From: Crocinitomicaceae bacterium
Lineage (GTDB): Bacteria > Bacteroidota > Bacteroidia > Flavobacteriales_D > Crocinitomicaceae
Length of the DNA stretch: 64,000 nucleotides
Assembly: GCA_021325675.1 (NCBI GenBank)
Contig: JAJTCM010000001.1
Span: forward strand, 806,001 to 870,000
Direction: 5' to 3'
The notes under the pieces were generated by a model. The model did not search any database. It saw only the letters and a list, made by a program, of their open reading frames with translations, and was not told the origin of the DNA. Of this stretch, positions 1-64,000 are shown piece by piece. A program made the position numbers and the translations under genes. Position 1 is the stretch's first letter; each line of letters starts with the position of its first letter.

Positions 1-6
1 CTCATT

Positions 7-1320
7 TTAGATCACACTCCCATACAAATCATAATGATCTGCAGATTCAATGAGTACGTTCGCAAAATCACCGATTCTCACGTGGTTTGCTTCTGATTTT
101 TTGACGAGGACTTCGTTGTCTACTTCGGGGGAGTCGAATTCACTGCGGCCGATGAAGTAATCGCCTTCGGCGCGATCAAAGAGCACTTTGAAGGTTTTGC
201 CAACTTTTTGCTGGTTGAGCTCATAGCTGATGCTGGCCTGGAGTTCCATGATTTTATCGGCGCGCTCGCGTTTCGTTTTTTCCGGAACGTTGTCTTCCAG
301 TGAGTAAGCGTGGGTATTTTCTTCGTGGGAATAGGTAAAGATTCCGAGACGCTCAAAGCGCATGCGTTCCACGAAATCATACATTTCCTGGTAGTCTTCC
401 TCGGTTTCGCCCGGGTAGCCGGCAATTAATGTGGTTCGGATTGCAATACCGGGAGCCTGTGCACGGATCACGTTTACCAGCTCTTCTGTTTTTTCACGGG
501 TAATCCCGCGGCGCATGGATTTCAGTATTTTAGTTGAGCCATGCTGCAAAGGCATGTCGAGGTACAGGCAAACTTTCGGGTTGTCGCGGATCTCATCGAT
601 CACGTCCATTGGGAAACCGGCCGGGAAAGCATAATGCAGGCGGATCCATTCAATTCCTTCCACTTCGGAAAGTTGTTGGATCAGCTCGGCAAGGTTGCGT
701 TTTTTATAGATATCCAATCCGTAATACGTCAGGTCCTGGGCGATGAGCATGAGCTCCTTCACGCCTTGTGCTGCCAGGCTTTTAGCGGATGTTACCAAAT
801 CTTCAATCGGTGTGGAAAGGTGCTTGCCGCGCATCAGCGGAATGGCACAGAATGAACACGGACGGTCACAGCCTTCGGCAATTTTAAAATAAGCGAAATG
901 GGAAGGCGTTGTTAGCAGGCGCTCACCGATCAATTCTTTTTTGTAATCGGCTTTGAGGGTTTTGAGCAAGCGCGGCAAATCACGGGTACCGAAAAAAGCG
1001 TCCACTTCCGGGATTTCCTTCTCCAGGTCGTCCTTGTAGCGCTCGGAAAGGCAGCCTGTTACGTAGAGCTTGTCTACCTGTCCGTCGTTTTTAGCATCCA
1101 CGTAACGCAGGATTGTATCAATAGATTCCTGTTTGGCGTTGTCGATAAAACCGCAGGTATTGATGATCACGATTTCCGCGTCATCATCCAGGGATTCGTG
1201 CTCCACTTCAAATTTATTAGCCTTCAGCTGGGCCATCATGACTTCGGAGTCAAATAAATTTTTAGAGCAGCCTAAAGTGACTACATTGACCTTATTCTTC
1301 CTGAGCGTCTTTGTTTTCAT
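7..1320 (-). CDS. rimO: Ribosomal protein S12 methylthiotransferase RimO
   Basis: Radical-SAM methylthiotransferase predicted to add a methylthio group to the conserved aspartate of ribosomal protein S12. The 437-residue protein has the full family layout. An N-terminal domain carries three cluster cysteines (C18 in LGCSKNLFDSE, C56 in NTCGF, C90 in TGC). The radical-SAM motif CxxxCxxC is at C151/C155/C158 (GCDRPCSFC), and a TRAM-type domain fills roughly residues 375-437. The LGCSKN and AEGCDRPCSFCAIP signatures favour RimO over the tRNA enzyme MiaB. The ATG at 1320 is supported by a TAATTTTG promoter element that ends only 4 nt upstream, so the mRNA is probably leaderless. It stands alone; the next gene is divergent. 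Confidence 0.95.
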   Translation of the reverse strand: MKTKTLRKNKVNVVTLGCSKNLFDSEVMMAQLKANKFEVEHESLDDDAEIVIINTCGFIDNAKQESIDTILRYVDAKNDGQVDKLYVTGCLSERYKDDLEKEIPEVDAFFGTRDLPRLLKTLKADYKKELIGERLLTTPSHFAYFKIAEGCDRPCSFCAIPLMRGKHLSTPIEDLVTSAKSLAAQGVKELMLIAQDLTYYGLDIYKKRNLAELIQQLSEVEGIEWIRLHYAFPAGFPMDVIDEIRDNPKVCLYLDMPLQHGSTKILKSMRRGITREKTEELVNVIRAQAPGIAIRTTLIAGYPGETEEDYQEMYDFVERMRFERLGIFTYSHEENTHAYSLEDNVPEKTKRERADKIMELQASISYELNQQKVGKTFKVLFDRAEGDYFIGRSEFDSPEVDNEVLVKKSEANHVRIGDFANVLIESADHYDLYGSVI

Positions 1321-1324
1321 GGTG

Positions 1325-1332
1325 CAAAATTA
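1325..1332 (-). promoter_or_regulatory. TAATTTTG -7 element of rimO
   Basis: On the minus strand TAATTTTG matches the Bacteroidota TAnnTTTG element. Four bases (CACC) separate it from the rimO ATG, so transcription would start at or next to the A of ATG. I see no convincing -33 TTTG at usual spacing. Confidence 0.6.
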
Positions 1333-1608
1333 GGGAAAAGAAAGCAATCTTCTTACAAAAACACTGGATTTTAAGGCTTTTTAGCAGAATTATACACTAA
1401 AATGCTAACTATTTTTAACCGCACAGGCACATAGTTTATTTTAAAAGACACTTTGTTTTTTAATCGCTCACAGTAGTTTTTTTACGGGCAATTCTTTCAT
1501 ATTGCACATTACACCTAATTTTTCATCCAGGTTATCCTATTTGGTTATGTGGTTTCACAAAGTTCATAAGTTTAACAATTTTTCGGAAGAATTATTCATT
1601 TAAAATCT

Positions 1609-1616
1609 TACCTTTG
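1609..1616 (+). promoter_or_regulatory. TACCTTTG -7 element before the lipoprotein gene
   Basis: TACCTTTG matches TAnnTTTG and ends 8 nt before the ATG at 1625 (or 14 nt before the in-frame ATG at 1631), giving at most a very short leader. Confidence 0.5.
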
Positions 1617-1624
1617 GTAAAATT

Positions 1625-2179
1625 ATGGTTATGAAATTACTCAGCCCGATTTTCCTGCTCGTACTTTTATCCTCGGCTTTTTCTTGTTCGAACGGCGCTG
1701 AGCATAAGGTAATTAAATCCGAAAAAAAGAAAACCCATATCGTAATCCAGACCGATGAGGTGAAGGCTGACAAGATGCTTTCCGCCAAAATTGAGGGCAT
1801 GATGTGCGAAAAAGGCTGTGGAAGCAGTATCCGGAAAGAACTGATGAATACCCATGCCGTTCAGTCCTGTGAATTTGATTTCGACAGCGACCGCAAGGAA
1901 AATACAGTCAAAATTGCCTTTGATAAAAGCAAAATCAGTGTTGACCAGCTTATCACGATCCTGAACAAGATCAACGACAAGCAATTTAAAGTAAAAGAAA
2001 CGAACACCTCAAACATTGAATCCAGTTCCAATAAGGAAGAAAAAGCAGGCGAAGAAACCATAAGCACTGAAGAAACATCTTCTATTGAAAAAGAAGAAGA
2101 GGCCCACGTCGTTGCAGCTGATACAACATTCGAGACACCTAATTTGCTGCAGATTTTTTCCAGGATTATTACAGGGTAA
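1625..2179 (+). CDS. HMA-like (heavy-metal-associated) lipoprotein
   Basis: 184-residue protein with a lipoprotein signal peptide: hydrophobic residues 5-19, then AFSC as a plausible lipobox, so it is probably anchored facing the periplasm. Residues about 50-115 resemble a heavy-metal-associated fold, with AKIEGMMCEKGCGSSIRKEL at the metal-loop position followed by a VxxxxFDFDS strand and a second helix. The two cysteines are spaced CxxxC, not the usual CxxC of copper chaperones. Residues about 120-170 are low-complexity Ser/Glu/Thr, probably disordered. An in-frame ATG at 1631 (MKLLSP) is an equally good start. A role in metal binding is inferred only from the fold; no transporter or regulator is adjacent. 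Confidence 0.7.
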   Translation: MVMKLLSPIFLLVLLSSAFSCSNGAEHKVIKSEKKKTHIVIQTDEVKADKMLSAKIEGMMCEKGCGSSIRKELMNTHAVQSCEFDFDSDRKENTVKIAFDKSKISVDQLITILNKINDKQFKVKETNTSNIESSSNKEEKAGEETISTEETSSIEKEEEAHVVAADTTFETPNLLQIFSRIITG

Positions 2180-2192
2180 TTTTCAACTCATT

Positions 2193-2429
2193 ATGGCTTT
2201 TACTTTTCACATACATGATACTTCAAACCCAAAAGCGAAAGCTTTCCTGGAGTACATAAAAACATTGGATTTTATCAGCGTTGAGCCAAATGAAACTGAA
2301 GAATTCAAACTAAGTTCCGAACACCTCAAAATCCTGAATCAAAGGCGTGAAAACAGGCTTTCAGGCAAGTCACAGACCTTTTCATGGGAAGATGTTCAAA
2401 AAACGGTGAGAAGCAAACGAAAATCCTGA
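2193..2429 (+). CDS. Putative antitoxin of a type II toxin-antitoxin pair
   Basis: 78-residue protein directly before a RelE/ParE-like toxin gene (3 nt gap). The C-terminal half (LSSEHLKILNQRRENRLSG, then SWEDVQKTVRSKRKS) has the look of antitoxins paired with ParE/RelE toxins in Bacteroidota: a short amphipathic helix, a W-E-x-V motif and a basic tail. The N-terminus may resemble DUF2683, but this is only a recollection. The frame is open upstream to 2085, but that stretch overlaps the lipoprotein gene and is unlike this family, so the ATG at 2193 is chosen. It is expected to neutralise the toxin and to repress the pair. Confidence 0.65.
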   Translation: MAFTFHIHDTSNPKAKAFLEYIKTLDFISVEPNETEEFKLSSEHLKILNQRRENRLSGKSQTFSWEDVQKTVRSKRKS

Positions 2430-2432
2430 TCT

Positions 2433-2726
2433 TTGATTAAGTTCAATCTTAAATTCGGAGCGGAAGCTTCAGCAGAAATCGAAGAATCTTATATTTGGTA
2501 TGAAGAACAAAAAGATGGTTTGGGAGAGCTATTTCTACAGCATCTGGATTATGCATTAAAAAATATTCAAAAAAATCCGGACGCATTTTTAAGGATCGCA
2601 AACCACAGGCAATATCACATGGATAATTTTCCTTTTGTTATTCTGTATGAAAAAATAGGCCGCACAATTTATATAGACGCTGTTTTTCATACAAGCAGAA
2701 ACCCTGATAAGAAAAAAGACAGGTAG
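2433..2726 (+). CDS. RelE/ParE-family toxin
   Basis: 97-residue protein of the usual size for the RelE/ParE superfamily. Family features are the N-terminal strand (FNLKFGAEASAEIEESYIWY), the helix E-x-x-G-L-G-E-L-F-L, the central R-x-A-N-H-R-Q-Y-H-M-D-N-F-P-F strand, and the C-terminal IDAVFHTSRNP, where the conserved HxxRxP motif sits. Members inhibit either translation (RelE) or DNA gyrase (ParE); the motif set looks closer to ParE. The likely start is TTG at 2433, 3 nt after the antitoxin stop, so the two are probably translated together. Its 3' end faces gap. Confidence 0.8.
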   Translation: MIKFNLKFGAEASAEIEESYIWYEEQKDGLGELFLQHLDYALKNIQKNPDAFLRIANHRQYHMDNFPFVILYEKIGRTIYIDAVFHTSRNPDKKKDR

Positions 2727-2783
2727 AGCTCACATTCGTTCCAATTCTCTATTCTCAAACTTCGTAGCTTTCAAGCGAAGAAG

Positions 2784-3770
2784 TTACATTCTCTTCGCCA
2801 AATCCAGCAACCTTGCAGAATAACCCGCTTCGTTGTCGTACCAGCCAACGATCTTGACCATATTGCCTGTAACTGTCGTTAATTCGCTGTCGAAAATAAC
2901 GCTGTGGCGGTCACCGACGATATCCACTGAAACCAGCGGCTCATCGGTGTAACGGATAATATCTCTGAGCTTGCCTTCGGAAGCTTTTTTGAATGCTTCG
3001 TTGATCTGTTCAACGGTAACTTTGTTTTTGACAACGAGTGTAATTTCGGTGATACTGCCATCAGAAACCGGTACCCGTAAACTGCTTCCTGACATTTTGC
3101 CCTGGAGCTCCGGGAAAATCTGCCACAAAGCTTTAGCTGCGCCGGTTGACGTCGGTATTATCGAAGCAGTCGCCTGGCGGGCGCGGCGCAGGTCTTTGTG
3201 CGGTGCATCATGCAAGCGCTGATCGGAAGTAAAGCTGTGGACCGTTGACACAAAAGCCGATTCAATTTCAGCAATTTCCATGAAAACTTTAAACATGGGT
3301 GCGGCGCAGTTTGTCGTACAGCTTGCGTTGGAGATAATCGTATCTTCCGCTGTGAGGATTTCTTCGTTCACACCGAGCACTACGGTTTTCGTATCGTCTT
3401 TTGGCGGGGCGCTCAGGATGACGTTTTTAGCACCGGCTTTTAAATGGGCGCCGGCCGCTTCCTTGGTCAGGAAAATTCCCGCACATTCAACCACTGTTTC
3501 TACGCCGTATTTTGCCCAGGGAATATTCGCCGGGTCTTTTTCTGAAACAAATTCTATTTTTTTGCCGTTTTCGAATACCAGGCTGTTTCCTGAAATTTTG
3601 AAAGCATGGGGATTTACCCTGTGAATGGAATCATATTTGAATAAGTGTGCCAGTGTTTCGATATCAGCCAGGTCATTGACGAGCGCAATTTCAATATCGT
3701 TTTGTTCTAAGCTGAAGCGTGCAAAAGTGCGTCCTATCCGTCCAAAGCCGTTGATTCCGATTTTCTTCAT
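2784..3770 (-). CDS. gap: Type I glyceraldehyde-3-phosphate dehydrogenase
   Basis: Catalyses NAD-dependent oxidation and phosphorylation of glyceraldehyde-3-phosphate in glycolysis, and the reverse reaction in gluconeogenesis. The 328-residue length is normal. The Rossmann motif INGFGRIGR is at residues 5-13. D33 in VNDLAD fits NAD rather than NADP preference. The catalytic cysteine is C151 in SNASCTTNC, and the partner histidine is H178 in STVHSFT. The C-terminal WYDNEAGYS signature is intact. It is transcribed divergently from the transketolase N-terminal gene, which places two carbon-metabolism genes around one control region (3771-3906). Confidence 0.96.
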   Translation of the reverse strand: MKKIGINGFGRIGRTFARFSLEQNDIEIALVNDLADIETLAHLFKYDSIHRVNPHAFKISGNSLVFENGKKIEFVSEKDPANIPWAKYGVETVVECAGIFLTKEAAGAHLKAGAKNVILSAPPKDDTKTVVLGVNEEILTAEDTIISNASCTTNCAAPMFKVFMEIAEIESAFVSTVHSFTSDQRLHDAPHKDLRRARQATASIIPTSTGAAKALWQIFPELQGKMSGSSLRVPVSDGSITEITLVVKNKVTVEQINEAFKKASEGKLRDIIRYTDEPLVSVDIVGDRHSVIFDSELTTVTGNMVKIVGWYDNEAGYSARLLDLAKRM

Positions 3771-3878
3771 GTTTGTGTGATTTTAGTCGTGTTTTGTGTT
3801 TGTTTATGAATATCAAATATAAAAAGATTCTGTGAACAAATGTTCATAAATTGTTTTTAATTTCTTCCATATTATAGC

Positions 3879-3886
3879 TAAATTTG
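3879..3886 (+). promoter_or_regulatory. TAAATTTG -7 element before the transketolase N-terminal gene
   Basis: TAAATTTG fits TAnnTTTG and lies 20 nt before the ATG at 3907, giving a short leader of about 16 nt. The gap/transketolase region shows no other clear signal. Confidence 0.45.
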
Positions 3887-3906
3887 GGCTTTCTTTTTAA
3901 AAATCA

Positions 3907-4749
3907 ATGGAAAATAAGCAATTAGAAGAAATCGCATCTCAGGTAAGAAGAGATATCGTGAGAATGGTAACACAGGTAAATTCCGGTCACCCGGGAGGTT
4001 CACTCGGATGTACGGACTTTTTGACCGTCCTTTACTTTCACCACATGAAACACCAGCCAAAGGATTTTTCCATGGATGGGATCAATGAAGATGTGTTTTA
4101 TTTGTCAAACGGCCACATTTCACCGGTTTGGTACAGTGTTTTGGCGCGTTCAGGCTATTTTCCGGTTGAAGACCTCGGCTCTTTCCGCCGTTTGGGATCC
4201 AAATTGCAGGGCCACCCGAGCACAGACAAAAAACTGCCGGGAATCCGCATGGCTTCCGGGTCTCTGGGACAGGGACTTTCCTGCGCGATCGGTACGGCAC
4301 AGGCCAAAAAGCTAAACAACGATGACAGGATTGTGTATACACTCCACGGCGACGGGGAATTGCAGGAAGGTCAGATCTGGGAAGCAGCAATTTACGCAGC
4401 AGCCAAAAAAGTCGACAACCTGATCGCAACAATTGATTACAACGGGCGCCAGATCGACGGTGACGTGGAAGACGTGATGTCCCTCGGAAACCTGGCACAA
4501 AAATGGATAGCCTTCGGATGGGAAGTCCTCGAAATGGACGGACATAACATTGACGAAATTATAAAAACACTGGATAAAGCGAAATCCATGACGGGCAAGG
4601 GCAAACCGATCGTAATCATCATGAAGACCGAAATGGGCCAGGGTGTTGACTACATGGTTGGCACGCACAAATGGCACGGATCAGCTCCAAACGAGGAACA
4701 GCTCCAGGCGGCTTTGCTTCAACTGACGGAAACGCTGGGAGATTATTAA
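3907..4749 (+). CDS. Transketolase, N-terminal (thiamine diphosphate-binding) subunit
   Basis: 280-residue subunit equivalent to the N-terminal third of full-length transketolase, as in two-gene transketolases of archaea and many bacteria. It carries the ThDP-binding motif (HGDGELQEGQIWEA, GDG at 148-150, followed about 30 residues later by IDYNGRQIDG), the substrate-side histidines NSGHPGGSLG (H28) and LSNGHISP (H70), and SGSLGQGLS. The enzyme moves two-carbon ketol units between sugar phosphates in the non-oxidative pentose phosphate pathway. Its partner subunit is at 6215-7171, but an unrelated gene lies between them, which is unusual. Confidence 0.93.
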   Translation: MENKQLEEIASQVRRDIVRMVTQVNSGHPGGSLGCTDFLTVLYFHHMKHQPKDFSMDGINEDVFYLSNGHISPVWYSVLARSGYFPVEDLGSFRRLGSKLQGHPSTDKKLPGIRMASGSLGQGLSCAIGTAQAKKLNNDDRIVYTLHGDGELQEGQIWEAAIYAAAKKVDNLIATIDYNGRQIDGDVEDVMSLGNLAQKWIAFGWEVLEMDGHNIDEIIKTLDKAKSMTGKGKPIVIIMKTEMGQGVDYMVGTHKWHGSAPNEEQLQAALLQLTETLGDY

Positions 4750-4752
4750 ACT

Positions 4753-4841
4753 AATGTAATAATATGCTAATGTGCTAATAGTTTAACTAATTTCCGATTC
4801 AGCGTTATTAGCACATTAACTAATTAGCATATTATCACATT
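4753..4841. repeat. Long imperfect inverted repeat (CTAAT family)
   Basis: The left arm 4753-4780 and the right arm 4806-4841 are reverse complements apart from an 8-nt insertion in the right arm and one mismatch. The core reads ATAATATGCTAAT followed by GTGCTAATA. Folded, it makes a stem of about 28 bp around a 25-nt loop, filling the gap between the transketolase N-terminal gene and the von Willebrand A gene. A diverged single-armed copy occurs at 52746-52786. Confidence 0.75.
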
Positions 4842-4847
4842 AAAATA

Positions 4848-6209
4848 TTGAACTTGAAGAAATTTTTCTACATATTAATATTCGTTCTTCCGCTCGGCTT
4901 GTTTTCACAGGAAAAACTGACGCGAATCCTGTTTGTGCTCGATGCTTCGAACAGTATGAACGCTGAATGGGGCAACGGGCAAACACGGATCGAAGCAGCC
5001 AAGGAAATCCTGGCGAAACACGTAGACAGCCTGCGCGACGTTCCTAACCTTGAAATTGCTCTGCGGGTTTACGGGCACCAATCCCCGATTACGGCAACTT
5101 ACCAGGATTGTAATGATACGAAACTGGAAGTCCCTTTTGCAAAAGACAATTTCACCCAGGTAAAAAACCGGATCAAATCGATTATGGCGAAGGGAACAAC
5201 GCCGATTGCGCGCTCACTGGAAGCTTCTGCAGGCGATTTCCCGGACATGAACTCACGTAACATCATCATCCTGATCACGGACGGAATTGAAGCCTGCGAC
5301 AACGATCCCTGCGTAATTGCCAAAAAGCTGAAGGACAAAAACATCAATGTTACGCCTTTCGTGATCGGTTTGGGACTGGATTTGAGCTATTTGGAGAAAT
5401 TCAAATGTATCGGAAGCTATGCGGAAGCAGAAACGAAAGACGCATTCAGTAACGTACTCAAAAGCGTTACGAATAAAGTTCTGGTGAACACCACCGCCCA
5501 GATCAACATCAACGACACCAACAAAAACCCAAAGGAAACTGATGTAACGATGTTCCTGTACCAGGCCGGGACAAATAAACTGATCTATACCTTTACACAC
5601 ACGATCAACCGTTACGGCAACCCGGATACGCTGGTGATCGACCCGGGAATGAAATACGACCTCGTGGTAAACACCATCCCGGTGATTGAAAAGAAAAACA
5701 TCGAGCTGAAGCGGAATACGCACAATGTCATTGAAATTGACGGCCCGCAGGGTTTTATCAAATTCCGCCTGCAAAATTCCGTGCGTGACTACCCGATTGA
5801 GGTGCGGATCATGCAAAACGGAAAAACGCAGACACTCAATGTGCAGCAGATCAATACAACAGACAAATACATTACAGGTAAATACGATGTCGAAGTTCTG
5901 ACCCTGCCGCGGATTTACAAAACCATTGAAGTGAGCCAGAGTACGGTTTTCAACCTGGAAGTGCCTGCGCCAGGAACCTTCAATTACCGCTGCAGCAATG
6001 CAATTGTGGCACAAATATTTATCCAAAACGAAGCCGGAAAATGGGATTGGGTCTACAACCTGAACCAAATGACCTTAAACGGTTACCTCGACCTGCAGCC
6101 CGGAAATTACCGGATGGTTTACCGTCAGAAAAACCTGAGCTCCACTTCCTACACCTTTACGAAAGACTTCCGTATAATGTCGAATAAAACAACAACTATA
6201 AATTTATAA
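4848..6209 (+). CDS. Secreted von Willebrand factor A domain protein
   Basis: 453-residue protein with a signal peptide ([18 protein letters not shown]) followed directly by a VWA domain, residues about 24-205. The metal-ion-dependent adhesion site is complete: DxSxS at D32/S34/S36 (LDASNSM), a threonine in [10 protein letters not shown] and an aspartate in [14 protein letters not shown]. The rest is beta-rich and unassigned, perhaps repeated Ig-like or carboxypeptidase-regulatory-like segments. Start codons are TTG at 4848 or 4854; the second gives the classic MKKFF start. It lies between the two transketolase genes and ends 5 nt before the second, so it must be co-transcribed with it. Its ligand is unknown. 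Confidence 0.8.
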
Positions 6210-6214
6210 GCGAA

Positions 6215-7171
6215 ATGATTGAATTTGAAATTTTTGGTAACAAAGATACCCGCTCCGGTTTCGGGGAAGGATTGCACGAACTGGGAAAAACAAACCCGAA
6301 TGTAGTTGCCCTTTGCGCCGATCTGATCGGTTCCCTGAAAATGGATGCCTTCAAAAATGATTTCCCGGAACGTTTTTTCCAGGTAGGTATTGCTGAAGCA
6401 AACATGATGGGAATGGCGGCAGGCTTGACTGTGGGCGGAAAGATACCGTTCACCGGTACTTTTGCCAACTTCTCAACGGGACGTGTGTACGACCAGATCC
6501 GTCAATCAATCGCCTATTCACATAAGAATGTAAAAATCTGTGCTTCCCACGCCGGTTTGACTTTGGGTGAAGACGGTGCAACACACCAGATCCTGGAAGA
6601 CATCGGGATGATGAAAATGCTGCCGAATATGACAGTTGTCGTTCCTGCAGATTTCAATCAAACGAAACAGGCCACTATCGCCATTGCTGACCACGAAGGT
6701 CCGGTTTACCTGCGCTTTGGCCGCCCGGTGATGCCTATTTTCATCAAGCCTGATGCGAAATTCGTAATTGGTAAAGCCGATGTGCTCGTGGAAGGTTCCG
6801 ACGTAACAATCGTTGCCTGCGGACATCTCGTTTGGAAAGCGATCGAAGCTGCGAAAGTCCTCGAAGAAAAAGGCATCAAAGCGGAAATTATCAACATGCA
6901 CACCATCAAGCCGCTGGACGTTGATACTTTACTGAAATCGATCTCCAAAACCAAATGCGTTGTTACAGCGGAAGAACACATGATCAACGGCGGTTTGGGT
7001 GATTCTGTTGCCCAGGTTCTGATCCAAAAAATGCTCGTTCCACAGGAATACGTGGGCGTTAACGACAGCTTCGGCGAGTCAGGCACACCGATGGAACTGA
7101 TGACCAAATATGGCATTGATTCTGCGAATATCGTGGAGACGGCGCAAAAGGCAATTGCACGTAAACAATAA
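6215..7171 (+). CDS. Transketolase, C-terminal subunit
   Basis: 318-residue subunit corresponding to the pyrimidine-binding and C-terminal domains of transketolase. The catalytic glutamate that activates thiamine diphosphate is E61 in [15 protein letters not shown]. Other family blocks are [23 protein letters not shown] and [17 protein letters not shown]. It works with the 3907-4749 subunit. It follows the VWA gene by 5 nt and ends before a strong hairpin terminator. It could also be confused with the deoxyxylulose-phosphate synthase C-terminus, but the separate N-terminal subunit upstream argues for transketolase. Confidence 0.93.
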
Positions 7172-7190
7172 TTAAAATATAAAAACAAAC

Positions 7191-7220
7191 AAAGAGCCGT
7201 AGATCTTACGGCTCTTTTTG
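7191..7220 (+). terminator. Rho-independent terminator after the transketolase C-terminal gene
   Basis: Perfect 9-bp stem AGAGCCGTA (7193-7201) with TACGGCTCT (7207-7215), a 5-nt loop, then a T tract. It sits 20 nt after the stop codon. The hairpin at 59047-59066 uses a similar AGCCGTA stem. Confidence 0.9.
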
Positions 7221-7228
7221 TTTTGTTT

Positions 7229-7236
7229 TATTTTTG
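7229..7236 (+). promoter_or_regulatory. TATTTTTG -7 element of the class III aminotransferase gene
   Basis: TATTTTTG matches TAnnTTTG and ends 5 nt before the ATG at 7242, predicting a leaderless or nearly leaderless mRNA. It follows directly on the terminator hairpin. Confidence 0.55.
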
Positions 7237-7241
7237 TAACC

Positions 7242-8444
7242 ATGAATAACATAAACGATTTTCTCACATTCCAGGGACAAACTAATCCGTTCCCATACCT
7301 GATCGAGGTGGAGCGCGCTTCCGGGGTTTACATTTACGATAAATCCGGGAAAGCGTACATGGATATGATTGCAGGCGTGGCCGTAAACAATATCGGACAC
7401 CGTCATCCGCGGGTGATTGAAGCGATCAGGGAGCAAGTCGACAAGTATTTACATGTAATGGTCTACGGTGAATTCATCCAGGATGCGCAGGTCGGTTTTG
7501 CTAAAAAACTGGCTTCCCTCCTGCCCGGTTCTTTAAATTGCGTTTATACAGTAAACTCCGGTACGGAAGCCAACGAAGCCGCCCTCAAATTAGCCAAACG
7601 CGTGACCGGGAGAACAGAGCTCATCAGTTTCCGGGGATCTTATCACGGCAGTACGCACGGCTCAATGAGTGTATCCGGAAATGAAGTAAAAAAGCAAGCG
7701 TTTCGCCCTTTGCTGCCTGATGTAAAATTTTTGCAATTCAACAATATCCCGGATTTAGAGAAAATCACAAGCAAAACGGCTGGGGTTATTATGGAGACTG
7801 TTCAGGGTGATGCCGGCGTACGTGTTCCAAACCCTGAATTCCTGGCGGCATTGAGAAAACGCTGTTCTGAAGTTGGGGCGCAGCTGATCTTTGATGAAAT
7901 CCAATGCGGGATAGGCCGTACGGGGAAATTGTTCGCTTTTGAGCACTTCAATATCGTTCCCGACATCCTCACTTTAGGAAAAGGGCTCGGCGGCGGCTTA
8001 TCCATTGGGGCGCTGGTTTCTTCCCGCGAAAAAATGAATGAATTTACCTACAACCCGATGCTGGGCCATATCACGACTTTCGGCGGCCACCCGGTGAATT
8101 GCGCAGCAGCCCTCGCCTGCCTGGAAGTGATGGAAACGGAGATCAATTATTCCGAAGTGGAACGTCTCGGAAAACTCCTGGTGGAAATCGTCGGGAAAAG
8201 CCCTGAGATCAAAGCAATCCGCCGGATCGGGATGATGTTTGCCTTTGACATGGAAAGTTTTGAGCGCGTGGAAAAAGTCGTGAAACGCTGTCTCGAAAAA
8301 GGCCTGATCAGCTTTTGGTTTTTATCGCATCCGTATAGCTTCAGGCTTTCACCGCCGTTGAATATTACGGAAGAAGAGATCAGGAAAGCGGGGGAGATTA
8401 TTCTCCATTCAATTCAGGAAACGGCTGATGGAATGAAGAACTGA
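7242..8444 (+). CDS. Class III pyridoxal-phosphate aminotransferase
   Basis: 400-residue fold-type I enzyme of the ornithine/acetylornithine aminotransferase group. Cofactor features are NSGTEANEAA (106-115) for phosphate binding, D218 in IFDEIQCG, and the Schiff-base lysine K247 in LTLGKGLGGG. The frame is open upstream to 7218, but that stretch covers the promoter, so the ATG at 7242 is used. The substrate is not clear: no arginine or ornithine genes are nearby, and the protein resembles the broad aspartate aminotransferase family protein group common in Bacteroidota. It converges on bshA. Confidence 0.85.
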   Translation: MNNINDFLTFQGQTNPFPYLIEVERASGVYIYDKSGKAYMDMIAGVAVNNIGHRHPRVIEAIREQVDKYLHVMVYGEFIQDAQVGFAKKLASLLPGSLNCVYTVNSGTEANEAALKLAKRVTGRTELISFRGSYHGSTHGSMSVSGNEVKKQAFRPLLPDVKFLQFNNIPDLEKITSKTAGVIMETVQGDAGVRVPNPEFLAALRKRCSEVGAQLIFDEIQCGIGRTGKLFAFEHFNIVPDILTLGKGLGGGLSIGALVSSREKMNEFTYNPMLGHITTFGGHPVNCAAALACLEVMETEINYSEVERLGKLLVEIVGKSPEIKAIRRIGMMFAFDMESFERVEKVVKRCLEKGLISFWFLSHPYSFRLSPPLNITEEEIRKAGEIILHSIQETADGMKN

Positions 8445-8470
8445 GAAAAGAATTGAAAAATATTTTCCAG

Positions 8471-8508
8471 TCTTAATTCTTAATTTTTAATTCTCCGTTT
8501 TCAACTTT
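8471..8508. repeat. Dispersed repeat overlapping the 3' end of bshA
   Basis: 29 bases here (8476-8504, read on the minus strand as TTGAAAACGGAGAATTAAAA and onward) match 53465-53493 with only two differences. The element carries the last eleven or so codons and the stop of bshA, encoding the tail KVENGELKIKN. Confidence 0.75.
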
Positions 8509-9633
8509 CGCTTTCTGCACCACCGACATATACAATTCCTCATACATTGGCAGGACTTTTTCAATACTGAAATCTTTGGCGCGCTTGAGTGACTGTTCTT
8601 TAAACTGCTGCAGTTTCTTTTCGTTTTTCAGCAGGCTGATCGCATTGCGGGCCATGTCATCGGTGTCACCAACGTAAGAAAGAAACCCGGAATAATTATG
8701 GATGTTTACCTCGGGGATTCCACCGGTATTGGATGAAATTACCGGAACACCAACAGCCATTGCTTCCAAAGCCGCAAGACCAAAGCTTTCCGTTTCGGAA
8801 GGGAGAATGAATAAGTCACTGATTTCCAAAACATGGCTTGTATCCCTTACTTTTCCTACGAAGATTACATTTTCGCAGATGTTCAGATCGCGGGCCATAC
8901 GCTCAGCAACGTTCCGCTCGGGACCGTCACCTGCCAGCAGCAATTTGGCCGGGATTTCCTGTGAAATTTTATGAAAAACCGTCACAACGTCTTCAATACG
9001 CTTCACTTTCCGGAAGTTAGAGGTATGGGTAATGATTTTCACATCGTCATCGGCATATTTTCTTCTTACCTGTAAATCAACAGGCTGCAGCTGGTCCATG
9101 GACTCGATGAAATTGGGGATCACCTGGATTTCACGGTCGGTATCAAAATGATTGTAAGTATCCTTGCGCAGGCTTTCAGAAACGGCCGTCACAGCATTCG
9201 ATTGGTTCAAACAAAACGTAATTACCGGCTCAAAGCTCTGATCACGCCCAACGAGCGTAATATCCGTTCCGTGCAAAGTTGTAATGAATGGAATATCAAT
9301 TCCCTGTGTTTTTAAGATCTGCTGTGCCATGTATGCTGCCGAAGCGTGCGGAATGGCATAATGCACATGCAGGATATCCAGCTTTTCGTATTTGACAACG
9401 TCTACCAGTTTACTGGCAAGTACCGTTTCATAAGGCTGAAATTCAAATAACGGGTAATCGCTCACGGAAACTTCGTGGTAATATACATTTTCCCGGAAAC
9501 TGCCCAGGCGAACGGGCTGCGAATAAGTCACAAAATGAATTTCGTGCCCTTTTTCGGCTAAAGCTTTTCCTAATTCTGTTGCTACAACACCACTACCTCC
9601 ATAAGTCGGGTACAATACAATTCCAATTTTCAT
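8473..9633 (-). CDS. bshA: N-acetyl-alpha-D-glucosaminyl L-malate synthase BshA
   Basis: Retaining GT-B glycosyltransferase (GT4) that joins GlcNAc from UDP-GlcNAc to L-malate, the first step of bacillithiol synthesis. The 386-residue protein shows the BshA N-terminus (GIVLYPTYGGSGVVATELGK), the HVHYAIPHASAAYMAQQIL block, FITTLHGTDITLVG, and the nucleotide-binding ESFGLAALEAM with preceding PSETE. Bacillithiol is the low-molecular-weight thiol of many Firmicutes and Bacteroidota. The final residues KVENGELKIKN come from a dispersed intergenic repeat rather than from family sequence. bshB and bshC are not in this window. It converges on the aminotransferase gene. Confidence 0.92.
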   Translation of the reverse strand: MKIGIVLYPTYGGSGVVATELGKALAEKGHEIHFVTYSQPVRLGSFRENVYYHEVSVSDYPLFEFQPYETVLASKLVDVVKYEKLDILHVHYAIPHASAAYMAQQILKTQGIDIPFITTLHGTDITLVGRDQSFEPVITFCLNQSNAVTAVSESLRKDTYNHFDTDREIQVIPNFIESMDQLQPVDLQVRRKYADDDVKIITHTSNFRKVKRIEDVVTVFHKISQEIPAKLLLAGDGPERNVAERMARDLNICENVIFVGKVRDTSHVLEISDLFILPSETESFGLAALEAMAVGVPVISSNTGGIPEVNIHNYSGFLSYVGDTDDMARNAISLLKNEKKLQQFKEQSLKRAKDFSIEKVLPMYEELYMSVVQKAKVENGELKIKN

Positions 9634-9760
9634 TTAATACAAGAGGTTTTTATATTCTGCAAAAATAAGAAGGAATTTCGCTCCTTGTGCGTTTTGAAAC
9701 AATTTTCCATGGTATCTTTTTTCCGGGTGAGTATTTTGAAAGTCCAAGAATGTGGTAAAT

Positions 9761-9842
9761 AATGATGAATGTTGAACGATGAGCGATGAATGTTAAATTA
9801 ATGCCTCAAAATTCATCATTCAACATGCATTATTCATAATTT
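9761..9842. repeat. Imperfect inverted repeat (AACATTC/GAATGTT family)
   Basis: The left half 9761-9799 (AATGATGAATGTTGAACGAT and on) pairs imperfectly with the right half 9810-9842 (AATTCATCATTCAACATGCA and on). It lies just before the pyrR promoter. Shorter related pieces occur at 29668-29690, 52871-52898 and 57474-57515. Confidence 0.65.
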
Positions 9843-9847
9843 TCTCT

Positions 9848-9855
9848 TACATTTG
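9848..9855 (+). promoter_or_regulatory. TACATTTG -7 element of pyrR
   Basis: TACATTTG matches TAnnTTTG and ends 5 nt before the pyrR ATG, so there is essentially no 5' leader in which a pyr attenuator could sit. Confidence 0.6.
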
Positions 9856-9860
9856 CAGCG

Positions 9861-10409
9861 ATGGAAAAGCAAGTCATCCTAAGTTCCAAGCAATTTGAAT
9901 TGACCATTAACAGGCTTTGCCATCAAATCATTGAAAATCACGCAAATTTTGACGAAACGGTACTGATCGGTTTACAGCCGAGGGGTGTTCATGTGCTCGA
10001 CCGCCTGAAAACACAGCTCGAAAGTATCCTCGGCCGGACAATTACGTGCGGCAAGCTTGACATTACGTTTTATCGCGACGATTTCCGCCGGAGGGAAAAA
10101 GCGATTATCCCGAGCGTTACGAACATTGATTTTGTGATCGAAAACAAACAGGTGATCCTGATTGACGACGTTTTGTTTACCGGCCGTACAATCCGTTCGG
10201 GAATTGATGCGCTCATGGCTTTCGGGCGACCGGAAAAAGTGGAATTGCTCACGCTTATCGACCGCCGTTTTACACGTCATTTACCCATCCAGGCGGATTA
10301 TATCGGCAAGTCGATCGATACGCTGACCACGGAGCGCGTGAACGTTGAATGGAAAGAAATTGAAGGCACAGACCAGGTTGTATTATACTCACAGGAAGCA
10401 CATGGATAA
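9861..10409 (+). CDS. pyrR: PyrR: pyrimidine operon regulator / uracil phosphoribosyltransferase
   Basis: 182-residue type I phosphoribosyltransferase of the PyrR family. In Gram-positive bacteria PyrR binds pyr leader RNA; the family can also make UMP from uracil and PRPP. The PRPP motif is at about residues 97-110 (QVILIDDVLFTGRTIRSG), with the family blocks IGLQPRGVHVLDRL and DITFYRDDF. The stop codon overlaps the pyrB start by 8 nt, so the two are co-translated. The promoter element abuts the ATG, leaving no leader, so classical self-attenuation at this operon looks impossible; RNA-binding activity here is unproven. Confidence 0.93.
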   Translation: MEKQVILSSKQFELTINRLCHQIIENHANFDETVLIGLQPRGVHVLDRLKTQLESILGRTITCGKLDITFYRDDFRRREKAIIPSVTNIDFVIENKQVILIDDVLFTGRTIRSGIDALMAFGRPEKVELLTLIDRRFTRHLPIQADYIGKSIDTLTTERVNVEWKEIEGTDQVVLYSQEAHG

Positions 10410-11331
10410 TTTAAGCGTTGAACATTTAATCGGGATCAGGGACTTGACGGAAAAAGATATTCAGATTATCTTTCAAACCGCCGACAGCTTCAAGGAAGTG
10501 ATCAACCGCCCGATCAAAAAAGTTCCTTCCCTGCGCGACATTACCATTGCTAATCTTTTTTTCGAAAACTCCACCCGCACGCGCCTTTCCTTTGAGCTGG
10601 CACAAAAACGCCTTTCTGCCGATATCGTGAATTTCAGCGCAGCAAGCAGCTCGGTTAAAAAAGGCGAAACGCTCATCGATACGGTAAACAATATCCTTTC
10701 TATGAAAGTCGATATGGTCGTGATGCGCCACCCGAACCCCGGAGCGGCACAATTCCTGTCGACGAAAGTGAAAGCCAAAATCGTGAACGCCGGTGATGGA
10801 ACCCACGAGCACCCGACGCAAGCTTTATTGGACTCCTACTCTATCCGCGAGAAGCTGGGCGACGTAGCCGGGAGAAAAGTGGTGATCGTCGGAGATATTT
10901 TACATTCCCGTGTAGCGCTTTCCAACATTTACTGCCTGCAAAAGCTTGGCGCTGAAGTAATGGTTTGCGGGCCAACGACCTTAATCCCAAAACACATTGA
11001 GCAGCTCGGCGTAAAAGTGGAGCACAACCTGCGCAAAGCATTAAACTGGTGTGATGTGGCGAATATGCTCCGCATCCAGCTCGAGCGCCAGGATATCAAA
11101 TATTTCCCTTCCCTGCGTGAATACTCCATGCAGTTCGGTTTGGATAAAGCTTTACTTGATTCGCTTGACAAAGAAATCGTAGTAATGCACCCCGGACCGA
11201 TCAACCGCGGCGTTGAAATCACTTCCGACGTGGCCGATTCCAAACAATCCATCATTCTCAACCAGGTGGAAAACGGGGTTGCCGTACGTATGGCCGTTAT
11301 TTATTTACTCGCTTCGAAAATCGACAGGTAA
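10402..11331 (+). CDS. pyrB: Aspartate carbamoyltransferase catalytic subunit
   Basis: Condenses carbamoyl phosphate with aspartate in the first committed step of pyrimidine synthesis. The protein is 309 residues from the ATG at 10402. The carbamoyl-phosphate motif STRT is at 57-60 (FFENSTRTRLSFE); the family also shows GDGTHEHPTQALLD, VGDILHSRVALSN and MHPGPINRG. The frame is open to 10345, but the extra residues lie inside pyrR and are not family-like. No pyrI regulatory subunit follows. The 8-nt overlap with pyrR indicates translational coupling. Confidence 0.95.
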   Translation: MDNLSVEHLIGIRDLTEKDIQIIFQTADSFKEVINRPIKKVPSLRDITIANLFFENSTRTRLSFELAQKRLSADIVNFSAASSSVKKGETLIDTVNNILSMKVDMVVMRHPNPGAAQFLSTKVKAKIVNAGDGTHEHPTQALLDSYSIREKLGDVAGRKVVIVGDILHSRVALSNIYCLQKLGAEVMVCGPTTLIPKHIEQLGVKVEHNLRKALNWCDVANMLRIQLERQDIKYFPSLREYSMQFGLDKALLDSLDKEIVVMHPGPINRGVEITSDVADSKQSIILNQVENGVAVRMAVIYLLASKIDR

Positions 11332-11363
11332 TTTGTCTTCAAGGCTATTTAGCTGAAGGACAA

Positions 11364-11493
11364 GCCACGAATGCATGAATTAAAGCTCATTTAACCCGCA
11401 AAATAATTACACGAAGATTATCACGTAGTGATTATTTCCATTTGTGACATCTTCTAAATCATTCGATCACCAAAAAATTCGCGCATTCGTGGC
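11364..11493. repeat. MITE-like inverted-repeat element (CACGAATGC family), copy 1
   Basis: The terminal arms GCCACGAATGCATGAATT (from 11364) and AATTCGCGCATTCGTGGC (11476-11493) are inverted repeats with two mismatches, about 130 bp overall. The interior shares an ATAATTACACG patch and an ATTTGTG patch with copy 2 at 55991-56125 when that copy is reverse-complemented. There is no open reading frame inside. Confidence 0.8.
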
Positions 11494-11564
11494 CGGTATA
11501 ATCACATGTGAAAAATCTTGTAACCTTTTCTTCACCGGCAGTTATAGAGGTCAAAAAACTGCTT

Positions 11565-12695
11565 ATGAAAAAGTTATTCGTATTTCTCTTTATTTCCGGA
11601 AGCTGCTACTCCCAGAATTTGATTTACAGGCAAAATGCCGACCAAATCCTACGTGAAATTCATTCGGGCCACTTCGGCTATTATTTCATGAACCCCGATT
11701 TTGAATTTGAATTTGCACCTAACAAAAAGCGGAAGGAATTGCACATCAAAAAAGCGACGAGGACTTTTATCGGAAAAAAAGGCAAAAAGACGGTAACCGA
11801 AATGGAATTCAACTCCAAGGGCTATCTCCTTTCATCTAAAAATCCTGCGAACAAATATGAGTTCCAGGCCCGTTTCCAGGATGATTCGCTTCAAGTATAC
11901 TCGCTTAGCAAAAGGAAAAAAAGCAGTACTGAAATCAAGCGTGAGTTTTCCAAAGGGAACAAGATCAAGGAAGAAAAGCTGAAAAACGGCAAGCGGGATT
12001 ATTTGCTTGAGATCGCCTACACCAATTCCGGAAAAATAAGCCAGTCTACCGTATTGCGTAAAAACGACCGGTATAAAATGCTCTACGAATACAACAGCGA
12101 TGACAAGCTCAAAAAAAACACCTATTTTAAGAATGATAAGCTCCGGAAAAGCTGGAATTATGAATGCAAAGCGGAAGGGGCGCTTGAAGCCAGCAATAAA
12201 ACCGAATTGATCTCGAGCAGGTGTGAATACAAAGAAGAAAGCAGTGATGGTTCCTACATTCTTTATGAACGTACGCTCAATGAAGGTACGCCTTACCTGT
12301 CCGAAAAGAAATTCACCAAAGATTCAGTGATGTACGAATGGAACAACTATGTTAACGACTCCATCCTCAAGCGGTCATGGCATAAAAGCGGCGAATGGGA
12401 AAACGAAGTCACTTACCGGAAAGGAAAAATCCGCTACCAGACAAAATTCAGAAGTAACAGCAAAGGACAAATACTTGAATACCAGCATTTCAGCAAAAAC
12501 GCGATGATTTTTCCTTACAAAAACACGTACGATTCCAATGGGAACTGCGTTCTGCAGGAACGTTTCAAACCAAAAGAACAAGAGCCGACATACCTTAAAA
12601 AACGTGTTTTTAACGCGAACGGAACTATGCAGTCTGAGGAAGTCTTTAATAAAGGCAAGCTCTCTTACCGCCAATTTTACGAATATACTTTCTGA
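11565..12695 (+). CDS. Secreted protein with YwqK/MORN-like repeats, function unknown
   Basis: 376-residue protein with a signal peptide (MKKLFVFLFISGSCYSQ). The mature part has many short strand-turn units of the type Y-x-Y-N-x-x-D-K-L-K-K-N-T-Y-F, resembling the YwqK/RHS-like or MORN-type repeats found in many Bacteroidota surface proteins. It is Lys/Glu/Ser/Tyr-rich and has no catalytic motif I can see. The frame is open to 11508, but the extra residues fall in the end of a dispersed repeat and lack a signal-peptide pattern, so the ATG at 11565 is preferred. No function can be assigned. Confidence 0.7.
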   Translation: MKKLFVFLFISGSCYSQNLIYRQNADQILREIHSGHFGYYFMNPDFEFEFAPNKKRKELHIKKATRTFIGKKGKKTVTEMEFNSKGYLLSSKNPANKYEFQARFQDDSLQVYSLSKRKKSSTEIKREFSKGNKIKEEKLKNGKRDYLLEIAYTNSGKISQSTVLRKNDRYKMLYEYNSDDKLKKNTYFKNDKLRKSWNYECKAEGALEASNKTELISSRCEYKEESSDGSYILYERTLNEGTPYLSEKKFTKDSVMYEWNNYVNDSILKRSWHKSGEWENEVTYRKGKIRYQTKFRSNSKGQILEYQHFSKNAMIFPYKNTYDSNGNCVLQERFKPKEQEPTYLKKRVFNANGTMQSEEVFNKGKLSYRQFYEYTF

Positions 12696-12710
12696 CGGGG
12701 CTAATTTTTC

Positions 12711-12718
12711 TATCTTTG
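12711..12718 (+). promoter_or_regulatory. TATCTTTG -7 element of ribD
   Basis: A perfect TAnnTTTG match ends exactly 4 nt (CTGC) before the ribD ATG, predicting a leaderless transcript. Confidence 0.65.
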
Positions 12719-12722
12719 CTGC

Positions 12723-13757
12723 ATGTACGATGATGAGCTTTACATGCGGCGCTGTATTGAGCTGGCCCAGCTGGGTGCAGGACATGTCGCGCCAAACCCG
12801 ATGGTGGGAGCAGTTATCGTATATCAAAACCGGGTGATCGGCGAAGGATTTCATCAGAAATATGGTGAAGCGCACGCTGAAGTAAATGCTATCAACTCGG
12901 TTAAGGACAGCAGCTTACTTCCAGAAAGCACGATTTACGTCAGCCTGGAGCCTTGTGCCCATTTTGGAAAAACACCTCCCTGCGCAGACCTCATCCTTGA
13001 AAAAAAAATCGGGCGCGTCGTGATCGGCTGCCGTGATTCTTTTGAAAAGGTCGACGGCAAAGGAATCCAGAAACTAAAGGCGAACGGCGTTGAAGTTGTC
13101 GTTGGCGTACTGGAAACCGAATGCCGCACACTGAACAAGCGCTTTTTTGCTTTCCATGAAAAAAAACGTCCTTACGTGATCCTGAAATGGGCCCAAACAC
13201 AGGATGGTTTTATTGACCGGCCGCGAACAGGCCATGCTGCGGGAATCAATTGGGTAAGCTCGACCGAAACCCAAAGCCTCGTTCACCATTGGCGAAGCCA
13301 GGAACCGGCAATTTTAGTGGGGAGAAAAACGATTGAGAACGATAACCCAAGCTTAACCGTGCGCGAAGTGCAGGGACAAAATCCGCTGAGGATCATCATT
13401 GACAGCCAGTTACAGCTTCCGGCTGAATCAACTATTTTTAAGGATGGACTTAAAACACTGGTGTTCAACCGAATTAAGCATGAATCAAAAGAAAACATCA
13501 CCTACTATAAACTGGAAGCGATTGATACACAGCACATTTTAGAAGCTTTATATCAATTAAATATTCAATCGGTTTTTGTTGAAGGCGGTAGCCGTACTTT
13601 GCAGTATTTCCTTGTGAACCACGCCTGGGACGAAGCCCGGATCATTGTTGGGAAAAACAAATTCCAGGATGGTGTAAAAGCGCCGGTGATGCAGGGAGTG
13701 CCCAGGTTTCATGAGAAGTTTTCGGAGGATGAGATTTATTATTACTTCCGGAAGTAA
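12723..13757 (+). CDS. ribD: Bifunctional riboflavin deaminase/reductase RibD
   Basis: Carries out the deamination and then the side-chain reduction of the pyrimidine intermediate in riboflavin synthesis. Residues 1-145 form the zinc deaminase domain: H51/E53 in HAEVNAI, then C78 and C87 in PCAHFGKTPPC. Residues 146-344 form the NADPH reductase domain, with KWAQTQDGFI, ILVGRKTIENDNPSLTVR and the C-terminal VFVEGGSRTLQYFL. The 344-residue length is normal. No other riboflavin genes are adjacent. The promoter element lies 4 nt before the ATG. Confidence 0.95.
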   Translation: MYDDELYMRRCIELAQLGAGHVAPNPMVGAVIVYQNRVIGEGFHQKYGEAHAEVNAINSVKDSSLLPESTIYVSLEPCAHFGKTPPCADLILEKKIGRVVIGCRDSFEKVDGKGIQKLKANGVEVVVGVLETECRTLNKRFFAFHEKKRPYVILKWAQTQDGFIDRPRTGHAAGINWVSSTETQSLVHHWRSQEPAILVGRKTIENDNPSLTVREVQGQNPLRIIIDSQLQLPAESTIFKDGLKTLVFNRIKHESKENITYYKLEAIDTQHILEALYQLNIQSVFVEGGSRTLQYFLVNHAWDEARIIVGKNKFQDGVKAPVMQGVPRFHEKFSEDEIYYYFRK

Positions 13758-13963
13758 GTTTGTTTTCTCCCCGCAGATTACGAAGAAATCGCTGAGTTAA
13801 ATTAACAATGGGAATTCAACGTTCAATATTGACTCATTAACACATTAAAAAAATCCGTTTATAAATTCTACATCCCGTTCAGCCTTGTCTATTCCGGTTC
13901 ATCTAATTTCTTCATCTTGCTAAAGATAATTCTTCTATTTTTAGATGGAGAACCGATATAAAA

Positions 13964-14857
13964 ATGTACCAGTTAATTCAGCAGGATACCAAAATAGACT
14001 TGAACGCATTGCCGAAAGGCTCAAACCTGATCAATTTTTCCCTGCTCAATTCTATTTCCGCGCCTGTTAAATTCCGAAGCTTCTCGATTAAATATACGCT
14101 GGAAGGATGCGAGTCCTACCATGTCAACGGACGCAGGTACGCAGTCAATAAGGGTGAATATTTATTAGCGAATTCCTTTTGTGACGGCCGGGTGGATATC
14201 GACAGTACTGACATCGTGAAGGGAATCTGCATTGATGTTTCAGAAAAGCTGTTATCCGAAGTATTTGCGCACACGCTGAGATCTGATACGCCTTTCCCTG
14301 ATATTTCACTTGACAGCTTTTTTACCGGCGAATCCTTCCTGGAAAACAAATATGGCTCCGACACTGCCCTTGGCAACATGCTGGCGGAAACCGGACGGAT
14401 TTTCAGTGAAAACCCATTTTACGCTTACGAATTCAACGAAGAATATTACTATACGCTGGCAGAAAAGATCATCGAAGACCATATCCCGGTTATCCGGGGC
14501 CTGTATGCCATCAAAACCGTAAAACACGAAACACGGAAAGAGCTCTACCGGAAGCTGTCCAAAGGACGGGAGTTCCTCGACCGCGAATTGCAGGGCAGTA
14601 TCAGTATTTCACTGGCAGCGGCTCACGCCGGTTTATCGGAATATCATTTTTTCAGGTTGTTCAAAACGGCTTTTGGGTGCACACCGCAGCAATATTTGAT
14701 CCGGCAGCGGCTTTCATCTTCCCTGCGCTTGCTCCGAAGCGGAAATTATTCCGTCAGCGAGGCTGCGTTATCAACAGGTTTCCCGGATATTTTTTCTTTC
14801 AGTAAATCTTTCAAAAAGCACTACGGATCGGCGCCATCTTTATTCTGCCTGAAATAA
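13964..14857 (+). CDS. AraC-family transcriptional regulator
   Basis: 297-residue regulator. The C-terminal 90 residues form the double helix-turn-helix of the AraC family (ISISLAAAHAGLSEYHFFRL, FKTAFGCTPQQYL, then VSEAALSTGFPDIFSFSKSF and KKHYGSAP). The N-terminal 190 residues are a putative cupin-like sensing domain (ESYHVNGRRYAVNKGEYLL) with no close assignment. It lies 163 nt upstream of, and in the same direction as, the secreted serine hydrolase gene, which is a plausible target. A weak TATTTTTA element lies about 20 nt before the ATG. The ligand is unknown. Confidence 0.88.
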   Translation: MYQLIQQDTKIDLNALPKGSNLINFSLLNSISAPVKFRSFSIKYTLEGCESYHVNGRRYAVNKGEYLLANSFCDGRVDIDSTDIVKGICIDVSEKLLSEVFAHTLRSDTPFPDISLDSFFTGESFLENKYGSDTALGNMLAETGRIFSENPFYAYEFNEEYYYTLAEKIIEDHIPVIRGLYAIKTVKHETRKELYRKLSKGREFLDRELQGSISISLAAAHAGLSEYHFFRLFKTAFGCTPQQYLIRQRLSSSLRLLRSGNYSVSEAALSTGFPDIFSFSKSFKKHYGSAPSLFCLK

Positions 14858-14993
14858 TTGGCTGTTTTTGTAACGCCACATTAGCGAAGTCAAGCGCAAC
14901 GAACGCAAAGCTTATATAGAGGAAGAACGTAAAGTGAATAATTTTATGGATAAATAAGCAGGATTTGACAAAAGAAAAAAGGCGCCCATTGCT

Positions 14994-15001
14994 TATATTT
15001 G
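14994..15001 (+). promoter_or_regulatory. TATATTTG -7 element before the serine hydrolase gene
   Basis: TATATTTG fits TAnnTTTG, 19 nt before the ATG at 15021. An upstream TTTG (14964-14967) is 26 nt away, longer than the usual spacing, as might suit an activator-dependent promoter. Confidence 0.5.
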
Positions 15002-15020
15002 ACACAAACAAACGCGATTT

Positions 15021-16415
15021 ATGAAAAAAACAAATATCCTGCCCGTTATTCTTTTACTAATTCTCCCTTTTTTCAGGCTTTGGGGCCAAAGTCCCGTTGA
15101 TCCGTACACCGCATCGATCCTCCAGGAAAAACTGGACAGCTGTGTCAATAATTACAATCTTCCCGGAATCTCCGCTACCTTGCTGCTGCCAGGAAACCGC
15201 TATTGGAACGGGGCATCCGGCCTTTCGCATATCAACACGCTTGCACCGATGGATACAACTCTTTTGTTCCAGGAAGCCAGCGTCACCAAGCTATTTACTG
15301 CTACAGTTATTTTCCAGCTGATTGAAGAAGGATCGCTTGCCCTCAATGATGAGGTTGGCATGTACCTTCCCGATATGGCTACCATTCCTTCAAATACCAA
15401 AATCCGTTACCTGCTCAACCAGCGCAGCGGCATTTACAATTTTATCGGGCAAAACCCTAATACGGGCGACACCTGGTTTATGTACCCAGACAGTATCTGG
15501 ACGCCGCAGCTGGCTATTGAAACGTATAACAGCGATCCGGTTTTCACGCAGAACGGTGCATTTTCTTACTGCAACACGAATTATATTCTCCTGGGAATGA
15601 TCGTGGAAGCAGTTACCGGTAACACTTTCGCTGAAGAATTGAGAACGCGGATTTTAGAGCCTTACGGGCTGACGCAGACCTTTTTCCCTCCGACGGAAGA
15701 GATCAACGGGCCAATGACGACGGGTTGGACAAGCTTTACTTCCTCTACCGGGCCTTTTACAACGGATGCTACCGTGATGCTGAACGATTGTTTTGCGAGC
15801 ATGGTTTACACTTCCGGGGCTTTGGTTTCTTACCCGAAAGATGTTGCTAAGTTTACACGCCTGCTTTTTACCGGCCAGATTCTCAGCAATGCTTCGCTTT
15901 CCCAGATGAGAACATGTACGAACGTCAATTTCAGTGACGGCTGCAACGGTTATGGATACGGAACTATGCGTTATCCTTTCAACGGAAAAACCTGGTTTGG
16001 GCATGGGGGCGATATCAGTGGTTTCACCCAGCTGACGATCCACCAGGCGGAAGACAGCATTACATTGGCACTTTCTATTAACCGCAACAATGCCCCGCGG
16101 AACCCGATTACAGCTGCTTTGCTTTCCTCATTGACACAAGCGCTCAGCCTGGAAACTATCCCGGCGGACGAAACTACTTTCAGTCTTTCCCCGAACCCGG
16201 CTGACAAATCCCTTGAAATCACATTACATGAAAGCAAGGATAAACAGCAGCTTGTTCTTTTCGATCAGTTGGGAAATACGATCTATTCAGGCGAAATCGC
16301 ACCGAACACAGGTGTTTATTCCTTTCCTTCAGATCAATTGCCGAACGGGGTTTATTTCCTGAGTATTGCCGGTGAAAAAACAAAGGGAACCCAAAAAGTG
16401 GTGATCAGCCATTAA
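15021..16415 (+). CDS. Secreted serine beta-lactamase-like hydrolase with T9SS type A sorting domain
   Basis: 464-residue secreted enzyme. The signal peptide is residues 1-23. A class C beta-lactamase/DD-peptidase fold (Beta-lactamase Pfam family) covers about 30-375, with nucleophile S87 and base K90 (ASVTK), Y183-x-N185 (YCN) and H328-G-G as the third motif. The last 80 residues are a type A sorting domain (FSLSPNPADKSLEI, then NGVYFLSIAGEKTKGTQKVV), which sends the protein out through the type IX system. Such enzymes are often esterases or D-aminopeptidases rather than true beta-lactamases. It lies behind the AraC regulator. Confidence 0.9.
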   Translation: MKKTNILPVILLLILPFFRLWGQSPVDPYTASILQEKLDSCVNNYNLPGISATLLLPGNRYWNGASGLSHINTLAPMDTTLLFQEASVTKLFTATVIFQLIEEGSLALNDEVGMYLPDMATIPSNTKIRYLLNQRSGIYNFIGQNPNTGDTWFMYPDSIWTPQLAIETYNSDPVFTQNGAFSYCNTNYILLGMIVEAVTGNTFAEELRTRILEPYGLTQTFFPPTEEINGPMTTGWTSFTSSTGPFTTDATVMLNDCFASMVYTSGALVSYPKDVAKFTRLLFTGQILSNASLSQMRTCTNVNFSDGCNGYGYGTMRYPFNGKTWFGHGGDISGFTQLTIHQAEDSITLALSINRNNAPRNPITAALLSSLTQALSLETIPADETTFSLSPNPADKSLEITLHESKDKQQLVLFDQLGNTIYSGEIAPNTGVYSFPSDQLPNGVYFLSIAGEKTKGTQKVVISH

Positions 16416-16434
16416 TTCAGCAAGATTTCTGAAA

Positions 16435-16480
16435 CCGCATAGAACACATGATTCACAGATGAGCTATGTGTTCTGTGTGG
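16435..16480. repeat. Inverted repeat after the serine hydrolase gene
   Basis: CCGCATAGAACACAT (from 16435) pairs with ATGTGTTCTGTGTGG (ending 16480), with a core stem AGAACACAT/ATGTGTTCT. There is no T tract, so it looks more like a dispersed palindrome than a terminator, though it may still end the transcript. Confidence 0.55.
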
Positions 16481-16583
16481 TTAAAATTTGCCTGGAAGTA
16501 AACTGCCCTACCGACTGAATCGATTTAAATGAAAACCACGACCGAAATTCAGTTAAAAATTTCCGGATCATAAAAATTCGTCT

Positions 16584-16591
16584 TACATTCG
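16584..16591 (+). promoter_or_regulatory. TACATTCG -7-like element of the EamA transporter gene
   Basis: TACATTCG is one base off TAnnTTTG and ends 3 nt before the ATG at 16595, consistent with a leaderless start. Confidence 0.4.
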
Positions 16592-16594
16592 CGG

Positions 16595-17467
16595 ATGATC
16601 TTTTTAATCAGCAGCATACTCGCTTCGTCCCTGATCTTCGTGATTTTCCGACTTTTTCCTAAGTTTAAAGTAGATACATTCCAGGCGATCGTTTTCAATT
16701 ATTTTACGGCTTGCGCCTGCGGTTTTTTACTGTATGGAAAGGATTTTAAACCGGAAGCGATGCAGCATCTGGAATGGGTCCCGGCGGTGATTACCTGCGG
16801 AATCTTGTTTATTTCCCTTTTCCTGGTGATGGGCATCAGCTCGCAGCGGAATGGCGTGGCGATCACTTCCGTTTCCGTGAAAATGAGCATGGCGATGACG
16901 ATGGTTTTAATGATCGTTCTCTACGGTGAATCTCTTACTTTTCTACGCATTGCCGGAATTTTACTCGCTATTTCGGGCGTTTTGCTGATGTCGTGGGCGA
17001 AAAATGACAAAGCCGCCGAAAAACCGGTGGTCTGGATGCTTATTTTGCTTTTTGTGGGTAGCGGTGCGCTTGATTTCACCCTGAACTATGTACAAAATAA
17101 TTTACTGGCTTACATTCCTTCTTCGCTTTTCAGCGCGATTGGCTTCGGGATTGCGGGCACTATCGGGATTACTATTCTCATTATACAGATCATTCGCAAG
17201 AAAGCACAGTTTCATTCCCGGAATATACTGGCAGGAATCTGTCTGGGAATTCCTAATTATTTTTCGATCTTCCTGCTGATGAAATCCTATTCGGAAATGA
17301 AGCCCTGGTCGGATTCGACCGTTCTGGCGATTACGAACGTATCCATCGTTGTGCTTTCCGCTTTTTACGGCTTCATCTTGTTCAGGGAAAAATTCTCCTT
17401 GCTAAAAGCGGCCGGACTTGCTGCTTCGGTCAGTGCGATCTTAGTTTTGTATTTTGCGAGTGTTTAA
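16595..17467 (+). CDS. EamA/DMT-family membrane transporter
   Basis: 290-residue integral membrane protein with about ten hydrophobic segments in two five-helix halves, typical of the drug/metabolite transporter superfamily. The end of each half shows the familiar pattern (LRIAGILLAISGVLLMSW in the first, LLKAAGLAASVSAILVLYF in the second). The substrate cannot be told from sequence. The start codon is 3 nt after a -7-like element. The DUF72 gene follows after 18 nt, so the two probably form an operon. Confidence 0.85.
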   Translation: MIFLISSILASSLIFVIFRLFPKFKVDTFQAIVFNYFTACACGFLLYGKDFKPEAMQHLEWVPAVITCGILFISLFLVMGISSQRNGVAITSVSVKMSMAMTMVLMIVLYGESLTFLRIAGILLAISGVLLMSWAKNDKAAEKPVVWMLILLFVGSGALDFTLNYVQNNLLAYIPSSLFSAIGFGIAGTIGITILIIQIIRKKAQFHSRNILAGICLGIPNYFSIFLLMKSYSEMKPWSDSTVLAITNVSIVVLSAFYGFILFREKFSLLKAAGLAASVSAILVLYFASV

Positions 17468-17485
17468 GCTTAAAATAAACCTGCT

Positions 17486-18406
17486 ATGAAATTTGGAAGT
17501 GTAGACAATGTGGAAGGGCTCGATTTATCGCTGCCGAAAGATCACCCGGACACGAAAAATGCATTAGGCGGCAAGGAAGCCAAAAGTTTCCATGTTTCTG
17601 TCGGCTGTGCGAAATGGAACAAAAGCGATCTCAAAAACTTTTACCCGAAAGGCACAAAAGATGAGCTGGCGTATTATTCCACTCAGTTTAACAGCATTGA
17701 GCTAAACGCTACGTTTTACCAGCCTTACGGCCGGGAACAATTCATTAAATGGCGCGAAAAGACACCCGATAATTTTAAGTTTTTTCCAAAAATCCCGCAA
17801 ACGATCAGTCATTTGAAACGCCTTAATGACGTGCGCACCCAAACGGAAGATTTTTGTCATTCCGTCAGCGCACTGGAAGAAAAGCTGGGTATGGTTTTCC
17901 TGCAGATGCACGATAATTTCAAACCCAAAGACTTTGAGCGGCTGGAAAAGTTTGTGCAGGAATTCCCCAAAGCCACACCTTTAGCCATTGAGCTTCGCAA
18001 CAGCGAATGGTTTCAATCACAGGAAATTTTTGACCAGGTTTCGGAGCTTTTTAAACAGTATAACATCACGAATGTACTTGTCGACACAGCAGGAAGACGT
18101 GACATTATGCACATGCGCATGACAACAAAAACAGCTTTCATCCGCTACGTCGGGGCAAACCACCCAAGCGATTACGACCGTCTTGATCCGTGGATAGATC
18201 GTATTGCCAAATGGAAAAAGAACGGCCTGGAAAACCTGTATTTCTTTGTGCACCAAAATCATGAGCTCGAATCGCCTTTGCTTTCGGCTTATTTGATTGA
18301 AAGGCTAAACGACAAATTTGACCTAAAGCTCCATGTTCCGCAAAAGCCGGAAGCCCCCACTTCAAAAGCGAAAAAGAAGGATGAGGGACAGGGCTCTTTA
18401 TTTTAG
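17486..18406 (+). CDS. DUF72 (YecE-like) family protein
   Basis: 306-residue protein of the DUF72 family, a TIM-barrel-like fold of unknown function found in all domains of life. Family signatures are the VGCAKWNKSDLKNFYP opening, YYSTQFNSIELNATFY, FKFFPKIPQTISH, LGMVFLQMHDNF, and the arginine-containing FIRYVGANHPSDYDRL. A short basic tail (SKAKKKDEGQGSLF) follows the domain. It is probably co-transcribed with the EamA gene. The biochemical role is not established for the family. Confidence 0.85.
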   Translation: MKFGSVDNVEGLDLSLPKDHPDTKNALGGKEAKSFHVSVGCAKWNKSDLKNFYPKGTKDELAYYSTQFNSIELNATFYQPYGREQFIKWREKTPDNFKFFPKIPQTISHLKRLNDVRTQTEDFCHSVSALEEKLGMVFLQMHDNFKPKDFERLEKFVQEFPKATPLAIELRNSEWFQSQEIFDQVSELFKQYNITNVLVDTAGRRDIMHMRMTTKTAFIRYVGANHPSDYDRLDPWIDRIAKWKKNGLENLYFFVHQNHELESPLLSAYLIERLNDKFDLKLHVPQKPEAPTSKAKKKDEGQGSLF

Positions 18407-18487
18407 CCACTAATTGCACCAATCATCACTAATCAATTGTAAACCCCTGTAATTCAAGGCTCAACAATTAACACGAAATATATTACA

Positions 18488-18928
18488 TTGAAAGAAAAGC
18501 TCATTCAACATATCCGGCTGGGACTGGAAGAAAAATTGCAGCGTGCGAAAGCTAATTTCGAGAGCGTTCGTGAATCGCTGGATTCGGAAGGGAAATCTAC
18601 TGCCGGTGATAAACACGAAACCGGGCGGGCAATGGTACAAATGGAATTGGAACAAGCCGGGAAAATTATCAGGGAAAGCGAGGAAATGACGGCTAATTTT
18701 AATAAGCTTAATTTTTCACCCGGACAGACTGCTTCAGCCGGTTCACTTGTTCATACTGATAAGGGAATTTTTTTCCTGGGGGTTCCTTTGGGGAAGATTT
18801 CTTTTGAAGATCAAACTGTTTTCTGTGTCGGGGGATTAGCGCCGCTGTTTCAGGTCTTTATTGGCAAGAAAGAAGGGGAAGAATTGAGTTTTGGCCAGCA
18901 AAGGTATCTGGTTCAAAAGATAGAATGA
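18488..18928 (+). CDS. Conserved small protein with GreA-like layout, function unknown
   Basis: 146-residue protein. Residues 1-75 are a charged helical hairpin (AKANFESVRESLDSEGKSTA, GDKHETGRAMVQMELEQAGK), and the C-terminal half is a small beta domain ending with GKKEGEELSFGQQRYLV. This resembles the layout of GreA/GreB-type transcription factors, but homology is only suggested. Relatives are common in Flavobacteriales and are often mislabelled as 3-oxoacyl-ACP synthase. The start is TTG at 18488, since the first internal ATG would remove most of the helical part. Confidence 0.65.
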   Translation: MKEKLIQHIRLGLEEKLQRAKANFESVRESLDSEGKSTAGDKHETGRAMVQMELEQAGKIIRESEEMTANFNKLNFSPGQTASAGSLVHTDKGIFFLGVPLGKISFEDQTVFCVGGLAPLFQVFIGKKEGEELSFGQQRYLVQKIE

Positions 18929-18986
18929 TTCAAAAGGAGTTTTTCACAAAGGCGGCGATGTTTTGAATCAAAAATACGTACGCAAA

Positions 18987-21314
18987 TCAGAGTTTCACCT
19001 GCAGCTGCGTGATAAACGAGCGTGGCGCCTGGATGTCACCCGGACGCGTCATATATTCCGCATTCAGCAAGTTATTAACAATGAAGCCCAGACGGACTGT
19101 TTCTTTGAATTCGTAGCCGAGACGCAGGTCAAACACGGGAACTCCCTTGTTGTGTTCCAAACGGTACTTTTTTAAGCCCGGAAGGATTTCCACGCCTGCG
19201 CTTTTAGTTTCGAAAATCACGTCAATGTTTTGCATGTAACTGTTATACCGGAAAGATCCCCCTAAGCTCCAGTTTTTCCATTGGGCTTCGATATCGGCTT
19301 TTGCCAGGTGACGGAAACGGTATTTCAGCATGTTTGTCGTTGTATCCGAAAAAGTTGCCCTGTACGCCGAATCGGTGTTGAGACTGACCGGGTTCATATA
19401 CGTATACCCCAAAAGCGCCGTAAGCCCTACCTCCCCGATCTTCCCTTCACAGTTGAATGAAAATTCAATGCCGGTAATCCGTGCGCGTTCAGCATTCTGT
19501 GCCTTAAAGCCAAACCATTTTGGTATATAGCCCGGGCTTGCCGGATTAATACTCGGTGCTATGCTATCAGGCAAATAAAAGCCAAACGCAAATTCCATCA
19601 TGTTTTCGTATTCATTGATGAAACCGGCCACATCCAGGAAACCTTTCCAGTTGCTGATCTTCACGCCTTGCTTGATCCCGATTTCGGCGGCCCAGCCTAC
19701 TTCGCGCTGCAAAAACGGGTTTGGGAAAATGTTGAGGCTGCCTACCGAAGTCTGCGTATAACGTTCTGCAACGGACGGATAGCGCACGCCCTGGCCGTAA
19801 GAAGCACGCAGGTGAGTGTATTTGAATACTTCGTAATTTGCGCCGAGCCTGATTACAGGAAACACTGGTATTTTGCTCGAATCCTTGCCGAAATAATAAT
19901 CCGAGTCTCCGCGTTTGCCATCCTGCTCAAAATATTCCAAGCGCAGGCCGGAGGTGACATACAGCTTTTTCCATTTTTGCTCGAATTGTGCGTACAAGGC
20001 CGCGTTGTTGCTGTGATGATCGCCGTAAAGGGAAGAGTTAACCCGGTTTTGGGTAAACGAAGTTCCGAGCGTTACCACAGAACCCTGATCCCATTTTTTC
20101 TGGAATTGGTAATCGGCGTAATATACCTGGGAAAGCGAGCTTTGGGCCAAATTGTTATAGTTCACATTTTCTACCCAGTATAAGCGGGTTTTCAGGGCGT
20201 GCAAATTGCGTTTGGCATCAATGTACCTGATGTATGGGTCTAAGCTGAAACGGATCCCGCGGTTAAATGTCAAAGTTGATCCTTCAATTGTCGTATCTGC
20301 ACCGCCGCTTGGTGTATAAGCCAATGAATCACTCTGCCAGATAATGAAATTGCCTGTTTTCTGGATTTGGAAATTGTAGCCGATCCCCGCTTTGAGGTTT
20401 TTCACTTTATTGAACCTGAAAAATAGCGTACCTCCCGTTCTGACACGCTGTTCCGTTTCTCCCTGCCGATAGCCTTTATCTGTAAAGCCAGCCAGCGAAA
20501 ACGTATACCCGATCCGGCGAAACTGCTTGCCCGTGTAAAAATCCAGTAACTGAAAAGTCGGGTTGCGGTTCCAGTATTTTAGGCTTGCACGCTTCGGATC
20601 GCCGTAAACGCCGTGCTGCATTTTGATCCGGGTTTCCCCTTTCATTGTCGGCTCTTTTTCCGTGAGGGAAATAATCCCGTTCAAAGCCCCGCTTCCGTAT
20701 AAAACCGAAGAAGCACCTTTCAGGATTTCAACCTGCGCAATACTTTCGAGGGGAACTGTATTCCATTTGGCATCGCCCGCATCTCCTGAAAGCAGCGGAA
20801 CGCCATTCCATAGCAGTAAAACCCGGCTTCCGGCGCCGTAAGCAAACCCGCTGCCCCCCCGAATACTGACTTGTCCGTCCATCGCGTAAACGCCCGGGCT
20901 CTGGTCAACCGCTTTTTCGAGGTCCGTAATCCCTTTGTTATTAATCAGCTCCGGCTTCAGTATTTCCAGGGAAATCGGCGCTTCCTCCACTTTTTGTCCC
21001 CGGCGGGCGGAAGTTACGACAACTGTTTCTTTCTCCAAAACTTTCGGGTTCAGGCTGATTGTCAGCGTCTTTATTTCCGTCAGTGAAACCGTGTCCGGAT
21101 AAAAAGATTCGTACTGGAAAACCAGTTGCAGGGGAAATTGCTGATAGCTCAGCGTAAAATTTCCGTCTATATCGCTCAATACCTTTTGTCCTTCCGATCC
21201 GGTGATTTTCACCCCACTCAGGGGAGAAGCAGTGGAAGCATCAAACACAGTTCCTTTAATTTCCTGGGCGAACAAGGCTGCCTGGAAACAAATGAAGCAA
21301 ATCAATAAGCGCAT
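18987..21314 (-). CDS. TonB-dependent outer-membrane receptor
   Basis: 775-residue outer-membrane receptor. The signal peptide is residues 1-16 (MRLLICFICFQAALFA). A carboxypeptidase-regulatory-like domain (about 17-95, GTVFDASTASPLSGVKITG) comes next, then the plug (about 100-220: VVVTSARRGQKVEEAPISLE, SIRGGSGFAYGAGSRVLLL, IAQVEILKGASSVLYGSGAL) and a beta-barrel ending in SFITQLQVKL with the terminal hydrophobic strand. Layout and vitamin B12/iron-siderophore-like plug suggest uptake of a metal complex, but the substrate is not known. No SusD partner or iron regulator is adjacent. Confidence 0.92.
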   Translation of the reverse strand: MRLLICFICFQAALFAQEIKGTVFDASTASPLSGVKITGSEGQKVLSDIDGNFTLSYQQFPLQLVFQYESFYPDTVSLTEIKTLTISLNPKVLEKETVVVTSARRGQKVEEAPISLEILKPELINNKGITDLEKAVDQSPGVYAMDGQVSIRGGSGFAYGAGSRVLLLWNGVPLLSGDAGDAKWNTVPLESIAQVEILKGASSVLYGSGALNGIISLTEKEPTMKGETRIKMQHGVYGDPKRASLKYWNRNPTFQLLDFYTGKQFRRIGYTFSLAGFTDKGYRQGETEQRVRTGGTLFFRFNKVKNLKAGIGYNFQIQKTGNFIIWQSDSLAYTPSGGADTTIEGSTLTFNRGIRFSLDPYIRYIDAKRNLHALKTRLYWVENVNYNNLAQSSLSQVYYADYQFQKKWDQGSVVTLGTSFTQNRVNSSLYGDHHSNNAALYAQFEQKWKKLYVTSGLRLEYFEQDGKRGDSDYYFGKDSSKIPVFPVIRLGANYEVFKYTHLRASYGQGVRYPSVAERYTQTSVGSLNIFPNPFLQREVGWAAEIGIKQGVKISNWKGFLDVAGFINEYENMMEFAFGFYLPDSIAPSINPASPGYIPKWFGFKAQNAERARITGIEFSFNCEGKIGEVGLTALLGYTYMNPVSLNTDSAYRATFSDTTTNMLKYRFRHLAKADIEAQWKNWSLGGSFRYNSYMQNIDVIFETKSAGVEILPGLKKYRLEHNKGVPVFDLRLGYEFKETVRLGFIVNNLLNAEYMTRPGDIQAPRSFITQLQVKL

Positions 21315-21410
21315 GTCAGCTGTTTTGGCTCCTAAAATACATAAAATTTAAAGCCCCGTTCAGCTTTCGGGAATTATTTCTAAATTTACAAACAGATCAA
21401 ATATACAAAC

Positions 21411-22115
21411 ATGATGAAAACTTTACTTGGGGCTTTTTTAGGGCTTGTAATCGCGTTTAACCTGCAGGCACAATGTACGCCGGGAGCTAACTATGCAGAC
21501 TCAACTTTCGGCGCCTGGCCGGACACAACAACAAATTTTCCGTCGGGTTATGCTAACGTATATTACCAAACCGACCTGAACTTCAAAGTTCCAAACGATG
21601 CCGGTGACATTGACAGCACTTTTGCGGGAAGCACCATCTCAAGTTTCTCAGTTGACAGCGTTGTTGGCCTTCCCCCGGGAATGTCTTACACCTGCAATAT
21701 CAGCAGCTGTGAGTATGCAGGCGGGGCAAACGGCTGTGCGCAAATCAGCGGAACAAGCCCGGATGCCGGAGTTCATAACATCAGCATCCACATTACGGCT
21801 AATCTCCTGATTTTTGGTTTCCCCGTTCCTGTTCCTTACAGCTTTGAAGGTTACCGCATTACACTTGAGGAGCTTGCCGGACTATCTGAAGTTAAGGCTA
21901 ATGGACTGAAAATATATCCCAACCCTGTGAAAGATATCCTGACGGTTTCCGGTGAACAGGGTTTACGTATAGAAATTTACAATTCACAGGGACAAAAATT
22001 ACAGCCCGAACAAATGCAGGGTAAAGTCAATGTATCCGGGCTGGAAAACGGCTTATATTTCATCCGCGTTATTTCCCCTGCGGGAAGTAAAAGCTACAGT
22101 TTTGTAAAAGAATAA
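21411..22115 (+). CDS. Small secreted protein with T9SS type A sorting domain
   Basis: 234-residue protein. The signal peptide is residues 1-20 (MMKTLLGAFLGLVIAFNLQA). The middle region, residues about 21-150, is Cys-containing and beta-rich (ACTPGANYADSTFG-like opening, YTCNISSCEYAGGANGCAQI), with no family I recognise. The type A sorting domain covers about 158-234 (LKIYPNPVKDILTVSG, then NGLYFIRVISPAGSKSYSFV). It should be exported by the type IX system and attached to the surface. The histidine kinase gene starts 6 nt after its stop, so the two are one transcript. Confidence 0.82.
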   Translation: MMKTLLGAFLGLVIAFNLQAQCTPGANYADSTFGAWPDTTTNFPSGYANVYYQTDLNFKVPNDAGDIDSTFAGSTISSFSVDSVVGLPPGMSYTCNISSCEYAGGANGCAQISGTSPDAGVHNISIHITANLLIFGFPVPVPYSFEGYRITLEELAGLSEVKANGLKIYPNPVKDILTVSGEQGLRIEIYNSQGQKLQPEQMQGKVNVSGLENGLYFIRVISPAGSKSYSFVKE

Positions 22116-22121
22116 TTTTCC

Positions 22122-23012
22122 TTGAAAAGACAGCCTACATTCCTTTTTTATTTGCTCGGAACTTATGTTATCGTGCAGTTTAGCTGGTGGGCTTACCATA
22201 TTATCCAGCTGACCAAAGAAATCGGTTATGAGCAGGCGGCGGTCAACAAGCGCATCGGGATGATTGTTGGGGAAGGGCTCGTTTTTTTCCTGATCCTGAT
22301 TTTCGGCTTATGGCGCATTATCCGTTCGATCAAAAAAGAGCATGAGCTTTCCAAACGCCAGCACAACTTTTTGCTTTCCGTTACCCATGAGCTGAAAACC
22401 CCGCTGGCTTCGACCAAATTATACCTCCAAACCCTGCTCAAACGCAACTTTGAAGCTGAAATGCGCGAGGAAATGCTGCACAAAGCGCTTAACGAAAACA
22501 AGCGCCTGGAAGAAATCGTTGACGCCATCCTGATTTCGGCCCGCATCGAAAACCGGACGCTTGAAATTCACAGGGAAGCGATCAACCTGAACACCGAAAC
22601 CGAACAAATCCTGCATGAATTCCGCGTGAAGTTCCCGCAGTCGAAGCTCGCCCTGGAAGCTAAAAACGAAATCAATATCCAAAGCGATCTTTTTATGATC
22701 CGGACGATTATCTACAACCTTGTAGGAAATGCTATCAAATACGCGGGAACAGACGAAGCGATCACCGTTGTCCTCAAAAGGGATGAAGACCAGGTAATTT
22801 TGCAGGTAAAAGATCTCGGGCCCGGAATTTCAGCAGATAAGCAGCATATTATTTTTGAAAAGTTTATCCGCCTAGAAAACGAGGAAACGCGTTCCAAAAA
22901 AGGCACCGGTCTTGGCTTGTTTATCGTGAAAGAATTTACTTCGCTTTGCGGCGGAACAATTACGTACCGGGCCAACCAGCCGAAAGGTTCTGTGTTTGAA
23001 GTTCGTTTGTAG
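22122..23012 (+). CDS. Membrane sensor histidine kinase (orphan)
   Basis: 296-residue kinase. Two membrane helices (about 8-28 and 48-66) enclose a periplasmic loop of only about 20 residues. A HisKA dimerisation domain follows with H89 in SVTHELKTPLAS. The ATPase domain carries the N box (IIYNLVGNAIKYA), a G1 box (VKDLGPGIS), an F box (IFEKFIRLE) and a G2 box (GTGLGLFIVK). The start is TTG at 22122, the only start that keeps the first helix. No response regulator gene is adjacent, so its partner must be elsewhere. It is co-transcribed with a T9SS-exported protein. Confidence 0.9.
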   Translation: MKRQPTFLFYLLGTYVIVQFSWWAYHIIQLTKEIGYEQAAVNKRIGMIVGEGLVFFLILIFGLWRIIRSIKKEHELSKRQHNFLLSVTHELKTPLASTKLYLQTLLKRNFEAEMREEMLHKALNENKRLEEIVDAILISARIENRTLEIHREAINLNTETEQILHEFRVKFPQSKLALEAKNEINIQSDLFMIRTIIYNLVGNAIKYAGTDEAITVVLKRDEDQVILQVKDLGPGISADKQHIIFEKFIRLENEETRSKKGTGLGLFIVKEFTSLCGGTITYRANQPKGSVFEVRL

Positions 23013-23024
23013 ATAAAATCGGGA

Positions 23025-23175
23025 TCGCAAAGTAGGCAAAGTTTTCGCGAAGAACGCCAGGGAAATTTTGAATCCTTACTCCTCAAAAAATTTTGCATTT
23101 ATGTGACATCTCTGAACACTTTACATTCCCAAGAAACTTTGCGCTCATTGCGAAAACTTTGCTGCCTTAGCGTTC
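23025..23175. repeat. Inverted repeat pair before gpmI (GCGAAAAC family)
   Basis: The arm 23025-23057 (TCGCAAAGTAGGCAAAGTTT and on) is an approximate reverse complement of 23139-23175 (TTGCGAAAACTTTGCTGCCT and on), about 150 bp end to end. Related fragments lie at 52799-52850 and 61119-61152. The element ends about 60 nt before gpmI. Confidence 0.6.
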
Positions 23176-23203
23176 CAAATTCCTTTGTCTTATATGCTCT
23201 AAC

Positions 23204-23234
23204 TTTGCGTTCCAAAAAGAAATTCTTACTTTTG
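23204..23234 (+). promoter_or_regulatory. gpmI promoter: TTTG-N19-TACTTTTG
   Basis: This is the only promoter in the window with both elements well placed: TTTG at 23204-23207, 19 nt, then TACTTTTG at 23227-23234. It ends exactly 4 nt before the gpmI ATG, predicting a leaderless transcript. Confidence 0.75.
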
Positions 23235-23238
23235 CTGC

Positions 23239-24762
23239 ATGAGCAAAAACGTAGGTTTAATCATTTTAGACGGTTGGGGAATCGGCGACAAAAGCAAGTC
23301 AGACGCCATATTCAATGCGGATACGCCTTATATGGATTACCTGATGCAAGCATATCCGACTGCTACTTTGAAAACTTTCGGTGAAGAAGTCGGCCTGCCT
23401 GACGGACAAATGGGAAATTCGGAAGTCGGCCACCTGAATATCGGCGCCGGCAGGGTTGTTTACCAGGAATTAACCCGCATCAACAAAGCCATCCGCGAGG
23501 GTGAATTTTTCAAAAACGAAGTGCTGCTCGAAGCTTTTCACAAAGCAAAAAACGAAAACAGAACAATCCATTTCATAGGGCTGGTTTCCAAAGGCGGCGT
23601 TCACAGCTCACAGGAACATTTATATGCTTTATGCAAAATGGCGGCTGATTTCGGGATCAGTGAATCTTATATCCATGCTTTTACCGACGGGCGCGATTGT
23701 GACCCGAAAAGCGGCTTTGGATATATGCAGGAATTATTAAGCCCTGAAAATATCCGCCAAACTAAAGTAGCTTCCATTGTAGGCCGCTATTATGCGATGG
23801 ACCGCGACAGGCGCTGGGAACGTATCAAAAAAGCCTACGACGTAATGGTTAATGCCCAGGGACAGCTGTTTGAATCTCCGGCGGCAGTTTTTGAAGCTTC
23901 CTACGCAGCAGGAATTACAGATGAGTTCATTGAACCCGTAGTTCTTTGTGAAAATGGACTGCCTTTGCCGCGGATAAAAGACGGGGATGTCGTTATTTCC
24001 TTCAATTTCCGGACAGACAGGCCCCGGGAGATTTCCGAGGCTTTGACACAGCAGGATTTTCATGAGCAAAACATGCACAAGCTCGCAATTTCGTATTACA
24101 CCATGACCAATTACGATTCCAGCTTTCATAACGTGCGTGTTATATTTGACAAGGACAATCTCAGCAATACCCTGGGCGAAGTACTTTCAAAGCTCAACAA
24201 AAGCCAGGTGCGCATTGCCGAAACGGAGAAATATCCCCATGTCACATTCTTTTTCAGCGGCGGACGGGAAGAAAATTTCCGCCAGGAATCCCGGATACTG
24301 ATCGCTTCACCCAAAGTTGCCACCTATGACCTGCAGCCCGAAATGAGCGCTTATGATGTCCGCGATAAAATTGTCAGTTGTATCCACACCCAAAAACCGA
24401 ATTTCTTTTGTCTCAATTTCGCTAATCCGGATATGGTTGGGCACACCGGTGTTTATGAGGCCATCGTGAAAGCGGTAGAAGCTGTTGATTCCTGCCTGAA
24501 AGACGTTGTTGAAGCAGCCAAAAGTGAAAATTATGAAGTGATTGTCATCGCTGATCACGGTAACGCCGACTATGCAATCAACCCGGATGGAAGCCCGAAT
24601 ACGGCGCACAGCCTCAACCCGGTGCCCTTTGTTTTGGTCACAGAAAGCAAAATTCAGCTCGAAAATGGCATCTTAGCCGACGTCGCCCCTACCATCCTGG
24701 ACCGCATGCAGCTTGCTTCTCCTATAGAAATGACCGGAAAAAGCCTTGTAAAAACAGTTTAA
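23239..24762 (+). CDS. gpmI: 2,3-bisphosphoglycerate-independent phosphoglycerate mutase
   Basis: Metal-dependent enzyme that interconverts 3- and 2-phosphoglycerate in glycolysis and gluconeogenesis. It is 507 residues of the alkaline-phosphatase superfamily. D11 is in ILDGWG. The catalytic serine that forms the phosphoenzyme is S61 in MGNSEVGHLNIGAG. Further metal and substrate motifs are HAFTDGRDCDPKSG, VGRYYAMDRDRRW, FNFRTDRPREIS, NPDMVGHTG and IADHGNADY. The promoter element sits 4 nt before the ATG. It stands alone between the kinase gene and the large T9SS protein gene. Confidence 0.96.
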   Translation: MSKNVGLIILDGWGIGDKSKSDAIFNADTPYMDYLMQAYPTATLKTFGEEVGLPDGQMGNSEVGHLNIGAGRVVYQELTRINKAIREGEFFKNEVLLEAFHKAKNENRTIHFIGLVSKGGVHSSQEHLYALCKMAADFGISESYIHAFTDGRDCDPKSGFGYMQELLSPENIRQTKVASIVGRYYAMDRDRRWERIKKAYDVMVNAQGQLFESPAAVFEASYAAGITDEFIEPVVLCENGLPLPRIKDGDVVISFNFRTDRPREISEALTQQDFHEQNMHKLAISYYTMTNYDSSFHNVRVIFDKDNLSNTLGEVLSKLNKSQVRIAETEKYPHVTFFFSGGREENFRQESRILIASPKVATYDLQPEMSAYDVRDKIVSCIHTQKPNFFCLNFANPDMVGHTGVYEAIVKAVEAVDSCLKDVVEAAKSENYEVIVIADHGNADYAINPDGSPNTAHSLNPVPFVLVTESKIQLENGILADVAPTILDRMQLASPIEMTGKSLVKTV

Positions 24763-24815
24763 AACTTTTTACCGACAGTTAAAAACATTTTTTTTATTTT
24801 TCCGATACTTCGCCG

Positions 24816-24823
24816 TAATTTTG
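24816..24823 (+). promoter_or_regulatory. TAATTTTG -7 element of the PKD/T9SS protein gene
   Basis: TAATTTTG lies 74 nt before the ATG at 24898, giving one of the longer leaders in the window (about 70 nt). The leader contains AATTGATAAGAATTG, a short near-palindrome. Confidence 0.45.
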
Positions 24824-24897
24824 CAACAATTGATAAGAATTGTATAACAGTACTTATCCGGGCTTAGTTAGAAGGGGTTTTATTAAAGGGGAGTTTT

Positions 24898-26655
24898 ATG
24901 CTGCACGAAATAAAGGCAAAGGTATTTCTTTGTCTGTTATTCACTGCTGTCGCAACAGCTTGCATCGGGCAAAGCTGCGGCCAATCCGTTGTTCCACCGG
25001 GCGTGGTTAATGGTGTTGATGTTACTGTTAGTTCATCAGGGAGTGTTTCAACTTATTCAGGTTCATTTACGTCATGTACGACGACGACACCGCCTAATTC
25101 TGTTTATCTCGGACAGATGGGGAGTTTTTCGTATACCATGAATTTCAGTGAGCAAGTAAATGATATTGTTGTTTTTATCACCGCAACCGGCAGTGGTTTG
25201 AACGAAAATTTCATTTTTACCACCAATTCAGGTATTCCTGAGATCAGTGTTGTCGCGACTTGTTTTTCAGTTGTGAACGGCAACGAAATTCTCAGTGGGG
25301 AAAATTCCGGAATTATGGGCGGTGGCGGCGAATTCATTATTTCTGCCCCATCAGCTTATACTTCGGTTACGATTACAGGTTCAGGAGGTGAAAATGGTGC
25401 GCTATTGTCTATATGTTCGAATTCGGTACTTCCGGCTGTGTGCCTTGCCAATGACCAGGTTCCTTCTTTGTCGGCGGCTAACCTGAGCACCGGCTGTGTT
25501 GCTTCCACGGCTAACCTGAGCTCACTTATAGCAAGCAATATTCCTGCGGGAACAGACCTGAGCTGGCATACTGCCGTACCTGTAAGCGACGCAAACCGGC
25601 TGCAAAATACGATTGTAGGGCCCGGAACTTATTACGCGGCTTTTCACGATGCCGTTAACAATTGCTACGGTCCCGAAAAAACGATTTCAGTCACACAGCC
25701 TTTGGGTGAAATATCAGCAGGACAGGATCTTGAAATCTGCCAGGGCGAAAGCATAATCCTCACGGGTTCAGGCGGCAGCAATTATGTCTGGAGCAACAAT
25801 ATACAAAACGGGGTAAGCTTTATCCCTTCTGAAAGCGCTCTGTATACCCTGAACGGGCTGGACACAAACAATTGTCCTCACAGCGACGAGCTTTTTGTTA
25901 TCGTCAACCCGCTTCCAACTGTTTATGCTGGGGCTGATGTGAATATTTGTCCCGGAACGCAGGTAACCCTGGTTGCAAGCGGCGCACTCGTTTATTCCTG
26001 GGAAAAACAAATTCAAAACGGCGTTAGTTTCAGTCCGCTGGAAAGCGACGATTACCTAGTGACCGGCATCGACGTAAATGGCTGTCAGGATACCGATGAA
26101 GTAAACGTAACCGTTCTGCCTCAACCACTTGCCTTATTTGATCCCGGAACTGAACAAATTACAGAGTTGTCCCCTAATGTCAGTCTTTCAAACTCCAGCG
26201 AAGGCGCTGTTTCTTATAATTGGAATTTCGGTGACCTCTCCCCTTTTTCTACGGAGCATGAGCCGGGACATACGTATGACCAGCCGGGAAATTTTGAAAT
26301 CACATTGATTGTCACCAACGATTTCGGCTGCACGGATACAGCAGTCCGGGTGATCGAAATTACAGCTGTTCCCCTTTATTATATACCCAATTCTTTCACA
26401 CCCAACGGTGACGCGCACAATAATGTTTTCAGCCCGGTTTTCAATGAAAGCTTTGTTCCCGGCGACTATGAGCTGTTCGTTTACAACCGCTGGGGCGAAT
26501 TGCTCTTCGAATCTCATGACCCGGAAACGGGCTGGGACGGAACTTACGCCAATCAATCCGTTATGAAGGGCGTATATACCTGGGTAATGGGCTTCCGCTC
26601 TCCTGAGAACGACAAATTCATTCGCAAAAACGGCAGTATTAACTTAATTAAGTAA
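24898..26655 (+). CDS. PKD-domain surface protein with T9SS type B (gliding/CHU_C) sorting domain
   Basis: 585-residue exported protein. The signal peptide is residues 1-26. A Thr/Ser/Gly-rich beta region covers about 27-180. Two tandem Ig-like repeats of about 80 residues follow, both using the pattern QNGVSF-P-x-E-S (SNNIQNGVSFIPSESALYTL and EKQIQNGVSFSPLESDDYLV). A PKD domain covers about 420-495 (YNWNFGDLSPFSTEHEPGHT). The C-terminal type B sorting domain covers about 497-585 (IPNSFTPNGDAHNNVFSPVF, VYNRWGELLFES, GWDGTYANQSVMKGVYTW). It should be carried across the outer membrane by the type IX system and act at the surface, for example in adhesion. Confidence 0.9.
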   Translation: MLHEIKAKVFLCLLFTAVATACIGQSCGQSVVPPGVVNGVDVTVSSSGSVSTYSGSFTSCTTTTPPNSVYLGQMGSFSYTMNFSEQVNDIVVFITATGSGLNENFIFTTNSGIPEISVVATCFSVVNGNEILSGENSGIMGGGGEFIISAPSAYTSVTITGSGGENGALLSICSNSVLPAVCLANDQVPSLSAANLSTGCVASTANLSSLIASNIPAGTDLSWHTAVPVSDANRLQNTIVGPGTYYAAFHDAVNNCYGPEKTISVTQPLGEISAGQDLEICQGESIILTGSGGSNYVWSNNIQNGVSFIPSESALYTLNGLDTNNCPHSDELFVIVNPLPTVYAGADVNICPGTQVTLVASGALVYSWEKQIQNGVSFSPLESDDYLVTGIDVNGCQDTDEVNVTVLPQPLALFDPGTEQITELSPNVSLSNSSEGAVSYNWNFGDLSPFSTEHEPGHTYDQPGNFEITLIVTNDFGCTDTAVRVIEITAVPLYYIPNSFTPNGDAHNNVFSPVFNESFVPGDYELFVYNRWGELLFESHDPETGWDGTYANQSVMKGVYTWVMGFRSPENDKFIRKNGSINLIK

Positions 26656-26660
26656 TTTTG
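26653..26660 (+). promoter_or_regulatory. TAATTTTG -7 element of ung, overlapping the previous stop codon
   Basis: TAATTTTG ends exactly 4 nt before the ung ATG. Its TAA is also the stop codon of the upstream T9SS gene, so the promoter is embedded in a gene end. Confidence 0.55.
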
Positions 26661-26664
26661 GGGC

Positions 26665-27333
26665 ATGTCAATTGCCATCGAAAAGTCCTGGAAAAACGTC
26701 CTGGAGGATGAGTTTTCAAAACCTTATTTTTTGGAGCTGAAGGAGTTCCTAGTCCGCGAAAAACAGCAGTTTACCGTCTACCCGAAAGGCAGTGAGATTT
26801 TCTCCGCTTTCAACCACACTCCTTTTGACCAGGTTAAAGTAGTAATCATCGGCCAGGACCCTTATCACGGCGCCGGCCAGGCGAACGGACTTTCTTTTTC
26901 CGTTAGTCCCGGCATTGCCAAGCCACCTTCTTTGGTGAATATTTTCAAAGAGCTCGAAAGCGATTTAGGGATTCCTGTTCCTAAAACGGGGAACCTCGAG
27001 CCCTGGGCCAATCAAGGCGTATTATTGCTCAACGCAACACTGACCGTTCGCGCAGGAGTTGCCGGTTCTCACCAGAAAAAAGGCTGGGAACTATTTACAG
27101 ACACTGTGATCCAAAAAATATCTGAGCTCAAAGAAAATGTCGTTTTCCTGCTTTGGGGCAATTTCGCTCAGGGCAAGGCTGAGCTGATTGACAGCAATAA
27201 ACATCATATCCTCAAAGCAGCCCATCCTTCACCCCTGGCCCGAGGTGCATTTTTTGGGAGCAGGCATTTTTCCAAAACAAACGCTTTTCTCGAAAGCAAA
27301 GGGCTCAAACCTATCGATTGGCGCGTGGAATGA
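26665..27333 (+). CDS. ung: Uracil-DNA glycosylase, family 1
   Basis: Removes uracil from DNA to start base excision repair. The 222-residue length is normal. The water-activating loop [20 protein letters not shown] carries D65 and H68. [14 protein letters not shown] and the C-terminal [16 protein letters not shown] minor-groove loop are intact. The gene has its own promoter element 4 nt before ATG and overlaps the next glycosylase gene by the ATGA motif, so two uracil glycosylase-type enzymes are made from one mRNA. Confidence 0.96.
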
Positions 27334-27899
27334 AAGATCTGCTGACAGAAATCCGGGGTTGCTCGCTTTGCCAGGAATTTCTTCCGCATGGCACGCGCCC
27401 TGTTTTTGCAGCCGGTCACAAAAGTAAGATCATTATCATCGGACAGGCGCCCGGAAGAATTGTACACGGCACCGGCATTCCCTGGGACGACAAAAGCGGC
27501 GATAACCTGCGCAACTGGATGGGCGTTGATCACACAACTTTTTACAATCCGGAGCTGATCGCCTTAATTCCGATGGGATTTTGTTACCCGGGGACCGGTA
27601 AAAGCGGTGATCTTCCCCCGCGCCGGGAATGTGCTCCACTCTGGCATAAAAAACTCCTGGACCTGATGCCGGAAGTCAAGCTCACTTTGCTGGTGGGCCA
27701 ATACGCCCAAAATTATTACCTGGGAAATAAAGCCAAAGAAAACCTGACAGAAACAGTCAAAGCTTTCCGGGAGTATTTACCGGCTTATTTTCCGCTGCCG
27801 CACCCTTCGCCGCGCAATAATATCTGGCAGGCTAAAAATCCCTGGTTCAAAGAAGAAGTTTTGCCCGGGTTGAAAGAGCTTGTGCACAAGCTTCTCTAA
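27330..27899 (+). CDS. Uracil-DNA glycosylase family protein, [4Fe-4S] type
   Basis: 189-residue member of the family 4-like group (COG1573 type). The four cysteines match family 4 cluster ligands: CSLC near the N-terminus and a CxxxxxxxxxxxxxxxC pair (15 residues apart) beginning at GFCYPGTG and ending at RREC. The active-site loop [15 protein letters not shown] parallels GEGPG of family 4. The C-terminal loop is HPSPRNNIW, more like family 1. The start is the ATG at 27330, inside the ung stop (ATGA); TTG at 27318 is possible but lies inside ung. It may act on a different damaged base or sequence context than Ung. Confidence 0.82.
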
Positions 27900-27956
27900 A
27901 TCCTTTTTGTTTTTGAATAAAATATTTCCTACTTTTAGTTCTTCTAAACTTTAATT

Positions 27957-28787
27957 ATGAGAACTATTTTCCTGCTTACTTTTACCTGTCTCAGCCTTCC
28001 CGTTCTTTTCGCCCAAAACTGCTGTATGCCCGGTTCCACGGAAAGTTTTGCTATGCTCACGGATGATGCCGCTTTTATTGCCAGCCATCTCGAACCTGAA
28101 GCTTTTACACTCGCCGACCCGATCGGGAAAAATATCACTTTCAAGGCCACGGACGGCCGCGAAGCGTATGCTTACGAAATCAAAGCCGCTGAAGCCACCG
28201 ATAACTATGTTTTCGTGATCCATGAATGGTGGGGACTGAACGATTACATCAAACAGGAATCCGAAAAAATTTACCGCGAGCTGGGTAATGTGAATGTGAT
28301 TGCAATCGATTTGTATGACGGAAAAGTAGCCACTGTACGGGATTCTGCCGCTGCTTACATGCAATCTGTTACGACCGAACGTGCCGAAGCGATCATCAAA
28401 GGTTTATTGAAGCATGTCGGCAAAAAAGCGGATATTGCAACCATAGGCTGGTGTTTTGGCGGCGGCTGGAGCTTACAGGCAGCAATTCTCGCCGGTAACC
28501 AGGCCAAAGCCTGCGTTATGTATTACGGAATGCCTGAAAAGGATCTGAGCAAATTGAAAAAACTGCATGCGCCGGTACTTTTCATCTGGCCGGAGCAGGA
28601 TAAATGGATCAACCAGGACGTCGTAGACGAATTCCGGAAAAACATGAAGAAGACCGGAAAAGAGCTGGAAGTCATTTCCTACAATGCAGACCATGCCTTT
28701 GCCAATCCAAGCAACCCGAAATACAGCAGAGCTTTTGCGGATGATGCTTTTGAAAAGGCGATGACGTTGATCCGGAAAGAGCTTTGA
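27957..28787 (+). CDS. Dienelactone hydrolase family protein, exported
   Basis: 276-residue alpha/beta hydrolase with a signal peptide ([20 protein letters not shown]), so periplasmic or outer-membrane. The dienelactone hydrolase triad is recognisable: nucleophile C166 in IGWCFGGGW, an aspartate in WPEQDKW (about 215) and a histidine in NADHAFANP (about 246). The oxyanion-side [11 protein letters not shown] block, with E90, is also present. The substrate is unknown. It stands alone between a glycosylase pair and the AIM24-like gene. Confidence 0.88.
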
Positions 28788-28844
28788 CAATTTATTGCCC
28801 CTAAATTTTTGTTGCGAAAAAGGACAGGGATTAAATCCTATTTT

Positions 28845-28852
28845 TAAATTTG
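28845..28852 (+). promoter_or_regulatory. TAAATTTG -7 element before the AIM24-like gene
   Basis: TAAATTTG lies 17 nt before the ATG at 28870, giving a short leader of about 13 nt. Confidence 0.4.
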
Positions 28853-28869
28853 AATCTAAAATATACAAT

Positions 28870-29664
28870 ATGAGAACAAACCACGATATAGACTATTTCA
28901 TCCAGGGCGAAGAAATGCAAATGGTTGAAATCGAGCTGGATCCGCAGGAAACGGCCATTGCTGAATCCGGCTCCTTTATGTACATGGATGACGGCATCCA
29001 GATGGAAACTATTTTTGGCGACGGATCGGGCCAGGGCGGCAATAGCTTTTTCAATAAGCTCTGGGGAGCAGGAAAACGCTTGCTTACGGGTGAAAGCTTG
29101 TTTATGACCGCTTTTACGCACACAGGAACCGGAAAAGCGCGTGTGGCCTTTGCTTCACCTTATCCCGGGAAAATCATTCCGTTGGATTTGAGCCAGTTCG
29201 GAGGTAAAATCATTTGTCAGAAAGATTCGTTTTTGTGCGCTGCGAAAGGCGTTTCCGTAGGAATTGAATTCCAGCGTAAGCTCGGCACAGGGCTTTTTGG
29301 CGGCGAAGGCTTCATCATGCAGAAGCTTGAGGGCGATGGACTTGCTTTCTGTCACGCGGGCGGGCACATCGTAAAACGCACGCTCAAACCGGGCGAAGTG
29401 CTGCGTGTGGACACCGGCTGTATTGTCGCTTATACACAGACCATTGACTATGATATCCAGTTTGTTGGCGGGATCAAAAACACCATTTTCGGCGGCGAAG
29501 GCTTGTTTTTCGCTACTTTGCGCGGACCGGGCGAAGTTTGGCTGCAAACCCTTCCAATTTCAAGGCTTGCATCCCGGATCCTGGCCTACGGAACAGGCGC
29601 ACGTAAAGAAGAAGGAAGCATCCTGGGCGGATTAGGCAACTTGCTGGACGGAGACGGGAGATGA
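28870..29664 (+). CDS. AIM24/TIGR00266-family protein
   Basis: 264-residue protein of the AIM24 (formerly DUF124) family, which forms a beta-prism-like fold. Family blocks are [80 protein letters not shown] and [20 protein letters not shown]. The frame is open to 28795, but those residues are promoter and leader; the ATG at 28870 starts the family sequence. The biochemical function is not established. It is probably cytosolic, with no signal peptide. Confidence 0.88.
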
Positions 29665-29779
29665 TTTTGATGAATGTTGAATGTTGATTCCACGGCGACA
29701 TGGAATACTGGATCCTCATAACTATCCGTCTTAGCGAGACAACTCATAACTCACAAATCCATAACTCAACAAATTTGCT

Positions 29780-29787
29780 TACTTTTG
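29780..29787 (+). promoter_or_regulatory. TACTTTTG -7 element of the S9 peptidase gene
   Basis: TACTTTTG lies 20 nt before the ATG at 29808. An ATG at 29799 is immediately followed by a stop two codons on, so 29808 is the real start. Confidence 0.5.
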
Positions 29788-29807
29788 CTTATCTAAAAAT
29801 GAACTGA

Positions 29808-31838
29808 ATGAACCGTTTGTTAATAACCGTGGTTTTTGCCTGTGTAGCTAATTCCCTGTTTTGTCAACAAGTTATGACCCCTGAAACGCTCTGGAAGCTC
29901 AAGCGTTTAACAGGCGGAAAAGTGTCTCCTGACGGCAGGAAAGTGCTGTATGAAATCCGCACTTTTTCTATCGAGGAAAACAAAGGCAATACCGATTTGT
30001 TTGTTTACGATCTGAAAAAAGGCACGGAAACGCAGGTAACTAACACCCCGTTTTCAGAAATGGATGCACAATGGGGAAACGGCAATAAAATCTGGTTTCT
30101 TTCTACTGAAAACAAAAGCGTTCAGCTCTGGAAAATGGACGAAACCGGTGCCAATAAGTCGCAGGTTTCCAATATTACCGAAATCGAGCTGGAAGGCTTT
30201 AAGCTTTCTCCCGACGAAAATAAAATTGTGTTTGTAGCGGCAACTAAAATCGGTACGACAATCAAAGACAAGCATCCCGACCTGCCGCTGGCAAATGCCC
30301 GTTTGGAAGGCGACCTGATGTACAGGCACTGGAACGCGTGGAGCGACGAGATGCGCAGGCATTTATTCCTGTTTGACTTTACAAACGGTGAGCTTTCGAT
30401 AGCTAATACGGACCTGCTTGAAAACGAAAGCTACGACGGCATCCTCCCTCCTTTTGGCGGCTCTGACCAGGTAATTTTTTCCCCGGACTCCAAAAAAATT
30501 ATTTACAGCACGAAGAAAAAACGCGGGAAACAATTCGCATTGAGCACCAACAGCCAGCTGTATGAATATACGATCGAAACGCACAAAACAGTCGTTCTGA
30601 CCAACGATTACAAAGGATATGACGCAAGTCCGAGGTTGAGCGCTGACGGAAAATCGCTTTTCTGGCTCAGCATGGCGCGCGACGGTTTTGAAGCGGATAA
30701 AAACGATCTCATCCTGCGCGACCTGGCTTCGGGAACAGACAAAAACCTGACGGAAAAACACGACATTACGGTAGACGATTACTGTCTCAGCCCTGACGGA
30801 AAAACGGTTTACATGATCATTCCCTACAAAGGCATGAAACAGCTGTTTTCACTTTCGGTCCAAAACCAGGAGCTGACACAGATCACCAAAGGCCAGTTTG
30901 ATTACTTAAGCCTTGATCTTGCCGGTGAAGAGCTGATCGGGAGCCGTCAATCCATGCTGGAACCGACCGATCTTGTTTCCGTGGAAATTAAAAAAGGCAA
31001 AGAGAAAAAGCTCACCAATATCAACGAAGATATCCTGAAGAAACTGGATAAGCCTTCTGTTCAGGAACGCTGGATTGAAACTTCTGACGGCAAAAAAATG
31101 CTGGTTTGGCTCGTGCTTCCGCCGAATTTTGACTCCAATAAAAAATATCCGAGCATCTTGTACTGCCAGGGTGGTCCGCAAAGCATGGTGAGCCAGTCTT
31201 ATTCTTACCGCTGGAACCTGTCGCTGATGGCTTCGCAGGGATATATCGTGATTGCGCCAAACCGCCGTGGTCTACCGGGCTTCGGACAGCAATGGAACGA
31301 CGACATTTCCAAAGACTGGGGAGGTCAGGCGATCCGCGATTACCTGGCAGCAGTTGACAATATCAGCAACGAGCCTTTTATTGACGAAAACCGGATCGGG
31401 GCCGTTGGCGCTTCCTATGGCGGATATTCCGTTTATTACCTGGCCGGTGTGCACAATGGTCGTTTCAAGACTTTCATTTCACACTGCGGCTTGTTCAATC
31501 TCGAAAGCTGGTACGGAACGACAGAAGAATTATTTTTCGCTAACTGGGACAACAAAGGTCCTTACTGGATGCCGGAAAATAAGGAATATTACGAAAAAAA
31601 CAGCCCGCACAAACTGGTAAACAACTGGAACACACCGATCCTCGTGATCCACGGCGGCATGGACTTCCGGGTGCCTGAATCAGAAGGAATGCAGGCTTAC
31701 CAGGCCGCACAGCTAAAAGGTTTACGCACAAAATACCTCTACTTCCCGAAAGAAGGCCACTGGATCAGTACGCCGCAAAACGGAATCCTGTGGTACCGCG
31801 AATTTTTCGAATGGCTGGATACTGATTTAAAAAAGTAA
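29808..31838 (+). CDS. Exported S9-family serine peptidase (DPP IV/acylaminoacyl type)
   Basis: 676-residue peptidase with a signal peptide (1-19, ending SLFCQ), so probably periplasmic. Residues 25-400 form a beta-propeller with repeated D-A-x-W/SPDxKKI units. The C-terminal alpha/beta hydrolase domain carries the triad S536 (GASYGGYS), D619 (GGMDFRVP) and H651 (EGHWIST). NRRGLPGFGQQWND precedes the nucleophile. It is expected to release dipeptides or acyl-amino acids from peptides. It is monocistronic by spacing. A second S9 peptidase of another subfamily is at 40074-42173. Confidence 0.92.
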   Translation: MNRLLITVVFACVANSLFCQQVMTPETLWKLKRLTGGKVSPDGRKVLYEIRTFSIEENKGNTDLFVYDLKKGTETQVTNTPFSEMDAQWGNGNKIWFLSTENKSVQLWKMDETGANKSQVSNITEIELEGFKLSPDENKIVFVAATKIGTTIKDKHPDLPLANARLEGDLMYRHWNAWSDEMRRHLFLFDFTNGELSIANTDLLENESYDGILPPFGGSDQVIFSPDSKKIIYSTKKKRGKQFALSTNSQLYEYTIETHKTVVLTNDYKGYDASPRLSADGKSLFWLSMARDGFEADKNDLILRDLASGTDKNLTEKHDITVDDYCLSPDGKTVYMIIPYKGMKQLFSLSVQNQELTQITKGQFDYLSLDLAGEELIGSRQSMLEPTDLVSVEIKKGKEKKLTNINEDILKKLDKPSVQERWIETSDGKKMLVWLVLPPNFDSNKKYPSILYCQGGPQSMVSQSYSYRWNLSLMASQGYIVIAPNRRGLPGFGQQWNDDISKDWGGQAIRDYLAAVDNISNEPFIDENRIGAVGASYGGYSVYYLAGVHNGRFKTFISHCGLFNLESWYGTTEELFFANWDNKGPYWMPENKEYYEKNSPHKLVNNWNTPILVIHGGMDFRVPESEGMQAYQAAQLKGLRTKYLYFPKEGHWISTPQNGILWYREFFEWLDTDLKK

Positions 31839-31855
31839 AAATCCAACATTTTTAT

Positions 31856-31863
31856 TATCTTTG
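31856..31863 (+). promoter_or_regulatory. TATCTTTG -7 element of the MMPL-polyprenyl-hemL operon
   Basis: A perfect TAnnTTTG match lies 27 nt before the ATG at 31891. Confidence 0.55.
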
Positions 31864-31890
31864 AAGCCTTAATTTAATTTCATCCATTCT

Positions 31891-34566
31891 ATGTGGCAAA
31901 AAATTGCTAATGTTATTTTAAGAAACCGTTGGTTCATTGCCATCATCATCATAATTTTAACAGGCTTTTTTGGATATTTCGCTTTTACCGGTCTCAAAAT
32001 CGATAATAAATACGGGAACATGCTTCCCAAGGATTCTGAAGCCCAGACCAATTACCTGAAATTCAAAGAAATGTTCGGTGAAGACGGTTCCGCCTTAGTC
32101 ATTGCCATACAATCCGATTCCTTATACTCCGAAAAAACTTTCCGCCAATGGAAAGAGCTCGGGGATTCTATCCTGCAGTTTGACGGGGTCGAAAACGTGA
32201 TTTCTGAAGCCACGCTTTTCACCATTCATAATAACAAAAACCAGGCGAAATTTGAAGCCAAGCCGATTTTTTACGACAAAACATATCGTGAAAAAAGCAT
32301 AGATTCCATTAAAAAAGAGATCCGCAACAACCCGATCTACCAGGACATTCTTTACAACAGCAAAACGAATGTTTCCCTGATGATCATCGGGCTGAACGAG
32401 GATTTTCTCTCCAACCAGAAAAAGAACCGCGTTGTTCTTGATATCGAAAACCTGGCGCAAAGCTACGAGGACGATTTTGGAAAAATGCACTTTGCCGGCC
32501 TGCCGCATATCCGCATCATCATCGGGAAACGGATCCTCAATGAAATGTACGTTTTCATCGGGCTTACAATTCTTGTTACTTCCCTGATCCTCTACCTCTT
32601 TTTCCGCTCCTTCAGGGCGGTGATGCTCAGTAACATTATCGTATTCGTTTCCGTGATCTGGTCACTGGGAAGTATCGCCATGCTCGATTTCCGGGTATCG
32701 ATCCTCATGGCTTTGATCCCGCCGCTGATGATTATTATCGGGATCCCGAACTGCGTTTTCCTTATTTTAAAATACCACCAGGAATTCCGGAGGCATGGGA
32801 ATAAGATCAGGGCTTTGGCTGACGTTATTAAGAAGATCGGTTTTGCAACTTTCCTCACAAACCTGACGGAAGCCATTGGTTTTGCGACAGCAATTTTCGT
32901 CAACTCCGAGCGGCTCATGGAATTCGGTATCATCGCTTCCGTGAATATCATGGTCGTGTTCTTCCTTTCCATTACGCTTGTTCCGATTATCGCTTCGATT
33001 ACAAAAGTACCGAAGGAAAAGCAGCTCAATCACCTCGATCACCGCTATGCGAATTTCATGATCGAAAAAATCGTGTACCTGGCAACTTACAAACGCCGCT
33101 GGATTTACGCCATATCAGCTGTAATTGTTATTCTGAGCATTATCGGTATTACACGGATCAAAGCGACCGGGAACATTACCGGGGATTTACCGAAGGGTGA
33201 CGTGATCCTCAAAGATGTAGAATTTATCGAAGCAAATTTCGGCGGGTCCATTCCTTTTGAAACGGTTATCAATTACAAAAAGCCAAGCCGTCTCTTCAAG
33301 ACCGAAACGATGGCGAAAATCGATTCCATCCAGCAGCATTTCAAACGCGAAGGAAAATTCTCCAAAAGCTTATCTTACGTCGATTTCGTCAAGGTCATCA
33401 ACATGGCGTATTATGGCAACGACCCGGAACACTACAGGGTTTTTTCCAACAAAGACAAGCTCCGCATCAAGCGATACCTGAGCAACAACAACGGTAAAGA
33501 AAACGCGGACGACTTCGACATTTCCAATTCTACTTCAACGAATTTTACACTGAAGGAACTGATCGACACCTCGACAAACACCCTGCGGATCCGGACCCAG
33601 ATGAAGGATGCAGGCTCGTATGTTGTGGCCGATGAAGTGAAAAAGCTGAAGAAGGAGCTCGACCTGATCCTGAACCCTGAAAAACCGGCTATTGAAAAAC
33701 ATTTCGCCCAGGTTGAAAAAGGCAAAAAAACATACATTGATTCGATTATTTACAGTAATCCGGGAATTTACAATAACCTGACGGAAATTCTCAGCAAAGG
33801 AAACGCTGATCTGCAAACCGAATTCGACATTGACGGTGAAAAAGTCAGGGCTTATTACGGTAAAAAAGATTTTAAGAAAAACCTACGGAAAGCAATCGAC
33901 GACGAATATTATGAGCTTACTTTAACAGGAACTTCCGTTGTTGCTTCCGAAGGAACCATGTACCTCGTGAACAACCTGATAAGCAGTGTTTTCCTGGCAG
34001 TTGTGACGATTTCCCTGCTGATGGCGCTTTTATTCCGCTCCTGGAGAATGGTGATGATTTCCATGATCCCGAACATCATTCCTATGCTGTTCACCGCCGG
34101 AATTATGGGCTGGTTCGGTATTCCGCTCAAACCTTCGACACTGATTATTTTCAGCATCGCTTTAGGAAACTCAGTGGATGAAACGATCCGTTTCCTGGCG
34201 AAATACAGGCAGGACCTGAAAGCAAAAAAATGGACGCTTAAAGAATGTGTCATTATTGCGATCCACGATTCCGGATTGGGTATGTTCTATACTTCGGTTA
34301 TTCTTTTTGCCGGTTTCTCCGTGTTTGCTTTCTCCCAATTCGGTGGTACGCAGGCGCTTGGCCTCCTGGTTTCCCTAACGTTATTCGTGGCAATGATCAC
34401 TAATCTCGTCTTGCTGCCTTCACTCCTGCTCTCTTTGGATAAGCTGATCCGTACGAAATCTTTTGAAGAACCGTATTTTGAAGTATTCGACGAAGATTCC
34501 GATATTGAATGGGATGATTTACAAGTGAAAACAATCGAAGAGAACCCTGAAAAAAGAGAAGACTAA
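31891..34566 (+). CDS. RND-superfamily (MMPL-type) membrane transporter
   Basis: 891-residue inner-membrane protein with the duplicated RND layout: a first helix (about 12-30), a large periplasmic domain, a bundle of five helices (about 215-370), a second long helix and periplasmic domain, and a final bundle (about 690-860). The second bundle holds FSIALGNSVDETIRFLAKY, where the conserved acidic residues of proton-driven RND proteins sit. It resembles MMPL lipid or hydrophobic-compound exporters. The polyprenyl synthase gene follows by 4 nt, so an isoprenoid-linked role is possible but unproven. Confidence 0.88.
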   Translation: MWQKIANVILRNRWFIAIIIIILTGFFGYFAFTGLKIDNKYGNMLPKDSEAQTNYLKFKEMFGEDGSALVIAIQSDSLYSEKTFRQWKELGDSILQFDGVENVISEATLFTIHNNKNQAKFEAKPIFYDKTYREKSIDSIKKEIRNNPIYQDILYNSKTNVSLMIIGLNEDFLSNQKKNRVVLDIENLAQSYEDDFGKMHFAGLPHIRIIIGKRILNEMYVFIGLTILVTSLILYLFFRSFRAVMLSNIIVFVSVIWSLGSIAMLDFRVSILMALIPPLMIIIGIPNCVFLILKYHQEFRRHGNKIRALADVIKKIGFATFLTNLTEAIGFATAIFVNSERLMEFGIIASVNIMVVFFLSITLVPIIASITKVPKEKQLNHLDHRYANFMIEKIVYLATYKRRWIYAISAVIVILSIIGITRIKATGNITGDLPKGDVILKDVEFIEANFGGSIPFETVINYKKPSRLFKTETMAKIDSIQQHFKREGKFSKSLSYVDFVKVINMAYYGNDPEHYRVFSNKDKLRIKRYLSNNNGKENADDFDISNSTSTNFTLKELIDTSTNTLRIRTQMKDAGSYVVADEVKKLKKELDLILNPEKPAIEKHFAQVEKGKKTYIDSIIYSNPGIYNNLTEILSKGNADLQTEFDIDGEKVRAYYGKKDFKKNLRKAIDDEYYELTLTGTSVVASEGTMYLVNNLISSVFLAVVTISLLMALLFRSWRMVMISMIPNIIPMLFTAGIMGWFGIPLKPSTLIIFSIALGNSVDETIRFLAKYRQDLKAKKWTLKECVIIAIHDSGLGMFYTSVILFAGFSVFAFSQFGGTQALGLLVSLTLFVAMITNLVLLPSLLLSLDKLIRTKSFEEPYFEVFDEDSDIEWDDLQVKTIEENPEKRED

Positions 34567-34570
34567 CTCA

Positions 34571-35539
34571 ATGGAAAGCGAACTCAAAGAACTTGCTTCC
34601 CGCCTTGAGCAGGAAATCAGCGGTTTAAACCTTCCCTCCAACCCGGAAAACTTATACCAGCCACTGCGTTATTTTCTCAGCTTAGGCGGTAAACGGATTC
34701 GTCCGATCCTCAGTATTCTTGGTGCTGATCTTTTTGGGGCTGGTTACGAAAAAAGTAAATCCGCGGCCTTAGCTGTAGAGCTTTTTCATAACTTTTCGCT
34801 GATCCACGACGACATCATGGACGAAGCGCCTTTGCGCCGCTCACAGAAAACCGTACACACGAAATGGAACAGCAATATCGCCATTTTGTCCGGTGACGTT
34901 TTGCTGATCAAGGCGTACCAGCAATTGTGCCTGCAGGAAAACCGCCATATTCCTGAGCTGATGCGCGTTTTCAACCAAATGGCTGTCGAAGTTTGCGAAG
35001 GCCAGCAGCTGGATATGGATTTTGAAAACCGTTCCATAGCAATTGACGAGTACATCGAAATGATCCGCCTCAAAACTTCCGTTCTACTGGGGTGTGCGTT
35101 GGAAATGGGCGCAATTATTGCCGACGCGGAAGATGAGAGCCGCAAATTGCTGTATGAATTCGGTGTTAATCTCGGAATAGCTTTCCAGATCCAGGATGAC
35201 CTGCTGGATTTATATGCCGATGCAGAAAAATTCGGAAAACAGGTAGGCGGCGATATCATTGCCAATAAAAAAACTATCCTGGTCCTGAAAGCGTATGCAC
35301 TTGCCAATCCATTGCAAAAGGAGTTCCTGGCGAATTTGTCACAGATCACCGATCCGCAGCAAAAAGTAGAGCAAACAATCGGTATTTTTGCCGAGTTGGG
35401 CATCAAAGAAGAAGTTAAAAAACTGAGGGACAGTTATTTCCGGAAAGCGCTTGAAGCTTTGGATCAAATCAATGTCCCGGACCAAAATAAACAAAAACTG
35501 CGCTCCCTGGCAGCCTTCCTCGAAGACCGGGAAGTATAA
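34571..35539 (+). CDS. Polyprenyl diphosphate synthase
   Basis: 322-residue all-helical trans-prenyltransferase. The two aspartate-rich motifs that bind magnesium and allylic diphosphate are DDIMD (80-84, after NFSLIHDD) and QDDLLD (about 208-214). GGKRIRP (39-45) binds isopentenyl diphosphate. F75 lies five residues before the first motif; in this family an aromatic residue there usually limits the product to about C15-C20, so a farnesyl or geranylgeranyl diphosphate synthase is more likely than an octaprenyl one. It lies 4 nt after the MMPL gene and 15 nt before hemL. Confidence 0.9.
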   Translation: MESELKELASRLEQEISGLNLPSNPENLYQPLRYFLSLGGKRIRPILSILGADLFGAGYEKSKSAALAVELFHNFSLIHDDIMDEAPLRRSQKTVHTKWNSNIAILSGDVLLIKAYQQLCLQENRHIPELMRVFNQMAVEVCEGQQLDMDFENRSIAIDEYIEMIRLKTSVLLGCALEMGAIIADAEDESRKLLYEFGVNLGIAFQIQDDLLDLYADAEKFGKQVGGDIIANKKTILVLKAYALANPLQKEFLANLSQITDPQQKVEQTIGIFAELGIKEEVKKLRDSYFRKALEALDQINVPDQNKQKLRSLAAFLEDREV

Positions 35540-35554
35540 AAATTCAATAACCGT

Positions 35555-36862
35555 ATGGAAAAAATCTCAGACATCAACCGCAGTCAATCCACCAGCCTGT
35601 TTGAAAAAGCTAAAACATATTTCCCTGGTGGCGTAAACTCCCCGGTACGCGCTTTCAAAGCCGTTGACGGTGTTCCGCTGTTCATCAAAAAAGGTGACGG
35701 ATGCCAGATCTGGGACGAGGACGGCAACCGCTTTATTGACTTTTGCTGCAGCTGGGGGCCATTGATCCTCGGCCACAACCATCCGAAAGTGTATTCCAGG
35801 ATTGTGGAAGCTTTGCAAAACGGGGCCAGTTTCGGCGCCCCTACCCGTTTGGAGAACGAGCTGGCGGAATTGATCCTGAAACACAATCCTTTTATTGAGA
35901 AAATCCGCTTTGTAAGCTCCGGAACTGAAGCTGTGATGTCGGCATTACGCCTGGCACGCGGCTATACCGGGAGAAATAAGATCATCAAATTTGAAGGCTG
36001 CTACCACGGTCATTCCGATTCTTTGCTTGTAAAAGCGGGAAGCGGTTTGGTTACGCTTGGGGCATCTTCCAGCGCCGGTGTACCGGAAAGCTTTGCCCAG
36101 GAAACATTGGTACTCCCTTTAAACGATGTTGAAGCGCTCGAACGCTGCATTGCTGAGCACCCGGAGCAAATTGCCTGTGCGATCATTGAACCGATCCCGG
36201 CCAACAACGGCTTGCTTCTCCAGGAGCTTGATTTCCTGAAAACGCTGCGTGAATTGTGCACCAAAAATGGCATTTTACTCTTTTTCGATGAAGTAATCTC
36301 CGGTTTCCGCGTGGCTTTCGCCGGCGCAGCTGAATTTTACGGCATCAAACCCGATTTGGTAACTTACGGAAAAATCATTGGCGGCGGCTTACCTGTTGGC
36401 GCTTACGGAGCAAGCAAGGAAATTATGTCCTGCGTTTCTCCTGACGGTCCCGTTTACCAGGCCGGTACTTTATCCGGGAACCCGGTTGCAATGGCAGCGG
36501 GAATTGCGCAGCTGAGCGAATGTGCCCAGCAAGGCTTTTACCAAAACCTCGAATCCAAGACCAAAGCTTTTATCGCGCCGATCAACGCGCATGCGAAGCA
36601 GAAAGGGTATAATTTTGAGATCGTTCAGATCGGCTCTATTTTCTGGCTGAATTTTGACGGCAAAAAAACCATTCGCAAATCCGACGAAATCAACCCGGAT
36701 ATGAATATGTTCCGCAAGCTACATTCCGTATTATTGAACCGCGGCATATACATGGGCCCGAGCGGATATGAAGTAGGTTTTGTTTCTTCTGTTCATACTC
36801 CTGAGATCCTGGAGCGCGCCGCTAAAACGATATGCGATTCGCTGGATGAAGTCTATGCCTAA
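35555..36862 (+). CDS. hemL: Glutamate-1-semialdehyde 2,1-aminomutase
   Basis: Pyridoxal-phosphate enzyme that makes 5-aminolevulinate from glutamate-1-semialdehyde in C5-pathway haem synthesis. The 435-residue length is normal. The PLP lysine is K273 in VTYGKIIGGGLPVGAYG. Family blocks are FPGGVNSPVRAFKAVDG, SSGTEAVMSALRLARGYTGR, GCYHGHSDSLLVKAGSG and FDEVISGFRVA. It is the last gene of an apparent operon with the MMPL transporter and the polyprenyl synthase. hemE lies 18 kb away on the other strand. Confidence 0.95.
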   Translation: MEKISDINRSQSTSLFEKAKTYFPGGVNSPVRAFKAVDGVPLFIKKGDGCQIWDEDGNRFIDFCCSWGPLILGHNHPKVYSRIVEALQNGASFGAPTRLENELAELILKHNPFIEKIRFVSSGTEAVMSALRLARGYTGRNKIIKFEGCYHGHSDSLLVKAGSGLVTLGASSSAGVPESFAQETLVLPLNDVEALERCIAEHPEQIACAIIEPIPANNGLLLQELDFLKTLRELCTKNGILLFFDEVISGFRVAFAGAAEFYGIKPDLVTYGKIIGGGLPVGAYGASKEIMSCVSPDGPVYQAGTLSGNPVAMAAGIAQLSECAQQGFYQNLESKTKAFIAPINAHAKQKGYNFEIVQIGSIFWLNFDGKKTIRKSDEINPDMNMFRKLHSVLLNRGIYMGPSGYEVGFVSSVHTPEILERAAKTICDSLDEVYA

Positions 36863-37028
36863 TTTCCAATTGGAGATGTTTTGACATGGTTTTTCATCAA
36901 AAACACATACCAAAACAGTTCATCGTTTCTATTTTAGGTTACACATATTCGATGCCTACGGCATCATATTTAACCCAATTTTATTTTCATAGGTCTGCGT
37001 CCCGATAGCTATGGGGAGCGGGAAAAAA

Positions 37029-37673
37029 TTACTTCGTATTCTCCAGCATTGGCACGAAACTGAATTCCCCGAAGCGTTCTTCATGATAATCGTTTTCGCC
37101 GCGTTTGGTAATCCGGATCATTTCCTGTTTTTCGAGATTCCCGACAGGAATAACAAGCACGCCGCCAATTTTGAGCTGGTCAAGTAAGGCTTGCGGCACA
37201 AATGGCGCCCCGCAGGTAATCAATACTTTATCGTAAGGTGCATAGGAAGTTTGACCTTTGTAACCGTCGCCGAAAAACAAACGTGGATTAAAGCCAAAAT
37301 GATGAATGATGTGTTTTGCCTTAACAAAAAGCTCGCGCTGACGCTCAATGCTGAAAACTTTTGCTCCCAGCTGGCATAAAATACAGGTTTGGAAGGCCGA
37401 GCCCGTTCCGATTTCAAGCACTTTGTCGCCCTTTTTTAAATCAAGCAGCTGCGTTTGGAAAGCTACGGTATAAGGATGTGAAATCGTTTGTCCCGCACCG
37501 ATCTGGAAAGCCATGTTGGAATACGCCTGGTTAACGAAAGCCAGGTCCAGGAAGTAATGCCGCGGAATGGCGTCGAAAGCTTCGAGCACCGCTTCACTGG
37601 TGATCCCGCGTTGGCGCAATTCGTCAATCAACTGGCGGCGCATGCCTTTGTGCTTAAAACTGTCAAGGTACAT
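37029..37673 (-). CDS. pcm: Protein-L-isoaspartate O-methyltransferase
   Basis: SAM-dependent repair enzyme that methylates isoaspartyl residues in aged proteins. The 214-residue protein has the Pcm signature: AFVNQAYSNMAFQIGAGQTI (with the family S-x-P replaced by S-H-P), SHPYTVAFQTQLLDL, SAM motif VLEIGTGSAFQTCILCQL, VFSIERQRELF and ILITCGAPFVPQALLDQL. The promoter element TAATTTCG is 4 nt before the ATG. It is divergent from the hypothetical gene at 37872. Confidence 0.92.
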   Translation of the reverse strand: MYLDSFKHKGMRRQLIDELRQRGITSEAVLEAFDAIPRHYFLDLAFVNQAYSNMAFQIGAGQTISHPYTVAFQTQLLDLKKGDKVLEIGTGSAFQTCILCQLGAKVFSIERQRELFVKAKHIIHHFGFNPRLFFGDGYKGQTSYAPYDKVLITCGAPFVPQALLDQLKIGGVLVIPVGNLEKQEMIRITKRGENDYHEERFGEFSFVPMLENTK

Positions 37674-37677
37674 GCTG

Positions 37678-37685
37678 CGAAATTA
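37678..37685 (-). promoter_or_regulatory. TAATTTCG -7-like element of pcm
   Basis: TAATTTCG on the minus strand is one base off TAnnTTTG and ends exactly 4 nt (CAGC) before the pcm ATG, the same spacing as at rimO, ribD, gpmI, ung, the Smr gene and the luxC-type gene. Confidence 0.5.
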
Positions 37686-37838
37686 CATCGAATTCAGGCT
37701 CAGGAAGCGCTGCGGAAGATGAATGTTTTAACATCGCATTGTTATTTAATTCATCGTGCATTTTACCCCGAAAACGGAAGCCCAAAGCGCTATTCGGCTA
37801 AAAAATAGGGACTTCTGTCCGTTGTATCGAAAAAATTG

Positions 37839-37846
37839 TAACTTTG
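37839..37846 (+). promoter_or_regulatory. TAACTTTG -7 element before the 37872 gene
   Basis: TAACTTTG matches TAnnTTTG and lies 25 nt before the ATG at 37872. Confidence 0.5.
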
Positions 37847-37871
37847 TGTTAATTTTCCCGTTAAACCAGGT

Positions 37872-38975
37872 ATGAAAGTTTGTTTGAATATATTGTTTGT
37901 TTTTCTGGCTGGAGTCGCTATCTCCCAGACTGACAGCCTTTTATTTAAACGCGAGCAGCAGCTTAAAACTTACTTAAATGCTCTGCGCGCATCGAAAACG
38001 CCGGAGGAAAAAAATAAGAATAACGAGATCTTCAAATCGTATCTCCTGGAGACTATCCAGATTGACGGCGCTTTCTCTTATCCCTTCAGCGAGCTGAAAA
38101 CCCTGGGATCAATTAAAAGCCCGGACAATGCTTTCCGTTTATTCAACTGGAACATTGAGCAGGAAGACCGTTCCAACAAGTATTTCTGCTACATTCTCCG
38201 CTTTGACGAGAAGAAAAAAGAATGGAAAACCATTGAGCTGATGGATAACTCCGCTCACATGCTACAGAGAAGCGATGAAATCCTGGACGAGAAAAACTGG
38301 TACGGCGCTCTGTATTACAAGATCATCCCGATTGAAAAATCCAATAAAACCTTGTATACGATCCTAGGATGGGACGGAAACCCGGCAACAAACGCCAAAA
38401 TGGTCGACGTGCTCTCCTTCAGCGGAAACAAAGTGAAACTGGGAAGCCCGATCTTTAAAATGAACGACGGCCTGCACAAGCGCCTGTATTTTGAGCATTC
38501 CAAAAAAGCTTTCATGTCCCTGAACTTTGACGAAGCCCGTCAGCGCATCGTTTATGATCACCTCTCCCCTGAAACACCGAACCTCGTTGGTTTCTACGAA
38601 TACTATGTTCCTGACTTCTCTTACGATGAGCTTTATTTCAAGAATAACAAGTGGGTTGTACAGGAAGACGTTGTAGGAATTAATAACAAGGGTGAAAAAA
38701 GCTATACTTTACAGCATATCAACCCGAAAAACGGTGAAGTTGTCAGCAAGGAAGTGAAAAATAACTGGATCGACCCTTCTGATAAAAATGCCCCGGCCGG
38801 CGGAAATACGCACGTTGCTTCCGTACCTGAATCAGAAAAAGGCGATAAAGTTTCAACGGACAAAACCCAACCGGTTCCCAATGCCGACCAAACACCAAAA
38901 ATTTCAAAGAAACAACGTAAGAACGAGTTTTCTATGAACCCTTACTACATCAAAAAAGGGAAACGCAGGCATTAA
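37872..38975 (+). CDS. Exported protein of unknown function
   Basis: 367-residue protein with a signal peptide (MKVCLNILFVFLAGVAIS). The mature part is mixed alpha/beta with motifs such as FRLFNWNIEQEDRSNKYFCY, YGALYYKIIP and TILGWDGNPATNAKMVD, a pattern I associate with an uncharacterised Bacteroidota family. The last 70 residues are low-complexity and end in a basic stretch (KKQRKNEFSMNPYYIKKGKR). There is no lipobox, membrane segment or catalytic motif I can identify. It is probably periplasmic. It is divergent from pcm. Confidence 0.65.
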   Translation: MKVCLNILFVFLAGVAISQTDSLLFKREQQLKTYLNALRASKTPEEKNKNNEIFKSYLLETIQIDGAFSYPFSELKTLGSIKSPDNAFRLFNWNIEQEDRSNKYFCYILRFDEKKKEWKTIELMDNSAHMLQRSDEILDEKNWYGALYYKIIPIEKSNKTLYTILGWDGNPATNAKMVDVLSFSGNKVKLGSPIFKMNDGLHKRLYFEHSKKAFMSLNFDEARQRIVYDHLSPETPNLVGFYEYYVPDFSYDELYFKNNKWVVQEDVVGINNKGEKSYTLQHINPKNGEVVSKEVKNNWIDPSDKNAPAGGNTHVASVPESEKGDKVSTDKTQPVPNADQTPKISKKQRKNEFSMNPYYIKKGKRRH

Positions 38976-39064
38976 TTAATTCTCTGCCGCAATTATCAAA
39001 TTTACATTATAGTAGTTTTCCCGCTGGTTTCGCGGATATGTTCCTGCGGGAAAATCACACAAGC

Positions 39065-40084
39065 TTAGCCGAAGCGGAATCCCCCAACGAGCTTCAGCGT
39101 GTAGAACGTTTGACGATAGCGCAAATCATTAAAGCGGATCGACTTGTTATCAAATTCACTGACGAGGTTCAGGAAACATTTGCGCACATTATACCCGAAC
39201 ATCAGGCGGAAATCATAACGCGGCGCCAAACCGAGATAGGCACGCCCGTCATACCCTTTCAGCTGTAAAACGCCCCCCAGGCCCAGCATTCCCGAAAATT
39301 GCCAGTTATTAATCCTGTTCACATAAACATAGCCGGGAATAAACCCAAAATCCAGTGCCGCGAGGTTATTTGTATACAATTTACTGTTCCCCGGAAAAGT
39401 GAGCCCGTCAGGAATAATGCCATCGCTTTGGCTCAGGAAAAAATAATTAATCGTCGTCCGGATATAAACCGATTGCTCTTCTTTCAGGTACATTCCGGTC
39501 CTTCCGCGCAACACGTTTACTTTAATATTCGGGTTAAGAAAACGCCAGGTGTTTACGGATAGGCTGAAAGCCTGCATATTGTTGTACACCAGGTGCGGAT
39601 CAACAGCAGGATCGAGCGTATCGTTCCATTTCCAGGCGTTTTTAATCGCATACCCGCGGTAACTGTGTAAATCTACATCGTAGAAATGACGTTTGGTCTT
39701 GAATTCAAAGCCCAGGTCGATGTAATCCGTTTTACCGTATTTTTCTACTGAACGCGTGTACAGGGGCAGCGTAACGCCCAATCGCACGGAAAACCATTTG
39801 TAGGAAAAGCCAAACCCCAATACGGGACGTGAATTGTTCCTGTAGAGCAAGCTCCGGCGATTGCCTGTTGAATCCCTGAATTTTATTGAAAACGGCGCGG
39901 TGCTATAGCCAAGATCGGCGTACCACACTTTTTTATTCCGGAAACTGACAAAGGACGTAGAATCAACTTCCCGCTTGACCTTGAGCAGACCAAATAAAAC
40001 ATACGGATCTTTTCCCCCGGGAGTTTGAGAAAAAACGAAGGAGGAAAGAAAAACAAAAAATATACTAAAGCACTTACTTTTCAA
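39065..40084 (-). CDS. DUF4421-family putative outer-membrane protein
   Basis: 339-residue protein with a signal peptide (1-19, ending FVFSQ) and alternating hydrophobic/aromatic strands such as FGFSYKWFSVRLGVTLPLY and FGFIPGYVYVNRINNWQFSG, ending in a strand with terminal aromatic F (LKLVGGFRFG), which fits an outer-membrane beta-barrel. It matches my recollection of the DUF4421 family in Bacteroidota; the function is unknown. Its start overlaps the 3' end of the S9 peptidase gene by 11 nt, so the two are one transcript. Confidence 0.75.
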   Translation of the reverse strand: MKSKCFSIFFVFLSSFVFSQTPGGKDPYVLFGLLKVKREVDSTSFVSFRNKKVWYADLGYSTAPFSIKFRDSTGNRRSLLYRNNSRPVLGFGFSYKWFSVRLGVTLPLYTRSVEKYGKTDYIDLGFEFKTKRHFYDVDLHSYRGYAIKNAWKWNDTLDPAVDPHLVYNNMQAFSLSVNTWRFLNPNIKVNVLRGRTGMYLKEEQSVYIRTTINYFFLSQSDGIIPDGLTFPGNSKLYTNNLAALDFGFIPGYVYVNRINNWQFSGMLGLGGVLQLKGYDGRAYLGLAPRYDFRLMFGYNVRKCFLNLVSEFDNKSIRFNDLRYRQTFYTLKLVGGFRFG

Positions 40085-42173
40085 CTCCTTCCAGGTCTAA
40101 AATAAAACTATATTCTTTTGCCCACTCTTTACGCTCGTTGGTGCGCCCCGAACCACCGCCGTGACCTGCATCCATGTTGCAATCCAGCAAAAGCGGGTTG
40201 TTGTTCGTGCGGTATTCACGCAAACGGGCAATCCATTTGAGCGGCTCCCAGTATTGTACCTGCGAATCGTGGTAACCGGTTGTAATCAGCATTGCCGGGT
40301 AATTCATCTTGCGCACATTATCAAACGGCGAATAGCTCAGCATGTAATTGAAGTACGTTTCATCGTTCGGGTTCCCCCACTCTTCGTATTCGCCTACAGT
40401 CAGCGGAATGGATTCATCAAGCATTGTTGAAACGACGTCCACGAACGGAACCTGGGCAATAACACCTTTCCAGAGATAAGGGGCCATATTTGTGACGGCG
40501 CCCATCAGCAAACCGCCGGCACTTCCTCCCTGGGCGTAGATTTTGTCCGGGTCGCAGTATTTTTTCATTCCCAGATATTCGGCGCAATTGATGAAATCCG
40601 TAAACGTGTTTTTCTTTTTCAGGAATTTTCCGTTTTCATACCAGGTTTCACCCATGTATTTTCCGCCGCGAATGTGTGCCAGCGCGTACACAAAGCCGCG
40701 GTCAAGCAAGCTCAGGCGCGTGTAGCTGAACGAAGCCGGGATATTTACCCCGTAAGAACCGTAACCGTATAATAAAAGCGGCGCTTTCTCCAGGTTCGTG
40801 CCTTTTTTATAAACCAGTGAAATCGGGATCATGCTGCCGTCATTCGCTGTTGCCCATACGCGTTTGGATTCATATAAATCCGGGCTGAAAGCTGGATCAA
40901 TCGGCTTTTTCATAAAAAAGACCTCGCTGTTTTCCTTCGCAAAATGATATTTGTAAACCGTTGTCGGCGTGGTCATTGAATTATAGTGGTAATAAATGAA
41001 AGGCGCATCGTATTGGTCATTATATCCCAGTTTTAACGTGTACGTTTCTTCCTTGAGAGCAATTGTACTTTTACGCCCGATTGCCAGGTCAAGCAACTGG
41101 ATCTGCTCCAGTCCGTTGATCCGGGTTTCGAGCACCATGTGTCTTTTTAAGGTGATCTTATCCGAAATCAGCACTTTTGGATCGTGTGGAATGATTTCCT
41201 GCGGCTGCGGGGCTTTGGAAGGCCAGTCCTTATAATACAGGATCTTGTTGTTTGGTGCATTTTCATTGGAAGTAACGTAGAAACCGTTTTCGTGGTCATC
41301 CGCTTCGTACAAATGCCCGTTTTTCCTCGGAAGGAAGATTTCGTAAGGCAGCTCCGGGTGGTTCGCATTGATAAACAGCTGCTCAGAAGTTGTTGAGCTT
41401 TCCGTTGTTATAACGATATACTTTGTTGTGAGACTTTTGGAAATCCCTACGGAAAAACGCTCGTCTTTTTCTTCAAAAACCAGCTTGTCCTTTTTAGGGT
41501 CTGTTCCCAAAACATGGCTAAAAACCTGGAATTCACGCAAGGTTTCAGGATCTTTTTTGACGTAAAACACCGTTTTGTTATCATTTGCCCATACAAGCGA
41601 GCCGTCTGTTTCCCTGATTTGCTCTTTCAGGATTTTGCGTGTTTTTTCATCCCGGAAAAAGATCGTGTATTTTCTTCTTCCCACATAATCTTCGCTGAAA
41701 GCCAGCATCGTATTATCCGGTGAAGGCGCCCAGTCGGCCAGCTCATAAAAGCTTTGTCCTTTGGCACGTTCATTTTCACTGAAAAACAAAACCTGCCTGC
41801 CGTTTACCCTTTCGAAAATATCCTGGTAATCTTTTCCTGCGCTGTTTTTGCTCTGGAACTCGCGTCCCTGGAAAAAGAAAGGCACGCTTTCCTCATTGGG
41901 ATCAATCCGCCTGTCGAATTCCTGCAACAAGGTCTCCTGCAAACTGTTGAGCCGTTTGAAATAAGCTTCCGAATACGCATTTTCCGCACCGATGTAGTCG
42001 AGCACTTCTTTCGAATCGCGGCGGTTCATCCAGAAATAGGGATCAATCCGTTCGTGCTTATGTGTAACTAAAACTGTATCATGTTTCGGCGCTTTCGGCT
42101 CTTGTTGTGCAATCATCGTGTTCATAATCAATGTCATTCCTGTTAAAAACAAGTTTATTTTTGCTTTCATCAT
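40074..42173 (-). CDS. Exported S9A prolyl oligopeptidase / oligopeptidase B
   Basis: 699-residue serine peptidase with an N-terminal export signal (hydrophobic NLFLTGMTLIMNTMIA). Residues about 80-430 are a seven-bladed propeller and the C-terminal 250 residues are the alpha/beta hydrolase domain, with triad S551 (GGSAGGLLMG), D636 (YHDSQVQYWEP) and H671 (DAGHGGGSG). The opening APKHDTVLVTHKHERIDPYF matches S9A/oligopeptidase B enzymes, which cut short peptides after basic residues or proline. The DUF4421 gene overlaps its end by 11 nt. Confidence 0.92.
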   Translation of the reverse strand: MMKAKINLFLTGMTLIMNTMIAQQEPKAPKHDTVLVTHKHERIDPYFWMNRRDSKEVLDYIGAENAYSEAYFKRLNSLQETLLQEFDRRIDPNEESVPFFFQGREFQSKNSAGKDYQDIFERVNGRQVLFFSENERAKGQSFYELADWAPSPDNTMLAFSEDYVGRRKYTIFFRDEKTRKILKEQIRETDGSLVWANDNKTVFYVKKDPETLREFQVFSHVLGTDPKKDKLVFEEKDERFSVGISKSLTTKYIVITTESSTTSEQLFINANHPELPYEIFLPRKNGHLYEADDHENGFYVTSNENAPNNKILYYKDWPSKAPQPQEIIPHDPKVLISDKITLKRHMVLETRINGLEQIQLLDLAIGRKSTIALKEETYTLKLGYNDQYDAPFIYYHYNSMTTPTTVYKYHFAKENSEVFFMKKPIDPAFSPDLYESKRVWATANDGSMIPISLVYKKGTNLEKAPLLLYGYGSYGVNIPASFSYTRLSLLDRGFVYALAHIRGGKYMGETWYENGKFLKKKNTFTDFINCAEYLGMKKYCDPDKIYAQGGSAGGLLMGAVTNMAPYLWKGVIAQVPFVDVVSTMLDESIPLTVGEYEEWGNPNDETYFNYMLSYSPFDNVRKMNYPAMLITTGYHDSQVQYWEPLKWIARLREYRTNNNPLLLDCNMDAGHGGGSGRTNERKEWAKEYSFILDLEGVEK

Positions 42174-42326
42174 AAGGGTTTAAGTGTGACGAAAATACAT
42201 ATTTTGATGCAGAAATACTAATGCAGTAATTCATGGACACCGGTCGGAAGACCTTGTATAAGATCCTGTTCCCCTAAATATAAAAAAGTTTTCGGCTTTT
42301 AAAGGGTTAATATCAAATAAATTTCC

Positions 42327-42334
42327 TATCTTTG
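42327..42334 (+). promoter_or_regulatory. TATCTTTG -7 element of the rpsP operon
   Basis: A perfect TAnnTTTG match, 56 nt before the rpsP ATG. Unlike many genes here, rpsP would have a real leader of about 50 nt, which holds a hairpin. Confidence 0.65.
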
Positions 42335-42357
42335 CACTCCAAAATTAATTATTAACC

Positions 42358-42372
42358 GGGGTTTCGTACCCC
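42358..42372 (+). promoter_or_regulatory. Hairpin in the rpsP leader
   Basis: A perfect 5-bp stem GGGGT (42358-42362) with ACCCC (42368-42372) around TTCGT, 18 nt before the ATG. It is in the right place for a ribosomal-protein autoregulatory structure, but the stem is short and its function is inferred only from position. Confidence 0.35.
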
Positions 42373-42390
42373 AAAAATTACAACAAAGTA

Positions 42391-43086
42391 ATGGCAACAC
42401 GTATTAGATTGCAAAGACACGGAAAAAAAGGTAAAGCGTTTTTCCACCTGGTAGTAGCTGACTCAAGAGCTAAAAGAGATGGTAAATTCATCGAGAAGCT
42501 TGGAGTTTACAACCCGAACACAAACCCTGCAACGATCGACATCAACTTCGACCGTACATTAAACTGGGTTGGTACCGGAGCTGAAATGACTGACACAGCA
42601 CGTGCTATCCTTTCTTACAAAGGGGTATTGTACAAAAATCACTTGCTGAACGGTGTGAAAAAAGGCGCTTTAACTGAAGCTGATGTTGAAACTAAATTCT
42701 CCAAGTGGTTGGCGGACAAAGATTCCAAAATCGATTCTAAAAAAGACGGTCTTTCCAAATCCGCTGCTCAGGCTAAAGCTGACGCACTGAAAGCTGAAGA
42801 AGCTGCAAAAGAAGCAAGAGCTAAAGCAATTGAAGCAAAAAACACTCCTGAAGTAGAAGAAGCTCCTGCAGCAGAAGCTGAAGCTACAGAAGAAACTGCT
42901 CCTGAAGCTGAAACTGCAACAGAAGATGCTCCTGAGGCTGTAGTTGAAGAAACTGCAACTGAGGAGGCTCCGGCTGCTGAAACTGCAACTGAGGAAGCTC
43001 CTGCAGTGGAAACACCTGCTGACGAAGCTCCTGCAACTGAAGAGGCACCGGCTTCCGAAGAAGAAAAGGGAACAGAAGAAGCATAA
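42391..43086 (+). CDS. rpsP: 30S ribosomal protein S16 with a long acidic C-terminal extension
   Basis: S16 is normally about 80-90 residues; this protein has 231. Residues 1-85 are the S16 fold ([57 protein letters not shown]). Residues 86-140 are a helical extension common in Bacteroidota. Residues about 150-231 are an almost pure Ala/Glu/Thr/Pro tail of approximate repeats ([19 protein letters not shown]). The tail is strongly acidic and probably disordered. It heads the rpsP-rimM-trmN operon. Confidence 0.95.
42840..43085 (+). repeat. Degenerate tandem repeats encoding the S16 tail
   Basis: Repeats of the type GAAGCTCCTGCA and GAAACTGCAACTGAGGA recur through 42840-43085, with unit length about 18-36 nt. 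They encode repeated E-A-P-A and E-T-A-T-E-E blocks. Such a tract may vary in copy number between strains. Confidence 0.7.
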
Positions 43087-43096
43087 GCATTTCTGC

Positions 43097-43621
43097 ATGA
43101 AAAAAACTGATTGTTATCAATTAGGATATATAGCGAAACTTCACGGATTTAAAGGTGAAGTTTCGCTGTTTTTGGACGTTACCGATCCCGAAGAATATGA
43201 AAAGCTTGACAGCCTTCTGATCGAGATCAACGGGAACCTGACTCCTTTTTTTGTCACGTCCTACCAACTCAAAAACAAGGGCTTTGCCAGCGTAAAGCTT
43301 GAAGGTGTCGACTCAGAAAACGATGCCAAACCGCTTCTCCGCAAAGGCGTTTTTCTTCCTCTTTCCACTTTACCGGAATTAAGCGGCAAACAATTCTACG
43401 ATCATGAAGTTGTCGGGTTTGAAGTCGTAGACCTCACTCACGGACCCGTTGGAAAGATCGTGCAGATCATTGATTTACCTGTTAACCCGCTGATCCAGGT
43501 GGACGCTAACGGAAAAGAAGTACTGATCCCTTTTGTTCAGGATTTAGTGCAGGAAGTAGACCGTACGAACAAAAAACTCATCGTTAAAACCCCGGAAGGT
43601 CTTTTAGCAATTTATCTCTAG
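43097..43621 (+). CDS. rimM: 16S rRNA maturation factor RimM
   Basis: 174-residue protein that binds S19 and helps 30S head assembly. The N-terminal RimM domain (YQLGYIAKLHGFKGEVSLFL) and the C-terminal PRC-barrel-like domain (GFEVVDLTHGPVGKIVQIID, LIPFVQDLVQEVD) are both present. The start is the ATG at 43097, 10 nt after rpsP. The frame is open further upstream, but that part is an antiphase reading of the rpsP repeat tail. It lies between rpsP and trmN, and trmD does not follow as it does in Escherichia coli. Confidence 0.93.
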   Translation: MKKTDCYQLGYIAKLHGFKGEVSLFLDVTDPEEYEKLDSLLIEINGNLTPFFVTSYQLKNKGFASVKLEGVDSENDAKPLLRKGVFLPLSTLPELSGKQFYDHEVVGFEVVDLTHGPVGKIVQIIDLPVNPLIQVDANGKEVLIPFVQDLVQEVDRTNKKLIVKTPEGLLAIYL

Positions 43622-43626
43622 GCTGA

Positions 43627-44331
43627 ATGCCCGTTTTCAAATTTAAGCAGTTCGATATTATCCAGGAAAAATCCGCCATGAAAGTGGGCACGGATGCATT
43701 GGTCTTTGGCGCTTTGGCTGAATTCAACAGTCATGGAAAAGCCCTCGACATCGGGACAGGTACCGGCGTTTTGAGCCTGATGCTTGCCCAGCGCTTTCCC
43801 GGATTGCTGATTGATGCGATTGAAATTGATGAAGAAGCTTTTGATGAAGCCCAGCAAAATGTGGAAAACAGCCCGTTTTCGGCAGTCATAAAAGTATTCA
43901 GGGGTGATTTTACCCAGCATGGCTTTGAAGGCAGCTACGATTTGATTTTTTCCAATCCTCCGTATTTCGAAAAAGCTTTTTTATCCGGGAAAAAACAAAA
44001 AAACCTGGCGCGCCACACCAACAGCCTTGATTTCAGGATCTTGTTTGAGAAGACAAGCCGCCTGTTAAATCCTGACGGGGAGTTTCAGCTGATCCTGCCC
44101 CACGAAATCCGTGAACAAATTACGCAAACCGCTTCACAAAACGGTCTTTTCCCCCGCAAAGTAATAACTGTCAACGGAAAGGAACAGCAGCCTGTACGCA
44201 GTATTTTCTTCTTTTCAAAATCAGCAGCAGAGACCGTTCAGGAAGATCAGCTGACGATCCGAAACGCTGACGGAAGCTATACGGAAGAGTATAAAGCTTT
44301 GACCATCGATTTTCATTTCAACGCCTTGTAA
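43627..44331 (+). CDS. trmN: tRNA1(Val) A37 N6-methyltransferase family protein
   Basis: 234-residue class I SAM methyltransferase of the TrmN6/YfiC group. SAM motif I is ALDIGTGTGVLSLMLAQR. The catalytic NPPY motif, typical of N6-adenine methylation, is in DLIFSNPPYFEK. The opening FKFKQFDIIQEKSAMKVGTD is characteristic of the group. It should modify A37 of a valine tRNA. It follows rimM by 5 nt, taking the place trmD has in the Escherichia coli rpsP operon. Confidence 0.9.
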   Translation: MPVFKFKQFDIIQEKSAMKVGTDALVFGALAEFNSHGKALDIGTGTGVLSLMLAQRFPGLLIDAIEIDEEAFDEAQQNVENSPFSAVIKVFRGDFTQHGFEGSYDLIFSNPPYFEKAFLSGKKQKNLARHTNSLDFRILFEKTSRLLNPDGEFQLILPHEIREQITQTASQNGLFPRKVITVNGKEQQPVRSIFFFSKSAAETVQEDQLTIRNADGSYTEEYKALTIDFHFNAL

Positions 44332-44455
44332 AAAAGGTTTGTTTAGTCATTGGTACCGATATCCGTTACCTACAGCATCATACATAATTCAATTACTGTT
44401 CCCAACAAAACATGCGTTATCCTTCGTGTCACTCGTGGTTTAACACACAAAAGTT

Positions 44456-44779
44456 TCAGCAATTACAGATGCGGTAAAATGCAAATTTCATACGGCTTTT
44501 GAGACATTTTCCGTTTTGATCAATTTTCCATTTCCGGGAAATCGGTAAAACAGACGCTGTCTCCAGGATCAGATCACCCCGGATAATTTCCCATTTTCCC
44601 TGTATCTGTTGTTCTCCGTCACTGTAAACGAACACTTTGTCAGAACGAACGTCCAGGACACAACCGTTTCCGAGTGAAAAAGCACCAGGTTCTATCGTAC
44701 TGATTTTTTTGGGAGGATTTCCAAAGGAAACGAGAAAAAAAACAAAGATTATTCCGGCCGGATGCATATATTTTTTCAT
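44456..44779 (-). CDS. Small exported protein of unknown function
   Basis: 107-residue protein from the ATG at 44779 (MKKYMHPAGIIFVFFLVSFG), which begins a good signal peptide; the frame is open upstream to 44839, but the added residues are not signal-like. The mature part contains GSGFVLD-like and IQGKWEIIRGDLIL segments resembling a lipocalin-like or copper-resistance type strand pattern, and ends with three cysteines (KCLKSRMKFAFYRICNC). I do not recognise a family. Confidence 0.5.
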   Translation of the reverse strand: MKKYMHPAGIIFVFFLVSFGNPPKKISTIEPGAFSLGNGCVLDVRSDKVFVYSDGEQQIQGKWEIIRGDLILETASVLPISRKWKIDQNGKCLKSRMKFAFYRICNC

Positions 44780-44904
44780 AGGATAATATGTAAGATGTGA
44801 AACGAATGTACAAAAAATATCCGGCTTTTGAAATTTCATACGTTAAACGGAATGTTTTGCATCTGATAATTCGTTTAATTTAGCAGTCAAAGAGGCTACG
44901 TGCC

Positions 44905-45288
44905 TTACTGTTCATACAGCTCAACCGGTAACTCATCCGGATCGGCGAAAAAAGTGAAGCGTTTTCCTGTAAACTCATCTGTACGGATGGCTTCGCAGGA
45001 GATACCTGATTTTTGCAGGCGGGCAATTTCTTTTTCGAGGTTTTCCACTTCAAAGGCCAGGTGGCGCAAGCCTGTTCCTTCGGGCTGCGACAAACGTCCG
45101 GGCGGATCGGGGAACGAAAATAATTCAATGATATAATTGCCGTTCAGGGCCAGGTCAAGCTTCCAGGAATTGCGTTCCTCGCGGTAAGCTTCACGCAGGA
45201 TTTCCAGGCCGAGGATTTGAGTGTAAAAGCGCTTCGATCGTTCGTAATCTGAACAAATTATTGCAATATGATGAAGTTTATTGAGCAT
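44905..45288 (-). CDS. VOC-family (glyoxalase/dioxygenase-like) metalloprotein
   Basis: 127-residue vicinal-oxygen-chelate protein of the YaeR/SMU.1112-like group. It has two beta-alpha-beta-beta-beta units. Candidate metal ligands are H7 (LHHIAIIC), E55 (YIIELFSF), H76 (GLRHLAFEV) and E123 (PVELYEQ). The FADPDELPVELYE ending is typical. The substrate is unknown; close relatives are annotated as lactoylglutathione lyase-like without proof. Confidence 0.85.
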   Translation of the reverse strand: MLNKLHHIAIICSDYERSKRFYTQILGLEILREAYREERNSWKLDLALNGNYIIELFSFPDPPGRLSQPEGTGLRHLAFEVENLEKEIARLQKSGISCEAIRTDEFTGKRFTFFADPDELPVELYEQ

Positions 45289-45495
45289 CGCGTTCCTTAT
45301 TCGTAAGCGCTTGGTATTCAGTATTTATTTTTACCAACCAAATCACAACTCACTGTTTTTCAATCAATTAAATCAAACCCCTGAACAATCGGCAGAAATA
45401 AAATGTTTATAAAATAAAAAACAATAATATACAAATATATAAAAGTAACCACATAAGGTTTTATCAATTTTGAAAAACTTTCAGAATATGTGCCC

Positions 45496-45774
45496 ATGAA
45501 TAAATCAGATTACAACAAACTATTTGGAAATTATATCAAAAACAAGAGAGAATCAAAAGGTTGGACACAAATTGACTTAGCTTCATTCATCGGTAATAAT
45601 TCACAAAACATTTCCCGGATGGAAAGAGGAGAAATAACGCCAACGATATTTTGGCTTGAAAAACTGGCTGATACTTTTGAATGTAAAGTTTCGGATTTGC
45701 TCACAGAGTTTGAAGCTTACCGGGAAGATATTTCCCAAAAAAAGGAAGAAAAGCGAAGTACTTTTAACGATTGA
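45496..45774 (+). CDS. XRE-family helix-turn-helix protein
   Basis: 92-residue single-domain regulator. The HTH covers about residues 8-66 (NYIKNKRESKGWTQIDLASF, NSQNISRMERGEITPTIFWL, KLADTFECKVSDLL). A GTG at 45490 would add two residues. It is AT-richer than its neighbours and stands alone, with no toxin, phage or restriction gene beside it, so its target is unknown. It could be a remnant of a mobile segment, but nothing else supports that. Confidence 0.85.
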   Translation: MNKSDYNKLFGNYIKNKRESKGWTQIDLASFIGNNSQNISRMERGEITPTIFWLEKLADTFECKVSDLLTEFEAYREDISQKKEEKRSTFND

Positions 45775-45803
45775 ATTCGGGTAAAACCCTGCTGTCAATT
45801 CTC

Positions 45804-46379
45804 TTAAGCCTCTTTCTGCAAGCGAATAAACAGCTCCCGGCCTTCCCTTTGCGGAATAGAATTGTAACAATTTTCAATTTTTAACTCCTCAAATTGAGCT
45901 GAGAAACGTTTTTCATATTCTTCTCTTGTCCCTCCGTATGGCGGCCCTGGATTAAATTCACAGTCAAACAGCAAACCTACCAGTTTCCCACCAGGCTTCA
46001 GTAAGCGATGTACCTGTTCAACATAGGCATCCCGCATTTCCCGGTCAATAGCACAAAATAAGGTTTGTTCTATGATCAGATCGTAGCTTCCGGAGTGAGT
46101 GAAAAAGTCTTCCTGTAAAATATGATCCGCAGGAAACCCGGGACAGAGCTCACGAAAGGCCGCGAGTGCCTGCTCAGCAAAATCCAGGACATAAACGTTT
46201 GTAAAACCCTGTTCATGAAGATATTTCGCTTCATGCCCGTAGCCGCAGCCCGGAATAAGGATATTGAGGTTTTTGTCCATCAGCTGATCAGTATATGCTT
46301 TGACCGGCGTGGAAACCGAACCGATATCCCAGCCCGTCTGCTGATCCGAATAACGCTGTTCCCAGAATTCCCGGTCCAT
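45804..46379 (-). CDS. TPMT-family SAM-dependent methyltransferase
   Basis: 191-residue methyltransferase of the thiopurine methyltransferase-like family: FWEQRYSDQQTGWDIGSVST, SAM motif ILIPGCGYGHEAKYLHEQG, VYVLDFAEQAL, IIEQTLFCAIDREMRDAYVE, LKPGGKLVGLLFDCEF. Members methylate small thiols, selenium, tellurium or halides; the substrate here is unknown. The ATG at 46379 overlaps the upstream dehydrogenase stop as TGATG, so translation is coupled to the nucleotide-sugar operon; a GTG one codon earlier (46382) is also possible. Confidence 0.85.
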   Translation of the reverse strand: MDREFWEQRYSDQQTGWDIGSVSTPVKAYTDQLMDKNLNILIPGCGYGHEAKYLHEQGFTNVYVLDFAEQALAAFRELCPGFPADHILQEDFFTHSGSYDLIIEQTLFCAIDREMRDAYVEQVHRLLKPGGKLVGLLFDCEFNPGPPYGGTREEYEKRFSAQFEELKIENCYNSIPQREGRELFIRLQKEA

Positions 46380-47683
46380 CACAAGCTCCAGTAATGTAAA
46401 TCCTTGATTTTGTTCCGGTAAATTCCTTTTACGTCCACAAAAACACCGTGACCGTTCTTCAAATAGGATTTGAACTGGGATTCCGGCAAATCTTTGTATT
46501 CCCTGTGGTTTACCGCAACAATGATCGCATCATAATTCGCTGTAGGCTTTTCAATCAGGCCAATGCCATATTCGTGCTCCATTTCAGCAGAAGATGCATG
46601 AGGATCGATTAAATCAACGGAAACATGGTAGGATTTCAATTCATTCACAATATCAATCACCTTAGAGTTCCGGATATCGCTCACGTCTTCCTTGAAAGTT
46701 GCCCCCATGATCAATACGCGGGATTCCTGGATGATTTTATTCTGGGCAATGATCTTTTTAACAGTTTGCTTCGCGATGTAACCGCCCATGGAATCGTTTA
46801 CATAACGCCCGCTGGTAATTACTTTGGAATGATATCCCGCTTCCTGGGCTTTGTGCGTCAGGTAATACGGGTCAACGCCAATGCAATGTCCGCCCACCAA
46901 TCCCGGCTGGAACTTCAGGAAATTCCATTTTGTACCGGCAGCTTCGAGCACATCAAAGGTATTGATATTCAATTTATTAAAAATCAGAGAAAGCTCATTG
47001 ATCAAAGCAATATTCACGTCACGCTGTGTGTTTTCAATGATTTTCGCAGCTTCCGCCACTTTGATCGTCGGTGCGCGGTGAACGCCTGCCGCAACAACAA
47101 GCTCGTATGTTTTTGCAATTTCTTCCAGCGATTCTTCGCAGCATCCGGAAACCACTTTCACTACATTTTGCAGCGTGTGTTCCTTATCTCCGGGATTGAT
47201 GCGCTCCGGTGAATAGCCAACTTTAAAATCCGTTTTGAATTCCAGTCCGGAAAGCTCTTCCAGTACCGGGATACAATCTTCCTCCGTACAGCCCGGGTAA
47301 ACCGTAGATTCAAACACCACGTAATCGCCTTTCTTCAGCACTTTCCCCACCGTTCTGCTTGCGCCGAGCAAAGGCTTTAAATCCGGCAGGTTGGAATCGT
47401 CGATCGGCGTCGGAACAGCAACCACGTAAAACGTACAATCGCGCAGGTCTTCGAGATTGGCTGTGAAAAAAATATCCGAATTTTCGAAGGCTTCCATCCC
47501 CAGCTCATTGCTTGGATCGACTTTATTACGCATCAGGTTAACACGCTCCTGGTTGATATCAAAACCGACAACTTTGATCTTTTTCGCGAATTCAAGCGCT
47601 ATAGGAAGCCCTACATAACCTAAACCAATCACAGCCAGTTTGGTATCCTTATTTACCAGTTTGTTGTAGATTGAATTGTTCAT
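46379..47683 (-). CDS. UDP-N-acetylhexosamine 6-dehydrogenase (TviB/WbpO/WbpA type)
   Basis: 434-residue nucleotide-sugar dehydrogenase that oxidises C6 of UDP-GlcNAc (or UDP-GalNAc) to the uronic acid. The N-terminal NAD motif is LAVIGLGYVGLPIALEF. The catalytic cysteine is in VGGHCIGVDPYYLTHKAQE, and FESTVYPGCTEE is typical. It is more like TviB/WbpO than Ugd, whose own copy is at 50270-51571. With the next three Wbp-like enzymes it would supply UDP-GlcNAc-uronate for 2,3-diacetamido sugar synthesis. Its start overlaps the oxidoreductase gene by 35 nt. Confidence 0.88.
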   Translation of the reverse strand: MNNSIYNKLVNKDTKLAVIGLGYVGLPIALEFAKKIKVVGFDINQERVNLMRNKVDPSNELGMEAFENSDIFFTANLEDLRDCTFYVVAVPTPIDDSNLPDLKPLLGASRTVGKVLKKGDYVVFESTVYPGCTEEDCIPVLEELSGLEFKTDFKVGYSPERINPGDKEHTLQNVVKVVSGCCEESLEEIAKTYELVVAAGVHRAPTIKVAEAAKIIENTQRDVNIALINELSLIFNKLNINTFDVLEAAGTKWNFLKFQPGLVGGHCIGVDPYYLTHKAQEAGYHSKVITSGRYVNDSMGGYIAKQTVKKIIAQNKIIQESRVLIMGATFKEDVSDIRNSKVIDIVNELKSYHVSVDLIDPHASSAEMEHEYGIGLIEKPTANYDAIIVAVNHREYKDLPESQFKSYLKNGHGVFVDVKGIYRNKIKDLHYWSL

Positions 47684-48701
47684 CTCTTAATTTATAAATT
47701 CGTTCTATGATTTCAACTACTTTCAAACCTTCCAGCGCGTTTGTAGTTGCAGTAGTTTTTCCTTTCAGGGTCTGGATCACATTGGAGATCACGTAATTGT
47801 GGTTCGCCGCTGATCCTTTATAAGCCCCGTAATCGTTGCCCGGGTTCGTTGGATCCAGCTCCGGCATTTCATACCCCGGAATATTGCAGATTTCCACCTC
47901 ATTCATGTATTGTCCGCCGATTTTCACGCTTCCCTTGCTCCCGATAATCGTAATGGAGCTTTCGAGGTTTCTGTCCTGCACAGCCGTTGAATAGTTGATA
48001 CAGCCCATTCCCCCGTTCACAAAGTCAAAGCTAACAAAGCCTGAATCTTCGAAATCCGTAGAATTTTTGTGTGTAAAATCCGCAAATTTTGCCTGGATAT
48101 TGTCGATATCGCCGAAAAGCCAGTACATGATATCAATAAAGTGCGAAAACTGTGTAAACAGTGTCCCACCGTCAAGCTCATTCGTTCCTTTCCAGCCGCC
48201 TTTTTTGTAATAACGCTCGTCGCGGTTCCAGTAGCAATTAAGCTGGACCATGAAAATATCTCCCAGCGTTCCGTTGTCAACGATTGATTTGATCCATTCG
48301 GAAGGCGGAGAATAGCGGTTTTGCATCACACAGAATACCTGGCGCGACATCTGCAGGGATTTGAAAATCACTTTTTCGCAGCTGTCTTTGCTTAAGCCCA
48401 TCGGTTTTTCGCAAACCACATGTTTTTTATGCTCTAAAGCGGCGATGGCCTGTTCAGCATGTAAACCGTTCGGCGTACATACGTTAACCACATCAAAATC
48501 AAGGCCGGAGCCCAGCAATTCTTCCGTAGTCCTGAAAAAAGGAACATCGAAGCTTTCGGCACCGCATTCTTCTTTTGAGCGAACGTCTACCATAGCAACG
48601 AGCTCTGCTTCCGGATCGCGCTTGATCATTTCCGCATGGCGTTTGCCAATGTGGCCCGCGCCGATAACGGCAAATTTTATTTTATCTGAATTTATCTTCA
48701 T
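47649..48701 (-). CDS. Gfo/Idh/MocA oxidoreductase, WbpB-like
   Basis: 350-residue NAD-dependent oxidoreductase (KFAVIGAGHIGKRHAEMIKR at the N-terminus, HVVCEKPMGLS, and the GTLFTQFSHFIDIMYWLFGD substrate-domain block). In Pseudomonas, WbpB oxidises C3 of UDP-GlcNAc-uronate before WbpE aminates it. The neighbours here supply the preceding and following steps, which supports that role. It overlaps the acetyltransferase gene before it by ATGA and the dehydrogenase gene after it by 35 nt. Confidence 0.85.
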   Translation of the reverse strand: MKINSDKIKFAVIGAGHIGKRHAEMIKRDPEAELVAMVDVRSKEECGAESFDVPFFRTTEELLGSGLDFDVVNVCTPNGLHAEQAIAALEHKKHVVCEKPMGLSKDSCEKVIFKSLQMSRQVFCVMQNRYSPPSEWIKSIVDNGTLGDIFMVQLNCYWNRDERYYKKGGWKGTNELDGGTLFTQFSHFIDIMYWLFGDIDNIQAKFADFTHKNSTDFEDSGFVSFDFVNGGMGCINYSTAVQDRNLESSITIIGSKGSVKIGGQYMNEVEICNIPGYEMPELDPTNPGNDYGAYKGSAANHNYVISNVIQTLKGKTTATTNALEGLKVVEIIERIYKLRDEQFNLQQTGK

Positions 48702-49270
48702 ACAAGCTTTTTCACTGTATTATTGCTCAACTGGTATTTCTCACCGCTTTCTATGCATAAGGCAATTCCTGCAGCGTCAAACTCCAGGCGGTGACCGAAC
48801 TCGCTCATCCAGCCCATTTGGCGTGCCGGGTTCCCAACTACCAGCGCGTAAGCCGGAACATGTTTTGTTACAACTGCGCCTGCGCCGATAAAGGCAAACT
48901 CACCGATATCATGGCCGCAAACGATTGTTGCATTTGCGCCGATGCTCGCACCGCGTTTTACGACAGTTTTAGCATATTCGCTTTTGCGGTTGACAGCGCT
49001 GCGCGGGTTGATCACGTTGGTAAAAACCATCGATGGCCCGAGGAAAACATCGTCTTCGCAAATCACGCCGGTGTAAATCGAAACGTTATTTTGCACTTTG
49101 ACATTGCGCCCCAGGACAACTTCCGGGGAAATCACGACGTTCTGGCCGATGTTGCAGTTTTCACCCAAAACACACCGGGGCATGATGTGTGAAAAATGCC
49201 AGATCTTCGTTCCGTTCCCGATGGTACAACCTTCGTCAACAATGGCGGTTTCGTGTGCGAAATAACTCAT
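48698..49270 (-). CDS. Hexapeptide-repeat N-acetyltransferase, WbpD-like
   Basis: 190-residue left-handed beta-helix acetyltransferase with many [LIV]-G-x-x-x-x hexapeptides (CVLGENCNIGQNVVISPEVV, IGANATIVCGHDIGEFAFIG) and the loop VFTNVINPRSAVNRKSEYAK typical of WbpD. It would acetylate the new 3-amino group of UDP-2-acetamido-3-amino-glucuronate using acetyl-CoA. Its ATG abuts the decarboxylase gene stop, and its end overlaps the oxidoreductase gene by 4 nt. Confidence 0.88.
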   Translation of the reverse strand: MSYFAHETAIVDEGCTIGNGTKIWHFSHIMPRCVLGENCNIGQNVVISPEVVLGRNVKVQNNVSIYTGVICEDDVFLGPSMVFTNVINPRSAVNRKSEYAKTVVKRGASIGANATIVCGHDIGEFAFIGAGAVVTKHVPAYALVVGNPARQMGWMSEFGHRLEFDAAGIALCIESGEKYQLSNNTVKKLV

Positions 49271-50257
49271 TTACTTAATTGTATATTTTTCGAAATCGTT
49301 GTGTTCTTTTTTGTTCAGCTCATCCTGGCTAAGACTGCAAAAATAGGCATAAGTTCTTTTCAGGCCTTCTTTCCGGTCAATTTTAGGCTCCCACCCCAGG
49401 ATTTCACGTGCTTTGGTGATATCCGGCTGGCGCTGTTTGGGATCATCTTTCGGAAGCTCGTGGTAAACGATTTTCTGATCAGTTCCTGTCAGCTGGATAA
49501 TTTCTTCAGCAAATTCCTTAATGGTGATTTCATCGGGGTTACCGACGTTCACCGGGTACGGATAATCGCTGTGCAGCAAACGGTAAATTCCTTCCACCAG
49601 GTCGTCGACATAGCAGAAAGAACGTGTTTGTGAGCCATCTCCGAAAATCGTCAGGTCTTCCCCACGCAAAGCCTGGCCGATAAAAGCCGGCAGCACGCGT
49701 CCGTCATTCAGGCGCATCCGTGGCCCGTAGGTATTGAAAATACGCACAATCCTCGTTTCCAAACCGTGGAATGTATGATAGGCCATAGTCATTGCTTCCT
49801 GGAAACGCTTGGCTTCGTCGTATACCCCGCGCGGACCGATCGGGTTCACATTCCCCCAGTAATCTTCCCTTTGCGGGTGCACCGTCGGATCGCCGTAAAC
49901 TTCCGATGTTGAAGCGATCAATACCCGTGCATTTTTAGCTTTTGCCAGTCCCAAACAGTTGTGAATACCTAAAGATCCCACTTTCAAGGTCTGGATCGGA
50001 ATTTTGAGGTAATCGATCGGGCTGGCCGGGGAGGCAAAATGCAAAATATAATCGAGCTCGCCAGGTACGTGGATGAACTTGCTGACATCGTGGTTGTAAA
50101 ACTCAAAGTTCGCCAGCGGAAATAAGTGCTCGATATTGCTCAAACGCCCTGTAATCAGGTTATCCATTCCAATCACGTGATAGCCTTCTTTGATAAAGCG
50201 GTCACACAAATGGGAACCCAAAAATCCGGCAGCGCCTGTTATTAAAATTCGTTTCAT
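49271..50257 (-). CDS. UDP-glucuronate decarboxylase (UDP-xylose synthase type)
   Basis: 328-residue short-chain dehydrogenase/reductase. The NAD motif is [12 protein letters not shown] (residues 5-16). The YxxxK catalytic pair is in [38 protein letters not shown] and [20 protein letters not shown] are characteristic of UXS proteins. It converts UDP-glucuronate to UDP-xylose; a 4-keto-xylose product is possible. The substrate is made by the Ugd gene immediately upstream (12 nt gap). Confidence 0.9.
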
Positions 50258-50269
50258 GCTTGTCCTTAG

Positions 50270-51571
50270 TTAACGTCCGATACTGGAATAATAAAACCCT
50301 TTTTCCGTCATTTCTTCCAGTTCGAAGAGGTTACGGCCGTCAAAGATCACTTTGTCTTTGAGCAGGGAGCTTACTTTATCAAAATCCGGGTTGCGGAACA
50401 CACCCCATTCAGTGCAGATCAGCAAGGCGTCCGCGCCATCCAGGGCTTCATATTCATTGGCTGCATAAGCAATTTTGTCGCCCAGCAGGTTTTTTACGTT
50501 TTTCATAGCTTCCGGATCGTAGGCTACGACAGATGCACCGGCTTGCGTCAGCGCGTCGATCATGTATAAGGCCGGAGCTTCACGGATATCGTCGGTATCG
50601 GGCTTGAATGCCAATCCCCAAAGCGCGATTTTTTTGCCTTTCAGGTCACCGCGGAAAAAATTCGAAATTTTTGGGAACAAAACCGTTTTCTGGCTTTCGT
50701 TGACTTTCATCACGGATTCCAGGATTTCGAAGTTAAAGTTGTTTTCCTTGCCGGATTTCACCAAAGCCTGCACATCTTTCGGAAAGCAGGAACCTCCGTA
50801 GCCGATCCCAGGAAAGAGAAAACGCTTGCCAATCCGCTCATCGGAACCGATTCCGATCCGCACGCGGTCGACATTTGCCCCCACTAATTCGCAGAAATTA
50901 GCAATTTCGTTCATGAAGGTGATTTTGGTTGCCAGGAAAGCATTTGCCGCATATTTGGTCAGCTCAGCAGATTTTTCGTCCATGAAAATAATCGGGTTAC
51001 CCTGGCGTACAAACGGCTTGTAGAGACTTTCCATCGCTTTGCGTGCCCGTTCGTCAGAAGTACCGATCACTACGCGATCAGGCTTCATGAAATCGTCAAC
51101 CGCAAAACCTTCACGGAGGAATTCAGGATTGGAAACCACAGCAAATTCTACCTGCGCATTTTTTTGGATTGCTGCGCTTACCTTGTCGGCTGTACCAACC
51201 GGAACCGTGCTCTTATCCACGATTACCTTGTAGTTTTTGATGAGCGTTCCCAATTGCTCTGCCACACCTAAAATGTGGGACAAATCAGCCGAACCGTCTT
51301 CACCCGGAGGAGTTGGCAGGGCCAGGAAAATAATTTCTGCTTCTTCGATCCCGGCAGCGAGATCCGTGGTAAAGGTCAGTCGTCCGGATTTGATGTTCCG
51401 TTCGAAAATCACATCGAGGTGAGGTTCGTAAATCGGAATTTCGCCCGCGCGCATCTGCTCTACTTTTTTTGCATCGATATCAATACAAATTACCTGGTTT
51501 CCCGTTTCTGCAAAGCAAGTACCGGTTACGAGGCCAACATATCCTGTTCCAACAACAGCTATTTTTGTCAT
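50270..51571 (-). CDS. ugd: UDP-glucose 6-dehydrogenase
   Basis: 433-residue enzyme that oxidises UDP-glucose to UDP-glucuronate. The N-terminal KIAVVGTGYVGLVTGTCFAE binds NAD; DKSTVPVGTADKV and EIANFCELVGANVDRVRIGI are typical. The catalytic cysteine is in GIGYGGSCFPKDVQALVKSG. The C-terminal domain shows IALWGLAFKPDTDDIREAPA. It feeds the decarboxylase downstream. The aminotransferase gene upstream is 2 nt away. Confidence 0.94.
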   Translation of the reverse strand: MTKIAVVGTGYVGLVTGTCFAETGNQVICIDIDAKKVEQMRAGEIPIYEPHLDVIFERNIKSGRLTFTTDLAAGIEEAEIIFLALPTPPGEDGSADLSHILGVAEQLGTLIKNYKVIVDKSTVPVGTADKVSAAIQKNAQVEFAVVSNPEFLREGFAVDDFMKPDRVVIGTSDERARKAMESLYKPFVRQGNPIIFMDEKSAELTKYAANAFLATKITFMNEIANFCELVGANVDRVRIGIGSDERIGKRFLFPGIGYGGSCFPKDVQALVKSGKENNFNFEILESVMKVNESQKTVLFPKISNFFRGDLKGKKIALWGLAFKPDTDDIREAPALYMIDALTQAGASVVAYDPEAMKNVKNLLGDKIAYAANEYEALDGADALLICTEWGVFRNPDFDKVSSLLKDKVIFDGRNLFELEEMTEKGFYYSSIGR

Positions 51572-51573
51572 AA

Positions 51574-52704
51574 TTAAGCTTCTATAAATTCTTTAATGGC
51601 CGAGTAAATGTAATCCAGCTGCTCCTGTTCCATTTCTGTGTGGATCGGCAGGGAAAGTACGCGCCCGGTGAGCCAGTCGGTTACCGGCAAATCCTGGCTT
51701 TCGCAATTGAAAGCGGCAAACATTTTTTGCTTGTGGGCCGGGATCGGGTAGTAAATCATGCTCGGGATGTTTTTGGAAGCAAGATGTTCCGCCAGCTTGT
51801 CGCGGTCGATTCCGTCCAGCAGCATGGTATATTGATGAAATACGTGACGTGAGTTTTCAGCGCGGTAAGGGACGGTAATCCCTTTGAGCTTCGATAAATT
51901 TTCATCATAAAAATCAGCCACTTTCCGACGTGCATTGCAGTAATCGTCCAGGCTTCTCAGCTTGATGCGAAGAACAGCTGCCTGCAAGTTATCCAGGCGG
52001 GAGTTGCAGCCCACGCGTTCGTGGTGATATTTGATCGTTTGTCCGTGGTTGGCAACCTGCTTCAAAATAACCGCTAATTCGCTGTCATTTGTAAACATCG
52101 CGCCGCCATCGCCGTAACATCCGAGGTTTTTGGATGGAAAAAAGGAAGTTGTTCCGATCGTTCCGATTGTCCCGGTTTTTGATTTCGTGCCGTCACGGTG
52201 GGTATAGTCACAACCAATTGCCTGCGCGTTGTCTTCGACTACAAACAAGTTGTGTTTTTTGGCGATTTCCATGATCGGGTCCATATCTGCTGACTGTCCG
52301 TATAAATGAACCGGAACGATGAGCTTTGTTTTAGGTGTAATGGCCGCTTCGATTTTTGAAACGTCAATACAGAACGTTTTCGGGTCAACGTCTACAAATA
52401 CGGGCGTCAATCCCAGTAAAGCGATCACTTCCGTTGTTGCAACATAGGTAAAGGAAGGTGTGATCACCTCATCACCCGGCTTTAAGCCCAGGGCCATCAT
52501 CGCGATTTGCAGGGCATCCGTTCCGTTTGCGCACGGGATCACATGTTTTGCACCAAGGTAAGCTTCGAGCTCTTGCTGAAAGGAATTGACTTCCGGACCG
52601 CCTATAAATTGCGCTGCATCAATCACTTGAAGAATAGCAGCATCTACTTCCGTTTTGATTTTTTTGTACTGTGACTTTAAGTCAACCATGTGAATTTCTT
52701 TCAT
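51574..52704 (-). CDS. DegT/DnrJ/EryC1/StrS aminotransferase, WbpE-like
   Basis: 376-residue PLP-dependent sugar aminotransferase: VDLKSQYKKIKTEVDAAIL, YLGAKHVIPCANGTDALQIA, HLYGQSADMDPIMEIAKKHN, the PLP lysine in TTSFFPSKNLGCYGDGG, and HVFHQYTM. In the WbpABDE pathway it puts an amino group on C3 of the 3-keto uronate. It is the first gene of the operon, with a TATCTTTG element 26 nt upstream of its ATG. Confidence 0.9.
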   Translation of the reverse strand: MKEIHMVDLKSQYKKIKTEVDAAILQVIDAAQFIGGPEVNSFQQELEAYLGAKHVIPCANGTDALQIAMMALGLKPGDEVITPSFTYVATTEVIALLGLTPVFVDVDPKTFCIDVSKIEAAITPKTKLIVPVHLYGQSADMDPIMEIAKKHNLFVVEDNAQAIGCDYTHRDGTKSKTGTIGTIGTTSFFPSKNLGCYGDGGAMFTNDSELAVILKQVANHGQTIKYHHERVGCNSRLDNLQAAVLRIKLRSLDDYCNARRKVADFYDENLSKLKGITVPYRAENSRHVFHQYTMLLDGIDRDKLAEHLASKNIPSMIYYPIPAHKQKMFAAFNCESQDLPVTDWLTGRVLSLPIHTEMEQEQLDYIYSAIKEFIEA

Positions 52705-52730
52705 CTGTCGAATGCTTGAATTGAAACGAA

Positions 52731-52738
52731 CAAAGATA
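52731..52738 (-). promoter_or_regulatory. TATCTTTG -7 element of the nucleotide-sugar operon
   Basis: A perfect TAnnTTTG match on the minus strand, 26 nt before the aminotransferase ATG. The next seven genes read the same way with gaps of no more than 12 nt or with overlaps, so this is probably the main promoter. Confidence 0.55.
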
Positions 52739-52745
52739 ATAATTT

Positions 52746-52786
52746 AATGTGGGAATATGCTAATGTTTTAATGTGCTAATTAATTT
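52746..52786. repeat. CTAAT-family dispersed repeat, second copy
   Basis: This 41-nt stretch reads GGAATATGCTAATGTTTTAA then TGTGCTAATTAATTT and matches the arms of the inverted repeat at 4753-4841. Here only one arm is present, so it cannot fold on itself. Confidence 0.65.
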
Positions 52787-52798
52787 GAGAACAGCATA

Positions 52799-52898
52799 AC
52801 GCAAAGTTTAGAAAGTACACGCTAAGAACGGCGAAGAAAAGGGAGCAAGGAATTTTAAACGGTGTATGAGAATTCAACATTCATAAATCATCACCTGT
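52799..52898. repeat. Mixed fragments of two other repeat families
   Basis: 52799-52850 (ACGCAAAGTTTAGAAAGTAC and on) resembles the arms at 23025-23175. 52871-52898 (GAATTCAACATTCATAAATC and on) resembles the AACATTC family at 9761-9842. With the CTAAT copy beside them, three families lie in one 200-nt gap. Confidence 0.5.
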
Positions 52899-52904
52899 CA
52901 TTCA

Positions 52905-53447
52905 CTATCGTTGCAGGTACAAACGGATCTCCGTAGCGCCTTTGCCGTATTCGAGGTAGGAAGCGTCGTAAAATTCGAGAAACTCCTGCTGGGCGAGATA
53001 ATTACGGATTTCATTCTTCAGCACGCCTTCCCCAACTCCGTGAATGACAACAACTTTCTGGATGCCGTTTGCCCGGGCTTTTGACAAAAATCGCTTGAAT
53101 TCGGACATTTGGGTTTTCATGATCTCAAAATTCGACATGCCGCGGTGGTTATCCGTCAGGGATTCGATGTGTAAATCCAGCTCCCAGTAATCTTTGGCTT
53201 CTGCCGAGCTGCGGTCTTTCTGCACACTGTAATTGGACCGTGTTTTAGGCTGCTCATCTTCTTTCGGGCCGGGATTGTAGTCGTTGTCCTCCATGCTTCC
53301 GTGGATCTTCACGAGGTCCCTGACAAAATATACCTGCTCAAAACCAAAGTCATCGCGTATTTTGACCTGGGTTGCGCTGATGATTTCCGTTACGATACCG
53401 AAACCACTTTCGTGTAAGAATGTTATTTTTTCTCCTGGCTGAAACAT
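52905..53447 (-). CDS. Smr-domain protein
   Basis: 180-residue protein. Residues 1-70 form a small beta-rich domain (GEKITFLHESGFGIVTEIIS, VKIRDDFGFEQVYFVRDLV), as in DUF2027-type proteins. Residues 95-180 are an Smr domain (ELDLHIESLTDNHRGMSNFE, KVVVIHGVGEGVLKNEIRNY and YGKGATEIRLYL), a nuclease-like fold known from the MutS2 C-terminus. The MutS2 ATPase part is absent. A role in DNA or RNA handling is plausible but unproven. The promoter element TACCTTTG is 4 nt before the ATG. Confidence 0.85.
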   Translation of the reverse strand: MFQPGEKITFLHESGFGIVTEIISATQVKIRDDFGFEQVYFVRDLVKIHGSMEDNDYNPGPKEDEQPKTRSNYSVQKDRSSAEAKDYWELDLHIESLTDNHRGMSNFEIMKTQMSEFKRFLSKARANGIQKVVVIHGVGEGVLKNEIRNYLAQQEFLEFYDASYLEYGKGATEIRLYLQR

Positions 53448-53451
53448 AGTA

Positions 53452-53459
53452 CAAAGGTA
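53452..53459 (-). promoter_or_regulatory. TACCTTTG -7 element of the Smr gene
   Basis: A perfect TAnnTTTG match on the minus strand, exactly 4 nt (TACT) before the ATG at 53447, predicting a leaderless mRNA. Confidence 0.6.
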
Positions 53460-53464
53460 AGAAT

Positions 53465-53493
53465 TGAAAATGGAGAATTAAGAATTAAGAATG
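53465..53493. repeat. Copy of the repeat found at the bshA 3' end
   Basis: TTGAAAATGGAGAATTAAGA and the following 9 nt match 8476-8504 (reverse strand) with two differences over 29 nt. A partial tandem copy (AATGGAAAATTGAGAATG) follows. Here the element is fully intergenic. Confidence 0.7.
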
Positions 53494-53575
53494 GAAAATT
53501 GAGAATGAGGTATGAGCCTGTAAGTTGTTTTAAATAACCCCTAACTTTTAAACTAATAACCCATTAACAAAAAAA

Positions 53576-53605
53576 AACGCCCTTCCAAATGAACGAAAGG
53601 GCGTT
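53576..53605 (-). terminator. Terminator of the OmpA-family gene
   Basis: A 9-bp stem AACGCCCTT (53576-53584) with AAGGGCGTT (53597-53605). On the minus strand it is followed by a T tract (the A run at 53569-53577), 21 nt after the OmpA gene stop. It has T runs on both sides and could act in either direction. Confidence 0.88.
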
Positions 53606-53626
53606 TTCTTTTTGTTATTTTATCTC

Positions 53627-54841
53627 TTAAAGAACGCGGAAGGTAATTCTTCTCGTTTTGGCGTTCTTCATATCTTCGTCATCAGTTTCCTGGATTTCAG
53701 CGTTATCTCCGCCTGCACCCATTGGTCTTGAAATAATACGGTCTTCAGCAATTCCTTTGTCTTTGAGGTAACGTTTTGCGATGTCGATCCGCTTCTGGTC
53801 CATTCCTTCGTAAAGCGGGTTTTCTTCAGCTTTAGCGATTTCATTCTCATCGGAGTAACCCATGATCTCGATTTTCATCGTTGGGTTTGCTTTCATGTTT
53901 TCAGCAACCAAATCCAGGGATTTCATAGCTTCAGGCTGCAATTTGTTTTTACCGAATGCGAAGAAGCTTGCCTGTGCTTCGATTTTTTCTTTCGCTGTCA
54001 TTCCCTCTTTCATGAAAGTCGGGCGCTGGTAAATAGTGGAAGAAACTTCGTCTTCCAGGTCACCGATACCGCAGTCACATGTTTTACCTTCTTCCAGTAA
54101 AGTAACAGAAACATCGTCGATATAGTAATAAGCTGCAATTACCGGTGTACCTTTCTGGTCTTTCGGCTGCTTGTTGCGCTCGTTCACTGTATTTTCGTTG
54201 TTCACGAAGTTACCGATTACGATGTGCTTCTCACCACCTTCAGACTCGTATGTACCGCATACTTTTTCCCAGTTGTAGAACGCGTTGAATACTTTGTTCT
54301 CGTGGTGCAGGATATTCGGCGTTTCGATAATGCTTGCTTTTGCATCTGTTCCGTAAGCTTTTTTCGCCAGGATCGCCCCGATGTTGTTGGAGGAATATTT
54401 GGATAATTCAGCCAGGGAAACATGGAAAGAAACGCAGTACTTCATTCCTTTTTTCAAAGGCGTCTTCAATTTCGCCATGATGTAGGAACGGGGCATTTTA
54501 TCGTTGTAGGAATACCCGAAAATACCAGCATAGTTGCTTCCGTCTTTCGGATCTTCTTTTCCGTAAAAATTAGTCGGCGTGTTGATTTCAGCAATCTTAT
54601 CGGCAGGAAGGTATAAATCCGCTTTCACACCTGTCGGTGAGCTCCAGCCGGTTGCCATATCAATGGATCCCAGTTTTTTGATTTTTCCTGTAGTAGCCTC
54701 AAAGCTTCCGTTTTCCACCAGGTTTTCATTCTCTGTTCCTTTTTTGCCTTTTTCGTTTTTTTCGCTTTTTTGCGCATACAAATTCAGGCTCAAAGGTAAA
54801 ACAAGCATAAATGCCGCAAGTGTTTTAATATTTGATCTCAT
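53627..54841 (-). CDS. OmpA-family outer-membrane/peptidoglycan-binding protein
   Basis: 404-residue exported protein. The signal peptide is residues 1-23 (ending LNLYAQ). Residues about 35-250 form a beta-sandwich-like domain with [13 protein letters not shown] and [12 protein letters not shown], similar to carbohydrate-binding-like modules of Bacteroidota OmpA proteins. The C-terminal OmpA domain (about 290-404) shows [27 protein letters not shown] and the arginine motif [12 protein letters not shown] for diaminopimelate binding. Its start overlaps the hemE stop by 17 nt, an odd coupling. Confidence 0.9.
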
Positions 54842-55862
54842 AGTTTTTAACTGTTTTTATAAACGTTTTTACTTTTTCCGGTTCTATGTCAGGATATACT
54901 CCGTGACCAAGATTGACTATATGTCGCCGACTTTTGAACGAGTCGAGCATCTTTTTTGTTTCATTTTCAACATTTTCGTGCGACGCGTAGAGCACACAAG
55001 GATCCAGGTTGCCCTGCAGTGTCCTGTTCTCCCCTACTTCCCTGCGGATGGTTTCAACATCCATGTTCCAGTCGAGGCCTACCGTGTTGCATTTCAGCTT
55101 CGCAATAGCTCCTACCGAGGTAATCGCGCCCTTGGAAAACAGGGTTACCGGTACTTCGGTGATTGCGTCACAAATTTCTTTCAAATAAGGCAAACTAAAT
55201 TCAGCGTACTGAGCGGTGCCCAAAATCCCTGCCCAGGAATCGAAGACCTGCAGCATATGTGCGCCCGCTTCAACCTGAGCTTTGAGGTATTGAATTGTCA
55301 CCCTGGTAATACGTGATAACAATTCATGTGCCAAAGTAGGATTTGTGTACAAAAGCTTGCGGGCTTCGGAGAACGTTTTAGAACCATGGCCTTCCACCAT
55401 GTAGCAGAAAATCGTCCACGGCGCGCCGGCAAAACCGATTAGCGGAACACGGCCGTTGAGCTCTTTATTTGTAATTCGGATTGCTTCGGTTACATAGCCT
55501 AAACGGTCTTCGATGTTGAAATCTGTTTCGGCGTATTTGAGATCGGCTTCGGATTTGATCGTTTTTTCAAACCACGGTCCGCGCTGTTCGATCATCTGGT
55601 ATTCGAGCCCCATTGCTTCGGGAACCACCAGGATATCAGAGAAGATAATTGCTGCATCAACTCCCAGTAAATCCACGGGTTGAATGGTAACTTCGGCCGC
55701 CTTCTCAGGGGTTTCGACCAACTCTTTAAAGCCTGACAATGAAGCGCGTACCTCACGGTATTCGGGTAAAATCCTGCCTGCCTGGCGCATGAGCCAAACC
55801 GGGTACCGTTCAATCGCTTCCCCCCTTGCTGCCCTAAGTATTAAGTCGTTCTTTAAAGTCAT
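54825..55862 (-). CDS. hemE: Uroporphyrinogen decarboxylase
   Basis: Removes four acetate carboxyls from uroporphyrinogen III to give coproporphyrinogen III in haem synthesis. It is 345 residues from the ATG at 55862. Signatures are [20 protein letters not shown] at the N-terminus, [20 protein letters not shown]-like sequence, [18 protein letters not shown], and [14 protein letters not shown] at the end. The frame is open to 56003, but those residues cover the promoter and are not family sequence. The OmpA gene overlaps its last 17 nt. Confidence 0.95.
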
Positions 55863-55868
55863 GGGTAG

Positions 55869-55876
55869 CAAAGATA
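55869..55876 (-). promoter_or_regulatory. TATCTTTG -7 element of hemE
   Basis: A perfect TAnnTTTG match on the minus strand, 6 nt before the ATG at 55862. It also fixes the start, since upstream codons in frame would lie before the promoter. Confidence 0.6.
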
Positions 55877-55990
55877 AACATTTGAAGAAAAATAGCACAA
55901 AAATGATACGTTTTATTTTAACAAGATATTTTATCTGCTTTGATCCTTTCAAATTCAAGGATATTTTTATTCCATCTTCTAAAAATAACG

Positions 55991-56125
55991 GCCACGAATG
56001 CACGAATTTATTATTGTGCTTAGTGTCTGAATAAATAGCACAAATAAATTATTCACCCTGTGAATTATATCCGTGTAATTTTTACCTGTTAGGTCATAAC
56101 TGATTGAAATTCGTGCATTCGTGGC
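55991..56125. repeat. MITE-like inverted-repeat element (CACGAATGC family), copy 2
   Basis: A perfect 19-bp terminal inverted repeat: GCCACGAATGCACGAATTT (55991-56009) with AAATTCGTGCATTCGTGGC (56107-56125), 135 bp end to end. No open reading frame. The inside reads in reverse complement like the element at 11364-11493, including the AATTACACG patch. I see no clear target-site duplication. Confidence 0.85.
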
Positions 56126-56203
56126 AAAAAAACTACAACTCAAGTAGCAAAAACCCACAACTCATTGTCAACCAAAATTTAACTTATTATATAAAGATAT
56201 TCT

Positions 56204-56211
56204 TAGTTTTG
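56204..56211 (+). promoter_or_regulatory. TAGTTTTG -7 element of the MFS gene
   Basis: TAGTTTTG matches TAnnTTTG, 23 nt before the ATG at 56235. Confidence 0.45.
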
Positions 56212-56234
56212 CAGCACAGATTTAAACTACTGTT

Positions 56235-57476
56235 ATGACGCGTCAGCAAAAACTTAAACATTTGTTCAGCTTACCGGTGATTGTAGCCGCCCTTGGCTAT
56301 TTTGTGGATATTTACGATTTGCTCCTCTTTGGGATCGTGCGTGTTCCGAGCCTGCAGGATATGAGCCTCGACCCGGATACGCTGGGTGTTTCCATCCTCA
56401 ACTGGCAGATGAGCGGCTTGCTCCTCGGCGGGATTTTATGGGGGATTTTAGGTGATAAGAGAGGGCGCTTGTCCGTGCTTTTCGGTTCAATTATTTTGTA
56501 TTCCCTGGCGAATGTAGCCTGCGGTTTCCTTCCCCACATTAATTTTATGGATAAAGGAACGGCTTATATCGCGCTCCGCTTCATCGCAGGAATCGGCCTG
56601 GCAGGTGAGCTGGGCGCCGGGATCACGCTTGTTTCCGAATCTTTGCCCAAGGAATTGCGTGCTATCGGGACTTCGCTCGTGGCAGGCTTTGGTTTGTTCG
56701 GGGCGGTAGTTGCCAACTTTACGGTGGAATTAACTAGTCATTGGACAATAGCTTACTGGATCGGCGGCGCCATGGGATTGTGCCTGTTGCTGCTTCGCAT
56801 CGGTGTATTGGAATCCGGTATTTTCAAGGAAATCGCCCACGACAAAAGCGTTAAAAAAGGTAATATCCTGATGCTTTTCAATTCCTGGAAACGTTTTTCC
56901 CTCTACCTAAAATGCATCGGTATCGGGCTTCCAACCTGGTTTTGTATCGGGATCCTGGCGATGCTGGGCAACCAATTCGGCAAGGCGCTCAAGCTTTCAG
57001 AAGAAATCAAGCCCGGAATGGCGATCATGTGGGCTTACATCGGGATTTCGGCCGGGGATTTCCTGAGCGGTTTTATCAGTCACTGGCTTGCTTCCCGCAA
57101 AAAAGCAATTTTGTATATGATGCTTTTTACGCTTTTGGGCGTTTCCCTCATGCTTTTTCTACCTTACCGAAGCGCCGGTATGTACTATTTTTACTGTGTC
57201 TGGCTCGGTCTCGGAACGGGTTACTGGGCGATGTTCGTTACAGTGGGGGCTGAGCAATTCGGAACAAATATCCGTTCTACGGCAGCTACGACAATCCCGA
57301 ACATGGTGCGCGGAACAGTTGTTTTGATGACGCTCTTATTTGACTTTGGGAAAAATGACCTGGGTGTAGTTTACTCAGGCGTAACGGTCGGGGTCATTTG
57401 TTTTGCCCTCGGAATTTATTCAACAGTCAGTATTCCGGAAACGCATAACCGGGAGATGGACTTTATTGAGAAGTGA
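56235..57476 (+). CDS. MFS transporter (sugar/organic-acid symporter type)
   Basis: 413-residue protein with about twelve hydrophobic segments. The loop 2-3 motif GILGDKRGRLSV is the MFS signature, and the opening YFVDIYDLLLFGIVR and the segment RFIAGIGLAGELGAGITLVS resemble the metabolite:proton symporter family that includes sugar, aromatic acid and sialic acid carriers. The substrate cannot be told. It has its own promoter and is convergent with the acyl-CoA reductase gene. Confidence 0.88.
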   Translation: MTRQQKLKHLFSLPVIVAALGYFVDIYDLLLFGIVRVPSLQDMSLDPDTLGVSILNWQMSGLLLGGILWGILGDKRGRLSVLFGSIILYSLANVACGFLPHINFMDKGTAYIALRFIAGIGLAGELGAGITLVSESLPKELRAIGTSLVAGFGLFGAVVANFTVELTSHWTIAYWIGGAMGLCLLLLRIGVLESGIFKEIAHDKSVKKGNILMLFNSWKRFSLYLKCIGIGLPTWFCIGILAMLGNQFGKALKLSEEIKPGMAIMWAYIGISAGDFLSGFISHWLASRKKAILYMMLFTLLGVSLMLFLPYRSAGMYYFYCVWLGLGTGYWAMFVTVGAEQFGTNIRSTAATTIPNMVRGTVVLMTLLFDFGKNDLGVVYSGVTVGVICFALGIYSTVSIPETHNREMDFIEK

Positions 57477-57515
57477 TGAATTATTGAACATTGATCGTTC
57501 AACATTCCTCATTTC
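57474..57515. repeat. Inverted repeat (AACATTC family) between convergent genes
   Basis: TGATGAATTATTGAAC pairs with CGTTCAACATTCCTCATTT around a short ATTGAT centre. It lies between the MFS stop and the reductase stop and overlaps the last codons of the latter. It belongs with the elements at 9761-9842. Confidence 0.55.
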
Positions 57516-58555
57516 AAATCAGACAGCCATTTCAACGTGTCCACCCCGTCTGCATAATCCCACAATTCCGGGGACTGGGCTTTTCCGAAAGGAAGATAAC
57601 CGTGACCAACGATGGCCTGGAGATTTTCTTTTTGCTGCGCGATGAAACCTTCCACTTCTTTTTTGTCTGAGTAGCGTTTGTAATAGATCATACCGAGCGG
57701 CGAATGCAAATCTGCCGATTCCCGGAGCAGCAAAAAGCCGTTGTCAAGGATTTCTTCGCGGTTCATCAGGAAAACGGCTTTGTTGTAATCGTAATTGTTG
57801 GCATATTTATGATGGTTCACGATATCGCCGTAGGGGAAAATCCCTTCAAAAAAACGGTCAAGCACGAAATCCTGAGGAACGAACAATTGAGAAACGTTGC
57901 GGCACCCTAAGCCGAAATAGGAAAAAATATCCGATCCGAGGGCGTTTAACTCCTCCCCTGTTTCTGTTCCGTCCAGCACGGCCAATGAAGTGCGGTTGCG
58001 GCGAAAAATATGCGGGTATTTCCCGAAATAGCTTTCAAAATAGTGCAGGGAATTATTGCTTCCTGTAGCGATTACGGCGTCAATTTCGCCTAGTCTTCCT
58101 GCGGAAATGGTGATCTGCTGCTTCAACTCCGGTTCAAACTGGAACAAAGCATTCAGCAAGGCCGGCAAAAGCGTTTGATCGGATGAGCTGAGCTTCACCA
58201 CAGCATGATGTCCGCTGACGACAACCGAAAGCAGATCGTGGAAACCCACCAGCGGAATGTTTCCCGCCATGATCAGTCCAACGCGTTTTGGAGCAGCTGT
58301 AAACTCGTACGGAGCTGTCCATTTTTCCAGGTTTTTATCTTTGAGGAGCTTTCCCCAGGCTGTGAGCGACTGGCGTACATTTTCTACGGTAAACCATCCG
58401 TTCAGGTGGAATTGCTTATTAATCAGCGCACGAATCGTATCGTATTCTTCTTCGGTGATCCCGATGCTGAAGCCCGGCCATTCGTTGTTGGCACCCAAAT
58501 GGTCCAGTACCAGGGAAAGCTGGTGAAATGCCGGGATTGAATTTGTTTTTTTCAC
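57509..58555 (-). CDS. LuxC-type acyl-CoA reductase family protein
   Basis: 348-residue protein of the LuxC acyl-CoA reductase family (aldehyde dehydrogenase superfamily). Recognisable blocks are [60 protein letters not shown] and the active-site region [17 protein letters not shown], with the catalytic cysteine in GLGCRN. It would reduce an acyl-thioester to aldehyde. The start is GTG at 58555, 4 nt after a TAATTTTG element. It is divergent from a ferredoxin gene, which suggests electron supply but proves nothing. Confidence 0.85.
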
Positions 58556-58559
58556 GGTA

Positions 58560-58567
58560 CAAAATTA
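58560..58567 (-). promoter_or_regulatory. TAATTTTG -7 element of the LuxC-type gene
   Basis: A perfect TAnnTTTG match, exactly 4 nt (TACC) before the GTG start, as at rimO; this also supports GTG as the start. Confidence 0.6.
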
Positions 58568-58641
58568 CACGCTTTTTTTCCAAGCTGTTACTCCCGGGGC
58601 TTTTTTTTAGCTCGCCTGAACAATTATCGCCTGAAAGACCT

Positions 58642-58649
58642 TATATTTG
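58642..58649 (+). promoter_or_regulatory. TATATTTG -7 element of the ferredoxin gene
   Basis: TATATTTG matches TAnnTTTG, 26 nt before the ferredoxin ATG. Confidence 0.5.
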
Positions 58650-58675
58650 CAAAAATTTCAAAATCAAACAGAGCT

Positions 58676-59023
58676 ATGGCGATAATGATTACCGATGAGT
58701 GCATCAACTGCGGAGCTTGTGAGCCTGAATGCCCGAATACGGCTATTTATGAAGGGGGCGCCGAGTGGAAATACAGTGATGGAACTTCGTTAGTAGGAAT
58801 GCTTACCACCCTGGACGGCGAAAACGTTGATGCCGCGCAGGAACATACACCGGTGAACATGGATATCTATTATATTGTACATGATAAATGTACGGAATGT
58901 GTAGGTTTTCATGATGAGCCTCAATGTGCTGCCGTTTGCCCGGTTGACTGCTGTGTTGACGATCCTGATTACAGGGAATCGGAAGATGAGCTGCTGGCGA
59001 AAAAAGATTTCATGCATTTGTAA
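58676..59023 (+). CDS. 2[4Fe-4S] ferredoxin
   Basis: 115-residue electron carrier. The first cluster motif is C9-x2-C12-x2-C15-x3-C19-P ([18 protein letters not shown]). The second is C72-x2-C75-x8-C84-x3-C88-P, with an 8-residue insertion typical of Alvin-type (Chromatium) ferredoxins. An acidic C-terminus follows. It has its own promoter and a strong terminator, so it is monocistronic, divergent from the LuxC-type reductase gene. Confidence 0.93.
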
Positions 59024-59044
59024 TATATTAGACAATAACAATTA

Positions 59045-59075
59045 AGAGCCGTAAAATTTTACGGCTTTTTTTGTT
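59045..59075 (+). terminator. Rho-independent terminator of the ferredoxin gene
   Basis: A perfect stem AGCCGTAAAA/TTTTACGGCT (59047-59066) followed by a T run, 23 nt after the ferredoxin stop. The stem resembles that at 7193-7215. Confidence 0.9.
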
Positions 59076-59118
59076 ATTGGTCCACAGGAAAGCAGATCAA
59101 TAGGATTGCATTTTTTTG

Positions 59119-59126
59119 TATATTTG
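59119..59126 (+). promoter_or_regulatory. TATATTTG -7 element of the universal stress protein gene
   Basis: TATATTTG matches TAnnTTTG, 17 nt before the ATG at 59144. Confidence 0.5.
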
Positions 59127-59143
59127 TATCAAAGCCCCCTATT

Positions 59144-59944
59144 ATGAAAACCATATTAATCACAAGTGATTTTTCTGAAAACTCGATTGACGCTGCGCAT
59201 GCAGGCATTGAGCTTGCGCGGCTGTTCCATGCGAAAGTGATCCTGATGCATGTTTACTCTTTACCGCTTCCTACCACTGAATTTCCTGAAATGATCGATT
59301 TCTCGGCTTACGAGGGTATCAAGAAGGCACAGCTCGAACAGCTGAAGAAAAAACTAAGCGTTCCTGATGTGGAAATTGAAACGTTTACCGCTCCCGGCAT
59401 GTCTTTTTACGAAGAAGTGCAGCATTACGCCGAACACCGCCAGATTGACCTTATTGTCCTAGGCCTCACCGGTTCAAGCCGCATGTCGGAAATCCTGCTG
59501 GGAAGCAATACGATGAGCCTGCTCGCCCACGCCTCCGTACCTGTCCTCGCTATTCCAAAAGGCTTCTCTATCAAAGACAAACTGAATATTGCTTTCGCTT
59601 ACGACGGGCAAAAAATAGAAAACCAGAAGAACATGGACCTGCTGCGGGAAATGGCCCTGAAGCTGAACACCAAAATCCACGCTTTCCATGTGGCAAAGGA
59701 AAAACACGACCAGGTATTGTATGAGCGCCTGAAAAGCCATCTTCCTTTTGAGCGCTTTACGCTGGAAACGGAAATTAACGATCATACCGATCCGGGAATC
59801 CTCGAATATGTTACCAATAACAAAATCGACATCCTGGCGCTGATCCCGAGGAAATACAAGTTCTTCGACCGCTTGTTCCATGAAAGCCACACCCGCGAGA
59901 TCGCGGAAGCAGGAAGCATTCCTATTCTCGCACTTCCGGATTAA
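59144..59944 (+). CDS. Tandem-domain universal stress protein
   Basis: 266-residue protein made of two UspA-like domains (about 1-145 and 146-266). The first keeps the ATP-binding pattern G-x2-G-x9-G-S/T (LGLTGSSRMSEILLGSNT, then VPVLAIPK). The second begins LNIAFAYDGQKIENQKNMDL and ends AGSIPILALPD but lacks the glycine motif, so it is probably non-binding. The acyltransferase gene starts at the very next base after its stop. Confidence 0.9.
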   Translation: MKTILITSDFSENSIDAAHAGIELARLFHAKVILMHVYSLPLPTTEFPEMIDFSAYEGIKKAQLEQLKKKLSVPDVEIETFTAPGMSFYEEVQHYAEHRQIDLIVLGLTGSSRMSEILLGSNTMSLLAHASVPVLAIPKGFSIKDKLNIAFAYDGQKIENQKNMDLLREMALKLNTKIHAFHVAKEKHDQVLYERLKSHLPFERFTLETEINDHTDPGILEYVTNNKIDILALIPRKYKFFDRLFHESHTREIAEAGSIPILALPD

Positions 59945-61021
59945 ATGACAGGTAAGGGACGACGTATAATCGGGCTTGACCTTGTCCGCAGCGCAGCTAT
60001 TTTACTGGTGATGCTCGGGCATAGCCTGGTTTTTATCCCAAATGCAACGGCGCGCGGAATTTTCAGCCCGGACCTTGACGGTGTCACTGTATTTTTTGTG
60101 CTGAGCGGCTTCCTGATCGGGAAGATCCTGCTGAAAAGCTTTGCCGGAAACCCGGGAACAAAAGAGCTTGTCCGTTTCTGGGCTTTTCGCTGGGCCAAAA
60201 CCCTGCCTTCATATTATGTTGTTTTGAGCGGGCTTTTGCTTTATTATTGGCTGACGAAACAGGACACAGGATCGTTTTCGTGGGAATATTTCGTCTTTAC
60301 GCACAATTTCACAACTTCCGATCTCACATTTTTCAGGGAATCCTGGAGCCTGAGCATCGAAGAATGGTTTTACTTCAGCTTCCCGCTTTTGTTTTTAGTC
60401 TTTCTGCGCCTGCGTAAATCTGCTTTCACCATTTTACCGGTGATTATCCTGCTCTACTTCAGCTTTTCTTTCTTCCTGCGGGTTTACGCTTACGAAAGCA
60501 CGGCAAAAACACTTAACGAGGAGGATTTACAGCAAATTGTGCTTTACCGCTTTGACGCCATCAGCATCGGGATTTTGCTTTCCTGGATCCAACACTATTT
60601 TTCAGCTGCCTGGCAAAAACGAAACGTAGTCTTGCTGCTTACAGGTTTGACCGCCATTTTATTCCTGGAGCTGAATTATAAGCTTCAATGGATTACTATT
60701 TATCCGCCCGTAAAGCTCAGTATCGAAGCAATATCTATCGCTTGCACAATTCCTTATTTCTCAGGAAAAATGACATTTAAGAGCTCATTTTTTAACCGGG
60801 CTTTGGTGTATATCAGCACGCGTTCTTACGCCCTTTACCTGCTCAACCTGACTTTCATACAAATTATTTTCCTGCCCGTTCTTTTTAAATACCTTCCTCT
60901 AACCGGTATTTACGCTGGAGCACGTTTTCTGTGCTACTGGCTGTTCAGCTTTCTCTTTGCGGAAATCCTGTACCGCTGCGTGGAAAAACCCGTGATCACG
61001 TTCCGGAACAGGTATAAATAA
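59945..61021 (+). CDS. Acyltransferase family 3 (OafA-like) membrane protein
   Basis: 358-residue protein with about ten membrane segments. Family motifs are R-x-x-A-x-x-L-V-M-L-G-H near the N-terminus (DLVRSAAILLVMLGHSLVF, catalytic histidine), LSGFLIGKILLKSF, and SWSLSIEEWFYFSFPLLFL. Members O-acetylate sugars of surface polysaccharides or lipids. The substrate is not known. It is directly adjacent (0 nt) to the stress protein gene. Confidence 0.9.
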   Translation: MTGKGRRIIGLDLVRSAAILLVMLGHSLVFIPNATARGIFSPDLDGVTVFFVLSGFLIGKILLKSFAGNPGTKELVRFWAFRWAKTLPSYYVVLSGLLLYYWLTKQDTGSFSWEYFVFTHNFTTSDLTFFRESWSLSIEEWFYFSFPLLFLVFLRLRKSAFTILPVIILLYFSFSFFLRVYAYESTAKTLNEEDLQQIVLYRFDAISIGILLSWIQHYFSAAWQKRNVVLLLTGLTAILFLELNYKLQWITIYPPVKLSIEAISIACTIPYFSGKMTFKSSFFNRALVYISTRSYALYLLNLTFIQIIFLPVLFKYLPLTGIYAGARFLCYWLFSFLFAEILYRCVEKPVITFRNRYK

Positions 61022-61118
61022 ATGGAAATGGGACCGCGAAGTTTTATATGGAGATTGCAAAATATAGGGGAATAAGTAAGCAAAGGCTTTTATACCTTAA
61101 TTTAAACTTTTCCCTGGT

Positions 61119-61152
61119 GCGCTTTGCGAAAACGTAGCCTTTTCTTTGCGAT
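61119..61152. repeat. Fragment of the GCGAAAAC repeat family
   Basis: The 34-nt stretch GCGCTTTGCGAAAACGTAGC and on resembles the right arm of the inverted repeat at 23139-23175. The partner arm may be at 61022-61045 (CCGCGAAGTTTTATATGG), which is weaker. Confidence 0.45.
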
Positions 61153-61183
61153 CCAATATCTTTTCAATCCAAAAACTTCCCAG

Positions 61184-62032
61184 CTAAAATTTAAGTCCCA
61201 TTGAGAAGCCGAACGGGAAATTCACACCTTCATACGAATTATACGAATAATCAGGGTACTCCGTTCCGTCAATCTCCTCCGAATGCCTTGTAAAATCTCC
61301 AACTACAGTGATTCCGATATCAAAGCGGAATACGGCGCTGACCCCGGGATTTTCGAGAAACTTTTTTTCGTGGGTATAGGACCATTTCAGGCTTTTGCAA
61401 ATCAGGCCGCTTCCATAGTCGTAAAATGAATGGTAGACGGTCGTGGTTGAATCATAATAATCCGTATTTGTATAGGTCGTGTGAAGCACTCCGTCTGTTT
61501 TGTTCATACGGTCGGAAATAAAAAGGCTGAGGTTCCACGAATTCGTATGGTCTTCGGTACTGGACGTAATTTTATTCAGGTTGACACTGAGCATCGGAAG
61601 GTACATCCCGGAAACTTCACGGTCGATGTAATTGACATATTCCAGCCCTAAGCCAATTCCCAGCTGCGCTTCGTCAGAAAAATGATAGCTTGGCATCAGC
61701 ATGAATTTCATATTATCCGATTTAACGCGAACAGGGCTGTTATAAAACCCTCCGAGCTCAACCATTACTTTTCTCAAACCTCTTTCGTAGCGGGCAAAGG
61801 CATTCATTTTCCATTGGCTCCCCGCGAGGTTTGGTGTAGATAAACGGTAATTAAAGCCGACATTCTGAGGGAAAGCGATCACGGGCAATGTCGTAGAAAT
61901 AACGAGCTCATGCGAAGGACGCCCTAACACTGATGCGTCGGGAACAAAAACATCATTGGTCGTATAGCAAGCCGTCAGCAGAAGGAAAACGGGAATGTAA
62001 ATGAGAGCGGGACTGAGAAGCTTTGTTTTCAT
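61184..62032 (-). CDS. Lipoprotein of unknown function
   Basis: 282-residue protein with a lipoprotein signal peptide (hydrophobic 9-19, then LLTAC as lipobox). The mature part is rich in alternating strands (QLGIGLGLEYVNYIDREVSG, LMPSYHF, MYLPMLSVNLNKI) and ends in GFSMGLKF, reminiscent of an outer-membrane barrel, an unusual combination with a lipid anchor. No family recognised. Genes on both sides are separated by over 150 nt. Confidence 0.65.
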   Translation of the reverse strand: MKTKLLSPALIYIPVFLLLTACYTTNDVFVPDASVLGRPSHELVISTTLPVIAFPQNVGFNYRLSTPNLAGSQWKMNAFARYERGLRKVMVELGGFYNSPVRVKSDNMKFMLMPSYHFSDEAQLGIGLGLEYVNYIDREVSGMYLPMLSVNLNKITSSTEDHTNSWNLSLFISDRMNKTDGVLHTTYTNTDYYDSTTTVYHSFYDYGSGLICKSLKWSYTHEKKFLENPGVSAVFRFDIGITVVGDFTRHSEEIDGTEYPDYSYNSYEGVNFPFGFSMGLKF

Positions 62033-62224
62033 CGGTTGCGTTATAAGTCAATCAGCAAGCTAAGAGAAAAGTGTTTTACGCGGCTGGATTTTCGATGGTT
62101 GGCTGAAAACCGGGGATAATTGGTGGATTAATGAAATAAATTAACCCATAGACATAGAAGAGATAGATTGAAAAGTTGATGATAATTGTCTCTGCTTAAA
62201 TCGCCAGGGATTTCTATATAAAAC

Positions 62225-62260
62225 AAAAATCCCTTCCGCCGGCTGACGAAAGGGATTTTT
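62225..62260 (-). terminator. Terminator of the OmpA/TPR lipoprotein gene
   Basis: An 11-bp stem AAAAATCCCTT (62225-62235) with AAGGGATTTTT (62250-62260), 20 nt after the stop codon on the minus strand, with a T run on each side. Confidence 0.88.
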
Positions 62261-62280
62261 AAACTTGATGAATTTTATGC

Positions 62281-63978
62281 TTATTTCACAACACTTGTGA
62301 AAGTTGGGTTTTCGAAGTATTTGATGAACTCCCTGTCTTTAGCAGCTTTCGCTTTCAAAGAAGCATCTTTGGCAATTGCATTTTTCAGGTTGCTGGCAAC
62401 TACGTCCACTTTATCCATGCGGGCAGCAGCTACAGCTTTCAGGTAGTAACCCCAGGCTGTTTCTTTTGCCGGTGAAGCATCAATTGTTTTGATACCTGCA
62501 TCCGGGCTTCCGTTGAGGATTTGTGCCAACGCTTTGTTGAAAGAAGCATCAGAACCGAATTTCTTGATTGCGTCAGCGTATTTACCTTCCTGGATCGCGT
62601 AGATACCGAGGTTGTAATCTACTTCAGGACCTGCACCGGCAGCAGAAGCGAATAATTGCTTAGCTTTTGCCTTGTCTCCTTTTTTAGCTGCGATTGCACC
62701 TAAGTTGTTTTTAGAGATCGTATTGTCCTGCAGGCTGTTTGCCGCTTCAAATTTGTAACCGGCTTCGGTCATATTGTTCTGCATGTAAAGCATTGCTCCG
62801 GCGTTGTTGTGGAAACGCACGTCCATCGGGTAAAGCAAAGTACCTTCGTTGTACAGTCTCAGCTTCTCGGCTACATCATTTGTCAAAGTTGCCGTAAACA
62901 TCAGCTCTTCAGCAGTCAGTTTCTCAGGGTTTGTTTTGGAAATTGCAGAAAGCTCTTCGTCTGAGTAACCGGTAAGATCGTAAACAACCATGATTTCAGC
63001 TCTTCTCAATAAAGGGAAGATGTTTTTATCCAGGTAAGTAAATGTTTTACCGAGGTTACGCATTTCAGTTTCGCGCTGGATCGGGTCTTTGTACATTTCC
63101 AGCACACGGATGATCAATTGCTTCTCATCGCTGTTCATGGTTGACTTCTCGAGCTCCACTTTGAAACCATCGTAGTCTTCCCCTCTTCCTGACAAGTTGT
63201 AAATCTCGCCTTGTGCTTTGGTATTTTTTGCTTTTTTCGCGATATCAATCGATACCGTTTTAGCTGTATTTGAACGGTCCATTGACAGGTTGCTGTTGAA
63301 GCCTACTTCACCTTCCGGGGAAGCGTAACCTGTAATATTAATGGATTTGATGTTGATTTTAGGATTTGTTTCCGCAGCAGCAAGCCAGTTCTGGAATTCA
63401 ATGATATCCATATCTTTCAGCTCGTTTTTGCGCAATTCGGATTTTCCTTTGTCAAAGTTGATTTGTGCTTTGAACATTTTTTCGGTCACACGGTTGAAGT
63501 TATCGTTCTCAGTGATCACGCGGAAATCTTTCTGAACCAATAAAGGTGTTACTTTCGTTCCGTCAGCAATTTTTGTTACAGGAATCTGGTCTTTTTCCTT
63601 TCCTCCTTTTTTGATGCTTCCGCTCACAGTCAAATCAGCGTGCTCCATGTCCGGCTTGTAAGCAACTACATCTGTGTAGCTGATTGTTCCGCCCGCCTTG
63701 TACTGAACTGTGTTCCCGTTGCCTTTCACTTTCTCACCTTGTACAGTGATCGTTTTAAGCGTTGTGCTGCCAAGTTGCGGAGTGATTTCGGCAGAAGCTT
63801 TTTTCTTGATACCTTTCTCAGGCAATTTGGCTTCAATCGTAACGCGAACGCTGTCGGCATGCATCTCCAATGGATTAGGAGTTACCGTGTATGTAACGTC
63901 TTTCATTAAATCACAGCTCGCCAAAAATGTGGATGCAGCAGCGAAAAAAATGAGACCTTTCATGGTGTTTTTTTTCAT
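62281..63978 (-). CDS. Lipoprotein with OmpA-like and TPR-like regions
   Basis: 565-residue protein with a lipoprotein signal peptide (FFAAASTFLASC as lipobox). Residues about 25-150 form a beta-rich domain (TVTPNPLEMHADSVRVTIEA). An OmpA-like segment lies about 165-300, with INITGYASPEGEVGFNSNLS and DRSNTAKTV. Residues about 370-565 are helical repeats resembling TPR (NNAGAMLYMQNNMTEAGYKF, SKNNLGAIAAKKGDKAKAKQ, VDYNLGIYAIQEGKYADAIK). It is probably bound to the outer membrane, facing the periplasm. The layout recalls cell-envelope scaffold proteins of Bacteroidota, but I cannot name it. Confidence 0.8.
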   Translation of the reverse strand: MKKNTMKGLIFFAAASTFLASCDLMKDVTYTVTPNPLEMHADSVRVTIEAKLPEKGIKKKASAEITPQLGSTTLKTITVQGEKVKGNGNTVQYKAGGTISYTDVVAYKPDMEHADLTVSGSIKKGGKEKDQIPVTKIADGTKVTPLLVQKDFRVITENDNFNRVTEKMFKAQINFDKGKSELRKNELKDMDIIEFQNWLAAAETNPKINIKSINITGYASPEGEVGFNSNLSMDRSNTAKTVSIDIAKKAKNTKAQGEIYNLSGRGEDYDGFKVELEKSTMNSDEKQLIIRVLEMYKDPIQRETEMRNLGKTFTYLDKNIFPLLRRAEIMVVYDLTGYSDEELSAISKTNPEKLTAEELMFTATLTNDVAEKLRLYNEGTLLYPMDVRFHNNAGAMLYMQNNMTEAGYKFEAANSLQDNTISKNNLGAIAAKKGDKAKAKQLFASAAGAGPEVDYNLGIYAIQEGKYADAIKKFGSDASFNKALAQILNGSPDAGIKTIDASPAKETAWGYYLKAVAAARMDKVDVVASNLKNAIAKDASLKAKAAKDREFIKYFENPTFTSVVK

Positions 63979-64000
63979 AGTTAATTAATTAAAATTCATC

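Follow-up and report, generated by a model that had tools for sequence, protein, structure and literature searches.

A 4-nt spacing between TAnnTTTG boxes and start codons predicts leaderless mRNAs in a member of the Crocinitomicaceae

Results

TAnnTTTG boxes next to start codons in a 64-kb window

The stretch of DNA analysed (the window) comprises 64 kb, with a GC content of 45%, of the 3.57-Mb genome of a Crocinitomicaceae bacterium. The GpmI protein placed this genome closest, among named relatives, to Crocinitomicaceae and related Flavobacteriales. Seven genes in this window had been predicted to carry a TAnnTTTG box, or a box with one mismatch, that ends exactly 4 nt before the start codon. 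The element was found in its predicted place at each of them; the box is exact at six genes (rimO, ribD, gpmI, ung, the Smr-domain gene and a LuxC-like gene with a GTG start) and has one mismatch at pcm (Table 1). The number of nucleotides between the end of the box and the start codon is referred to here as d. Four additional genes had been credited with spacings of 3 to 6 nt. The spacings found were 5, 5, 6 and 3 nt, but these genes do not form one class, since only 4 and 5 stand out in the distance distribution described below.

Table 1. TAnnTTTG boxes and start codons in the window (coordinates are window positions)
Gene	Span	Strand	Box	Spacer or d	Start codon	Assignment or remark
ribD	12711..12725	+	TATCTTTG, 12711-12718	CTGC	ATG 12723	Predicted leaderless; RibD equivalog TIGR00326
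rimO	1318..1332	-	TAATTTTG, 1325-1332	CACC	ATG 1320	RimO TIGR01125
gpmI	23227..23241	+	TACTTTTG, 23227-23234	CTGC	ATG 23239	TIGR01307
ung	26653..26667	+	TAATTTTG, 26653-26660	GGGC	ATG 26665	ung equivalog
Smr-domain gene	53445..53459	-	TACCTTTG, 53452-53459	TACT	ATG 53447	Pfam Smr
LuxC-like acyl-CoA reductase gene	58553..58567	-	TAATTTTG, 58560-58567	TACC	GTG 58555	Pfam LuxC, weak but above cut-off
pcm	37671..37685	-	TAATTTCG (one-off), 37678-37685	CAGC	ATG 37673	PCMT; weaker case
Aminotransferase gene	7229..7244	+	TATTTTTG	d = 5	ATG 7242	Predicted leader 0-1 nt
ORF 9861 (pyrR in the original prediction)	9848..9863	+	TACATTTG	d = 5	ATG 9861	Predicted leader 0-1 nt
Probable hemE (original prediction)				d = 6	ATG 55862	
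EamA gene (original prediction)	16595		With mismatch	d = 3		
gpmI, second box	23200..23207	+	TAACTTTG (exact)	d = 31		Possible additional leadered promoter

The two boxes upstream of gpmI, at d = 31 and d = 4, suggest a putative tandem arrangement of a leadered and a leaderless promoter. The ung box overlaps the end of the upstream gene (26653-26665), its initial TAA serving as the stop codon of that gene.

Within the window, an ATG was present at N4 after five of the 61 TAnnTTTG sequences (binomial p = 0.0035). When the count was tied to gene starts, five were seen compared to approximately 0.06 expected from shuffled sequences (p ~7e-9).

The distance from box to start codon has a one-base-sharp peak

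Gene-linked statistics were obtained from an 827-kb sample of the same genome, consisting of the window and 763 kb in three stretches, in which 671 genes were called with a simple in-house coding-potential caller; whole-genome figures are pattern counts. Each TAnnTTTG was paired with all in-frame ATGs close to a gene start and the distances were recorded, and no start was picked by means of the motif.

Across the 671 genes the distribution was bimodal, with a spike at d = 4, a smaller peak at d = 5, a valley, and a broad hump at approximately 14-30 nt. The numbers of ATG sites at d = 0 to 3 were 0, 1, 0 and 2, followed by 25 at d = 4, eight at d = 5 and one to five at each distance from d = 6 to 13; the hump at d = 14-30 reached 18. 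One hundred dinucleotide-preserving shuffles of the upstream sequence gave a mean of 0.77 ATG sites at d = 4, with a maximum of 4, and the neighbouring distances (d = 1-3 and 6-10) had a mean of 2.9. The spike therefore was approximately 9-fold over the neighbouring distances and approximately 30-fold over the shuffles, and it was absent when scrambled and mutated boxes were used in the same 827-kb sample. Three more genes had a GTG start at d = 4, which brought the d = 4 share to approximately 4% of genes (28/671); d = 4-5 accounted for approximately 13% of the gene-linked boxes (33/256). In the whole genome there were 118 N4-ATG matches compared to 206 over N7-N10 (51.5 per distance; p = 5e-12). 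The fixed spacing claimed in the original prediction is real and one base sharp, and it exceeds shuffled upstream sequence, which was the test proposed with that claim.

Boxes with one mismatch had been counted as the same signal, a view that was not borne out. Summed over all one-mismatch boxes, d = 4 held 11 sites and most distances held 8-18, so these boxes were rejected as extra leaderless promoters. Because of this lack of an excess, pcm and the EamA gene are without support from the statistics alone.

A peak of this kind could in principle reflect real promoters combined with misplaced start codons, translation beginning downstream after a normal short leader. The ribD gene would fit this explanation, since a further in-frame ATG is located 21 nt downstream and would give d = 25, within the leadered hump. 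However, the first in-frame ATG of the ORF was the d = 4 ATG in 24 of 25 genes, and another in-frame ATG within 45 nt was rarer among the d = 4 genes (1/25) than among genes overall (105/647, 16%). Furthermore, the rimO start (ATGAARACNAAR) was present in all 30 family members compared, and a peak one base in width is not expected from misplaced starts. Misplaced starts cannot account for the d = 4 spike, and we regard this explanation of the boxes as very improbable.

The boxes resemble ordinary sigma-A promoters

TAnnTTTG is the sigma-A -7 box of the Bacteroidota; it occurs as six exact copies at the d = 4 genes of the window and as 256 gene-linked copies in the sample. In Flavobacterium johnsoniae 4 or 5 nt separate this box from the start of the transcript, a G is present at -5, and a -33 TTTG element is much less evident (PMC6847099). 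In F. psychrophilum the box occupies positions -12 to -5 (PMC9723704), so that a 4-nt spacer would place +1 on the first base of the start codon.

The base composition downstream of the box was determined for 140 leadered promoters (d = 14-32). The frequency of C was 41, 33, 29 and 24% at offsets 0, 2, 3 and 4 after the box and approximately 12% from offset 5 on; the enrichment did not go past the fifth base downstream of the box. Since the C-rich stretch extends up to offset 4, a transcription start 4-5 nt downstream of the box is probable for this genome as well. The spacers of the predicted leaderless genes had the same C-rich pattern in a stronger form, and 89% of them had a C or a T at position -1. 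Leadered genes were A-rich at -9 to -12 before the ATG (51-69% A), a stretch that in the predicted leaderless genes is filled in part by the box itself.

Over their first 40 nt, the d = 4 coding regions had slightly more structure (-4.0 kcal/mol) than leadered ones (-2.6 kcal/mol; p = 0.003). Less-structured 5' ends were considered as a special leaderless feature and rejected, the opposite being seen with a small effect.

A fixed distance to the start codon is also a property of ribosome-binding sites, and the element might be a translation signal that is read in the mRNA by the ribosome rather than a promoter. We find this hardly credible, since TAnnTTTG is the established -7 box of the phylum and is also found upstream of many other genes, at distances spread broadly over 14-30 nt and with a similar composition, A/T-rich upstream and C-rich downstream.

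From these spacings we infer that the 5' ends of the d = 4 transcripts lie at the start codon in this genome. The -7 box would be placed so that +1 is the A (or G) that opens the start codon, and a 5-nt spacer would yield a leader of 0-1 nt. On such mRNAs the ribosome and the initiator tRNA would recognise the 5'-terminal AUG or GUG directly, and initiation would proceed without the A-rich leaders of other genes; this mode of initiation is carried over from other organisms. We consider it highly probable (approximately 0.87) that the d = 4 boxes are ordinary Bacteroidota sigma-A promoters that give rise to predicted leaderless mRNAs, translated without a leader. The original prediction of leaderless mRNAs is upheld to the extent that the spacing fits the published distance from the -7 box to +1, which makes leaderless 5' ends the natural expectation; other claims that accompanied it are unsupported.

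The spacing is conserved for rimO

Sixty genomes of the family were searched for rimO, ribD, ung, the Smr-domain gene and a leadered control gene, and the upstream sequence was read at the 30 best loci for each. For rimO the box was located at exactly d = 4 in 15 of 30 loci, that is, in this genome and in 14 of 29 relatives (p = 5e-13 against the 4% background), with the flanking DNA diverged. In four other relatives the rimO box was at d = 17-27; intermediate distances were not seen at any of the 30 best loci. The leadered control gene had no box at d = 4 or 5 and had one at d = 17-21 in 4 of 30 loci.

The remaining genes were more variable. Exact boxes at d = 4 were present upstream of ribD in 4 of 29 relatives, with three more at d = 5 and a further eight one-off boxes at d = 4, and upstream of ung in 5 of 29 relatives; the Smr gene had a d = 4 box in none of the relatives examined, its spacing being unique to this genome. 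Universal conservation of d = 4 consequently was rejected. For gpmI, boxes at d = 4 or d = 5 were found in some relatives. In these relatives the putative leaderless spacing has been retained at rimO and undergoes turnover at other genes.

Two further observations were made in the relatives. The one-off ribD boxes were mostly TAnnTTCG, which was often found with the same 4-nt spacing upstream of this gene (loci L152-L180), a hint that TAnnTTCG may be a tolerated variant of the box in this family. In relatives with a gpmI box 4-5 nt upstream (L007, L012-L018), the box often was located at the very end of an apparent preceding coding sequence, which makes gpmI in relatives hard to read.

Expression of these genes may come mainly from further upstream, by operon read-through or from a distal promoter, with the 4-nt box being minor or fortuitous in individual cases. 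Individual genes are compatible with this explanation: gpmI has its second box, TAACTTTG, at d = 31; ung starts 9 nt after the preceding same-strand gene, with its box overlapping that stop codon; ribD starts 27 nt after the preceding same-strand gene; and the Smr spacing is not conserved. As a group, however, the genes form a spike that is approximately 9-fold over the neighbouring distances and 30-fold over the shuffles, and at most of the d = 4 genes the preceding same-strand gene, if any, is more than 60 nt away and a second exact box is absent within 110 nt. We therefore regard upstream expression as unlikely, although it is the most serious of the alternatives, and favour leaderless promoters at d = 4.

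Functions of the d = 4 genes

The 28 d = 4 genes include rimO, the gene for the CCA-adding enzyme, gpmI, clpX, lpxD, bioA, nadC, ribD and maf, as well as ung, truA, purN, and genes for a DEAD-box RNA helicase, acyltransferases, a histidine kinase and several unknowns. It had been suggested that they represent a class of housekeeping or repair genes with shared translation behaviour. In a small comparison that counts annotation rather than expression, and from which one d = 4 gene crossing a stretch boundary was omitted, a curated NCBIfam cut-off was passed by 10 of 27 d = 4 genes and by 8 of 30 random leadered genes, so that there was no enrichment (Fisher p = 0.57). This result, the turnover of the ung spacing and the uniqueness of the Smr spacing lend no support to such a class.

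Occurrence in other Bacteroidota

An excess of N4 over N7-N10 was observed in several Crocinitomicaceae and related Flavobacteriales (1.3-2.7x), and also in Allomuricauda, Dyadobacter, a Saprospiraceae genome and Siphonobacter (3.3x). By pattern counts, it was absent from three Bacteroidales-type genomes (UBA5349, Paludibacter and Rikenella), Kapabacteria and Ignavibacteria. In a 191-kb sample of one genome of the same class (G114) there was a gene-linked spike at d = 4, with eight sites compared to none at d = 0-3 and two at d = 5.

Raw N4 counts also were high over neighbouring distances in a family of another class of the phylum (f24; genomes G143, G135 and G100). This family was rejected as a second hot spot, since the boxes in 191 kb sampled from G143 were scattered from d = 3 to d = 7 without forming a clear spike.

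Discussion

A leaderless minority is already known in the phylum. In F. psychrophilum 5.5% are leaderless (PMC9723704), in F. johnsoniae leaders of 10 nt or less make up 13% (PMC6847099), and in Bacteroides thetaiotaomicron approximately 3.7% of 5' UTRs are shorter than 10 nt (PMC7366714). The shares of approximately 4% and 13% reported here fall within this range, and the present analysis adds a lineage, not a mechanism. The two Flavobacterium species resemble this genome in their TAnnTTTG box and in having a minority of transcripts with no or very short leaders; their 5' ends were mapped or predicted, whereas the result for this other family is a prediction from sequence, based on a spacing spike and its conservation. 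B. thetaiotaomicron likewise shares the phylum and the box, with few short 5' UTRs, but the Bacteroidales-type genomes tested had no N4 excess, unlike the family studied here.

Leaderless genes in the Actinobacteria and Deinococcus-Thermus, which average 19% and 39%, respectively (PMC3160421), are similar in that a promoter box precedes the start codon by a short, constant interval; they differ in the Pribnow-type (TA-like) box and in the much larger share of genes involved. The survey that reported these averages sought Pribnow-type boxes only and, by its own statement, may undercount the leaderless genes of the Bacteroidota (PMC3160421).

It is possible, although we put it forward tentatively and think it somewhat less likely than not to be correct, that in this family, in Siphonobacter and in G114 leaderless initiation has expanded as a separate mode beside A-rich leaders, with orthologues such as rimO switching from a leaderless form to one with a leader of approximately 13-23 nt, or back, without intermediates. 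If this is true, a switch without intermediates would imply selection against very short leaders where ribosomes ignore Shine-Dalgarno sequences.

In several lineages of the Bacteroidota, in which the ribosomes hide their anti-Shine-Dalgarno sequence, a rule of TAnnTTTG, 4 nt and ATG would predict leaderless genes from sequence alone, and also would help to settle start codons in annotation. The d = 4 genes, rimO first, represent defined natural candidates for studying leaderless initiation by these ribosomes.
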